A stretch of 64,000 nucleotides of DNA from Acarospora socialis (taxonomy: Eukaryota > Ascomycota > Lecanoromycetes > Acarosporales > Acarosporaceae), in the NCBI GenBank assembly GCA_025617375.2, contig JAMYGW020000006.1, positions 439,001 through 503,000 on the forward strand, read 5' to 3'. The notes below the pieces were generated by a model that ran no database searches, had not been told where the DNA came from, and worked only from the letters and a program-made list of their open reading frames with translations. Shown here one piece after another: positions 1 through 64,000 of this stretch; position 1 is the first letter of the stretch; the number at the start of each line of letters is the position of its first letter. A program made the position numbers and the translations under genes.

Positions 1-1
1 A

Positions 2-379
2 ACCCTCCACGACTCGCCAACCGCCCTCCTCGATTTCCTGATGTGTTTCCATCACCAACTACCCCCGCCGGCCTCCAACCGTGCCCTCGTCTCCGGCGTT
101 ACCATTGCCATAGGCTATTTTGTCGGCGGCTTTGTGCCGCTGCTGCCGTACTTCTGCGTCAAGCGCAGCGAGGTCCTGCTCGCCCTGTGGATCAGTATCG
201 GCGTCATGGTCGTGGCGCTGTTTGTGTTTGGGTGGGTCAAGACGGGAGTAGTGAGGGGGTGGAGGGGACGGGAGAACGTGTGGCTTTGCGTCAAGGGCGC
301 GCTGCAGATGGTTGTTGTGGGTGGGGTCGCGGCTGGGGCGGCGGTGGGGTTGGTGAGAGCCATCAATCATGGGGGATAA
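2..379 (+). CDS. CCC1: Ccc1/VIT1-family vacuolar iron/manganese transporter, C-terminal part
   Basis: The frame is open from the left edge and ends at TAA 377-379, so only about the last 125 residues are present and the start lies outside the window. The visible part has the family's two last membrane spans: one beginning SGVTIAIGYFVGGFVPLLPY and one containing the IGVMVVALFVFGWVKT segment. A Gly/Ala-rich final helix (MVVVGGVAAGAAVGLVRAIN) closes the protein. This order and these Gly-rich helices are typical of Ccc1/VIT1 proteins, which move cytosolic Fe2+ or Mn2+ into the vacuole. The metal-binding cytoplasmic domain is not in view. It faces the small minus-strand gene at 630-881 (convergent, about 250 bp apart). 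Family assignment is strong; metal specificity is inference. Confidence 0.85.
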   Translation, partial: TLHDSPTALLDFLMCFHHQLPPPASNRALVSGVTIAIGYFVGGFVPLLPYFCVKRSEVLLALWISIGVMVVALFVFGWVKTGVVRGWRGRENVWLCVKGALQMVVVGGVAAGAAVGLVRAINHGG

Positions 380-629
380 ACGTTCTTGTCTCGAAAGCGC
401 GGTCTTGAGAATGAATATAAACTTAACGATACACCTATGAAGTATGATCTTGCATTGGCTCTCATTGCATCTTTCTACTCTCGATTACCGAGCTGTAATA
501 CTGTCCACAACAGAGCGCATTTCGAGTAGAGTCCGAGTCGAATTAGCTATTGATGACAATTTTCCCCTCTACTTCCCTACCCATCGACCCCCCCTTTCCC
601 AAATCGCCCCGCATCCAACCCAACCCGAC

Positions 630-881
630 CTACGCGCCCCCCTCCCGCTTCGCATACTCATCCTCCATCCGCTCCTCATACAACCGATCCCTCTCCCCCT
701 GCTCCTTCCCACCCTGATCCGGACTCATCCCCGCGCCGCTCCACATCCCTTTCTCCGAATCAACCGCGCTGTTGACTCTGTCATCGCCGAGTCGAGAAGC
801 CTCAATGCGCTGGGTTGAGGCTTCGTCTTGTTTTCGATCTTGGTCCGTACTGGTGGTAGTGGTGGGGAAGTGGTTCGGCAT
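630..881 (-). CDS. small conserved-looking hypothetical protein (83 aa)
   Basis: Single exon, ATG at 881-879 with a good A-rich context, TAG at 632-630. The protein is hydrophilic and highly charged, with no signal peptide or membrane segment. Its last 15 residues, rich in Glu/Arg/Lys (RLYEERMEDEYAKREGGA), look like a short amphipathic helix. I believe similar endings occur in short uncharacterised ascomycete proteins, but I cannot verify this here. A function cannot be given. It is convergent with the transporter and has about 1 kb of free sequence upstream for its promoter. The alternative is a chance ORF; the ATG context, complete reading frame and charge pattern favour a gene. Confidence 0.55.
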   Translation of the reverse strand: MPNHFPTTTTSTDQDRKQDEASTQRIEASRLGDDRVNSAVDSEKGMWSGAGMSPDQGGKEQGERDRLYEERMEDEYAKREGGA

Positions 882-1889
882 TTTGATGGTTTGGTGATGG
901 ATTTTGGCGTTTAGGTGATTGGTTGGGGTGGTTGAGGTGAGTGTTGCTGGGCTGGGTTTGGTTTGCAGGTCCAGACGTTTGTGAAGCGCGATTGAGAAGA
1001 AGATAGAACGTTATGTCTCAGATAAGACTTTTGGTTGGGTTGCAGTCGCGTTGATGTGCCGTAGGTGGTACGAGATCAATTGAGGATCATTGAAAGCAAT
1101 TCAGGGTCCAGGTGGGGTTTGTCACTTGTACGGGGATTCTTAAACGTTTGATGTGGAATTTTTTGACGTATGAATGACGTAATTAGCAGAGCCTCATCGC
1201 GTACGTCGCGGTAGTAAGCAGCTGAAAGAAATGATGACTAAATCATATGGCACAACTTAATATGCTGATGCATACCCTTAATAATCAGATTAAGTGGGGT
1301 GTCACGAAGTCCTACTGTGACGGATTATTGGAACTCATACGCATCGCTCATATTCCAAGAAATGGTCTCGTTGTATTGAGATCTGTATACCGTAGCTATA
1401 TAGTATGGTCATGATTTTCAAGGAGTGAGCGCTTACATTGTGCCTGTACATCGTGATCTTGATGCGAGGAAAAGACGACGATGGAAGGCGGCTGCCTGGG
1501 ATGGCAGGTTGCAGCGTTCATGATTAGAGGTAGCACTAGCCGTAAGGCTGGTTATGGAAGCCGATGAGGCCGAAGGGGAGAAGATGGTGTATGTACGAAA
1601 GAGGATAAGGGAGGATAAGGGTGTAGGAGACATCTTCGACATGGGAGAACTCTGATCTTCAAATCCCAACTTCAGCCGTTATGTAACGCAACTTCGACTG
1701 ACGCACAAAAGCGTCCGATTGCATGCTGCGCAGAAGAGGGCTCAACAGAAATCATCTAGGGGCTGGCTGTCTATAACTCTATCAATCCAACCAAGAGTCG
1801 TACCATCTCATGCCAGGAGCACAGCACTTCTAGTAACTGACCGGTCACCAAAGCGGAGTAGGCCAGGAGGAAAGATTCAAGTCAGTCGA
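882..1889. other. intergenic region, no supported gene
   Basis: About 1 kb between the start of the small minus-strand gene and the 3' end of the large minus-strand gene. It should hold the promoter of the former and the 3' UTR of the latter. A 78-codon minus-strand frame at 1433-1669 has no recognisable features and I do not support it. No tRNA-like or repeat structure was seen. Confidence 0.6.
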
Positions 1890-4358
1890 CTAGTCGACAT
1901 CTTCTTCAACCCTGTCCTCAAGACCCTCCCAAGTGCCGTTAACAGACATTGACTCCACGCCATCGAGCAGCTCTATTGACGCCGGTCCCGGCGCTTTCTT
2001 CCCTCTTCCCTTCTTTCCGCTTTTCTTTGCCTTTTCTGACCCACCTACGCTTCCCAATGGCGCTTCCCTGACCCACCTGGCTATTGCCTCAGCCCTCTCC
2101 GTGCTGATGGGATACTCCTTTCCATCCTCTTGCGCCCACCTTTTCGGTCCATTCCCTCCCTGTCCTAGCTCCTCACGTCTCTGCTCTTCCGCTCGTCTCT
2201 CGCGTGCGGCAACAGCAGCCTGGAAGCTTGCTTCATCATGCACGCGCTCGTCGGCTAGAGCTTCCATGATTGCTTCCTGCTTTCGTCTTTCCCTAGCTTG
2301 CTCCTCCGTTTCCGCCTTTTTCTCGGCCCCTGGATGGCCGGGTAAGGGAGCAGGCGCACAGAGGGTTTCCCAGGATTGCTCCAGGCCGATCCAGTTGTTC
2401 CCACGTCGGATGACCTCGATCCAGTCGGCGCGGCTTGGGGAGCGAGCAGCGAGGAAGATTGGATACCCATCGCAGACTCTTGCAAGGCGTGCGGCCATGT
2501 GGGCATGACGAAGGAGCTCTGTCGGGGATGTCTGCACGAGTGAGTGGCATAGGAGAAGGGAGTGAAGAGCGTCTGTAAGCAAGGGATGGTATGTGATTGC
2601 TTCATGTTGCTCAGAGCTGGCCATGAGCTGAGCTTCTGGATCTGTCGATGTGATGTGATGCCATTTGTCCTTTCTAGGGACTAGTGCAAGAGACGTTGCA
2701 GGATAGGGTGGTAGGTTCGCTGGCGGTGTTGACGAGAACAAGGATGACAGCTGGTGAACTATTGGCGCCGGGAGTAGTGGGTACGCAGCCGATTCGGAAA
2801 AGCTGTTGTCTCCGTTCTGTTGGCTATTGGCGACTTGATGAGGAACTAGAGCATCTGAAAGATGTCCATTGCTCAGACCGGAGTTTCCTGACATTTCGAG
2901 TAGTCTGTTTGAAGGAGGACTTCTTTGCTTCGTGTAGCCATTAGCGGCCAGGTTAACCTTGCGATAGAACTCCTCTGTAACCTCTGACGGCAACCCAGGC
3001 GTGTACCCAAAATTCGATAAGAAGTTAACATAGTCTCGAAGAGCTCGCTTTGCGTACGTCTTCACCAACTTGCGTGCTTCTAGACGGCGCCTATGCGCTT
3101 CCCTCTCAGCAGTACTCAGCGCTGACGTCTCACTGTCAATAAGCGCTTCCGTACCTTTATGTCCTTGGTCAGCCAGTTTCAGCCCATCAAGAGCAGCGTT
3201 GATATGTTGGCAAGCCATGGTCAAGTAGACCCCAGCCCGGTGGAAAAGCAACTGTGTCTCGAGGCTACTCGGCTGATCCTCATCCTCGATCCGGAGTTCG
3301 TTCCTCCAGTCCCTTCCGCCACCAATCTTCCTCTCCGCGCCACCAAGCGCATTTGCCAGCTCCAACTGCCCTCTGCCAGCCTTGTGTTGCGCTGTCATGT
3401 ATCGATGCATCGCTAAAGCTTCGGTCAAGTCCCTCGCGGCGCCCACAAAGTCATCTTTGAAGATCCGTGTCACGGCGCGTGTCCTTAACGGAGCACACAC
3501 CGTTGGTTGATCTGCGATGATCTCATCCAGGGGTTTCAAGCTCGTGCACTGAGCGAGCATTCGTGACGGTATCTTCTCGTGAAAGAAGTGTACGTATTTC
3601 GCATCGCTATCCGCTTCACTCCGCTGCAGCACTAACTTTGCAACCTCCTCGAGCGCAGAAGCGGACTGCATAGTTGCGACGCTGGCAGCAATCTCGTCGA
3701 GGTGGTATGCGTGAGATAGCTTCTGCGTCGCCAGCTCGCGCATTCGATGCTTCCTCTCCCTGCTTAACTTGGCATTCGCCCCACCTCCGCCAAGCCCTAA
3801 GCCAAGCGCAGCCGCACCCCCACCACCCAAAAGACCATTGCCTGCATTCAGCGAGTTGCTGAGAGTTGATGAGGTGGTGCCGTTGGCTGCACGTACTGCT
3901 AGATTAGTAGCCTCTTCGACCAAGCGCCGAATCTTGACAAGGTCGAAGAACACCGCCGGATCTATGGGTTGAGGACGGGGAGACGTATAATTGCTGTATG
4001 CCAGCGTCTCGAGTACTTCTGGGGGAAGTTGTAGCCATGGTCCATGGAAGGAGGATATGTACCGCCAATGTCTGCAAGGAGATTTCAAGTAAGCTACCGG
4101 CTGAGAAATCATGAATTGGTGAGTACACATTGGGAGTGAGATAGCATCCTGAGCAGTAACATACTTGTTTCGACAGATTATCAGTGCTGAAGTCGAGGGC
4201 TCGGCCGGCTTTGGTTTGGACGTCTTCGGCGAGTTTGCGATTGAGGTTGGTGATTTCTCGGGCGTTGATGCGAAGGCAGCGGAATGGCCTTGGGCTGCAA
4301 CTTGGTCCAATGTGCCATTGGCATTCCCACCAGCTTGAGATCTCTTTTTCTTAGTCAT
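1890..4358 (-). CDS. TPR-like conserved fungal protein of unknown function (about 791 aa)
   Basis: The first in-frame ATG is at 4358-4356, giving MTKKKRSQ; the open frame runs further upstream but without another ATG. TAG lies at 1892-1890. One intron of 93 bases (4164-4072, GTATGT...TTGCAG) is a multiple of three, so the frame stays open if it is retained. Splicing joins the CRNK and HWRYISSFHGPWL segments after residue 64. Order of parts: basic and Ser/Thr/Pro-rich start; a conserved-looking segment around residues 60-130 ending in a helix starting VFFDLVKIRRLVEEA; a Gly/Ala low-complexity stretch near 150-180; helix pairs resembling TPR repeats (RTRAVTRIFKDDFVGAARDL); and a lysine-rich tail with an acidic end. 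No catalytic motif is visible. A scaffold role is possible but not shown. Confidence 0.8.
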   Translation of the reverse strand: MTKKKRSQAGGNANGTLDQVAAQGHSAAFASTPEKSPTSIANSPKTSKPKPAEPSTSALIICRNKYVTAQDAISLPMCTHQFMISQPVAYLKSPCRHWRYISSFHGPWLQLPPEVLETLAYSNYTSPRPQPIDPAVFFDLVKIRRLVEEATNLAVRAANGTTSSTLSNSLNAGNGLLGGGGAAALGLGLGGGGANAKLSRERKHRMRELATQKLSHAYHLDEIAASVATMQSASALEEVAKLVLQRSEADSDAKYVHFFHEKIPSRMLAQCTSLKPLDEIIADQPTVCAPLRTRAVTRIFKDDFVGAARDLTEALAMHRYMTAQHKAGRGQLELANALGGAERKIGGGRDWRNELRIEDEDQPSSLETQLLFHRAGVYLTMACQHINAALDGLKLADQGHKGTEALIDSETSALSTAEREAHRRRLEARKLVKTYAKRALRDYVNFLSNFGYTPGLPSEVTEEFYRKVNLAANGYTKQRSPPSNRLLEMSGNSGLSNGHLSDALVPHQVANSQQNGDNSFSESAAYPLLPAPIVHQLSSLFSSTPPANLPPYPATSLALVPRKDKWHHITSTDPEAQLMASSEQHEAITYHPLLTDALHSLLLCHSLVQTSPTELLRHAHMAARLARVCDGYPIFLAARSPSRADWIEVIRRGNNWIGLEQSWETLCAPAPLPGHPGAEKKAETEEQARERRKQEAIMEALADERVHDEASFQAAVAARERRAEEQRREELGQGGNGPKRWAQEDGKEYPISTERAEAIARWVREAPLGSVGGSEKAKKSGKKGRGKKAPGPASIELLDGVESMSVNGTWEGLEDRVEEDVD
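4072..4164 (-). other. in-frame 93-base intron
   Basis: On the minus strand the segment starts GTATGT and ends TTGCAG, with a CTTAC branch-like site just before the 3' end. Its length is 31 codons and it contains no stop, so retention would insert 31 residues into a conserved-looking segment. The insert is less regular than the flanking protein, which favours removal. Confidence 0.75.
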
Positions 4359-5061
4359 TCTATATTGTTTCGACCCCGCTTGAGCCTGCAATGCGCCGAG
4401 TACGAATTCTCTACTTGCGAAAGCTGGATCCGGATTTATTTCCAGGTCGGCGCTTGTTACCGACAGACGCGCGCTTATAAATCACTTGATGCGCCTACAT
4501 GTACCTTAACTATGGGACTGGCTGTTGACACAACCAGCGTACCGGTATATCGACGTTAAGTGAATAAGAGAGACCAATCAGTCTGTAAACTTGACAGTAA
4601 AATGACCTTCCAACGACACTTTAGGGCAAGCATGTGATTATAAGAGGACGTTTGTACATGGTAATTGCTGAGAGCTGAGGACAAACCCTTGATGCAATTC
4701 GCCATGCCTGGTAATTACTGTATTGTTGACGGAAATACCGCCAGATGGGTTTTGGTTGCTGCTTTACTTCTGTATACAGAATCATTGACCTTAGCTTGTA
4801 GGCCATCAGATAGGGTCTTGACAGCTATTGTCCTCAGTGGTGTTTTCCTTCGTCTATGCGTGTCGTGCAATACCACAATCATCTTGCTGTTGACCTGATA
4901 GTGGGCGTCTTATACAACTGGTGTAACAACGCCGATTGGAACAATGGAGATCACCCAAACAAAATAATCATCTCACATCTTTCTACGCAGGCTCATCAAC
5001 GCCACTGTGGCGAAAATGATAGTACCCGAAAAGATGGTAGAGAGGACGCCCTTGTCATGCA
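4359..5061. other. intergenic region, promoter of the TPR-like gene and 3' UTR of the Vps9 gene
   Basis: About 0.7 kb with no supported ORF. Both flanking genes lie on the minus strand, so this holds the promoter of the gene starting at 4358 and the 3' UTR of the gene ending at 5062. No repeat or RNA gene was recognised. Confidence 0.6.
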
Positions 5062-7878
5062 TCAAGAACTCAACGCCAGGCACGCCTCGACCGCTAGATG
5101 AACCCTGTGGTCAGAAACGTGTTAGCGGGGGTGTGTTCAGAGTACTATTTAGTGCAACATACCGTCCTTCCTTCACTCTCACAACGTCATCTATAAGATC
5201 TTTATCAAGGTCTGGAAACATACCAGCTAGGGTCCTACGAGAGAATCGGTCAGCAGCCTCACAGCCGAGATCTTTCAAACTGAACTACCTACTCAACAAC
5301 ATTCGCGTGCTCTATCCTTTGTATCCGCTGCGCTTCAGCTGTCTCAGCACTAGCTTGTCTCGCGGCAGCCTCCTCAGCATTCAGTCGGTGATTGTTTTGT
5401 GCGGCTTCTCCCTCTCGAGTTCTTTCGGGTGACCTTGGACGATCACCACTCTTACTCGGTGGCTGAAAAACGGCCGGAGACAGTCTACGTGCTATCCCTG
5501 GTTGTGGTATTGGAACATGGGCCGTATTACTACCGGCCGGGGAGCCCGGCCGTTGTTGTGACGTTCCATCCTCCGAGAAGATTCTGCCTATTGTGGACAG
5601 CGGCCGCTGTATTGTCCTCAAAAGACCGGCAACGGCTGCGTTATCTTCCATTCCCTCACTTGCTGCTGATGATTGTATTCCATCTCGCGATGTCGTTGGT
5701 CGCCTTGAAACTGAGTATTCGGCCTCCATAGAATTATCCTGTGTCACTTCTGGCCTGCTGAGTGTGGATTTCTCATGAATCAAAGTATGATTTGGGGGCA
5801 GCGGTAAGTCCTTCTCGTGGCCCTCCGTGATCGCTGACACAGAGGCCTCGACATTCTTTTCAAACTCTTCATCTGATACCGTCAGCGTTGTGCGGTCGAG
5901 GTTCTCGATGAATTGAATTGCGCCCATCTTTTCTCATTAGCAGTACTCCTTTAACTTCGGGATGCGCGGTGCCTACAAGTGAGGAAAGATAGTAGCCCGC
6001 TTCTCCACCAAGTTTATCTTGATTGCGGAAGCGGAGGATATACTGGACATTAGACACTAGATGTTCTGGATTGGCTTGCAGCACAACATAGATAAGAAGC
6101 GGCACAAATGCGTCCGCGGACGTATCGGCGGACTTGGAATTGCGGAGAAGACCTACAGAATACTGGTTTAGATAACTTAATTCGACGAGGGTAGGGCAAT
6201 GGAACCCTTACCAAAGATGACTTTGCAACAGTTCAGGACACAAATAACCTTGTCCCTTGGCGCCCGATAAGTCTTGATCTTCAGCAGTTCTAGTACAAAC
6301 GTCAGCGATCAATATCCAGCAACAAGCGCTGGTTTCGAGACCTTGCTGTGCTAAAACCAAGAACCGCCGCCCGCTCTCCCCAACAGGTGCAATATCAAGG
6401 TGTTTTTCCCTGACCCATCCGTAAATTCGTACTTTCTGCGCCAATATCTCGTCCCTTTCGATGTCCTCTTGATGCTGACCTCTTCGACCAGGTCCAGCTG
6501 ACTTGTTCGCGTTCTTGCGCTTTCCCTTGCCTGCAGGCGAGGATGCGGGAGGAGGTATCGCAGGCGAAAATGTTTGTGCGTAAAGTCTATTCATAACCAG
6601 TTTCTCCATGCCTTCTCGTGCATTATCAAATTCAGCATCTGATACTCCGCGCCACACTTCACACTGCGCCATCTTGTTTGTGATAAAGGCCAAGAAGTCG
6701 CCAATTATCTTGACCTGCTCATGCACCATCCATTGCTTCTTACCAAATTCTAACAAAAATGACCTCAAAAACTTTGCTACGGGATCAGCAGTGCGGTGAC
6801 GAAGCTGTTCCAAGAAGCGGTGGAAGTCGAAGGGTAATTCGGGTTCCGGGTCTGGTTCTGGTGGAGGAGGCTTGTGGAGAGATAGCGTTGCATTAGATGA
6901 AGTCGGTGTGTCGTTACCGGTGAACTGAGTGTTGTAAGGATGAGTAAGGGAGATTCTCCGTATTGAAGGGGGTTTAGGAGGTACTGAGGAACTTGCTCCT
7001 AGCTGAAGCGGCGAGGCAGCATCCGAGGCTGGTGACTGAATATCAGGTGCACCGGCAACATTCTGTGAGGTGTCCCATGCGCCTTTCTTCAATGGTTCGA
7101 GGCTTGAGTTCCGAGGTGGGTGCTGGATCGGACTTCCAAGTAGTGGCCCAGCGAGTTCGAGGCGAGGTGACATTACCTCCTCCATTCCTGGTCCTCCACC
7201 ACCTTCGTCGAATTGATCCATTATGCTCTGAATCTCGGACCTTGATTCTGTGTCTGCTCCTTTTAGTTGAGTCCTTGATTGTATTTCGTTAAATTCGGCG
7301 TCGGACGAGGCTCCCGAAGTTGCCTTTGACTGGTCATCATCGAAGGATATTAGGTTATTGGGATCTTCCGCGTATCTAGTTGCACGAGAGTTCGTCCGAG
7401 TAGGTGATGGGGAGGCTCGTGGGGTCTTGGGTGTAGGATCAAGGTAGGCTGCTTCTTTTGGTGGAGGTGCTGGAGGAGTAGGCGACGTCTCTCTGACTTG
7501 TGCGAGTCCCGAGATGACAGCTCCGGCGACAGATGGTGTTTGGGACTGTGAAGACAGTGATATGTTCTGCAGCCGCTCGACGAGAACCGGCTCCCCAAAC
7601 TGCGGCATCCGCCCCTCCGTACTTCGATCCAGTACCTCGTCCTCCAATTTTTGACCCATAGAGACCTTCCCCTCTCCCTGTCTCGTATCAAGTGCAACAG
7701 CCCCCGAAGGACTTTTTGCTTCGGTGTATCCATCACGGACCGTGGAGCTGTCACTTTCTCGTAGACGACTATCTGCCGTGTCCTGCTCCGTCTCGATGCT
7801 CTGAGCATGTTCCGCTATATTTTTTTTCACCCCCGCTGAGACTTTAGGGAACCCGTCGGTGTTGCCAGGAGTAGACAT
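5062..7878 (-). CDS. VPS9: Vps9-type Rab5/Vps21 guanine nucleotide exchange factor with CUE domain
   Basis: Exons 7878-6342, 6289-6212, 6152-5977, 5927-5293, 5234-5163 and 5104-5062 give 846 residues. The five introns are 49-59 bases, most with standard borders (the first has a weak GTCTCG donor), and all keep the frame. ATG 7878-7876 is the first real ATG. The N-terminal half is long, Ser/Pro-rich and probably disordered. A helical bundle starts near residue 350 (PFDFHRFLEQLRHR). The VPS9 catalytic fold spans roughly 460-620, with the SADAFVPLLIYVVLQANP and GYYLSSL segments that carry the conserved Asp and Tyr of the family. A second disordered stretch is followed by a C-terminal CUE ubiquitin-binding domain (MFPDLDKDLIDDVV). 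Vps9 activates Rab5-like GTPases for endosome-to-vacuole traffic; CUE binds ubiquitin. The small last exons complete the CUE, which supports the gene model. Confidence 0.9.
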
Positions 7879-8284
7879 AAGCTCCAAGCCGGCATTTGGG
7901 CACAATCAGCAAGGTTGTTATAACGGATTGAACTTCGAAGCTGGTTTGTATAACACAAAGCGTCGCAACACCAGCTACTTCTCTTGACTTTGACTCAGAT
8001 TATTTGTGAATGAAAGGACCTTTGAATTGAACGAACCAGCTTTGGAATTTGTGGCGACCGTTGTTTGTATTGAAGGCAAGATAGTTGAAAATGGTACGCG
8101 GCGCATGAGCCTTCTGTTCCCAACGACGTTAAACAACGCTACCTACTCGTAGGATCTAACCCACAGACACTCTAGATGTCACACAAAATTCGAACATACA
8201 ACAATCGAAAAGGTGACTTACATGCCATGGATAGATGAATTTCACAAACATGATCGCTACTCTTCCAAGGCGTTCAAAGTTAAG
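7879..8284. promoter_or_regulatory. bidirectional promoter region between VPS9 and the ASNSD1-like gene
   Basis: The two start codons are 406 bp apart in divergent orientation, so both promoters and both 5' UTRs must share this stretch. No clear TATA box or named factor site was recognised. Confidence 0.55.
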
Positions 8285-10134
8285 ATGTGCGGAATCCACT
8301 TTACACTCTCTGCTTTAAGCCCCGTTCGCCCAGATGGCGCTGTTACAGAGCTCTTGAAGAATCGTGGGCCTGATAGCTTTCAACAACTTCAGATCACAGT
8401 CAACGCTAGAGATGACAATAATTTCTCTCGAACAGCACAGCAGTACCATATGGTTTTCTCATCATCGGTGCTGTCCCTCCGAGGAGACCACACCGTCATC
8501 CAGCCTTTTCAGGATAGGACGACTGGATCCATACTCTGTTGGAACGGGGAAGCTTGGAAGATTGGTGATACCAGGGTTTCTGGAAATGACGGAGAGACTC
8601 TCTTTAGTCTTCTTAATCCAAGGGCAACCCCTACAGCCCGGAATCAACTTTCACAGGATCATGTGAGGTCACGCATCAAACACATCGCAGCTGTATTTGG
8701 CAGTGTCCGAGGTCCTTACGCCTTTGTTTATTTTGATGCCTTAATCGGCAAGGTCTTCTTTGGACGGGACTGCCTTGGAAGGCGTTCTTTACTGACTGAT
8801 ACTAATATGGCCAGCGTTCTTACAATTTCCAGTGTCTGTGTCAGAACGAATGAGCATGGTTCTGATGAGGTCAAGGCTAACGGTATACATGTACTTGATT
8901 TGTGGGAAACCACGACGAATGCTCGACTTCCGGCCCCTTTGCATGTTCCTTACAGCTCAGAGAGTCTCTTGTATTCAGATGCTGCATCTTTGGTGAGTAG
9001 TGTGTTTAAACGCTCAGCGTTGCCCTACACTAACAAGTGTGATAGGTTAGACCAATTCCTCCCTTCAACAGAGACCAACCTACTCCCATTATACAACCCC
9101 TAAAAATGCACTCACCTTCAATAGTAGTGTTGGAGCAGCAACTTTCTGATTCAGTGCGTCTACGAGTTGAAAACATACCACTGCCCCCTACTCCAGGAAT
9201 CGACAATCTTCAGACGAAGCGTCCCAAGATCGCTGTCCTATTCTCTGGCGGGCTGGACTGCACAATACTAGCCCGTCTCGCTCATGATCTGCTCCCACTT
9301 GATGAGACTATTGACCTACTCAATGTCGCCTTCGAGAATCCCCGCGTTCTCGGTGCGGCAAAGCACCACACTGCCCCTGATTCCTCCGCCGCTCAGGACT
9401 CGAATCCATACAGCCAGTGTCCCGACCGTATAACCGGCCACACCTCTCACGCCGAGCTGCAACAGGTCTGTCCAGGCCGAACATGGCGCTTGGTCTCAAT
9501 CAACGTCCCCTACAGCGAGACCCTCCAACACCGCAATCAAGTCATCTCCCTCATGCACCCGCACAACACCGAGATGGACCTTTCGATCTCCTACGCCTTA
9601 TACTTCGCCGCTCGAGGCCGTGGCACCGTCTACGACACAACCACCAACACCACACAACCCTACACCACACCCGCACGCGTCCTCCTCTCGGGCCTCGGAG
9701 CCGACGAGCTCTTCGCCGGCTACACCCGCCACGCCACCGCCTTCTCCCGCCACGGCTTTCCGGGCCTCCTCGCCGAACTCGAGCTCGACATCAACCGGCT
9801 CGGGCAACGGAACCTCGGCCGCGACGACCGCGTCATCTCGCACTGGGGCAAGGAAGCCCGGTATCCGTACCTGGACGAGAGCTTTCTGAGCTGGGCGCTG
9901 ACGTGTCCCGTGTGGGAGAAATGCGGCTTCGGGCAGGAGAGCGTCGGTATCGGGGTGGACGGAGAGGAACAACCGAGACTGGAACCGGGGAAGAAGGCGC
10001 TCAGGCTGCTGGCGTGGAAGATGGGGATGAGAGGCGTGGCGGGCGAGAAGAAGAGGGCGATTCAGTTCGGAGCCCGCACGGCGAAGATGCAGGGTGGGAG
10101 GGTCAAGGGGACACAAGTCATCTCGCTTTCGTAA
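8285..10134 (+). CDS. asparagine synthetase domain-containing protein (ASNSD1-like)
   Basis: Exons 8285-8992 and 9046-10134, joined by a 53-base intron (GTGAGT, CACTAAC branch, ATAG), give 598 residues. The start is fixed by MCGI: removal of Met exposes Cys as the N-terminal glutaminase nucleophile. The glutaminase-like domain covers about 1-240, with FGRDCLGRRSLL near its end. The synthetase-like domain has the ATP-binding SGGLDC motif at about 303-308 and a GLGADELFAGY motif near 450. The end carries KRAIQFGARTAKM, typical of the ASNSD1 group rather than of true Asn1/Asn2. The family's chemistry is amidotransfer with ATP, but the physiological substrate of this branch is not established. 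No flanking gene suggests a pathway. Confidence 0.88.
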
Positions 10135-11466
10135 GCGGGGGACTTCCCGCAAGACCGCAGCATTCCAATTCGGAAATGGGAGAGTAACCGAAGCGATGAT
10201 GACGAGACCGCGCGTGCGCGTCTCTCAGATACTGCTGAATCGCACACACCCCACGCCCGTCTTCACTCCTCACGCCTACCGTATCTACTTTCCATCCCCT
10301 CACTCTGCCCGGTTTCCCGAACCGAGCCGCGCGTTTCCGAAACGCAGCTCGTGAGCTGTGTGGAAGTAACCAGGTCCGTGGAGGGGATAACAAGGTGAAT
10401 GAGCGGGCGGGTGGGAGAGGGATAGGATGGGTTCGAGGAGGGAAGGTGGGAGTGGGAGCGATGGTGAAGTCGTAAAGGCAAGTCTGAGCTTTGATTGTTG
10501 GACGGTTGAGGGAGAGGGGATGGTGTGGACGGTGGAGGTGTAGCTGGCGATCGATAGAGCGGTTGTGGTGCGGTGCTTGGTGGGTATGGAGGATAGGAGC
10601 GATCGGGTAGGGTCGAAGAGGGCTTCTAGAGGAGGGGTGTATAGATGAGATGTGGGTTGGGATTGTGATTAGAGCACGTTGCAGCGTCACATCGATGGTA
10701 GACCTTTAAACAGAGCCCCGCAAATACTTGAACAAGTACGTTTCTCAAAGACAGGTCAACCCATTATCTGTCGAGATAGCCCGTTCGTACTTGAGTTCAG
10801 AATCGCCGATTTCGTCGCTCTTTAAAGCTATAGGAGGCTCCATCTACCATGCTCGCGGACGCAAAATCCGACTACCGCGAAGTACCTAATCCTACACATT
10901 ACCAAATACTAATCCGTATCCCGTCATTTTGTGTCCCGTCCTGCACCGCCGTGCCCATCAGAATGTCGCTCATTTGCACCTTGCTAGAAACAGATACTGT
11001 GATTGTAAGTCCGCCCAGCTTCCAATCAATTATGTAGTGCAGCCGTATCCGCTACATAGGAATATATGAATAGAAACTCTTTTTCTTCATTCAACCACCG
11101 CACGAGAACTCCCCTTTTTCCGCATCGTTCATTCATCGAATCATTCTTCGTTCGTCTCAGCTCGCTTCAATGCCACTTGATGAGTTTGGTTGTGTGAAAA
11201 TGTGTTGAAAAGTTCGAGTACAGGCTCTGCGGCTGTAGGATGGCGACAGAGAGTGGCCCGATGCTTGCTGGTCTAGGCTGAAGATAAGGGAAGTGCCGTG
11301 GTCACACAGCACTTGAGCTAGGGTCTTTGGAAAGGTGTGAGTCCCGAAGCGGGATAGGGTAAGCTTGTAGGGTGCATCCTCGCCAATGACATTCTTTGAA
11401 CCCAGTGGGACAGTCGCCATCAAAGCCCGAGTATAAAGTCAAACTATAAGTCGAAACGATCATCCT
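10135..11466. other. convergent intergenic region with no supported gene
   Basis: About 1.3 kb between two 3' ends. Several minus- and plus-strand frames here (for example 10118-10690 and 11157-11423) show no domain, no introns and biased composition, so I do not call them. At 11,060-11,140 a TATA-like ATATATGAAT is followed by a CT-rich tract on the plus strand, resembling a fungal core promoter with no ORF behind it. Confidence 0.5.
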
Positions 11467-14265
11467 TCAACCAGCTTTGCCAAAATACTCGGACCCGTCG
11501 ATGCCCTGCATCTCCATCTCTAGCGAGTTCATGAGTTCGCTCTGTTGTTCTTGATTGAGGCTCTGCATTGCCTGTTCCGAGATATAAGGTGCGTGCAGAT
11601 ACTGGCTGTACTGCTCGCCGATCGAACCTAGATAATAGCTCGGATCATACATCGGTGCGGCCAGGGCCAGCATATTAGATGTTGCAGACGGAGAAGAGAA
11701 ATCTGGGTCCCAGTGTTGAAGGCCTAGCATGGTAGAAGGGAGGGAATTGTGGAACGAGTTAGGATCGAACGCGGGACCCTGAGACGTCGTCGTGAATTGG
11801 AAGGAAGGTTGCGGACGATACCGGTTATCTTGGAGGGGTTGTGGCATGGCAGGTGCTGATGCTGATGCTGGTACCATCTGTCGCATATATTGCACCGGAG
11901 ATTGGGTGGGGGAGATCTGATCTGAATATGCCGGATTTGAGTTGTTGTGGTCGATCACATACCCGAAAGGCGAGGGATGCTCAAGAGGGACCGTTGAATG
12001 GGCAGAGCCCGTCGCTACACTGGAAGGACTGGACATGGGAGGCGGTGTGGTGACATCTTGTGACGAGGCAGGCGAAGCTTTGTTGGATGGCGATGTCACA
12101 ACGTACGAAGTTTCGCTACTGCCATCGTAAACTTTGAGGCAGGCGGTCACAAGGTTGGTGTACAACTCCAGCGCCGAAGCAACACCGGGCCAACGTTCGG
12201 ACGCAAGACGGATGGCCTCGAGAACGGTATCGAGATGCTTTTGGACTTTCTCCCTAGGGTGCTCCTGACGGATTTCTGGGTACGAAAGCGACCATAGGAT
12301 TGTGTTCAGAGCCATGAAGAGTGACTGTGTGAAGATCCATGTCAAGTCCACGGACTTTGTTGCGATCTGGTTCCTCTGCATATAGACGTTGAACACAGAC
12401 GCATCGTAGCACAGTCGCGCGGCCCTAACGGATGGTTGGGGGACTTGAGGCGAGGGGCGAAAAAGTAGGACGATCATGGTGTTGTATCTCCCTTTGAACC
12501 TGTCGGTGCCAGCATTAGATCGGTTGCCGCAACATAAGGAGAGCCTGCGGTAATCACGCCTTGCAGGAAGCAATCAAGGGAGCCTCAAGCGGTTCAGATG
12601 GAAGTGAAGGGAATGACCATAACAACTGTGTATGCGAGTTGGTACATACCAGGTCTCGTTCAAGCCGCTTCCTTCATCATTCCTGGGACTTGACGCTTTC
12701 CAGTGCTCCAACTTGGCCTCCATAGTCACAAACCAAGGGTCTTGATCGTCTTTGGGCTCGTCTCTCTTACAGAGGTAGAGCTTCCTTCTCATCTCAGACT
12801 GGAGTAATCTCATTTTGAGGAAATGGATTGCAATGCGCTTCTTCATGGACGAAGGACTCCCTGGCAGCACACCTCTAGATGTAATATACTGATCGTCCAC
12901 AGTCTCAAAAAACTTCACATTGATGTGATCCGGAGTAGTACCAAAAGCATTAGGCCGTCCAAGACTGTGAGACAGACCGTACTCCATCGACGTGATTATC
13001 CAGAACAGTCTCCTACGCATGTCGACCTGGAGTGGGTCCAATTGGTTGCCAACTTCATCTTGCACAATCGTTTCTTCCTCTGTAATTCCAAGTTCCTGAG
13101 ACAGTCTTGTTGCCAGACCGACCACCCAATATGACGCGGTCCTTGTCGGAGTCACAAGCGAGTACTGCGCGATAAGAGCGCAGCACTGCAACGTACCAAG
13201 GTTCATGGGTTTGACTGCCCCCTCCAAGTACGACAGGGCTCCAAGATAAAAGCTGTCTGCAAGGCCTGCATATTGAGTGTCCATCTTCTGAATGCTGATT
13301 GCGATTACCATGCGCAAGATGAAGTTCTTGTACGGATCCGCAGACCCACTGTAGACGTCCTTGACGTCCTCTGCGAATGTCGGCTCATGCAGGGTGGGAA
13401 GCATGTATTGAGCTAGAATAGCATTAGTCGACGTATCCTCAGTCGGGCCTGCTTCGCAAACCTTTCTGGTTGAAGTTCTCGACGAGACTCTTGGTCAAGT
13501 CCAGGCTCGGTAAACTCGGGGCCACGACGGCGCTGATGTGAGGATAGATTTTCGATATCGGTTTCTTACTTTCCCGGGTAAAGCGGTCCTTGATCTCTTG
13601 GGCGATGGTATCTGGTACGACCTCTTTGATGCTCTTGGTATCGGTGTTCTGTTTTGCCATTTCCATCACCAGTCTTGTGATAGCTATACCACTTGACGGT
13701 CCCAAGAACTTGGATTCCTCATTCTCCTGGAAGCGTACCAGCCCGGCTCCACGTATCAGGACCTCTGCATCTGGCTCTTGACTGTTGTCTTCTTCGCGTC
13801 GAGCAAGTTCGGCCTGTAGAAAATGGGCCCTATTGCGGAGATGTATAACGTACGAGCGAGGTACGTTCTTGCCCTTTGCTGTGTCGAAATATTCACAGGG
13901 GGCATTGCTTCGCTCACATGGTGAGCAATGTGGAAGACCGGCATCGCATCTAGTTTTCCGCTGCACGGGCGTCAGCCGGGTCGGACAAGGAATATTCAAC
14001 GGTAGAATTGAGAAGCGAAATGGTATGGAAGAGAGTAGATGCTCTGTGTGGTGCGAGTGGAAGATAAGGCGGAGAAAAGGTTTACCTGGCGACACCTGCA
14101 GCAAGCAGTTAAAGTGTACGCAATCCTTCCCGTGGAAGCATGCTGGTTGCCGCGATTGCCCTCACGGTCGTTATTTTCACCATCACGGGCGTTCTCGAGA
14201 GCATCGCGGCCGCGCTGAGCGGCAACCAAGCTCTCGAGATTCTCTCTCCTCGACCTCGAGTCCAT
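11467..14265 (-). CDS. Zn2Cys6 transcription factor with fungal-specific regulatory domain (824 aa)
   Basis: Exons 14265-14086, 13960-13462, 13412-12650 and 12499-11467. The introns are 125, 49 and 150 bases; the second has a weak GTTTGC donor but a good CTAATG branch. ATG 14265-14263 sits in a CCCC context. The first splice joins the two halves of the zinc cluster, giving C-x2-C-x6-C-x6-C-x2-C-x6-C at about residues 54-83 (ACCRCRQ / RKTRCDAGLPHCSPC). A short basic linker and coiled-coil-like helix follow (HLRNRAHFLQAELARREE). The fungal_trans middle domain lies roughly at 230-500, with YWVVGLATRLSQELG and RRRLFWIITSMEYGLSHSLG. The last 250 residues are Ser/Pro/Gln-rich, as in activation domains. 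The class is certain; target genes are unknown. It is head-to-head with another Zn2Cys6 gene. Confidence 0.88.
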
Positions 14266-15493
14266 GGGGCAGCGAATGCGTGCAGCATCCGACTCGATCA
14301 GTCGTTGATGATGGTTGATATGATTGTAAACATAGTAGTGCTGCTTTCTGACGAATGAACAGCAGGAAGTGATACCCTAAGGTAAGGTTACGTGTCGCCG
14401 AGGATCGAGCCCGTCTAAAGACAGCAGCGGCTTGACGATGGTTTTAGCGGATCATGTTTCATCAAACATACCTCGACAAAAAGTGGCGAGAGCCTTCTTT
14501 TAATATATTAGAAAATGAATTATAGGATCCATGACGGATTAACCTTATCATTTTCTCAGGATACGGACACACACAGCGCTACAGTACTTCGTCACCGTCC
14601 TATGGAACATGGAAGGGGGCAATGGAATAAGCCGTTTGGTGTGCGTAAAGTATGTACCCTACATGTAAGTTAAGTATGTTACGCATCGGTCTCACCAAGC
14701 TTAAGCCATCCCCACATCGAAACCCCCACGTGATCCCTAAATTGACGTTAACTTACTCTTTACCTTAATACGATTAACCTTTGAAACGTTAGGGTAACGT
14801 TATCGTTATTCAGCCTTACCCCCGCTCCATTCCCATTCTTATCCTATTCTTTCTGCGCCAATCTAACACGGCCCTTTCCGGTCCGTTCCTCGGTCCAAGT
14901 AACTTACGGAGTAAGTCACCTCGACACATAACTTACACCGTGTCCCGCACAGCCTCCACCAGAACCATTCTTCCGCCTCCCCAGCCGTCCCCATCATGGT
15001 TCAGACATACTGCTCTCCCACGTCCCAAGAGCTTGGGAGCCGGTTCTGTTGCTAGATTAGTTAAGACGTCCGCCCCGGAAAGACCATGTATCTCGGCTTG
15101 GGGCGAGCGATCCGTAAAGTATATTAGGTACTGCATTTACGTGACGTTAAAAATCAATGCAGTACCAATACGCGGAGTAGGTAAGGTACCTAGGTAGGTA
15201 GCCTAGAACCTCGCAGTATCACCGTGTCTGTCTTCTGCAGGAGCAAACAGTTCGGCGATTCCGCAACTCTTCAAACCTCGTCACCGCTCTTCGCCATTGA
15301 CCGTTATCTCTTTCATTTCCTCCGTCCGGCTTGATTATCGCCCGGTTGATTCTTCTAGCTTATATGTTCTTTTCGGATCTATGGGTACGAGCGTGTCTGA
15401 CGTGCTGGCTCTAGAGACTGTCAATCTGGAAACCTGCGAGCCCAGTTGTCATGATTGCGAAAAGATTCCTATATTCGCAACCATACTTTGAAC
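14266..15493. promoter_or_regulatory. shared promoter region of the divergent Zn2Cys6 pair
   Basis: A 1.2 kb region between two divergent regulator genes. It contains a CACGTG E-box at 14727-14732, an inverted repeat ACTTAC-GGA-GTAAGT at 14902-14916, and many short words of the TTAACG / TAACTTAC / GGTAA type between 14,640 and 15,200, including a GGTACCTAGGTAGGTA cluster near 15,185. These could be binding sites, but no factor can be named from sequence alone. No ORF here is supported. Confidence 0.5.
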
Positions 15494-17566
15494 ATGACTA
15501 AATTCGAGAGCCTCGATGCACCACCGCTTCGTGTGAGTCGTCCGGTGTCAGCATGCTCGAGATGTCGTGGCGCCAAAGTCAGGTGCGATGGGAAGTTGCC
15601 CGCATGTGGGGCTTGCAAGAGGTTAGGGAGGGCCAACGAATGCTCCAGCGCGAATGATCTATCCGCGAAGGGCAAAGAGAGGAGTTATGTGGCCGCTCTC
15701 GAGTCGCAAGTGGAGAAGTTGGAGAAGAAACTTGCTCAGCAGGGGCAACGGAAAGCCTCGGTCACGATGCTCGATACCCAACTCTCGTTCGCTGTGAACG
15801 GTCCAGCAGATGGGATCGGACCAAACGGGACCCGTCGCTTCAGTGGTGGACGAGCCGCGCAGATGAAGGAGGCGTCAAATGTGGACGACTTGGTATCTGA
15901 TTTCGGGTTTCTGTACGTCTAAGCGGGCTCAGACAGAGTGGCTCACCCCTAACGATACAACTACAGTTCCATCAATGCTACCGCGAGAGATTTCTACGGC
16001 TTCTCCTCCGCCATGTCGTACGCACGACTGATATTGACAAGTGCAGCGGTCGAAGACATGCCTCAGTTCTCGACCAACGCACTTCCTCCGCGCTATTTGG
16101 CGACCCCCCTGATTCAGCGTTATTTGGACAAGGTCTTCATCCTCGTGCCGTGTTTGTCGGAGACAGCTCTCTTCGCATCGGTCAGTGCAGTGTATCAGGA
16201 TTCCGGTCGCCATGCAAGCCCGTTCGATCATTGGACGGTACGGATGGTGCTCGCCATAGCTCTATTATCACAATCTCGGCAGAGGGGCGACGCCAAATAT
16301 CAAGACGCCGTTCGCCATGTTGCCGCTGCACTTGAGAAGGCAGAAGGCGTTCTCCATCCTGGCTCGCTGTTTGGTATACAGGGCTTATTACTCCTTATCC
16401 AGATCGCGATGTTGGATCCTCATCATTTCAGTAGTTGGTATCTCATGGGCATGGCGTCTCGTGCGATGGTAGACTTGGGTCTGCACCAAGATCCTCCAGA
16501 GCATCTCCACACAAAGGAACTGGAATTCCGCCGTCGGATTTTCTACTGCGTGTACACTCTGGATAGGTCGGTACCCGATCTTCATCGAAGCTCAGAACAG
16601 AAACAAACTTGCTGAACTTTATTTACTAGGTCTATCGCTATGGTCAAAGAACGTGCACTGTCGTTCTCCGATGACTCCGCCAATGTTGCACTACCTTCTA
16701 CCCCAGCCACCTCGATTTCTTCAACGTCGAGTGGTAGAGACCAGCTCTTCCTTCAGCCTCTAGAGCCTGCAATATGTTTCTTCCGCATACGCCGTTTACA
16801 ATCAGCGTGGTATCACGAACTGTTCCTGTCCGGCCGTACAGTCTGGGCTGACCCAGAACCCTACCTCTGGAATGCGTGTCTGGATATGCGCAGATGGTTC
16901 GAAGATTTACCAGATTCGATAACGCACCCTATTCGAACGAAATTCGAATTGGAGGTGCTTTATAGCTATGTATATGTCCTTTCGCCGTCTCTCAAAATTC
17001 CCAACATCCCCTCGCTTGGGCATTCTCTCGTTTTCGAACATTCTATCGAGTATACAGCGAAGATGTTAGATGTCCTGCAAGACATGGACAAGTCTGCCAT
17101 ATATACCTTCCACGATATTCTACGCGTCTATTACGTGGGGAGGCGCTTCCGAGACGTGTTGTGGAATCACTTGGAGCAACTTCTCAATGGGGTGCTGTAC
17201 GAAACGTCTTACGCGCCCGCGGCCTTGCTGGCGCCCCTCATTGCGTCAAGTAGCAATCAGCAGAACAACACGGCCAGGGCTATTAAGTGTATCAATGGTG
17301 TGATCGACATTCTACACATCGTTGGCCAAAAGTCAGGCTTCATGGCACTGCGCGATAAGTTCAGCGCCGATTCTCGGCCTCTACTCGAAGAGCTCCACGC
17401 GCGACAGCATGGATTTCACTCTCCTTTGAGCTCCGGCTCACTTGGATACCGCAGGAGAACAGCAGCCGGGCCGGAGGTGGACATCGTTTCACATACTGGC
17501 GAGACTACAGGCAACCGAGGGCTCCAACCTACAGGCCCGAGGTCTCGGAGCTATCAAGGAGCTTGA
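15494..17566 (+). CDS. Zn2Cys6 transcription factor with fungal-specific regulatory domain (651 aa)
   Basis: Exons 15494-15912, 15967-16566 and 16630-17566; introns of 54 (GTACGT, CTAAC branch, ACAG) and 63 bases (GTCGGT donor, ACTAG). The start is the first in-frame ATG. The zinc cluster is C-x2-C-x6-C-x6-C-x2-C-x8-C at about residues 21-51 (ACSRCRGAKVRCDGKLPAC), followed by a leucine-heptad coiled coil (ALESQVEKLEKKLAQQ) for dimer formation. The fungal_trans domain covers about 160-400. The second splice restores the family's YTLDRSIAM helix, which supports the model. The C-terminus is basic and unstructured. No ligand or target can be assigned. Only the divergent partner gene on the left suggests context. 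Confidence 0.88.
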
Positions 17567-18059
17567 GGGTCAAAAGTTCTTCGGAGCGTCTTCATGTCAT
17601 AGGGTGTCTTGGGCCGCAAAGAGATTTGGATTTGAACCGAAGCGTTTCACTTCACCTGCATGTCACGAATTTCCCTTAAACTAAATTCCTCGATCTCCTG
17701 TCTGCCTTCGAGCACTTCCCTATCTCGGGAATGTCAGATCATGAAAATAATGCTGGAGTGCCCCTTATGTCTGAACGTCACAAGATCAACTATCTTCGTT
17801 TTGAAAATAGAGCTATTGAGTTCAGGAAAGGCTTTCTCTCTCTCTCTCTCATTCTTTATGAAGCGGTGAAGGATTGCTGCTCACCTATGAACCGATACCA
17901 AACTTTTTCAAATCTAACAAAGTGAGGAAGCTACCTAGTTCACTCCGGTTGAAGAAAGTACCTCTCGGGCCATGACGTAGGCGCTATTTTCAACCTGTTT
18001 GGGAAGCAATCAAGTGTTCAATATTTTAGGTAGGAGAGCAGCGTCGATCTGCCTAGCGT
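17567..18059. other. 3' flank of the regulator gene, no gene seen
   Basis: About 0.5 kb with no supported ORF. It contains a short CT microsatellite at about 17,839-17,853. It leads into the degenerate repeats of the transition zone. Confidence 0.5.
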
Positions 18060-18770
18060 GATTCTTCACGGCGGCTACGGGCCGGTCCCTGACCGTTAAG
18101 GCAGGGGCATATCAACCGCTTGGCATCAAGTCGAAGTCGATGATTGCGCGCACAACACCTTGGCACAGTGAAGATAGCCTGGTAGCACTGACTGCTTTGA
18201 AGAATAGCGACTGGGTCTTTGGACATAAGTGAAGGACATAGCGCAACAACCTGTTACTTCACGACTTGCGTGGAAAGATCAGTCTGGGTAAGGCAGGCTC
18301 AGATCAATGTGTTGGCATCAAGTCCAAGTTTACGCGCAATACAGGATTCTGGACGACTCGACTACTTTCAGAAGTAATGCAGCATATCGGGACGTGAGTT
18401 TGAGAACTTACTGCAAGAACATGTTGTGTACTTGGCTGCTGTGGAAAGATCAATTCGGGTAAGGCAGGGGCAGATCAAGTCTTGGCATCAAATTCAAGTT
18501 CATGTGCAATACTATCTAAGAACGGTTGGGAGAGTCTGATCGCCCCGGCTCCTTTGGGAGCATGAATGCATCTCTGGCTGTGAGCGAAGGGCTGGCCGCA
18601 GAAACTCTCCCTGTTCTCAGCTGTGGTGTGGAAGGATCAATACCGCGTCCGCCTGTCGACTGGCCGTGAGTGGTGGACGTCGTGCAAGAATCTTCAGTGT
18701 GATGGGCTGTGGTTGGAAGGATCAGTACCGTATCCACCTGCTAAAGTCGGAGGGTGTCACCCTGACTTGT
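18060..18770 (+). repeat. degenerate tandem repeats of about 170 bp
   Basis: A core TAAGGCAGG...TCAA...TTGGCATCAAGT recurs at 18097, 18289 and 18460. A GTGGAAAGATCA box precedes it at 18270 and 18441 (171 bp apart) and recurs as GTGGAAGGATCA at 18628 and as a close relative at about 18713. The first three units are the most alike; later ones are shortened. No reading frame is shared. The block sits directly upstream of the promoter at 18.88 kb, so it may be upstream regulatory DNA or a decayed satellite. Confidence 0.6.
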
Positions 18771-18877
18771 TCCTCTACGCTGCTAGCGTCTCCTACCAGA
18801 CGGAGTCAAGAAGTGCTCTTACCTCTTGCTCTACTACCAAGCGTGATCTTTGTGGTCGCCGTAGGAACCATAGGACC

Positions 18878-18932
18878 TATATAATCTCGCCATTTTCTTC
18901 TTTTCTCGTTCTTCTCTTCTTCTCTTTTTCAC
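18878..18932 (+). promoter_or_regulatory. TATA box and CT-rich core promoter
   Basis: TATATAAT at 18878-18885 is followed by an almost pure pyrimidine tract (about 18,890-18,930) and then CACATCACACC. A TATA box plus CT tract just before the start site is characteristic of strongly expressed filamentous-fungal genes. It faces the putative spliced gene starting at 19139, implying a 5' UTR of about 200 bases that also contains a 10-codon upstream ORF at 18950. Confidence 0.5.
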
Positions 18933-19138
18933 ATCACACCGTTTCTCATATGGCTTCCACACAGCCAACTTTGCTCCACTAGAAGCACACAACTTAATCA
19001 CATTTGAACACATACTTATTCTATCACAACCAACGCATACTCTCATCGTTCCTCAACACACATCTCTGCCTCTACCACAAATACTCAGGCTTCACCGATC
19101 GCACATCTCCTCGCGTCTTAGCATCGACCCGGCACGTC

Positions 19139-19873
19139 ATGAACTCCACACGCGTAAGTCTTCTACAGTGATACACTAACCCAATTTCCAACTGACATAG
19201 TTTCCCAACTATAGGACCACACATATCATCGACGCGTGTCAATCATCTTCACAACTTTCGCTCTCCTATCGGCTTCTTACCTATCCTCGGGCGCGTCCCA
19301 CTACAATCTTAATGTAAGTCTTATACGTACAAGCTCATGTTTTCTCTCACTCAATTCAGATTGTAGACGCGTCAATGGACCTTCGATGACACACACGCCA
19401 CCTCATCAGGGAGGCCGCTCTCCACAACTCCACGATCGGGTGGCCTCTCTGATGAGTCTCAACCACTGGACACCTCTCATTTCACGCCTCCTGGAAGAGA
19501 TCCAGGGCAGCTAACGCTCTAATGCTGCCCTGGATCTCTTCCAGGCACCAAACCAGAAACGCTCGCTGTTAGTAGGTCCCATCCCCAAACCTCATTCCCT
19601 CCCACTAAGACTCTGTTACAGATGCCACTCAACATACACAAACCTCACCAGGGAGATGGCCACTCCACGCCACGACATAGCCATCTCCCTGGTGAGGCAC
19701 TACGCCTCAACGCCTCCTGTGAGTATTTTCTATTCCAAGCATTGCTTGCCTCTGCTGACTCTGTTCTAGATGCGAACAAACATTCGCCAACCTCGCCAGG
19801 GAGATCCTCAACCCACACCATGTCGATCTCCCTGGCGAGGCACTCTCTCGAAAGCGACTTCACCGCACGATAG
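19139..19873 (+). CDS. putative small spliced gene with hairpin-bearing exons and a signal-like N-terminus
   Basis: Five exon-like segments have good intron borders: introns 19154-19214 (GTAAGT, CTAAC/CTGAC, ATAG), 19314-19366 (GTAAGT...TTGTAG), 19572-19621 (GTAGGT, CTAAG, ACAG) and 19719-19769 (GTGAGT, GCTGAC, CTAG). Exons 19139-19153, 19215-19313 and 19367-19522 give an open 89-residue frame. Skipping the third exon and using 19622-19718 plus 19770-19873 gives an open 104-residue frame. Both share the first 38 residues: a basic start (HRR) and a hydrophobic run (VSIIFTTFALLSASYL) resembling a signal peptide, then small residues. Third and later exons encode related Thr/Ser/Pro/Gly-Arg stretches (TSSGRPLST, TSPGRSST). 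No Cys, no recognised domain. It may instead be a non-coding hairpin transcript. The frame agreement over several introns is the main support. Confidence 0.38.
19402..19456 (+). repeat. hairpin H1, 15-bp stem in third exon
   Basis: Left arm 19402-19416 pairs with 19442-19456 over 15 positions with one G-U-type pair. The left arm begins CTCATCAGGGAGG and is related to the arms of H3 and H4, which suggests that the exons are duplicates. Confidence 0.85.
19491..19544 (+). repeat. hairpin H2, perfect 21-bp stem
   Basis: Arms 19491-19511 and 19524-19544 are perfect reverse complements with a 12-base loop. The left arm starts CTGGAAGAGATCC. The stop codon of the 89-residue reading lies in the loop (19520-19522). 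Confidence 0.95.
19643..19697 (+). repeat. hairpin H3, perfect 18-bp stem in fourth exon
   Basis: Arms 19643-19660 and 19680-19697 are perfect reverse complements (CCTCACCAGGGAGATGGC) around a 19-base loop. The hairpin lies wholly between a 3' and a 5' splice-like site. Confidence 0.95.
19791..19840 (+). repeat. hairpin H4, perfect 16-bp stem in fifth exon
   Basis: Arms 19791-19806 and 19825-19840 are perfect reverse complements (CCTCGCCAGGGAGATC) with an 18-base loop. The exon start (ATGCGAACAAACAT) resembles that of the previous exon, 148 bp upstream. Confidence 0.95.
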
Positions 19874-20708
19874 CCAGCTCGTCGCCGATATGGATCTCTT
19901 GGTTTGGGGTGTGGATCGGGTTTGTGCTGGCAAGGTTTGGGGTTTGTTTTGGCTTGTTGCGACGGCTTCCTGGGAGGGCACTTTCCGCTCGCATGCCCTC
20001 CCAGGAAGCCGTCGCAACCAAAGGCGTCTTCAGCCCCCGGGCTCGCCGCCCGGCTTTTGGCGAGCCTGGGGGCTGATCTTTGTTTCTCTGACTTTTTATC
20101 ATGTTCTCAGCCCCCAGGCTCACCCTGGAGCTGAGTGGTGAGCCTGGGGGCTGATCTTTGTTTCTCTGACTTTTTATCATGTTCTCAGTCCTCAGACTCA
20201 CCCTGGAGCTGAGTGGTGAGCCTGGGGGCTGATCTTTGTTTCTCTGACTTTTTATCATGTTCTCAGCCCCCAGGCTTGCCCTGAAGCTGAGTGACAAGTC
20301 TGAGGACTGATCTTTGTTTCTCTGACTTTTTATCATGTTCTCAGCCCTCAGACTCACTCTGGAGCTGAGTGGTGAGTCTGAGGGCTGATCTTTGTTTCTC
20401 TGACTTTTTATCATGTTCTCAGCCCCCAGACTCACTCTGGAGCTGAGTGGTGAGCCTGAGGGCTGATCTTTGTTTCTCTGACTTTTTATCATGTTCTCAG
20501 TTCCCAGACTCACCCTGAAGCTGAGTGGTGAGTCTGAAGGCTGATCTTTGTTTTTCTGACTTTTTATCATGTTCTCAGTTCTCAGACTTGCTCTGAAGCT
20601 GAGTGGTGAGCCTGAGGGCTGATCTTTGTTTCTCTGACTTTTTATCATGTTCTCAGTCCCCAGGCTCGCCCTGGAGCTGAGTGGTGAGCCTGGGGGCTGA
20701 TCTCTCAT
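19860..20708 (-). CDS. open frame of 26-residue repeats across the hairpin array (doubtful protein)
   Basis: Starts at ATG 20708-20706, 282 residues. Because the unit is 78 bp, the frame repeats every 26 residues (core SPLSSRVSLGAENMIKSQR) about eight times. The tail past the array is basic. Unit-to-unit changes alter amino acids freely (P/S, G/D, S/F, V/A), with no sign of protein constraint. The opposite strand has the promoter and splice signals. It is most simply a by-product of a repeat length divisible by three; a repeat protein cannot be excluded. Confidence 0.2.
   Translation of the reverse strand: MRDQPPGSPLSSRASLGTENMIKSQRNKDQPSGSPLSFRASLRTENMIKSQKNKDQPSDSPLSFRVSLGTENMIKSQRNKDQPSGSPLSSRVSLGAENMIKSQRNKDQPSDSPLSSRVSLRAENMIKSQRNKDQSSDLSLSFRASLGAENMIKSQRNKDQPPGSPLSSRVSLRTENMIKSQRNKDQPPGSPLSSRVSLGAENMIKSQRNKDQPPGSPKAGRRARGLKTPLVATASWEGMRAESALPGSRRNKPKQTPNLASTNPIHTPNQEIHIGDELAIVR
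19956..20018 (+). repeat. hairpin H5, perfect 25-bp stem
   Basis: Arms 19956-19980 and 19994-20018 are perfect reverse complements (start GTTGCGACGGCTTCC) with a 13-base loop. This is the longest perfect stem of the locus and its sequence is unrelated to its neighbours. Confidence 0.95.
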
Positions 20709-21165
20709 GTATCTAGTTTTTTTTTTGTTTTCAACCCCCGGCCCGCCGCCTGGTTTTTGGCGGGCCCGGGGGTTGAGCTTCGTGCCTTTGGCTTACCATC
20801 ATGTCTTCAGCCCCCAGGCCTGCCACACAGCTTCGGCAGGCCTGGGGGCTGATGTTTTCTGTACTTAGCTCTTTGATTTTTCTCAGCCCCCAGGCCTGCC
20901 ACACAGCTTCGGCAGGTCTGAGGGCTGAGATTTTCTGTTCTTAGGCCCTCGGCCTTCTATCAACCCCCCGGCCTGCCATTCAGCTTTGGCAGGCTGGGGG
21001 GTTGACACTCATGTACTTAGCTTTTTTGATCTCGTTCAGCCCCCAGGCCCACACCACTCTGTTCTGGTGGGCCTGGGGGCTGGCTTTTAGATACTTAGAA
21101 GATCAACATGCAATCAACCCCCGGGCCTGCCGCTCTGTCTAGGCGAGCCTGGGGTTGGCTTTAAA
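20030..21165 (+). repeat. array of 15 GC-rich hairpins at 76-78 bp pitch
   Basis: Units start at 20030, 20107, 20185, 20263, 20341, 20419, 20497, 20575, 20653, 20731, 20807, 20883, 20960, 21036 and 21114. A typical unit is an 18-bp stem (TCAGCCCCCAGGCTCACC and its reverse complement), a 10-12 base loop and a pyrimidine-rich 28-30 base spacer. Units starting 20107-20653 share the spacer TCTTTGTTTCTCTGACTTTT and are exactly 78 bp. Later units keep the stem and pitch but change loop (ACACAGCTTC) and spacer (often with ACTTAG). Some stems are perfect (20107, 20807); others carry transitions or small bulges. Pol III or mitochondrial origin is not indicated. Function unknown. Confidence 0.92.
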
Positions 21166-21781
21166 GTTATATGTTCTGTTGCTCACTGTGCATCATGATC
21201 ATAACAGTATTCTAAAGGTCTCCAAAAGCCAAATCTCAATATCTATGACCTATCTCACAAATTGATCTCATCCTTAAGGCTGATTGTAGTTCACAAACAC
21301 ATAGAAAGAATTGTGATCTAAATATAAAGGGGCACAACTTCACTGAAGAGAGCAATGCAGATTCATGTAGTAGAATATCTTATTGGGCAAGGCAGGTGCA
21401 CATGAACCATTATATGACTGATATATAACTGAACTCAATTCAGAACCATGATATAACTGCTGTATAATTATCAAAATATATAATAGTTATGTCATGATTA
21501 TTAGCAGATAACTCAAATCTAATAAACACAATTGTCATGAAGTAATTGTTTCTATTTATATAACACTGACAACAATAGTAAAATTGCAAAACATAGACAA
21601 TATCACAATGCTTGTGACTTTCAAGACAGTCACAAAATGTTAGTGAATTTCAAAAATGCCAAGATCTAGACTTGAATGCTGTGTCATATCATGAACATCA
21701 ACATCACACTAAAAAAAATCACAAGTTCAGTCAATTCAGACAAATTCACTCATAGACTGATGATCTTAAAAGTCACATGTG
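21166..21781. other. boundary DNA, increasingly AT-rich, no gene seen
   Basis: About 0.6 kb between the hairpin array and the first LTR element. CC and GG still occur in its first part and become rare towards the right, so the mutated compartment fades in here. At about 21,376 the words GGGCAAGGCAGGTGCACATGA recall the core of the 18.06-18.77 kb repeats. Confidence 0.5.
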
Positions 21782-21948
21782 TGTTATGAGTTTGCTCATG
21801 AGACTACCAGTGTGTCTTTCTTATCTCACCATCACTTACATCACAACATGACTCATCTTGCTATGAAGCTTACCCCTTATCTATATATCTAGCTGATTTC
21901 ATAGCTTAGAAAATCATTCTTCTTTCACTTCACACAATGTTTATAGCA
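21782..21948 (+). repeat. left LTR of element B (167 bp)
   Basis: Starts TGTTATGAG and ends ATAGCA. Its partner is at 34819-34985, with the same length and mainly transition differences. Confidence 0.88.
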
Positions 21949-22228
21949 ATTTAATAGCATCAACAGCTTCATCATAATAACAACAACAATCATTGATTTG
22001 TTGTTCATCACATCAAGATTCTTAACATTATTGATTGTCAAATCTATCAGATCTCTGAGTTGAGTCATAGTCATACTGTTGTCTTTATCTTATTCTATTT
22101 AATTTCATCTATCTCATATCTGTCTCATCATTCTAGATCAGTAGATCAGTAATAGTTTTGTTACTTTATCTCATTGATTTGTTCATTTTATAGAATTTAT
22201 CTCTTTGCTTCACTCATTTTGTCAAATC

Positions 22229-22589
22229 TGTTACAATCATACCTAAAAAGAAAGAAACTTGTGAATCTGTGATTAAGAGTTCATTCAAAGTGCATACAAA
22301 GAAAACTGCTAAACAGCAGTCACATAATGACACAATAACTTAATGACAAGCAGACAAGCTGAAAGCTCAATTTCTCAACATCAAAACATCAAAACATCAA
22401 GAGTGCTCAATACAGAGACATTAAGCATATTCTATATAGTAAAGTCATTTTTCTTATGAAAACAATCATGTTCAACTTAAGTAACAATCTAAGAGTTAAA
22501 GATCAGAATCATTTCAGATCAGCTGTTATATCAATAAGTACAAACTCTTAATTCTACATATCTGAGAAATCTCAGATTAGAATGTTACA
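22229..22589 (+). repeat. left LTR of element A
   Basis: 361 bp, starts TGTTACAATC, ends GTTACA. Same length and family as both LTRs of element G. Confidence 0.9.
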
Positions 22590-25500
22590 CTTTGAACATT
22601 CTTATAATATAATGAGTATGATGTTTGACACACAGAAAAACATCTTAACTTCATTCTTGAAACAAGTTCAGATAAACTCATCTTTATTATTTACTTTAAA
22701 TAGAACAGTAACACAATCAGTGATGTCAGTCTTGATAATACAACTATCTCTGAGTGCATCAAAGATACAAATACTGAATATCTTTGATGAAGAGAGAGAA
22801 AAGCTGCAAGTCTTTGTGACTAAACTTGATCTGTACATTGAATTTAATCAATTAAAGTTTCAAATCAATCAAGAAAAGATCTTGTTTGCAATGATCTATC
22901 TTGTGAATGCAGCTTTCAATTGAATTGATTTCAAACTGCATGAGTTTCTAGAAAAAAAATATGAAGAATGCAATGCAGATGCAAAGTCTATGTTTAATGA
23001 CTACACACAGTTTAAAAAAGAACTGAAAAAAGTCTTCAGAGTGATTGATGAAGAAAGAGCAGTAGAGAAATGAGTTTACATCTTGTGACAGAGTGAATCA
23101 GTAACAGTATACATCATGAAGTTTCAGCAGTTAGTGACACTTATTAAATGAAATGATGAAGCACTCATCTATCAGTATTATTGTGAGTTGAGAGAGTTCA
23201 TTAAAGATGAAATAGCTCAAGCAAAACAATCAGACAATCTTCAGAAAATGATCAATCTGAGTATCAATATTGATAGTTGTCAATGAAAACAACAGATGAA
23301 ACAAAAAAAATATTGAATGTCATCTATGATAAAAGATCAAGAAGAAAGCTTCTGATTGTGAGTGAAGTGATATGTTTTATTGATAAGATATAGAAAGACA
23401 AACTCTATAAATTTCAATATAATCAAGAAGTATCATCAGAAGTCATGAAAGATTAGATGAACAGAGTATGAATGTTAGTCAGAGTGATTCACTAAGTCTT
23501 AAATAATACTGTGAAACAAGATGTGAATGTATTACAACTGTGAAAAATCTAAACATCTTGTCTGAGAATACAACAGATCTCAAATAAAAAGAAAAAATGT
23601 TGCAGTGACAGTCAAGAAAAATACATGCATAGTGCATGATGTTCTCAGCTGAACAGTCTGTTACAATGACATGTGCAGAGTACACATGAGTGCAAAAAAT
23701 AAAGTCAGATGATATTTTCAGAGACTGTGCAAAGACATAAAGAACAGATATAACAAGAAAAGTTAATTAACATACAAAACAGAATTAATTATTCTTATCA
23801 AAAAAGAATTTCTTGATGTTAAGAAAGAAGATAATGTTCTTGAAGATAACATTGAAGAGACTGATGATCATGAATTTCAGATTGATAAATCTTGAATATT
23901 TTTTGATAGTGATACACTCACAGAAGAAAGTTTAAATGATGTTGAGACAGAATTCTTGAGAGAGTACTGAACAAAGATTGAAAGAAATCTAGATGCTCAA
24001 AGAAAAGTAACATTAATCAGCAAGAAAATACTGAGAAAAAAACAGAGAACTCATGAACAGAAAGCAGAGAAATACAAAGAATTTGATGATTTAATGAGAG
24101 ATATATAAACAGTTATAAAAGAATCAATATCAGAATTTCTTGTGTGAAAGATCAAGAGTCACAAGATCAAGATATGCTTATCTGAAGAGTATATCATGCA
24201 GAATGAAGACAAATGAATCTTCAGTGAAGAATATATATCATTTGAATTTCTGCAAAGAGTAAGAGTCTTTGAGAGTCAGTTGCAGATAAAGTATGATCAG
24301 TATGAATTCTGACTACATTCAGAAAGATATATTGAGTGATACAGTTTAAAGTATGTGAATCTCATGATCAAAAAAGAATCAAAATAATTTCAAGAACTTT
24401 GAAGACAAGCTGAACAATCAAGTGAGTCAAAAAATGAAGAGCTTTCTTGATGAGACTAGAAAATAAAAAGCTAATGATGTCTCAAAGACAAGACAATGAT
24501 CATTGAATATGAATCAAGATTATAATCAACAAACATCAAATTAATACATTGATAAATTCTGAAACAGATGATAACATTATGAGCTGATGAATAATCAATA
24601 TATTAGAATTAGTGATACAGAGAGTGCACTGTTCATTCAACATACAAATGACAAATGAAGTCATTGAAAGAATCAATGAGAAAATCTGTTTGAAAGTCTC
24701 AATTCTTGAAAACTCACAAGAGATAATGTTCAATGTTATGAAATCAATTGAATACAATACAATACTAAAGATGTTCTGATTGTGCAGAAGAAATTTGAGA
24801 ATTGATTGAATTATAAAAGAAATATATACAGTTAAAGACACATACAAGATTTCTGAACAATCAGAGATGAACTTATTAGAATATAAGTTATGAGATCATG
24901 AAATACTGCTATTGAATGAAAAACAATTTAAGTGAATATCATTATACTCAATGAGTGAGAATCAACTCAAGAAAGTAAAAACTTATCTTGATGAAAATCT
25001 AAAGAGAAAATTCATAAAATCATCAAAATCATCAGCAGAATACTCAATTCTGTTTATATCAAAGAAGAATGACAAGAAACAACTATGTATCAATTACAGA
25101 CAACTCAACAAGATAACTCATCAAGATAGTTATTCTTTATCACTGATAAAAGAGTTGCAAGACTGATTAAACAAGACTAAATAATTCACAAGCTTAAATC
25201 TTAAGAATGTTTACTACTGAATCAGAATGAAAGAAGACAAAGAGTGAAAGATGACATTCTGAACAAGATATGAACACTATGAATACATTGTCATGTTGTT
25301 TGAGCTAAAGAATGTCTCAATCATCTTTCAGAGATTAATCAATGACATATTGAGAAAATATCTCAACAATTTTGTAATTACATATCTCAATGACATTCTG
25401 ATATATTCAGAAAATCTTGAGAAGTATCATAAATATGTGCACAAGATATTAGCAAAGCTCAATGAGAGAGCTCTGTATGTGAAAAAGTCAAAAAGCAGAT

Positions 25501-27786
25501 TTAAAATCAAGAAAGTTAAGTTTCAAAACTATGTGATTCAATCTGAACAGATCAAGAAGAATTTAAAGAAGATAAAAGCAGTCAAAAACTGATTAACATC
25601 AAAATGAATCAAGAAAGTACAGATCTTTCTAGAATTAACAAATTATTATTGAAAGTTCATATCAAACTATGCAAGAATTGCAAAATCACTGATGTGTTTG
25701 ACATGCAAAAGTGAAAAATAACATTGAAATAAGAAACAGAAAGATGCATTTCACATATTAAAGAAAAGTTTTAGTGAAACAGCACATCTAAGAATACTCA
25801 ATTCAGTATGTGAGAAGACACTGAAAACTGATGCTTCAGATTTTGCAGTAAAAGTATGTTTATATTAAATTGAGAATGAGCAACAGAAACTCATAGCATA
25901 CTAATTTAGAAAGCTATCAGAACTCAAGAAAAAATATGAGATTCACAATAAGAAATTTCTTGCAATAGTAAAAGCACTATAAAATTGAAGATCTTATCTT
26001 ACAGAAACAAACAAATCAATTCAGATCTATACAGATCACAAGAATCTGAGAAATTTTGCAATGACAAAACAATTCAATCAATAACAGATTTGTTGAGTGA
26101 AGCAGTTGACAGACTATGAATTTCAGATTCATTACAAGAAAAATAATGAGAACAGTGAAGCAAATGTCTTAAGTAAATGATTTAATCATGAAGATGTACA
26201 GACAATACATGTTGAAATTCTGAGTAAAGATGACAACAAAATTCTCATGAAAGACTTAGCAGCAATGTACAAGATGAAGTAAGTTTTCTTAACAAATAAT
26301 GAACTCATTAAGATGTGTCACTACAGCAGAATCAGTGAACATCTAAAAATTAAGTACACTGAGAATTTAGTGCAGAGAAGATGCAACATTAACAATTTTA
26401 GAAATTGAATCATCAGAATGATCACTGTGTGCAATTTATGTTAAAGAAATAAGATCAATTAAAATAAACAATATGATGAAGTAACATGACTAGATGCACT
26501 GAATGCATCATGAAAATTAATTATCATGAACTTCATCATGAAGCTATCACTGTCAAAGAATTCAGCATGAAAAGTGAGATTTGATAGCATACTGATAATA
26601 GTGAATAGATTGATTAAGTACACAATGTTTATTTTATTCAAAGAAATCACAACAGCATCAGTATTAATGTACATCATATTGTGAGAATTAATTAGCAATC
26701 ATGAACTATCAAAAGAGTTTATCACTGACAGAGACAAACTGTTTACAAGCAAATTTTGAAAAATGTTTACAGCAGAGCTTGAAATAAAGCACAAGATGTC
26801 AATGACATATCATTCACAGATAAATGAGCAAAGCAAACAAATAAATCAAACAATGAAAACATACTTGAGACACTATGTCAACAAAAGTCAAAACAACTGA
26901 GTATGACTGTTGCTGATGACACAGTTTGTGTACAATAATGCAAGAAATGAAATCATGAGAGAAATGTCTTTCTATGTGAACTATGACTATAATTCAAAGA
27001 TATAACAAGATCTCAAAGAACATGAATCACAAAGTCAAAAAGCAATTTTAGATGTTGCTCAGATGAAAAAACTGCATTGAGATTTAATAAAATAAATCAA
27101 ACAGCAGACAGAATGAACAACAGAAATAAGATTATTCAAAGAAGAAGAAAAGATATATTTAAAAATGAACAATATAAAGATCAAAGAGAGAAGCAAGAAA
27201 CTGAAAAATAAAAGCATTAAATCATTCAAAATCATACAGAACATCAAAGAATTAAGTTATGAATTAGATTTACTCAAAGAAATGAGAATACACTCAGTAT
27301 TTCATGCATTCATGTTATAGCATTGCAATCAGTTCATATCACTTCAAATTACTGAAACATCTGTCAAACTTAACAAAGAATATGAAGTTGAAAATATTTT
27401 AGAGAAGAGAATGATTAGTGAGAAAGTTCATTATCTCATAAAATGAAAAAAATATGATATCTCAGAAAGTATCTGAAAACTCAGAGAGAATCTCAAGAAT
27501 TGTGTGAGAACACTTTAATGTTTTGAGAAAAAAAGTCAATATTAATTCAGAAGAATGACAATATTGAGTTAACAAATTACAACATTGTTTGAGAATCTTC
27601 ATTCTCAGTTTCATCATTATCACTATCAAGTTCAGCAACAAGACAATCAGTTTTCTGCACAGTATGATGATCTGTTTAATTTAAAATCTTTTGAAAATGT
27701 ATTATCTTGATGACAAGAACATCAAGAATTGCATTCACATCACTTATTTTCTTTCAAAGCAAAAGACAAGTTCTGTCAAGAGACTT

Positions 27787-27981
27787 TCACAAAACTGCAA
27801 TGCACAGATGACTGTGACAAGTATACTTATTACATTTTAGTTTTTCATCAATCATAACAAAGCAATCAAGATCACAGACAGTACAGAATTCACAAGAAAA
27901 TGTGATGAGACTATCACTGAGTTGAATTTTCTTTGCAATTCTTAGATGATTGAAATTTTTAGAAAGCATTGTTGCTGACAA
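27787..27981 (-). other. antisense Cys-rich accessory ORF of element A (N-terminal part)
   Basis: Lies opposite to gag-pol, between the chromodomain and the right LTR. A helical start (SKNFNHLRIAKKIQ) precedes paired cysteines with Zn2Cys6-like spacing. Homologous frames sit at the same place in elements E, H and G. Part of a fossil. Confidence 0.6.
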
Positions 27982-28046
27982 TGAAATTGTTATATACTCT
28001 TACTTAAATAAATTCTAGAAAACTAGCACCTGAAGAGAAAGAATGA

Positions 28047-28407
28047 TGTTACAATCATATTTAAAAAGAAAGAAACTCATAGATCTGTGATCAAGAGTTC
28101 ATTCAAAGCACATACAAAGAAAACTGTTAGACAGCAGTCACATAATGACACAATGACTTAATGATGAGCAGATGAGCTGAGAACTTAATTTCTCAACATT
28201 AAGACATTAAGACATCAAGAATGCTCAATGCAGAAACATCAAGCACATTCTATATAATAGAGTCATTTCTCTTATGAAAATGATCATGTTCAACTTAAGT
28301 AACAATTTAAGAGTTAAAGATCAAAACTGTTTCAGATCAGCTGTTATATCAATAAGCACAAACTTTTAGTTCTACATACTTGAGAAATCTCAGATTAGAA
28401 TGTTACA
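28047..28407 (+). repeat. right LTR of element A
   Basis: 361 bp, partner of 22229-22589. Confidence 0.9.
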
Positions 28408-31400
28408 AAATTTATTTAAGTCTTATTGACATTCTTAATTCATCAAGTCATCAACATTTATCTTACTCTGAATTCATCATTATCTTGTAATGCTGTCATA
28501 CTTGCATAACAACTAACTAAACTGATCAGACAAGACTTTATCTATTCAGATAAATTATATTCTGTGAATTAAGATCTTATTGATGTTGTTATCAGTAACT
28601 CATTCTGATTCAACTTATTTTCAGTATTTAATATTGTTTTGAGTCAGTCTGACTATAACTGTACAGTCAAGAGACTTTGAACATTGATTAAGAACTTTCA
28701 AGAAGCAACTCACTTTAACAAATGACATATTAGTATATCTAAAACATCTATCTTGTCAAGATCAACTTCTTCATATTAGTTTGAAGAACAACAACTGTCT
28801 GATTCTATCAAGAAAATACAATGTGAATAAGTTTATTGATTAATCAGTTTTCTGACACTGAGTCTAATATATTGAACAATTCTTCATCAAACAACAATTT
28901 CATCATTATAATTCAAGATCAGCTAGATCAGCTAGTCAAATGAACTATAGTCAAAGTTTTAGTAATACATCAGACTGATTCATCAGATCTGTTAAATTCA
29001 TTAAAATTATTGAAATAGTCTGATTATAATGAGCAGAATGAACTCAACAGTCATAACATGAAGAATCACTTCTGTGCTAAAAACATTAATTATTTCAACT
29101 CAAATTCTGATGCTGACTTCATTAAAGTTAATGATGATAAACAGATCTATCACAATGTATTCAGCTTCACAAATCACATCTGAGTTAAGACAATCATTAT
29201 AAACATAATTATTTTGCAGAAAAATCTGAAGTTATGTCTTTTAGATAAGATGAACTGTTGATATATTGAGAAACTTAGTTATTTGATCTGAGTTGATCTT
29301 TAAAATGATAATAAAGACATTGAAGAATGATGCAAGACATTAAAAACTAAATTTCAAGATTTGTCTAGCTGTGCTCTATTCATGCTTGAGTCATTATGTT
29401 ACACTGTCAATGATGTATGATGATACAAGAACTCTATCAATTACATTTAAAACATTGTATTACATGAAAAGAATGTTAGCATTGTCACTGAAGACTGTTC
29501 ACAGATATTTCTTGTATATAAACACATAGATAATGAGCTATGTCTATATCTTTCATCATCAAATGATAAGTCAACAATTAAGAATCTCATTAAGATCATA
29601 AATACACAGAAGAATATCTGATTCAATATTTATTTCAGAAATCAACAAGTTTTGACAATGTTAAATAGATTGATGCAACAATCACAGATATTCAGTAGAA
29701 ATTGCTCATTTCAGTTTTTCAATATCAGATTTAATGAACTCAATCAATTTAGATCTTTCTATTACAATCAAGTTTCATATAACAATCAGTTTTCTTATGT
29801 TTCTTATGAAAATCAATTTTCTAATAACTATGAACAATAAAATAATTGTCAACAGAATCAGAATCACAACAATGTTGTTAAAAAAGCTCATCATCATTCT
29901 TCACTAAATTCACTATCTGCATCTCATCAGTCACTTTAAATAACATTCAAAAACAAAAAACTGTTGTTTGAATCATATCAGAATACAAATTGATCTCATT
30001 ATGATTCAAATGCTTTAAAACAGTTATATCAGTCAAATCACTCTTCATATCAATCATATCAATCTTATTATTCTTCATATCAGTATAACAGATCTCAAGT
30101 CTATCACACTGAAGACAGTCAACAATTTATTAATGAACAAAAAAAGTATCAGACATACAAGAATGCATATTATGAGACACATAATTCAGCTAATAGTAAC
30201 AAGAATATTACTGAGAATGAGAAGAAACAGAATTTTTTTTCAGTCAATGAGAATAAAAATCTCATTAATGTTAATCATGTCACTGAAATCTCAAGAAGTC
30301 TTGAATGTCACACTTGTCATCAAGTGTTCTCATCAAACAATCAGCTATACAAGCATCTGTGTACTAGTTGTAATCACAGTAAATTTGTTATAAAACTGAA
30401 CTTAAAGACAATATTGACATCATTGATCTTAACATCTATCTATAACAAAATTATCACTGTGAATCAACTCAGTTCAAACAGCTATGTGTTGTTCACTATT
30501 CTTGTTAAATTCACTGTCACAAATTAATTCAGTTTGAACAACTATAACTTTTGAAAATGACACTACATCACAGCAGATGTCAAACTGTCATTAAATACAA
30601 TTACAAATCAGTCAATCTGTCTCAACACTGATTACATTATAACTTTAATTAACAAACAGTTTCTAACAGAACAGATATCTCATACAATAACTTACTGTAT
30701 AATGTCATCTATACTAATACAAGAACTAGACACTACTGTTCATAACTTTAATCAATATATTAAGATAAATATCTATCTATCTGAAAAGAATGACTATACA
30801 GCAGTTATTTTGCAGAAAGTTCACATCATTGAGAATCTTAAGATCAAAATACTTATTAACATGAACATACTAGCATCTGAGAACATAATCATGAACTTAT
30901 CACAAAAGATAATTGTCATTGACAGTTGTCAGAATATTGAGATCTCATTAATAATTATAACTAAGTCAATCAATCAGATCAGTCAGATCATTCTGATTAA
31001 ATATTGCATTGTTGTTTTATCACATATCAATTTTGCTGTCACAGTTATGTCACTCAATTTATTTTACAGTCAGAACTTTCTATTCAAGTTAAATTGTTGA
31101 CAGATTGATGTTTTTGTCTATATTTACATTGTTAATCATGTGATGATTAAGATACATGTATAAAATGATGATAATGTTTTTTTAATTATTTCATCAAAGT
31201 TCTGTATGAATCAAGTTGTTAAATATGAAGTTGAGAGCTGTTATTTAGTTAAGACTGAAAACACAATACTGATCTTAATATCTTGTCAGCAGTCTCTGTG
31301 TTATGAATGAATATAAGCTATTATGAAGAACTTGTTAGCTGCAGTTATTGTCTTTTATATCAATATAGATGAAAATCTAAAACACAAACTATTTAATGAC

Positions 31401-34400
31401 ATCACAATATATAATAATCTTGATGCATTCAGCAAAATCAAGATTGTCATTAATGACTATTCAATATGAAAAGATCACAGTAAAATCATTGATATATTCA
31501 AAAAGAAGTGAATGAACATACTTTTACTGAATAATTAAAAAAAACAATATAAGTCTGATCAGGTCAGAGTATATTCACTAGATATTAATGATTAAGTTAT
31601 TGTCAATAAAGTCTTCAACAAACTTCATGATCAAGATCACATGAAATGAATATTTAAATCAATTTTATTTTCATTTTCATGCTTTGTTATATAACACATC
31701 TTATCAAATAACACACAGAAAGATCACATTGTCATTGATATTAAAATTCTTAACAAAATTAATCTGTTTAATACTTATTCAGTGTCTTCACAGACAGATA
31801 TTCTTGCAGCTATTTAAGATGTTAAATACATATTCATGATAAATTGTAGTGTCTATTTCTATCAATAATGAATTAATTCAGAGCATCATCATCATCTGAC
31901 TGTTGTCTTACATTGAGATTAGAAAATATTTAAAATAGCTGTTATAAACTATCACAATACATCAATCTATATACAACAAATGACAAACAGAATATTACAG
32001 CTTCATTGTCAGTATTTTTGTGTTTATGTTGATGACATTGTTATATACTCAGCAAATTTAGTTAAACATATTTAGCACTTGCAAAGTGTCTTTCAGAAAT
32101 TAATCAGTCAACAAATCTGTCTGACATCTGAAAAGTTCTTTTTAAAATATTTATTGATGCAACTTCTAGATCAATGAGTTGACACTTTAAATCTAGCTAC
32201 ATTGAAAGCAAAACTGACAGCTATAATGAATCTTGAGTTTTCATGAACACTCACTCAGCTAGAAAAGTACTTAGACATGATTGACTATCTTTGTCAATAC
32301 ATATCTCACTATATTGCAATTGTCAAGCTCTTGCAACTGCACAAGACACTACTAAATCAATGACTATATAATGATCATGAAAAGATCACAATTGAATAAA
32401 ATGATCAAAAATGACTGACTGATCAAATCAATATAGTTAAATCTACATTTAAGAAATTGAATGTCTTTCAACATCTTTAGACACTGTTTTTGAGATTTAT
32501 AATACTCAGTCATTTCAACTCAAAATGTCAGCTTTATATTGATCTCAATATCTCAAAGAAATTTGACTTTAATACACATATCTACTACACAAATTCATCA
32601 TCAGAAGATCACAAATCAACTAATTTAACAATGACATTACAGTTCATCTCATTATCTGATCAAAAAGCAACAGAACTGATTTTCTTTCTTAGTTGTCTTC
32701 TTACTGATGTAAAAACACAGTACTGATTTATAAAACTTAAAGTCACAGATATTGTCTGAATAGTCAAGAAAATTCATTATATGATTGAGACTGCAGAAAG
32801 AATCACTATAATATATACTGATTATTTTGCTGCTATCTTTATAGTTTATTAATTGAGTCTCAATATCATCAATGTCAAGAAACTAAATCTATGTCTGATA
32901 TGAGCTTTTAAATACTTGCAACACTTTCATCTAAATGTTCAATATAAGTCTGATAAGATCAATGTTGTACTTGATGTTCTATCTTAACTAGTCAGTCATA
33001 ACATCTTATTCTGTCTGACTACTCATGAATATCAGTTAGAATTCAATGAGTTAAGTCTTGACACTCTACATATCTCTATCATATCTATCTATGTGAACAG
33101 TTTAGTTGAAATGTTGTCTGAATTTTGTCAGCATATACTTCATGATTATATCTTCAAGCTTTAATGACAGCAAATTGTTGATATAATTGAACAGAACAAC
33201 ATTCTCAATATAATTACAACATTAAATACAGTCACATTACTCTATGTACACATACAAGATCTGATTTACTATAAGAACATAAAAAAGAACTATTAACTAT
33301 GCATATCTTCATATTTATATGAAGAAGTCTTTGCTTTAACTCATGATTTCATGAATTATTCTGACTATGCACACACACATAAACAACTCACTGACAGTTT
33401 ATATCTATCTAACTTATTGATGTACTTATATAAGTATATTCAGCATTGTCTGCAGTGTCAGCTTATGCAGATTTCACAATATTGCTCTTATAAATTTATG
33501 TAATTCATTCTTACATCATTCTGATTGTTTCATGTTCTCATTATAAACTTCATTTTCATCTTATCAGCTTCATCTGAAGAATACAACACAATTTTATCAG
33601 TCATTAATAAATTCAGTAAAACTATTATCTTCATATCAGAACAGAAGATCATAACAATTAAAGATTGAGTAATACAACTGATGAATCATCTCATTTTATT
33701 GAATTAAGATTTATCACAGACTATTCTTTCAGATTGAGATCAAAAGTTTATAGCAGTTTTGTAAAAAGAACTTTTTCATCAGCTACATGTTGATCTTCTA
33801 TTTTCATTGATCTATCATTTACAAATCAATGACAGTTTCAAAGCAACTAATTAAGTTGCTGAGATAATTCTACATCATTGATTTATCATTTTAAAACAGT
33901 CAGACAACTAATCAATCATGTTATCACACTTACAAGTTACATTAAATAATTCAACTAAGTACAGCTTCACAAATCTTAGTTTAAATCAGATTCTCTTTGA
34001 ATTTTGAATGTGCAAAACTTTCAATTTACTACATGTCAATAAATCTGACATCATCAAAACTGATATTTATTCAACACAATTTACATCAAAACATCTTTCT
34101 CATCATATCAATAAATCAATGATTCTGTTGAAAGCAGCTCATCATTTGAAGTGAGTTATTCTTATCACTATGAATCAATACAAATCAGCTCACATTGATG
34201 TGAAAAATGTTATTGCATTTGCTGCAATGCATATGAAACACTACTATGATGAGATTCATACTTCATGTTTTTTTCAGTCAGATGATATGATCAACTTACA
34301 GCTACATTGCAGTTACATTTTATCAGATGTTTAAAATAAAAAGTTAAATCAGCAATTTGTTGACTCATTATACATCACTGAACAAATAAAACAACTAGTT

Positions 34401-34818
34401 TATTGTTTAGATCTATCTGTCACATGAAAAATTCATAATATTGTATTGATTGTTTATCTAGAATCTGTCTCACAACTTAAAGACAATTCATATTGATATT
34501 CTCAATCTAATTATTCAAACATTATTATTACATCATCTGATGCTTCAAAATGAAAACTTGAGTGTTTTTTACAAAAATGAATGTATTGAAGAGATTATGA
34601 ATTTATTACAGAATATTTGACTTAATGAGTAAAATACAAATCTAAATATGACAGTTGAATCAACATCAAGAATCTTGACAATGCAAAAAAGTTAGTAAAG
34701 AACTTTAAATATGATGATGAGACAAATAGAAAAGCAGCTTTGTCATAGAAGAATATGAGAAGAAGATTTTTATCAATATGACAACAAAACATTATCTTAT
34801 TCTGTTTTGCTGACAGAC

Positions 34819-34985
34819 TGTTATGAGTTTGCTCATAAGACTATTGATGTGTCTTTTTTATCTTGCTATCACTTATGTTATGATGTGACTCATCTTGCTA
34901 TAAAGCTTATTTCTTATCTATATATCTAGCTGATTTCATAGCTTAGAAAATCATTCTTCTTTCACTTCACACAATGCTCATAGCA
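34819..34985 (+). repeat. right LTR of element B (167 bp)
   Basis: Partner of 21782-21948. It is followed directly by the target duplication ATGTG. Confidence 0.88.
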
Positions 34986-34990
34986 ATGTG

Positions 34991-35527
34991 ATAGGGTTGT
35001 TGATAATAGATAGTGATGTTGATTCATGATAGTTGCATGCAACTTATGTAATTTATTATATTCAAAAATACACTAATGATTTCTTAGACACTATGCTTTT
35101 GATCAATCAAAACTATTGAAATCTTACAATATTGTGATCTAGCAACTGTTTTCATACAGTTGAAAGTCAATTTTTAAATTTAGAGCATTTTCATATAAAA
35201 AGCATTTTGTTGAAATTAGAAAACTCTTTAAAAGTTTAACTCTATTCAGTCTAGTGTTGAAATCTTCTGTGTCATGTGATATTGCTTAGTCATCATATAC
35301 AAAAGTTATTTCTTGTGTATTCTAGTCTTTTAAATACTTAAAACATCTAATATTAAGCAATAAAAATGTTTCAATTTTCAACAGATTATGAGTTCAGCTT
35401 TCTGTCTTATCTAGAATGTTTTTTTGTCTTTAATTGATTTCATTATTATCATTTTGACAGCATCTTTTCTCATTTTAATAATCTATCTGAATGCTTTCTT
35501 AAATGATCTTTTTGTCACATCAATATT
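34991..35527. other. AT-rich spacer between elements B and C
   Basis: About 0.5 kb, strongly AT-rich, with no recognisable coding or repeat feature. It may be the left part of whatever element C inserted into. Confidence 0.5.
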
Positions 35528-35763
35528 TGTAAGTCTCAATATTTATCTATTACAGATAGATTACTAGAGTAGATTTATGACAGTGTGAAATATAATGATA
35601 CACAAGCTATTTAATGATAGAGCAACACAATATATTTTTATTAATGTCAAAACTAATCTCTGAAGAGTTTTATATACAGAGAAGTTTCATACTTATAGAC
35701 TCTTGCTTAACTACACTTACTAAAATATAATGCTGTAACTGCACTTCATTATTTACTCTGACA
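35528..35763 (-). repeat. left LTR of element C (236 bp)
   Basis: Starts TGTAAGTCTC and ends CTCTGACA. It is the 3' LTR of the minus-oriented element. Confidence 0.88.
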
Positions 35764-36441
35764 ATTGTCTTTCTTCTTAAATGCTGATTCTTCAGTGCAT
35801 CTATGACATTGTATTGTTATTAAGAGTTTGTTTCATTCTGAAAATTTTGTTAAATTAAATTGAGATGTTACTTAACATTTCTCATTATGTTTCATTTGAT
35901 CTAGAAGAAATTTTCTTGTTATATTTAATTGAATTTGACAATGTTATTTACAGAAAAAAAACAATAAAATGCTTCTTCTCTTTTTCTTTCTTTCTTTTCT
36001 CTTCATCTTTTCTTCATATATGTCATTGACAGTAAGCTTCACATCAAGACTACTGTGATGAGTCTTTTTTGTTCTGATATTTTGTCATTTATGTTATGTA
36101 AGCTGCATTTTCATCATTATTGCTTCACAGTTGCTTCACTTTCATTCTTATTGTATAATGCATTCAAGAATCATGTCTTCAGTAAATCTTTTAAATGTTT
36201 TTGCAAAATATATTAATCTTTTCTTTAAAAAAACAACATCAAGCTTGACAGCAATCAAAAAAAACACAGTCAATTCTTAAAGAAAGAGCTGAAGAAGCAC
36301 TTGATATATGATGATGAAAAGTGAACTTTTGAGAAGATTACTATCAGAAATCAGACATTAAATTCTATTTCTGATGAAGAAGATGATCTGAATCAGCTTA
36401 TTGCAAAGAAGATGAAGTAAAAGCATGTTGCTGTCATTAAA

Positions 36442-37047
36442 ATGATGCTGAATATGTGCATCACTGTTATTAAGTCAGTTAATAATGTCATCAACATCAA
36501 ACTCAACTTCTTTTTAATATTCAACAACATCTTGAACTTCATCAATCATCAATGTATTGCAACAGCACTGAGTAATGTCAATATCAATAATATGCTCATA
36601 TTAATATCAAATTGCTTCTGTTGCAAGACTGATGTCTTAATACTGTTTTCAGTTTATTTTGCTGATTCATTATTGACATTCAGTCATTTCTGCTGTCTTC
36701 ACTGCAGCAAGAGAATTGTTATTGATTTTGATTATATTTGTAATGTCAAGTCAAATGTTCACTGCAGCTACTGTGTCAAAAAACACAAATTTTGCAACAG
36801 CATATGTTCAGTGTCTGTGTTACACTGTTATTTTGCTAATTTTTTTCAGATTTTAGTCAAGTTCTTTTCTTGCATTAATTGTCTCTTTGTTGCTGTCAAT
36901 ACACTTAATAAAAATGATGTTGTTAACTCTGCACTCATTAAATATCAGAAAAACTACATTATTGTTGTTACAGCTCATCAGTACATCACTGATTACAAAG
37001 ATCTTAAGAAAAAATTCATTTTGCAGATGAAGATTGATCTTCTTTAA
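36442..37047 (+). other. antisense Cys-rich accessory ORF of element C (201 codons, uninterrupted)
   Basis: Runs opposite to gag-pol in the 3' part of element C. It is open over 201 codons although everything around it is broken. The middle has paired CxxC motifs (CLHCSKR and CSYCVKKHKFC) separated by about 22 residues, suggesting a zinc-binding module. The C-terminal part is helical. Its position and design match the antisense ORF of the A-family elements, but the sequences are not obviously homologous. It is part of a fossil element; a host gene is unlikely. Confidence 0.5.
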
Positions 37048-40000
37048 CTGACTGAATTCTGTTATCAGACATATCTTTTTAAAAATATGTTAGACTTTTT
37101 TCAAATTATAATATATCTTTATTTCATCTTTATCTTGACTGCACACTGCTAACACAACATAGCACAATCTGCTGTCTCTGATTCATGATTCAGTCATGAT
37201 CTTTAAGAAAAATAAGAAGATTGAAGAGAAAAAGAAGAATGAAATGACTTTTAATCATTAAACTGTCATTTTACTTACATATAATTGACACTTTATTTCT
37301 TTTTTTCTGATGTATCATTAAATCTTGAATTGTCTTTAGATATAATGACTTTGTTCTTTCTGTGTTCTTACAACACTTTTAATAATAACAGTCAGTGTTA
37401 CACAAATTATTTAAATTGACTACAGTCATCTTCTGTCTCTTTTCTTTGCTCTAATATTGTATTTTTGTTATAGTTCTTGTGTATTTGTTATGTTCTGTTC
37501 TGAAATTTATTGATTATACTTAATAAAATAGTTTTTTTATCTAATCTTATATCACAACTTGTCTTTTCATTGCTGTTTTTCTAGAATTTCTTCAATCTCA
37601 TACTTCTCATTCTCATCAACAAGTTCAGAAGATAAAAGCACTGATGTTATATCTTTGTCTTTGTGTTGATCATACAGTTCTAGATAGAAAACATAAAAAA
37701 TATTATGAATTTAATAGATAAAAAATAAATGTAAACAATACACTTGCTTTTTGACAAGATCTGCAATGCAAAAGAGTTCTGCAAACTTATGTAAAAGTTT
37801 TTTATGAGATTGCTTCTGACTTAGATTCTTCATTGATAATAAGATAAGATCATTTTTATTATAAGTTTTTGATTTGTGCTTTTGATTATAAGTCTTGACT
37901 TGTAATATCAAAGTGCTTTTTCATTACTTTGACAGCTCTTCTCTAACAGCATACAGCTTCTTTATTTTATTTTTAACTGCAGATATTTCTTCTTCTCAGA
38001 TATTGTTCTTAATGCTGTAATGAATTGAGACATCATAATTTATAAATATATAGTAAAGACTACATCTGAATGTTGCTTGCTTTACATTTATATATGTAAA
38101 TTCTGCAAGTAATAATAGATTGATTCAGTTATCTTGTTTATTGTTGTAATAGCAGTAAAGATAATGTTTCAAAATTTAATTTTAATACTTGATTTGTTCA
38201 TCTGTCTATGAATAAAAGATGATGTTAAGTTGATGCTTAATCTTCATTTAATAACATATCTCTGATCAGTAACTGTTTGTAAAGATAGAATCTCTATTGA
38301 AAACAATTTTTTTGAATGTTTCATAATGACATACTATTTCTTCAAAGAAAACATCAGCTAATTGTATAACAGTAAGAATTTTACTTATAGAAATGTATCT
38401 CATCATCTTAATATAATAATCAATCACAACTAGAATCACATTGTACACACTGATACTGCACTTGCTTGATGATAATTCAGTAATTATATTTATGATTATT
38501 TCTTCTCAAGAATCATTTGAATGTGATAGTGACTGCATTTTGTCATGTGAGTGATGTCTTAACATCTTTATTCTTTGATATACATTGCATGAGAAGACAT
38601 ACTTCTTTGTATTCTTAATCAATTTCAGTCAGTAATACTTGCATAACATTAACTTTAATGTTCACTCAATATCAAAGTATCTCATCAGTTCATCATCATA
38701 ATGACACTTCAGTAACTCTGCTCTAACTGAAGCTTCAGATGATATATATAACTGCTCATTATAGTGAAGTAATTTAGTTGAATTAAATTCTCATTTCAGA
38801 TTTCTGAGATGATGACAGCATTTTTTTTTTGTTTCACTGACTTTTTATGCTTGTACAAGTGTGTCTGTCTCTTGTAGAGAATGTACTAACAATAAAAAGA
38901 ATTCATTACTGTCATTATATGTTGTTTTGTGACTAATCAATTTCTGAACTAATACATATGAAATGAGTTATCTATAGTCAACAGTTTTAGCAGCAGAATT
39001 AAACACACTTATTATACTGCATCTTCATATGATCAGTGATTCTTTGTTGTCTGATTCTTTCAGTATATATTAACTGAGTTGAAGTTTTTTAAGTCTCATG
39101 TCATCTCACTCTTCACAAGCATGACAAACTGTCTCAAGATGACTGATAATTGTCAAGAACTTAAACATAGTTGCAGACATAGCTGCTAACTTTCTTTGTA
39201 ATATCAACAATAACTTATTAAGACTTTCACTAATAGCTTTGATGTAATCTGAATGTCTTGATGATGCATTAATGAGATTTGTCTTGCTTGATCTATGCAA
39301 AATAACAAAGTTAAAGATGACAAGCTTCACTGCTCATTGTGTCTGTTTTTTATTTAATGTTTTAATGTTTATAAACTCACATAGATTATTATGATTCATT
39401 AAAACTTTCACAGATTGTGCACTATCTTCAAGATAGTGATATTACTGCTTAAATGCTTTCACAATAGTTAGAAATTCAAGATCATGTGTCTCATAACTAT
39501 TCTCTGTTGAAAACAGCTTTTATGATCAGTAAGTGATGAGGTGTTACTGTTTGAACATTTGCAACTGAATATAAATTTTTGTCACAGCATGTCTAAAAGC
39601 ATCAGTCTTTATTTGATTTCTGAGCTCAAGATTAAAGTGAACAAAAATAAATACAGATGTAAAGATGTCTTTAAGCTTGCAAAATGTTTTTGCTGCATCT
39701 TCAGATTATTTAAATGATTTTAACTTTTTTTCATTCTTACTGTCTTTCAACAAATCTATAAGTGAATCTGTGATCTGTGAATAAGCTTTCATAAACTGTT
39801 TATAGAAGTTAATAAATTTTAAGAAGACTTGCATCTCTTGAAAAGTCTTGAGTACTGATCAATTTGCAATGATTTTTACTCTTTATGAATTCATTGTTAT
39901 GCTGATAATTGATATTATAAATTTTAAGAATTTCATGATGTTTATAGAGAAAGCACACTTCTTCAAGTTCACAAAAAGCTTATAGTGCTGAAGCTGCTTC

Positions 40001-42380
40001 AGTATTTTACATATATGATGCTTGTGCTTTTTTTTTGATTGTGAGTATATGAGAATATCATTCAAATACATCACACAAATGAAATTCATATGCTTCACAA
40101 ACACACAATTAATATAGACTTGAAAAGTAGCAGATGCATTGACAAGTTTAAATGACATGATTAAATACTCAAAGTGACTGTAACATGTGTGAAATGTCAT
40201 CTTTCACTTGTTGTTCATCTTTATATGAATGCAATGATAAACATCTTTAAGATTCAGCTTAATGAAAATCTTTGTACTGCTTAGTTGATTCAGAATTTCA
40301 CTTATTAAAGATAAAGAGTGATAGTTGCAAGTCATCATTTTTCTTTAAAGCAAACAACATCAGAGCATCAGCTGAATTGACAAAATGTTTAATTTAACTC
40401 TTTGTTAAAATGTCATTCAGATAGTTCTGCAAAACATAAAATTTCTTGTTTAATAGATTATATAGAGATCTGTGTGAAGAATTCTCATTATTAATATTAA
40501 TGACATGATCATGCTTCTTATAAAAGACAAGACATTCTGCTTCAGTTTCTAAGAAAATATTTATATATTCAGAATATATCTGAAGTATAAATGATGTAAT
40601 GATTATATTTTAAAGATGCACTGTCTGCATCTTAAATACAGTTTAAAGAAGTGCACAAATTATTAAATCTTTAGCAGTTTCTTCAAACTCTTCTGAATCT
40701 TTCAGTGTAAGAGCTGAAATTTTAATGTCAAAGTATCAAATTCACAACTCACAATCAATATGAACTTGCTTTTTCTTTAAAGCAGATAGTCTCATTATAA
40801 ACTTGAGTTTATTTTTCTTCAATACATAAAAGATGTGCTCACAGTTACACTTTTTATTTTAACTGTTTTTTAAATGATACTTCACAAAATAAACATCATA
40901 GCAGTATATTGAATGATCATTCATGAATAAAAAGTTTGATATTTCTACATTAAGCTTCATCATCTTGTTCACAACAGCAAAATACTGACTTATTATATTC
41001 AATTCAGCAGCACTATCTAAAAGAAAAAAAGCTGAAACTTAATCTTCTCTTACAGCAACAGTTTCTTTGATCACAATACTAAATTTAGTCTTTACTTTTG
41101 TTCTTCATTGTATTGTCATAGAGATTTTGACAAAGCATTCTTTTTTTTTGACTGAGTCACTGAGAAAATGCAGATATTATTAAAGTTGTTCACTGACTTA
41201 ATGCATTCATCAGCATAGTGATTCTTTTCTTGACAATAATAATATATCACATTCAGTTTTGTTCTTAAGCAAATATTAAATTAATTTGACTTCACATCAG
41301 CATTATTACATCATTCTAACTGTGCAGTCTCTGAAGTTCTTCAATTATTAGAAGAGAATTCTGTATGAAAATTGTTGTTTGATTTTTTTGTTGTTGTAGT
41401 ACTAAATTCATAAATATTATTTTTCAACTGTACTGCTAAAGCTACTAAATTATCTTGTTTACTTAAAAGATCTTAATAATTCAACAAAGTTTTTCTGATT
41501 TCTGATCATAGTTTTGTAAAGAAGTGCATCACTAATTGTTTTTCATTATAAAGTAACAGCTGTACTTCAAGAATGCTAAGATATGCTGTGAAAGCATGCA
41601 CACTTTAATTTGACTTTTGTATAATTTCAATGTACACTTGCACAATATGTAGCTGACAATTCACTGAGTCTTTGATGAGATTGAAAAGATAATTGATAAA
41701 ATATTTTCAAGAGATTATCTCAAGAGAAATCATTTCTTAATGTTGATATTATGCATTTCATAATTCATTCATTAAAAATTGCATCACATATAAAATCTTT
41801 GTCTCATCATTAACAAAGTTCTCAGATATTAAGCAAAACATTATTTCAGTGCTGCATATAAAGTTAAGATGTTCTTATACAGATTTTTCAGCATAGATAT
41901 TTAGACATTCTGAACAAATATTTCTCTTAATTATTACTGTACTGAGATGATTCTCTGCAAATTGCTTGCTAAAGATTCTGAATGAGATTTGCTCTGATAT
42001 TAAAGAATTATTGTTTGCTTTTACATTAAGTGAGTCATCAACAGACATTTCATCAACATTTTGATGTCACAGTGCTTGAACTTTTCTCTGAATAAATGCA
42101 AAATGATGTTTTTTTAAGAACAAGTTTCTTTTTTTTTCTGTTCACTTTAACTCAGTATTTAAATTCTTAAATATTGATGTGAAGTGATCAGTTTCATATT
42201 GCACTGTCTGTGATGAGTTTATTAAAGATGAATTCATCACAAGTGAATCATTTGAATCTGTGTAATCTCAAGATTGATTTGATGAATTCAGCATATCATC
42301 ATCACTTCAATGTTACTGACTTTGCATTTACATATCATCACACAACAAACTGTTAATCATAACAATAGAGAGATTAGAAT

Positions 42381-42859
42381 TGTAAATCTCAATATTTATC
42401 TATCACAGATAGATTACTAGAGTAAATTTATGACAGTGTGAAATATAATAATACACAAGCTATTTGTCAGAAGTGCAATACTCACAATGAGAAGTTAAGT
42501 TCTCAGTAGTGTTCTATTGAGCTCAATGCCATATAGTAAATAGTATATAAGTCAGAGTTGTGACTATCTGAATCAAGTGTATAAGTATAAGTCTGTTGTT
42601 ATTCTGCTCTAGCTACTGTGCAGAAGTTATATAAGATTTAAGTGAATAAACATGATTGAGTAAGCAGTCAGGTAAGCAAAGATCTAGAGTTTAATCATAA
42701 TACTATTTAATGATAAAGTGACACAATATATCTCTATTGATGTCAAGACTAATTTCTGAAGAGTTTTATGTGCAGAGAAGTCTTATATTTATAGACTTTT
42801 ACTTAGTTACACTTACTAAGACATAGTGCTGTGACTACACTTCATTATTTACTCTGACA
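42381..42859 (-). repeat. right LTR of element C, interrupted by solo LTR D1
   Basis: The two halves, 42381-42464 and 42708-42859, add up to 236 bp like the left LTR. The insert and its duplicated target account for the other 243 bp. Confidence 0.88.
42465..42702 (+). repeat. solo LTR D1 (238 bp) inside element C's right LTR
   Basis: Begins TGTCAGAAGTGCAATAC and ends CATAATA. It is flanked by a perfect target duplication CTATT (42460-42464 and 42703-42707). No internal region is present. It is the same length as D2. The parent family is not identified; a copia-type source is possible. Confidence 0.85.
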
Positions 42860-42864
42860 ATATT

Positions 42865-43947
42865 CTTGAACAATATTCTTCTTTTTTGTCTTTTTGATAG
42901 TTTACACATTTTGATGTTTATTCTGCAGAAACAATTCACATAATTATGACTTTCTTAAATAACACTTTCAACTTTTCTCATCTTGCTGACACTGATAACT
43001 ATGTCTCATGAACTATCAACATTAAGTTTATTCTTATGAACAAAAATCTATGAACTATTGTTTTTGACACTTTCTCTGAACTCATTATTACATCTAAAGT
43101 AATTAACAATCTGAATTTGAAGTTCTCATCAAAATATATCATCTGAAGTAGAAAAAATAACAGAACATGTGTTATTATAACTTTTTTTTGTCAAAATAAC
43201 TCTAAAAACTTTATTCAAGATCTATCTGTTTATCAGATGTAATTAAAACTGAAGAAGTTGTATAAGATTTAAGAATTTAATGTTAAATATCTTACATTCA
43301 CTATGTTTCTCAGTCATCATTATAACATCTTTAAGTTCATTAAGAATTATGTTAATCAGCTTAAGACTTTGTCACAACATTTAAAAAAGATGAATTTTAT
43401 CTTTTCAGACTAAGTTATACTCATGATTCTTTTTACTAATCTGAGCTCTACTTTCAATGTCTTTATTATGATTAAATGTCAATTTATTTAAGTTATTACT
43501 TCTATCTTTGTGTCAGAAGTGCAATACTTGTGATGAGAAGTTAAGTTCTCAGTAGTGTTCTACTAAACTCAATGTCATATAGTAAATAGTATGTGAACTG
43601 AAGTCATGACTATCTAGATCAAGTGTATAAGTGTAAGTCTGTTGTTTTTCTACTCTAGCTATGTGTGAAAGTTATATAAGATTTAAGTGACAGTCTCTAG
43701 ACAAGCAAATACAGAGTAAGTGAATAGATTTAAAGTATAATCATAATACTTTGATGCTCTTGTCATTAAACTTATTGATAAAATTAAAATGAAAAATAAC
43801 AAAATCTCAGTAATCATGATCTTTCAGAACAAGAACTCAAACTTAATCTTTAAATTAAACTTCAAATTGATATTGTTGCTTCTTTGCACTCACTATAAGA
43901 AGACTAGTTATGAGAAGTATAATTGCTTTCTCAAATATCTTTATAAG
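42865..43947 (+). mobile_element. Ty1/copia-type gag remnant, split by solo LTR D2
   Basis: Right of element C a plus-strand region from about 42,955 reads as a copia gag: a start like TFLNNTFNFSHLADTDNY, the UBN2-type middle, and after D2 a CCHC-like knuckle (CTHYKKTSYEKYNCF) near 43,890. Only the front of the element is visible. It appears cut off by element F at 43,948. Broken in several places. It must be older than D2, and probably older than F and C. Confidence 0.6.
43511..43748 (+). repeat. solo LTR D2 (238 bp)
   Basis: Begins TGTCAGAAGTGCAATAC and ends CATAATA, flanked by a perfect target duplication CTTTG (43506-43510 and 43749-43753). Same family and length as D1. It sits inside the copia gag remnant. 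Confidence 0.87.
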
Positions 43948-44259
43948 TGTTACAGTCAAGTCAGAATGAGCTTAAAACAGACTGATGCATACACATGAAG
44001 AGCATATATTTGAGAAATATTTAGACAGCAGTCATGTGACATCTCAACAAGCTCAATGATGAGCTTGACAAGCTTAACAGCAAGGTTGACAAGCAGACTC
44101 AGTATATAGTAAGATCATTTTTCTTATGAAAACAATCATGTTCAACTTAAATAATCATCTAAAAGTTAAAGATCAGAATCATTTCAGATCAGCTGTTATA
44201 TCAATAAGTACAAACTCTTAACTCTACATACTCAAGAAAGCTCAGATTAGAACATTATA
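43948..44259 (+). repeat. left LTR of element F
   Basis: Starts TGTTACAGTCAAGTC and ends ACATTATA. 312 bp, same subfamily as the 351-352 bp LTRs of E and H. Confidence 0.8.
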
Positions 44260-44465
44260 CTTTGAATATTCTTACAATATAACAAGTATGATGTCTGACA
44301 CACAGAAGAATGTCTCAATCTTATTCTTGAAACAAGCTCAGATAAACTCATCTTTATTATTTACTTTAAATAGAATGATGATACAATCAGTAATGATGTC
44401 AGCTTAAGCAATACAACTATCTTTAAGTGCATCTAAGATACAGATATCAGATATCTTTGATGAAG

Positions 44466-44816
44466 TGTAATGTTCTAATTTAAGTTTTCTTGAGTATGTA
44501 GAACTAAGAGTTTGTGCTTATTAATATAACAACTGATTTGAAATGGTTCTGGTCTTTAACTTTTAGATGATTATTTAAGTTAAACATGATTGTTTTCATA
44601 AGAAAAATAATCTTACTATATACTGAGTTTACTTGTCAATCTTGCTGTCAAGCTCATCAAGACAGCTCACTCATACAATTTGTTGAGCTTGCTTGTCAAA
44701 CTCATCATTGAGCATGTCAAGATGTCATGTGACTGCTGTTTAAATATTCTCTGAATGTATATCTTCTACATATACACATCAGTTTGTTTTAAGTTTGTTC
44801 TGACTTGATCATAACA
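44466..44816 (-). repeat. left LTR of element E (3' LTR)
   Basis: 351 bp, reads TGTAATGTTC to CATAACA on the plus strand. Confidence 0.87.
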
Positions 44817-44890
44817 CTATTTTCTTCTTCTCAGACACTAATTCTCTAAATCTATATAAGTGAGAATATCTGCATTGTCTGTCATCAGCA

Positions 44891-45073
44891 ATGATGCTTT
44901 TTAAAAATTTAAATCATTTAAGAATTGCAAAGAAAATTCAGATTGATGATGTGCTTATCTTGTTCTCTTGTGACTATTGTGTCTGTTGCAGCATCAATTG
45001 TTTTGTAATGAAATCTCAATTAAAATGTGATAAATATACTTGTCATGATCATCTGTGTGTCAATGTGTCATGA
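44891..45073 (+). other. antisense Cys-rich accessory ORF of element E (N-terminal part)
   Basis: Homologue of the frames at 27787-27981, 52041-52232 and 58090-58284, opposite to E's gag-pol and next to its 3' LTR. It has the same LRIAKKIQ start and paired cysteines. Part of a fossil. Confidence 0.6.
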
Positions 45074-48000
45074 AAGTCTCTTGATAAACTCATCTTTTGC
45101 TTCAAAAGAAAATAAGTAAAGCAAACAGCAAATTGACAATCAAGCATGCTGAACTTACTGCACTTTTCTTAAAAGTTGTTCATCTTCAAAAAACATTGAA
45201 TCAGACAGATCACTGTGCTTCATAAAAGACTGACTGTCTTGTTGCTGAACTTAATAGTGATAATGATGAAACTGAGAATGAAGATTCTCAAACAATGTCA
45301 TAACTTGTTAACTCAATGTTGTCATTTTTCTGAACTAATATTAACTTTTTTTCTCAAAATATTGAAGTGTTCTTGTACAGTTCTTGAGATTCTCTTTGAA
45401 TTCTCAGATATTTTTTAAGATATTGTAATCTTTTCATTTTATGAGATAATGAACTTTCTCACTAATTATTTTCTTTTCTAGAATGTTCTTAACTTTATAT
45501 TCTTTTTTAAGTTTGACAAATGTTTTGATGATTTGAAGTGATATGAACTGATTGTAATGCTGTAACATGAATACATGAAATACTGAGTGTATTCTCATTT
45601 TTTTGAGTAAATCTAACTCATAACTTAATTCTTTGATGTTTCATATGATCTTAAATGATTCAATGCTCTTGTTCTTCAGCTTCTTGCTTTTTTCTTTAGT
45701 TTGTATGTTGTTTATTTTCAAATATATTTTCTCTTCTTCTTCAAATGATTTTGTCTTTATTGTTTATTCTGTCTGCTGTTCAATCTGTTTTATTAAATCT
45801 TGATGCAGTTTCTTCATCTGAATGATATTCAAAATCACTTTTTGACTTTGTGATCTGTGTTCTTTGAAATCTTGTTATATCTTTGAGTTGTAGTTATAAT
45901 TCACATAGAAAGACATTTCTCTTGTGATCTTGTTTTTTGTGTTGTTGTATGCAAACTGTGCTGTTGACAACAGCTGTACTCAGTTATTTTGATTTTTGTT
46001 GACATAGTGTCTCAAGTACATTTTTATCATTTAATTTATTCATTTGCTTTGTCTGTCTGTCTGTAAGTGATATGCTGTTAACATTTTGTGTTTTATTTTG
46101 AGTTCTGCTGTAAGTGTTTCTCAAAACTTGCTTGTAAACAGCTTGTCTCTATTAGTGATAAACTTTTTTGATAGTTCATAATTGCTAATCAATTCTCTTA
46201 ATATAATATATGTCAATACTGATGCTGTTGCAGTTTCTTTGAATAAAATGAACATTGTGTACTTGATTAATCTGTTCACTATGATCAATATATTGTTGAA
46301 TTTCACTCTTCATGCTGAATTCTTTGATGATGATAGCTTTATAATGAAATTTATAATAACTGACTTTCATAATGCATCTGATGTGTCTACTTATGTTACT
46401 TTGTTATATTGTTTATTTTAATTGATCTTATTCTGTTAACATGAGTCATATACAGCAATCATCTTGATGATTTAATTTCTAAAATTATTAACATTGCATC
46501 TTCTTCACACTAGATTCTCAATGTGCTTGATTTCTAGATGTTCATCAGTTCTACTGTAATGACACATCTTAATGAGTTCTTTGTTCATCAAGAAAGCTTG
46601 CTTCATCTTGTATATTGCTGCTAAGTCTTTTGTGAGAATTTTGTTGTTGTCTTCACTTAAAATTTCAGTGTGTATTGTCTGTACATCTTCATGATTAAGT
46701 TATTTACTTAAGATATTCACTTCATTATTCTTATTACTCTTCTTGTAATGAATCTGAAATTCATAGTTTGTCAACTGCTTTGTTCAACAAATCTGTCATT
46801 GATTAAGTTGTTTTGTTGTTGTGAAGTTTCTCAGATTCTTGTGATCTGTATAGATTTAAATTGATTTATTTGTTTTTGTGAAATAAAATCTTCAGTTTTG
46901 TAGTACTTTCACTATTGCAAGAAGTTTCTTGTCATGAATCTCATATTTTTTCTTGAATTCTGATAACTTTTTAAATCAGTATGCTATGAGTTTCTGCTAC
47001 TCATTCTCAATTTAATACAAACATGCTTTTACTGTGAAATTTGAAGCATCAGTTTTTAGTGTTTTCTCATATACTGAGTTGAATATTCTCAGATGTGCTG
47101 TTTTACTAAAATTTTTCTTTAATATGTGAAATGCATTCTTCTGTTCTTGATTTCAATGCTATTTTTTGCTTTTGTATATTAAATGTGTCAATGATTTCAC
47201 AATTTTTGCATAGTTTGATACAAACTTTCAATAATAATTTGTTAGTTCTAGAAAGATCTGTACTTTCTTGATCTGTTTTGATGTTAATCAGTTTCTGACT
47301 GCTTCTGTCTTTTTTAAATTCTTTTTAATTTGTTTAGATTGAATTACATAGTTTAGAAACTCAACTTTCTTGATCTCAAATTTGCTTTTTGATTTCTTCA
47401 CATACAAGACTCTCTTGTTGAGCTTTGTTAACATCTTGCACATATGTCTGTAGTGCTTTTCAAGATTCTCTGAGTATATCAGAATATTATTAAGATATGT
47501 GATTACAAAATCATTGAGATACTCTCTCAACATATTGTTGATCAATTTTTGAAAGATGACTGATGCATTCTTCAATTTAAATAACATAATGATATATTCA
47601 TAATGTCTGTATTTCATTCAGAATGTTGTTTTTCATTCTTTATTTTCTTTCATTCTAACTTGATAGTAGATGTTCTTAAGATCTAAGCTTGTAAATCACT
47701 TAGACTTGTTCAATTAATCTTGCAACTCTTCTATCAATGATAGAAAATAACTATCTTAATGAGTTATCTCATTGAGTTATCTATAATCAACACATAATCA
47801 TTTTCTGTCATTCTTTTTTGATACAAACAGAATTGAGTATTCTGCTGATGATTTTGATAATTTGATGAATTCTCTCTTAAGATTCTTATCAAGGTAAGTT
47901 TTAACTTTTTTGAGTTGATTCTTGCTCATTGAGTATAATGACATTCACTTAAATTGCTTTTCATTCAATAGCAGTATTTCATGATCTCATGACTTATATT

Positions 48001-50293
48001 CTGATAAGTTCATTTCTGATTGTTTGAAGATCTTGTATGTGTTTTTGATTGCACATATTTCTTTCATAATTCAGTCAATCTTCAGATTTCTTTCACACAA
48101 TCAGAACATTTTTAGCACTGCATTGTATCTGATTGATTTCATAACATTAAATATTATTTCTTGTGAGTTTTCTAAAATCAAAACTTTCACACAGATTTTC
48201 TCATTGATTCTTTTGATGACTCTGTTTGTCATTTGTATGTTGAATAAACAGTACACTTATTATGTCTTCAATTTTAACATATTGACTGTTCTTCAATTCA
48301 TAATGTTACTGTCTGCTTTAGAATTCATTAATGTGCTGATGTAATATTCATTGATTATAATCTTAATTTATATTTAATAATCATTGTCTTGTCTTTGAGA
48401 CATCACTAGCTTCTTATTCTCTAGTCTCATCAAGAGAGCTTTTCATTTTTTAACTTATTTAATCATTTAACTCATCTTTAAAGCTCTTAAAATCATCTGA
48501 ATTTCTTTCTGATTATAAGATTTACATACTTTAGACTGTGTCACTCAATGTGTCTTTTTAAGTGTAGTTGAAATTCATACTGATCATATTTCATCTGCAA
48601 TTAACTCTCAAAGACTTTTACTCTTTGCAGAAATTCAGATGATATATATTCTTCATTGAAGATTTATCTGTTTTTATTCTGCATGATATATTCTTCAGAT
48701 AAGTGTATCTTGACTTTGTGACTCTTGATTTTTCACACAAGAAATTCTGACATTGATTCTTCTGTAACTATTTGTATGTCTTTTATTAGATCATTAAATT
48801 TTCTGCATATTTCTGCTTTCTGATTTTAAGTCTTTTGCTTTTTTTTCTGTATTGCACTGCAGTTTGATGTCATTTCTCTCTGAGCACTCAGATTCTTTTC
48901 AATCTTGATTTAATACTTTTTTGAGAACTCTGTCTCAACATCATTTAAACTTTCTTCTGTGAGTGTATCACTATCAAGAAATATTCAGAATTCATCAATC
49001 TGAAATTCATGATCATTAGTTTCTTTGATGTCATCTTTAAGAATATTATTTTCTTTCTCAGCATCAAGAACTCTTTTCTTGATAAGAATAGCTAATTCTG
49101 TTTTGTAAATTGATCAACTTATTACATTATATCTGTTCTTCATGTCTTTGTGCAGTCTCTGAAGATATTATTCAGCTTTATTTTTTGTGTTCATGTGTAC
49201 TCTGCACATGTCATTGTAACAGACTGTTTAGTTGAAAACATCATGCACTACACATATATTCTTCTTGACTATCACTGCAACATTTTTTCTTTTTATTTGA
49301 GATCTGTTGCATTTTTAAGCAAGATGTCTGAGTTTTTTGCAGTTATAACACATTTACATCTTGTTTTGCAGTGTCATCTGAGACTTAGTGAATCACTCTG
49401 ACTGACATTCATACTCTGTTCATTTAGTCTTTCATGACTTTTAATGATGCTTCTTAATCATATTGAGATTCATAGAATTTGTTTCTTTATGTCTTATCAG
49501 TGAAATGTATCACTTAATTCATGATTGAGAGCTTTCTTCTTGATCTTCTATCATAGATGACATTCAATATTCTTTTTGTTTTATTTATCATTCTTATTGA
49601 CAACTATTGATGTTGATACTCAAATCAATCATTCTTTAAAGATTGTCTGATTGTTCTGCTTAAACTATTTTATCTTTGATGAATTTTCTCAATTCACAAT
49701 AGTACTGATAAATAAGTGCTTCATTATCTCATCTGATAAGTGCTGCTAATCATTGAAACTTTGTGATGTATATTGTTGTCAATTCACTCTGTTACAAGAT
49801 ATGAATTTATTTCTTTGCTGCTCTCTCTTCATTAATCATCTCAAAGACTTTTCTCAGTTTCTTCTTAAACTGTATATAGTTATTGAACATAGACTCTGTG
49901 TCTATGTTGCATTTTTTGTACTTTTTTTCTAGAAACTTGTGCAGCTTAAAATTAACTCAATTGAAGACTGTGTCTGTGAGATAGATTGTTGCAAACAATG
50001 TCTTTTCTTGATTAATTTGAAACTTTAATTGATTGAATTCAATGTATAGATTGAACTTCATCACAAAGACTCACAGTTTTTCTCATTTTTCATCAAAGAT
50101 ATTCAGTATCTGTATCTTAGATGCACTTAGAGATAGTTGTATTACTTAAATTGATATCATCACTGATTGTACTGTCATTCTATCTGAAGTAAATAATAGA
50201 GATGAGTTTGTCTGAACTTATCTCAAGAACAAGATTGAGACATTCTTCTGTGTGTCAGACATCATACTCATTATATCATAAGAATATTCAAAG

Positions 50294-50645
50294 TGTAACA
50301 TTCTAATCTGAGCTTTCTCAGATATGTAGAACTAAAAGTTTGTGCTTATTGATATAATAGTTGATCTGAAATGATTTTGATCTTTAATTTTTAGATGATT
50401 ACTTAAGTTGAACATAATTCTTTTCATAAGAAAAATGACTGTGACTATATACTGAGTCTGCTCATCAATCTTGCTGTTGAGTCTGTTGAGATAACTTACT
50501 TATGCAACTCATTGAGCTTGCTCATCAAGCTCATCATTGAGCATGTCAAAATATCACATGACTGCTGTCTAAACATTCTCTGAATGTATGTCTTCTGCAT
50601 GTATACATCAATTTGTTTTAAGTTTGTTCTGACTTGACTATAACA
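50294..50645 (-). repeat. right LTR of element E (5' LTR)
   Basis: 352 bp, partner of 44466-44816; followed by the target copy TGAAG. Confidence 0.87.
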
Positions 50646-51623
50646 TGAAGAGTGAGAAAAGCTGTGAGTTTTTGTGATAAAGCTTGATCTGTACATTGAA
50701 TTCAATTAACTGAAGTTTTAAATTGATTAAGAGAAAACATTGTTTGCAATAATTTATCTTGTGAACACAGTCTTTAACTGAGTTAATTTTAAGCTGCATG
50801 AGTTTCTGAAAAAAAAGTACAAAGAATGCAACACAAACATGAAGTCTATGTTCAATGACTACATACAGTTTAAGAAAGAATTAAAGAAAGTCTTTAAGAT
50901 AATTAACAAAGAGAGAACAGCAGAAAAACAAGTTTACATCTTGCAACAGAGTGAATCAGCAACAATATACATCACAAAATTTCAGTGATCAATAGTACTT
51001 ATCAGATGAAATAATGAAGCACTTATTTATCAGTACTATTGTGAATTAAAAAAGTTCATCAAAGACAAAATAGTTCAAGCAGAACAATCAGAACAATCAG
51101 ATAATCTTCAGAAAATGATTAATTTAAGTATTAATATTAATAGTTGTCAGTGAAAACAACAGATGAAACAAAAAAAATATTGAATATTATTTATGATAAA
51201 AGATCAAGAAGAAAGCTTCTGACTGTGAATGAAGTGATATGTTTCATCAATAAGATATAGAGAAACAGATTTTATAAATCTTAATACAATTGAAAAGTGT
51301 CATCAGAAGTCATGAAAAACTAAATAAACATAATATGAATGTTAGTCAGAGTGATTCACTAAGTCTTAGATGACACTGCAAAACAAAATACAAATATGTT
51401 ATAACTGCAGAAAATTCAAACATCTTGTTTGAAAATGTAACAGATCTCAGATAAAAAGAAAAAATGTTGCAGTAATAGTTAAAAAGAATACATACATAAT
51501 GCATGATATTCTTAACTAAACAATCTGCTACAATGACATGTGCAGAGTACACATGAATGTAAAAGACAGAGTCAAATGATACTCTCAGAAATTATACAAC
51601 AAAGACAAAAAAAACAGACACAA

Positions 51624-51974
51624 TATAATGTTTTAACCTGAGATTTCTCAGGTATGTAGAACTAAAAGTTTATGCTTGTTAATATAATAACTGGTCTGAA
51701 ATGGTTCTGAACTTTAACTCTTAAATAGTTATTTAAGTTGAACATGATTGTTTTCATAAAAGAAATAATTCTACTATATAGTGAGTCTGCTTGCTGATCT
51801 TGCTGTTGAGCTTGTTAAGATGACTCATTCATGCAACTTGTTGAGCTTGCTCATCAAGCTTGCTGCTGAGCATGTTAAGATGTTATGTAACTGCTGTTTA
51901 AACATTTCTTGAATATACACTCTCTGCATATATGCATCAGTCTGTTTTAAGCTTGTTTTGACTTAATCATAACA
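51624..51974 (-). repeat. left LTR of element H (3' LTR)
   Basis: 351 bp, same type as E's LTRs. The plus-strand sequence runs from about TATAATGTTTTAACC to CATAACA. Confidence 0.85.
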
Positions 51975-52040
51975 CTATTTTTTTCTTCTCAGATGCTAGT
52001 TCTCTAAAGTTTATATAAGTGAGAATATTCACATTGTCTG

Positions 52041-52232
52041 TTGTCAGTGATGATGTTTTCTAAAAATTTCAATTGTCTAAGAATTGCAAAGAAAATTCAG
52101 ATTGATGATGTGTCTACTTTGTTTTCTTGTGACTATTGTGTCTGTTGCAGCATCAACTGTTTTGTAATGAAATCTCAATCAAAATGTGATAAGTGTACTT
52201 GCTGTGATCACTCATGTGTCAATGTATTGTGA
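52041..52232 (+). other. antisense Cys-rich accessory ORF of element H (N-terminal part)
   Basis: Opposite to H's gag-pol, just inside its 3' LTR. The cysteine spacing is C-x2-C-x6-C-x8-C-x2-C-x6-C, close to the Zn2Cys6 rule. Interrupted downstream by the insertion of G. Part of a fossil. Confidence 0.6.
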
Positions 52233-52480
52233 GAGTCTCTCAATAGAACTTGTCTTTCACTTCAAAAAAAAATAAGTAAAGCAAACAGCAAATTGACAGT
52301 CAAGCACACTGAGCTTGCTGCACTTTTCTCAAAAGTTGTGCATCTTCAGAAAATATTGAATCAAATGAACTGCTGTGCTTCACAGAAGATTAATTGTCTT
52401 GCTGTCAAACTTAATAGTGATAATGATGAGACTGAGAATGAAGATTCTTAAACAATGTCATAACTTATTGACTTGATATT

Positions 52481-52841
52481 TGTTACAATCATACTCAGAA
52501 AAGAAAAAACTCACAGATCTGTGATTAAAAGTTCACTCAAAGTGCATACAGAAGAAACTGCTAGGCAGTAGTTATGTGACAGTGTGATGACTCAATGATG
52601 AGTGAGTGAGTTAAAAACTCAATTTCTCAACATCAAGACATCAAGACATCAAGAATGCTCAACACAAAGATATTAAGCACATTCTATATAGTAGAGTCAT
52701 TTTTCTTATGAAAACAATCATGTTCAACTTAAGTAATCATCTAAGAGTTAAAGTTCAGAATCATTTCAGACCAGTCATTATATCAACAAGCACAAACTCT
52801 TAGCTCTACATACTCAAGAAATCTCAGATTAGAATGTTACA
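52481..52841 (+). repeat. left LTR of element G
   Basis: 361 bp, TGTTACAATC to GTTACA, same type as A. Confidence 0.9.
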
Positions 52842-55800
52842 CTTTGAACACTCTTACAATATAACAAGTATGATGTCTGACACACAGAAGAATATCTTAA
52901 CTTTGTTCTTGAGACAAGTTCAGATGAACTCATCTCTATTATCTACTTTAGATAGAATGATGACACAATTAGCAATGTTCATCTCAATGATACAACTATC
53001 TCTGAGTGCATTTAAGATACAGATACTGAATATCTTTGATGAAGAAAGAGAAAAGTTGTGAGTCTTTGTGACTAAGCTTGATCTGTATATTGAGTTTAAT
53101 CAATTAAAGTTTCAAACTGATCAGAAGAAGACACTGTTTGTGATAATTTATCTTATGAATGCAGTCTTTGATTGAGTTGATCTCAAGCTGCATGAGTTCT
53201 TAAAAAAAAGATATAAAGAACACAACACAGACACAGAGTCTATGTTCAATGACTATGAACAGTTTAAGAAAGAACTTAAGAAAGTCTTTGAAGTGATTGA
53301 TGAAGAGAGAGCAGCTGAGAAATAAATTTATATTTTGTGACAGAGTGAATTGACAGCAGTATACATCATGAAGTTTCAGCAGTTAGCAGTACTTATCAGA
53401 TGAAATAATAAAGCACTTATCTATCAGTACTATTGTAAGTTGAGAAAGTTCATCAAAGACAAGATAGCTCAAGCAGAACAATTAGACAATCTTTAAAAAA
53501 TGATTGATTTAAGTATTAACATCAATAGTTGTCAGTGAGAACAACAGATGAAACAAAAAAAATATTGAATGTCATCTATAATAAAAGATCAAGAAGAAAG
53601 CTTCTGACTGTGAACAAAGCAATATGTTTCATCAATAAGACATAGAAAAACAGACTCTATAAATCTCAATACAATCAAGAAGCACTGTCAGAAGTCATGA
53701 AAGACTAGACAAATGAAGTTTGAATGTCAGCTAGAGTGATTCACTAAGTCTCAGATAACACTGCAAAACAAGATGTGAATGTGTTATAACTGTAAAAAAC
53801 TCAGACATCTTGCTTGAGAATGCAACAGATCTTAAATAAAAAGAAAGAATATTGCAGCAGTAATGATCAAAACAAAGACAAAGAAATCAAGCATAGTGCA
53901 CAATGTTCTGAGTTGAACAGTCTGTTATGACAATATGTGCTGAGCACATATGAGTGCAAAAGACAGAGTCAAATGATACTCTCAGAAATCACACAAAGAC
54001 ATGAAGAACAAATACAACACAATGAGTTGATCAATCTACAAGAAAGAACTAGCTACTCTTATTAAAGAAGATATCAAGAAAGATTTTCTTGATGTCAAGA
54101 TCAAAGAGACTGATACTTGAGAAATTCAGATAAAAAAAGACTACAATGATAGTATCTGACAAGCACTGAATTTGAACACAGATCAGAAAGAAATCAACAA
54201 ATGAAAAGTCAATATGAGACTGAAGACAACATATCAGTACTCTGAAAATCAATGACAAATGTTGAAGAAAGAAAAGCTTCAGTTTAAGAAGCAAAAGCTT
54301 AAGCAAAAAATACAAGCTCAGAAACAGAAAGCACAACACAAGAAAATGAAAGAGCAAAGTGCATACAATCAACTAGAGAAGCTAATGACAGCTATTAAAG
54401 ATGAATATTTCAGCAATGATGATGCAGTATTGTCAAGATCTTTTGTTTGAAGAACAAAGAGTCACAAAATTGAGATACACTTATCTGAAGAATATATCAT
54501 GCAGAATGAAGATAGATGAATCTTCAGTGAAGAGTATATATCATTTGAATTTCTGCAAAGAGTAAAAGTCTGTGAGAGTCAGTTGTAGATGAAGTACAAT
54601 CAGTATGAATCTCAACTACACTCAGAAAGATGCATTAAGCAGTATAGTCTAAAATATGCAAATCTTATGGTCAGAAGGGAACTCAGATGGTTTTAAGAAC
54701 TTTGAAGACAAGTTAAACAATTAAGTGAGTCAAAAAATGAAAAGCTTTCTCAACAAGACTAAAGAATAAGAAGCTAGTGACATCTCAAAGACAGAATAAT
54801 GATCATAGAATATAAATTAAAATCATGATCAATGAACATCAGATCAATGCATTGATGAATTTTAGAGCAGATGAAAATATCATAAGTTGACAAATAGTTA
54901 ATATATTAGAATTAGTGACACAGTGAGCACACTGTTCATTTAACATACAAATGAGAAACAGAGTCATCAAAAGAATTGATGAGAAAATCTATGTAAAAGT
55001 CTTAATTCTTGAAAATCTACAAGAGATCATGTTTGATGTCATGAAATCAATTGAATATGATGTGATGCTAGAAATGTCTTGATTGTGTGAAAAGAATTCA
55101 TGAATTGATTGAGTTACAAAGAAAATATGCACAGTCAAAGACACATACAAGATCTTCAAACAATCAGAAATGAGCTTATCAAAATATAAGTCATGAAATC
55201 ATGAGATATCACTATTGAATGAAAAGCAATCTAAGTGAATGTCATTATATTCAATGAGTGAGAATCAGCTCAAGAAAGTTAAAACTTATCTTGACAAGAA
55301 TCTTAAAAGAAAATTCATCAAATCATCAAAGTCACCAGCAGAATACTCAATTCTGTTTGTATCAAAAAAGAATGACAGAAAATGATTATGTGTTGATTAC
55401 AGATAACTCAATAAGATAACTCATTGAGACAGTTATTCTCTACTGCTGATAGAAGAGTTGCAAGACTGATTGATCAAGATTAAATGATTCACAAGCTTAG
55501 ATCTTAAGAACATTTATTATCAAGTTAGAATGAAAGAAGATAAAGAATGAAAGACAGCATTTTGAACAAAATACAAACATTATGAATATATTATTATGTC
55601 ATTTGAGTTGAAAAATGCTTCAGTCACCTTTCTAAGATTGATCAATGATGTATTGAGAGAATATCTCAATGATTTTGTGATCATGTATCTCAACAACATT
55701 CTGATATATTCAGAAGATCTTGAAGAGCATTGTGAACATGTGCAAAAGATATTGACAAAACTCAATGAGAAAGTCTTGTACATGAAAAAGTCAAAAAGCA

Positions 55801-58089
55801 GATTCAAAATCAAGAAAGTTGAGTTTCTAGACTATGTGATTCAATCTGAACAGATTGAGAAAAATTCAAGAAAGATAAAAGTAATCAGAAACTGATCAAC
55901 ATCAAAATGAATCAAGAAAGTACAGATCTTTCTAGAATTGATGAACTATTATTGAAAGTTTGTATCAAACTATGCAAGAATTGTGAAATCACTAACATAT
56001 TTAACACACAAAAACAAAGAATAGCATTGAGATCAAGAACAGAAGAATGTGTTTCACATATTAAAGAAAAGTTTTAGCAGAACAGCACATCTAAAAATAC
56101 TCAATCTGACATATGAGAAGACACTGAAAACTGATGCTTCAGATTTCACAGTAAACATATATTTATATCAGATTGAAGAGAGACAGCAGAAACTCATAGC
56201 ATATTAATTTAGAAAACTATCAGAATTCAAGAAAAGATATGAGATTCATGATAAAAAATTTCTTGCAATAATGAAAGCACTACAAGACTGAAGACTCTAT
56301 TTTACAGAAATAAACAAATTAATTCAGATCTACACAGATCACAAGAATCTGAGAAACTTCACAACAACAAAGCAACTCAATTAACAACAGATTTGTTGAG
56401 CAGAGCAGTTGACAGATTATAAATTTCAAATTCATTACAAAAAGAATAATGAAAATGATGAAGCAAATGTTTTGAGCAGACAATCTGATCATGAAGATGT
56501 ACAAATGATACACACTGAAATTCTGAGCAAAAACAACAACAGAATTCTCACAAAGAACTTAGCAGCAATGCATAAGATAGAGTAAGCTTTCTTAACAAAC
56601 AAAAAATTCATCAAAATATGTCACTACAACAGAATCAGAGAGCATCTAGAAGTTAAATGTACAGAAAATTTAGTATGAAGAAGACACAATGTTAGTGATT
56701 TTAAAAATTGAATCATCAAAATGATTACTGTATGCAATTCATGCTGAAGAAACAGAATTAACTGAGACAAATAATATGACAAAGTAACATGACTTGATGC
56801 ACTGAAAGCATCATGAAAGTTAATTATCATGAACTTCATTACAAAACTATCATTGTCAAAGAACTCAGCATGAAGAGTGAAATTCAACAATATATTGATT
56901 ATAGTGAACAGATTGATCAAGTACATAATGTTTATTTCATTCAAAGAAATTGTGACAGCATCAATATTGACATATACAATACTAAGAGAATTGATTAGCA
57001 ATTATGAACTATCAAAAGAGTTTATCACTGACAGAGACAAACTGTTTACAAGCAAGTTTTGAAAAATGCTCACAGCAGAGCTCAAGATAAAGCACAAGAT
57101 GTCAACAGTATATCACTCACAGACAGATGAACAAAGCAAATGAATGAATCAAACAGTAAAAACATACTTGAGACACTATGTAAACAGAAGTCAAGATAAC
57201 TGAGTATGACTACTGTCAATGACACAGTTTGTGTACAACAACATAAAAAATGAAATCACAGAAAAAACATCTTTCTATATAAACTATGACTACAACTCAG
57301 AGATATAGTGAGATTTCAAAGAACATGAATCACAAAGTCAAAAAGCAATTTTGAATATTGCACAAATGAAAGAACTGCATCAAGATCTGACAAAATGAAT
57401 TAAATAGCAGATGAAACAAACAACAGAAGTGAAATCATTTGAAGAAGAAGAAAAAATATATTTAAAAATGAACAACATACAGACAAAGAAAAAGAGCAAG
57501 AAGCTAAAGAACAAGAGCATAAAATTATTCAAGATCATATGAAACATCAAGAAGTTAAGCTATGAGCTAGACTTACTCAAGAAAATGAGAATACACTCAA
57601 TATTTCATGCATTCATGTTACAGCACTGCAATCAGTTCATATTACTTTAAATCACTGAAACATCTGTTAAACTCAATAAAGAATATGAAGTCAAGAACAT
57701 TTTAGAAAAGAGAATGATTAATGAAAAAGTTCATTATTTCATAAAATGAAAAGATTACAATATTTCAGAAAGCATCTGAGAATCTAAAGAGAATCTCAAG
57801 AACTGTGTGAAAACACTTCAATGTTTTGAGAAAAAAAATCAATATTAGCTCAGAAGAATGACAACATCAAGTCAACAAATTGCAACATTGTTTGAGAATT
57901 TTCATTCTCAATCTCATCATTATCACTATCAAGTTCAACAGCAAGACAATCAGTCTTCTGTGTGACATGATAATCTGTTTGATTTAAAATTTTTTGAAGA
58001 TGCATTATCTTGATGACAAGAACATTAAGAGTCACATTTGCATCATTTATTTTCTTTTGAAGAGAAAGACAAGTTCTGTTGAGAGACTT

Positions 58090-58284
58090 TCACAAAACTG
58101 TAATGCATGAATAACTGCAGCAAGTACACTTATTGCATTTCAATCTTTCATCAGTCATAACAAAGCAATCAAGATCATAAGCAGTACAGAATTCACAAGA
58201 GAACATGACAAGACTATCACTGAATTGAATTTTCTTTGCAATTCTTAGACAATTGAAATTTTTAGAAAGCATCATTGCTGACAA
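58090..58284 (-). other. antisense Cys-rich accessory ORF of element G (N-terminal part)
   Basis: Opposite to G's gag-pol, between the chromodomain and 3' LTR. Cysteine spacing is C-x2-C-x6-C-x9-C-x2-C-x6-C. A further minus-strand stretch at 57850-58035 holds an acidic C-terminal segment (ELDSDNDEIENEN) that also occurs in the other copies. Part of a fossil. Confidence 0.6.
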
Positions 58285-58350
58285 TGAAAATCATTATATA
58301 CTCTCACTTAAATAAATTCTAGAGAACTAGCATCTGAAGAAGAAGAATAA

Positions 58351-58711
58351 TGTTATAATCATACTCAGAAGAGAAGAAACTCATGAATTTATGATTGAAA
58401 ATTCATTCAAAGTGCATACAGAAGAAACTGCTAGACAGTAATTATGTGACAGTGTGATGACTTGATGATGAGCAAGCAAGTTGAGAACTCAATTTCTCAA
58501 CATCAAAACATCAAAACATCAAGAATGCTCAATACAGAGATGTTGAGCACATTCTATATAGTAGAATCATTTTTCTTATGAAAATAATCATGTTCAACTT
58601 AAATAATCATCTAAGAGTTAAAGTTCAGAACTGTTTCAGATCAGCTGTTATATTAATAAGCACAAACTCTTAGTTCTACATACTTGAGAAATCTCAGATT
58701 AGAATATTACA
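58351..58711 (+). repeat. right LTR of element G
   Basis: 361 bp, TGTTATAATC to ATTACA, partner of 52481-52841. Confidence 0.9.
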
Positions 58712-61700
58712 ATGTTGTCATTCTTCTGAACTAATATCAATTTTAATATTGACTTTTTTTCTCAAAATGTTGAAGTGTTTTCATGCAGTTCTTGAGATTC
58801 TCTCTGAATTTTCAGATATTTTCTGAGATATCATAATCTTTTCACTTGATGAGATAGTGAACTTTCTCACTAATCATTCTTTTCTCTAAAATGTTCTTGA
58901 CTTTATATTCTTCATTGAGTTCAACAGATATTTCATTGATCTGAAGTGATATGAACTGATTACAATGCTGTAGCATGAATGTATGAAATATTGAGTGTAT
59001 TCTTATTTTCTTGAGTAAGTCTAACTCATAACTTAACTCTTTGATGTTTCATATAATCTTGAATGATTCAATGTTCTTGTTTCTCAGCTTCTTACTTTTT
59101 TTCTTTGTCTGTATGTTGTTTATTCTTAAATATATCTTTTTTTCTTCTTCAAATGATCTTATCTCTGTCATTTATTTTATCTGCTGTTCAATCTGTTTTG
59201 TTAGATCTTGATGCAGTTTCTTTATCTGAACAATATTCAAGATCATTTTCTAATTCTGTGATCTGTGTTCTTTAAAATCTCATTATATCTCTGAATTGTA
59301 GCTGTAGTTCACATAGAAAGATGTTTTTCTCATGATTTTGTTTTTTGTGTTGTTGTACACAAACTGTGCTGTTGACAATAGTCATATTCAGTTGTTTTGA
59401 TTCTTGTTGACATAGTGTTTTAAGTATATTTTCACTGTTTAATTCATTCACTTGCTTTATTCATTCATCTGTGAGTAATATGTCATCAACATCTTGTGTT
59501 TTATCTCAAGTTCTGTTATGAACATTTTTCAAAATCTGCTTGTAAACAGTTTGTCTTTATTGATGATGAATTCTTTTAATAACTCATAATTGTTAATCAA
59601 TTCTTACAGTATAATGTATGTCAATACTGATGCTGTTGCAGTTTCTCTGAATGAAATAAACATCATGTATTTGATCAATCTGTTCACTATGATCAATATA
59701 CTGTTGAATTTCATTTTTTATGTTGAATTCTTCAATGATGATAGTTTTATGATGAAGTTCATGATAACTGACTTTCATAATGCATTTGATGCATCTAGTT
59801 GTGTTACTTTGTTATATCATTTATTTTGATTGATCTTGTTTCTTCAGCATGAATTGCACACAGCAATCATCTTGATGATTCAATTTCTAAAATTATTAAT
59901 ATTGCATCTTCTCTGCACTAAATCTTCTGTGTATTTAACTTTTAGATGTTCTTCAGTTCTGCTGTAATGATATATTTTTATGAGTTCTTTGTCTATCAAG
60001 AAAGCTTGCTTCATCTTGTACATTGCTGCTAAATTCTTTGTGAGAATTTCTTTATCATCTTTGCTTAAAATTTCAACATGTATCATCTGTATATCTTCAT
60101 GATCAGATCATCTACTTAAGACATTTACTTCATCATTTTTGTTACTTTTCTTGTAATGAATTTGAAATTCATAATCTGTCAACTGTTTTGCTCAACAAAT
60201 CTGTCATTAATTGAGTTGCTTTGTTGTTACAAAGTTTCTCAGATTTCTGTGATCTGTATAGATTTGAATTGATTTGTTTGTTTCTGCAAGATAAGATCTT
60301 CAATTTTGTAGTGCTTTCACTATCACAAGAAGTTTCTTGTCATGAATCTCATATTTCTCTTTAAATTCTGATAACTTTCTAAATTGATATGCTATGAATT
60401 TCTGCTGTTTCTCTTCAATTTAATATAGATATGCATTTACTGTGAAATTTAAAACATCAGTTTTTAGTATTTTTTTGCATGCTGAATTGAGTATTCTCAG
60501 ATGTGCTGTTTCACTAAAACTTTTCTTTAATATGTGAAATGCATTCTTTTGCTCTCTATTTCAATGCTATTTTTTGCTTTTGTGTGTCAAATGTGTTAGT
60601 GATTCTGCAATTCTTGCATAGTTTGATATGAATTTTCAGTAATAGTTCATTAACTCTAGAAAGATCTGTACTTTCTTGATTCATTTTGATGTTGATCAGT
60701 TTCTGACTGCTTTTGTTTTCTTTGAATTTTTCTTGATTTGTTCAGATCAAATCACATAGTTCAGAAATTTCACTTTCTTGATCTTGAATCTGCTTTTTGA
60801 CTTTTTCACATACAAGACTTTCTTGTTGAGCTTTGCTAGTATCTTACACATATACTTGTGATGCTTCTCAAGATCTTCTGAGTATATCAGAATATTATCA
60901 AAATACATAATCACAAAATTATTAAGATATTCTCTCAATATGTTGTTAATCAATCTCTGAAAGATTGCTGATGCATTTTTTAATTTAAATGACATGACAA
61001 TGTATTCATAGTGTTCATATCTTGTTCAGAATGTCATCTTTCATTCTTTATCTTCTTTCATTCTGACTTAATAGTAGACATTCTTAAGATTTAAGCTTGT
61101 GAATTACTTAGTCTTGTTCAACTGATCTTGCAACTCTTTTATCAGTGATAGAAAATAACTATCTTGATGAGTTATTTCATTGAGTTGTCTGTAATCAACA
61201 CATAGTCATTTCTTGTCATTCTTCTTTAACATGAACAGAATCAGATATTCTGCTGATGACTTTGATGATTTGATGAATTCTCTCTTAAGATTCTCATTAA
61301 GATAAGTTCTTACTTTCTTAAGTTGATTCTTGCTCATTGAGTATAACAGCATTTACTTAGATTGCTTTCTGTTCAATAGTGATATCTTGTGATCTCATGA
61401 CTTATGTTTTAATAAATTCATTTTTGATTGTTCAGAAATCTTGTATGTGTCTTTGATTGCATATATTTCTTTTATAATTCAATTAATCTTCAAATTTCTT
61501 CTGCACAATCAAAACATCTTTAGCACTGTGTTATATTCAATTGATCTTATAACATCAAATGTTATTTCTTGTGAGTTTTCAAGAATTGAGACTTTCACAC
61601 AGATTTTCTCATTGATTCTTTTAATGACTTCATTTATCATTTGTATGTTGAATGAACAGTGTACTCACTGTGTCACTAATTTTAACATGTTAACTATTCA

Positions 61701-63698
61701 TCAACTCATAATGTTACTGTTCACTTCAGAATCTATTAATGCATTGATTTGATGTTCATTGATCATAATCTTGATTCATATTTGATGATTATTGTCTTAT
61801 TTTTGAGACACCACTAGCTTCTTGTTCTCTAGTCTTGTCAAGAAAGTTTTTTATTTTTTGACTCACTTAATTGTTCAACTCATTTTCAAAGTTCTTAAAA
61901 TCATCTAGATTTTCTTCTGACCATAAAATTCACATATTTTAAACTATACTGCTCAATGTGTCTTTCTGAGTGTAGTTGAGATTCATATTGATTGTACTTC
62001 ATCTACAACTGACTTTCAATGACTTTTACTCTTTGCAGAAATTCAGATGATATGTATTCTTCATTGAAGATTCATCTGTCTTCATTTTGTGTGATATACT
62101 CTTCAGATAAGTGTATCTCAATTTTGTGACTTTTGATTTTTCACACAAGAGATTTTGACATCAGTTCTCTCATAACTGTTTATATGTCTCTCATTAGATC
62201 ATCAAATTCTTTGTATATCTTCACTTTCTGATTTCAAGTCTCTTGCTCTCTCTTCTGTATTGTATTGCAGTTTAGTGTCATTTTTTTCTGAGCACTTAGA
62301 TCTCTTTTAATCTTTGCTTGATATTCTCTTGAGAACTCTGTCTCAGCATTGTTTAAACTTTCTCTCACAAGTGTATCACTATTGAAAAATATTCAAGACT
62401 CATCAATCTGAAATTCATGATCATCAATCTCTTCAATGTCATCTTTAAGAACATGATCTTCTTTCTTGACATCAAGAACTTTTTTCTTAATAAAAGTAGT
62501 TAATTCTTTTTTGTAAATTGATCAACTCATCACATTGTATCTGTTTTTCATGTCTTTGTGTAATTTCTGAAAGTATCATCTGACTTTATCTTTTGCACTC
62601 ATGTGTACTCTGTACATGTCATTGTAACAGATTGTTTAGCTGAGAATATCATGCACTATGTGTGTATTCTTCTTGACTGTCATTACAATATTTTTTCTTT
62701 TCATTTGAGATCTATTGCATTCTCAGACAAGGTGTTTGAGTTTTTTGCAGTTGTAACACATTCACATCTTGTTTCACAATGTTATCTAAGACTTAGTGAA
62801 TCACTCTGACTGACATTTATACTTTATTCATTTAGTCTTTTATGACTTCTGACAGCACTTCTTGATCATATTGAGGTTCATAGAGTTTGTCTCTCTATGT
62901 CTTATTGATGAAATGTATTGCTTCACTCATGATTGAGAGTTTTCTTCTTGATCTTCTATCATAAATGACATTTAATATTCTTTTTGTTTCATCTGTCATT
63001 TTTATTGACAACTATCAATGTTAATACTCAGATCAATCATTTTCTGAAGATTGTTTGATCATTTTGTTTGAACTATTTTGTCTTTGATGAACTTTCTCAA
63101 CTTACAATAATACTGATAGATGAGTGCTTTGTTATTTCATTTAATAAGTGCTGCTAACTGCTGAAACTCTGTGATGTATACTGTTGTTGATTCACTTTGT
63201 CACAAGATGTAAACTTGTTTTTCTGCTGCTCTTTTCTCATTGATCACTCTGAAGACTTTTCTTAACTTTTTTTTAAACTGTGCATAATCATTGAACATAG
63301 ACTCTGTATCTGCATTGCATTCTTTGTACTTTTTCTCTAGAAATTCATGCAGTTTGAGATCAACTCAATTGAAGACTGCATCAATAAGATAAATTGTTGC
63401 AAACAGTGTCTTTTTTTGATCAATTTAAAACTTCAGTTGATTAAATTCAATGTACAGATTGAGCTTAGTCACAAAGACTTGCAGCTTCTCTCTCTTTTCA
63501 TCAAAGACATCTGATATCTGTATCTTAGATGCACTTAAAGATAGTTATATCATTGAGATTGACATCACTGATTGTGCTGCTGCTCTATTTAAAGTAAATG
63601 ATAGAGATAAGTTCATCTGAGTTTATTTCAAAAACAAAGTTGAGACATTCTTCTGTGTGTCAGACATCATACTCATTATATTGTAAGAATATTCAAAG

Positions 63699-64000
63699 TG
63701 TAATGTTTTAATCTGAGATTTCTTGAGTATGTAGAACTAAGAGTTTATGCTTGTTAATATAACAGCTGATCTGAAATGATTCTGAACTTTAACTCTTAGA
63801 TAGTTATCTAAGTTGAACATGATTGTTTTCATAAGAAAAACAATTCTACTATATAGTGAGTCTGCTTGTTGATCTCACTGTTGAGTCTGTTGAGATGATT
63901 TGCTTATGCAATCTGTTGAGCTTGCTTGTTAAACTCATCATTGAGCATGTTGAGATGTCACATGACTGCTGTCTAAACATCTCTTGAATATACACTCTCT
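63699..64000 (-). repeat. right LTR of element H (5' LTR, cut by window edge)
   Basis: Starts TGTAATGTTTTAATC. About 302 of an expected 351 bases are inside the window. Confidence 0.85.

Follow-up and report, generated by a model that had tools for sequence, protein, structure and literature searches.

Natural hairpin-RNA genes are best known from animals, and hpRNAs usually have long duplex arms. Fungi feature short GC-rich hairpins in the GC clusters and palindromic elements of their mitochondria. Drosophila hp-CG4068 consists of tandem hairpins derived from a common transcript, present in 20, 9, 14 and 10 copies in close species, and another tandem hpRNA cluster of Drosophila sits at a heterochromatin boundary (PMC10317233). 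The hairpins of fungal mi/milRNAs are short, with inter-duplex lengths <20 nt, and a milRNA locus is recognised by >80% of the small-RNA reads coming from the hairpin strand (PMC9757828). That paper, a re-analysis of 1727 loci, makes no use of the words tandem, polycistronic or arrays in its main text, and calls for exploration of whether long hairpin RNAs act naturally (PMC9757828). No earlier description of a fungal hairpin array was found in the part of the open-licence literature that was searched.

The locus described here hosts 20 hairpins in tandem, denominated H1 to H20, found at 19402-21158 by a stem scan of the window, i.e. the whole stretch of 64,000 nucleotides analysed (C6:439001-503000); coordinates refer to the window and features to its plus strand, unless otherwise stated. 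Stems measure 16-25 bp, exceeding 20 bp only in H2 and H5, and loops are mostly 8-19 nt long. Four unlike stem families, A (H1, H3, H4), H2, H5 and B (H6-H20), share one common form. The tandem organization, and a unit number that differs between relatives, as judged from array translations, are reminiscent of hp-CG4068. Differences are that the array is fungal, that it combines four unlike families, that no target was found for it and that its stems are only 16-25 bp long, in contrast to the long arms usual in hpRNAs; no homology is claimed. Unlike mitochondrial GC clusters, the array is found at one place, in a 2.03 Mb contig carrying nuclear genes. Short hairpins, loops below 20 nt, intergenic location and stems retained in relatives are traits shared with milRNA precursors (PMC9757828), from which the array is set apart by having about twenty hairpins side by side.

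Family B includes 15 GC-rich hairpins spanning 20030-21158, a number correctly anticipated by the original prediction. The units start at 20030, 20107 and then every 78 nt to 20731, and further at 20807, 20883, 20960, 21036 and 21114. The predicted series of steps was right except at one point: the 78-nt step occurs eight times instead of nine, in the series 77, 78 (x8), 76, 76, 77, 76 and 78. Stems are 17-19 bp long, hairpins 46-48 nt in H6-H19, and spacers 30 nt in 13 of the 14 gaps and 31 nt in the remaining one. The first hairpin, H6 (20030-20076), is followed by the 78-bp units H7-H14 (20107-20730), which feature a C-to-T decay limited to CpC and CpG. Next come H15 (20731-20776), which has one bulge, H16 (20807-20852), with a perfect 18-bp stem, H17 (20883-20928), H18 (20960-21005), H19 (21036-21083) and H20 (21114-21158), which is somewhat decayed. 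Immediately upstream of H6, H1-H5 (19402-20018) lie outside the 76-78 register, at pitches of 88, 153, 148, 165 and 74. In family A, H1 (19402-19456) has a 19-bp stem with 3 G.U pairs, and H3 (19643-19697) and H4 (19791-19840) have perfect stems of 18 and 16 bp. Stems are perfect also in H2 (19490-19545; 22 bp, 12-nt loop) and H5 (19956-20018; 25 bp, 13-nt loop).

The array is not a chance assembly of palindromes. Twelve stems of at least 14 Watson-Crick pairs, with loops up to 25 and no mismatch, were found in 19301-21200; at the same threshold none was found in the remaining 62.1 kb of the window or in any of 40 dinucleotide shuffles of the region, in which no stem of 12 or more was formed. 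Elsewhere in the genome, 38 stretches (total 114,659 bp), fetched via weak pattern matches and hence not a strictly random sample, contained one such stem. This has 16 Watson-Crick pairs and a 22-nt loop, and is located at L048:1102-1157 (C7, about 1.493 Mb). A looser scan, allowing mismatches and loops up to 60, detected in the rest of the window four stems, which are weaker and carry 2-4 mismatches each. Array sequences were found only at this locus when the 31.1 Mb, 38-contig genome was searched by BLAST and by pattern, the BLAST tool used being one that skips simple repeats and very common words. The host is an ascomycete: a VPS9-like protein of this genome has nine top matches at 62-81% identity over 84-97% of the query, and the named matches ranking below them, among the 120 of 2125 listed, belong to filamentous ascomycetes. 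A known satellite scattered in the genome, envisaged at the outset as an alternative identity, is therefore rejected, as BLAST matches are confined to the locus. No Rfam family at gathering scores and no tRNA were found in the window.

Pairing was monitored in nine units outside the decayed core, a set from which the six most decayed units, H8-H13, were left out on purpose. In these, 98.1% of 160 stem cells pair, versus 30-56% in slid registers, and double changes occur in 5 of 18 pairs, carried by 13 cells. None of 500 shuffles reaches the observed values for cells paired, double-change cells or covariation score; unremarkable are the number of double-change pairs (reached by 33/500) and the pair types (245/500). 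Imperfect pairs outside H7-H14 are 12 G.U versus 2 A.C on the plus strand (p 0.013), a small bias among related, non-independent units; inside H7-H14 they are 14 G.U versus 9 A.C, and the contrast with the outside is not significant (p 0.15). The bias weakly suggests that it is the plus-strand RNA that conservation concerns. When the whole 1.8-kb RNA is folded to minimum energy, 10 of the 15 family-B hairpins are left without any pairs of their own, because the arms of different units are interchangeable. Hairpins formed across the spacer are on average ~5 kcal/mol weaker than unit hairpins, and stronger at 3 of 14 places. All considered, the hairpins are probably under selection as RNA.

Relatives of the array have been identified in databases. 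The spurious minus-strand frame P0121, used as protein query, matched P0123, which in turn matched P0124 and P0125; the identity of P0123 to the window plus-strand frame P0122 is 73% of 45 residues, over H5-H6. The three entries are read as read-through translations of the plus strand of orthologous hairpin arrays. Relatives are known here from translations alone, as their DNA found no match in viral_contigs or genome_contigs, and units were mapped by eye. All three feature, in this order, H5-like and H6-like doublets and units resembling H14-H19, with recognisable spacers. Of 64 unambiguous stem pairs, 60 are Watson-Crick, 2 are G.U and 2 break, and 104 further cells are compatible; at registers shifted by one or two, 22-53 breaks were counted. 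These figures come from 10 hand-chosen family-B rows of P0123 and P0124, some representing the same unit in both, and the scoring also took 3 hand-chosen H5-like rows, one of them from the window itself. The scoring excludes P0125, the units resembling H19, the H16-like unit of P0123, the one translated in a different frame and the partial doublet with which P0123-P0125 begin; it also excludes the H6- and H17-like units of P0124, which repeat those of P0123. H14 of P0123 features one unambiguous double change, T-A to C-G, and H17 has A-T where the window has G.T. In H5-like hairpins, 15/16 stem residues agree in each of two copies, versus 2/5 and 0/5 in the loops. A loose stem score (14 positions, wobble allowed) does not separate the relatives from shuffled proteins. 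With Watson-Crick pairs only, at 17 or more positions, P0123 and P0124 score 9 each versus shuffled means of 2.7 and 1.8 (maxima 6 and 5), and P0125 is slightly above the shuffles (6 versus 1.6, maximum 5); at 21 or more positions, none of the three stands out.

Adjacent units of P0124 are separated by steps of 69, 78, 78, 81, 78 and 72 nt. Pitch is thus loose, and of the two properties predicted to be conserved, stem and pitch, the former is retained and the latter only loosely so. A 72-column block of units in P0123 is absent from P0124 and P0125, and H7-H13 are extra in the window, according to the mapping by eye. Unit number thus appears to differ between relatives, and collapse in assembly may contribute to the difference. 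The original prediction had also considered an assembly artefact; this is not obvious, as similar arrays with other unit numbers underlie three database entries. A distal stretch of 48 residues in P0125 is compatible with P0123 and P0124 at 144/144 positions in another frame (best shuffled values 123 and 122). Likewise, H16 of P0123 and P0125, which by our reading of the sequences is missing part of the 5' arm, is translated in another frame than in P0124 (48/48; shuffles at most 44). That the same DNA is found in different frames across the three entries indicates that the DNA is kept, and that no protein is maintained.

Signals fitting a transcript have been found on the plus strand. A promoter-like site at 18878-18945, so called from its make-up, consists of TATATAA and, after it, a 40-nt stretch in which C/T make up 95%, and is the sole match to this pattern on either strand of window positions 1-21200. 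Two putative introns were revealed by a consensus scan, one of 47 nt (19154-19200; GTAAGT..CTAAC/CTGAC..TAG) and one of 51 nt between H3 and H4 (19719-19769; GTGAGT..CTGAC..TTCTAG). In 18900-20000, three five-prime sites with the full intron signal were found on the plus strand, versus 0.12 expected from base shuffles, and none on the minus strand; one of the three, at 19692, uses the same three-prime site as the 19719-19769 intron, so the three sites make two introns. Full intron signals occur also in 4 of 19 other 1.1-kb windows on the left side, which is expected of gene-bearing DNA. The longest frame left once the putative introns are removed is 144 aa. Promoter-like and intron signals together tentatively suggest one transcript running across the hairpins.

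The components of an RNAi pathway are plausibly available. Paired RNase III domains at two loci (C7, C10) look like two Dicers, and Piwi and RdRP domains are found at 4 and 3 places, respectively, so that the genome has putative Dicer-like, Argonaute and RdRP genes. On these grounds, the locus may be a spliced, non-coding, polycistronic hairpin-RNA gene feeding small RNAs to RNAi, a tentative reading to which we grant slightly less than an even chance. Pol II would transcribe the locus from left to right, from about 18.9 kb, and the transcript would be spliced; after removal of at least two introns, the RNA would hold about twenty short hairpins, likely to fold as the RNA emerges. Hairpins would be cut by Dicer-like enzymes into small RNAs loaded by Argonautes; these might act on targets in trans, or silence the neighbouring repeat block in cis. 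Use as a small-RNA precursor is considered the likeliest, given the likeness in form to fungal milRNA hairpins, and in layout and turnover to hp-CG4068. As in milRNA loci, the stem-loop is kept in relatives (62/64 pairs, from translations), and Dicer-like and Piwi domains are found in the genome. Among the three roles originally proposed, support is strongest for a polycistronic source of small RNAs, and comes from signals on one strand, covariation, G.U bias, stems of relatives and RNAi genes; this role is unproven. The array is said to work like the known systems, rather than to be a member of them, because no target complementarity was found and long arms are absent. The arms of H2 and H5 have no genomic match off the locus with up to 3 mismatches; the family-B pattern, with up to 2 mismatches, is found off the locus at 43 of 64 places, versus 45 for the reversed control. 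Targets in trans of H2, H5 and family B are rejected, nothing being above control. For family A, the pattern search allowing up to 2 mismatches gives 123 places, versus 81 for the reversed control, and at least 5 of the matches listed fall in the locus.

Among the alternatives, a palindromic minisatellite devoid of function, generated by template switching and slippage and mended in its pairing by arm-to-arm gene conversion, is unlikely, yet a serious candidate. H7-H14 clearly arose when a 78-bp unit was amplified in tandem, and this sub-block is now undergoing decay by the RIP-like mutation of the genome; the C-to-T decay of H8-H13 is tolerated, and unit number varies among P0123, P0124 and P0125. 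All 16 variable columns of H7-H14 are transitions, 14 located in arms and one each in loop and spacer (the spacer after H14, different throughout, is omitted from the count). The predicted pattern of stems kept while loops and spacers change holds between H14 and H20 and fails inside H7-H14, where 14/16 variable columns are in the arms. If the GC-richer state is taken as the older, 46/144 CpC or CpG cells are changed, versus 1/199 CpA or CpT cells and 0/84 CpA cells, and the RIP pattern accounts for all 47 changed cells but one. Variation confined to C-to-T decay at CpC and CpG led us to reject adaptive covariation or functional diversification as its source. In contrast, slippage alone, as in the minisatellite proposed originally, does not explain four unlike hairpin families lying adjacent, H1-H5 among them, nor the conservation of stems. 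The G.U bias outside the H7-H14 block, relatives that keep stems and change loops, and the failure of the genome search to find copies elsewhere also speak against the minisatellite. A 51-nt intron-like signal (GTGAGY..CTGAC..CTCAG), of the same length as the putative 19719-19769 intron, is present in 6 of the 8 units of H7-H14 (20138-20656), where splicing would destroy the hairpins. These possible micro-introns are treated as a by-product, since their 5' site falls within the 3' arm, which reads GGTGAG there and GGCGAG in H6.

The mutations resemble RIP, being C-to-T and G-to-A transitions, on both strands, of repeated DNA, but array and AT-rich block are hit only at CpC and CpG, and CpA is spared. 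CpA is the usual RIP target; CpG is mutated along with CpA in Aspergillus nidulans, and CpG in Microbotryum (PMC2621366). CpA is less preferred in Monacrosporium haptotylum (PMC3828140), and a CpG-biased hypermutation is found in Rhizoctonia solani (PMC4014442). GC content per kb is 46-58% over the first 21 kb, and from 22 kb onwards lies mostly at 25-32%. The left part of the AT-rich block (21160-64000, no strand assigned; ~28% GC) is at least partly a dispersed repeat, and the block continues to about C6:523.5 kb, as sampled at 508, 513 and 517-527 kb. A RIP-like mutation strictly limited to CpC/CpG was observed at 21160-64000 and in the pieces sampled from C6:508-523.5 kb. In the 42.8 kb of the block in the window CpG is missing, CpC/GpG is at 0.02-0.03 of expectation, and CpA observed/expected is 1.56. 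Classical CpA RIP is rejected for block and array alike, and the usual indices (TpA/ApT 0.67; (CpA+TpG)/(ApC+GpT) 1.62) miss the block, as classical ascomycete RIP prefers CpA. Given the same target, one RIP-like process seems to act on both H7-H14 and the block. CpC/CpG density is normal in H15-H20, located between the two, so the decay of H7-H14 probably follows from near-identity in tandem rather than from spreading. A dispersed repeat copy is found at 24001-28408; at least 20 other copies, of about 4.3-4.4 kb and 82-85% identity, were recognised by scoring 20 of 765 candidates, and the repeat may extend to the left, as the query began at 24001. Some copies are near contig ends of C1, C4 and C6. 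DNA methyltransferase domains are encoded at three loci of the genome G000 (C3:855595-856770, C2:1420221-1421136, C8:614409-614897), all candidates for the enzyme behind the CpC/CpG-specific mutation.

An RNA role other than small-RNA production, as a scaffold or repeated docking site for a double-strand-binding protein within a lncRNA, we regard as improbable. It draws on the same transcript signals and covariation, and multivalent binding would be well served by repeated sites. The stems of family B (17-19 bp) are rather short substrates for Dicer, which favours a scaffold and weighs against a small-RNA gene. Loop sequences are not kept, so that only the stem could be read by a scaffold protein, and no such protein or transcript is known.

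Slightly more improbable is a role at the DNA level, also among the original proposals, in which protein-bound or cruciform hairpins would form a boundary confining heterochromatin and its RIP-like mutation to the AT-rich block. In its favour, the last CpG ahead of the block (21144) lies in H20, none follows in 42.8 kb, and scattered CpC/GpG persist for only ~1 kb further, to about 22.2 kb. At the opposite edge, scattered CpC/GpG begin at about C6:517.75 kb and extend over about 6-7 kb, and CpG returns between C6:523.5 and 524.75 kb; the 10 kb examined there contained neither an array nor any stem reaching 10 Watson-Crick pairs. A hairpin-free edge that is less sharp fits a boundary, but an edge without array also argues against it, leaving a single case. 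Furthermore, H7-H14, on the supposedly protected side, are mutated alike (46/144 CpC/CpG cells), and the strand-biased G.U pairs point to RNA.

A repetitive protein-coding gene, such as the 282-aa minus-strand frame P0121 or the plus-strand frame P0122, is rejected on either strand as hardly credible: frames stay open because 78 is a multiple of 3, and relatives have frames of 200-304 aa, but no Pfam match of array frames reaches the cut-off, the one match of P0121 is an array translation that uses the frame of P0122, P0125 translates in one frame DNA that P0123/P0124 translate in another, and the plus-strand frame of the window stops in H7.

The small-RNA gene remains the preferred reading. 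In a fuller version, possible though on the unlikely side, the locus would be a natural fungal polycistronic hairpin-RNA gene, the first of its kind, convergent with hp-CG4068, made of several unlike families and located at the edge of a RIP-destroyed block, with small RNAs marking or policing the repeat block or taking part in meiotic conflict. Units would turn over fast because CpC/CpG-specific RIP destroys new tandem expansions and selection keeps the outer stems. A fungal gene of ~20 hairpins, retained in relatives and exposed to RIP-like decay, would allow the use of hairpin-derived RNAs by fungi in genome conflict to be tested, along with the means by which an RNA gene built of repeats persists where repeats are mutated.
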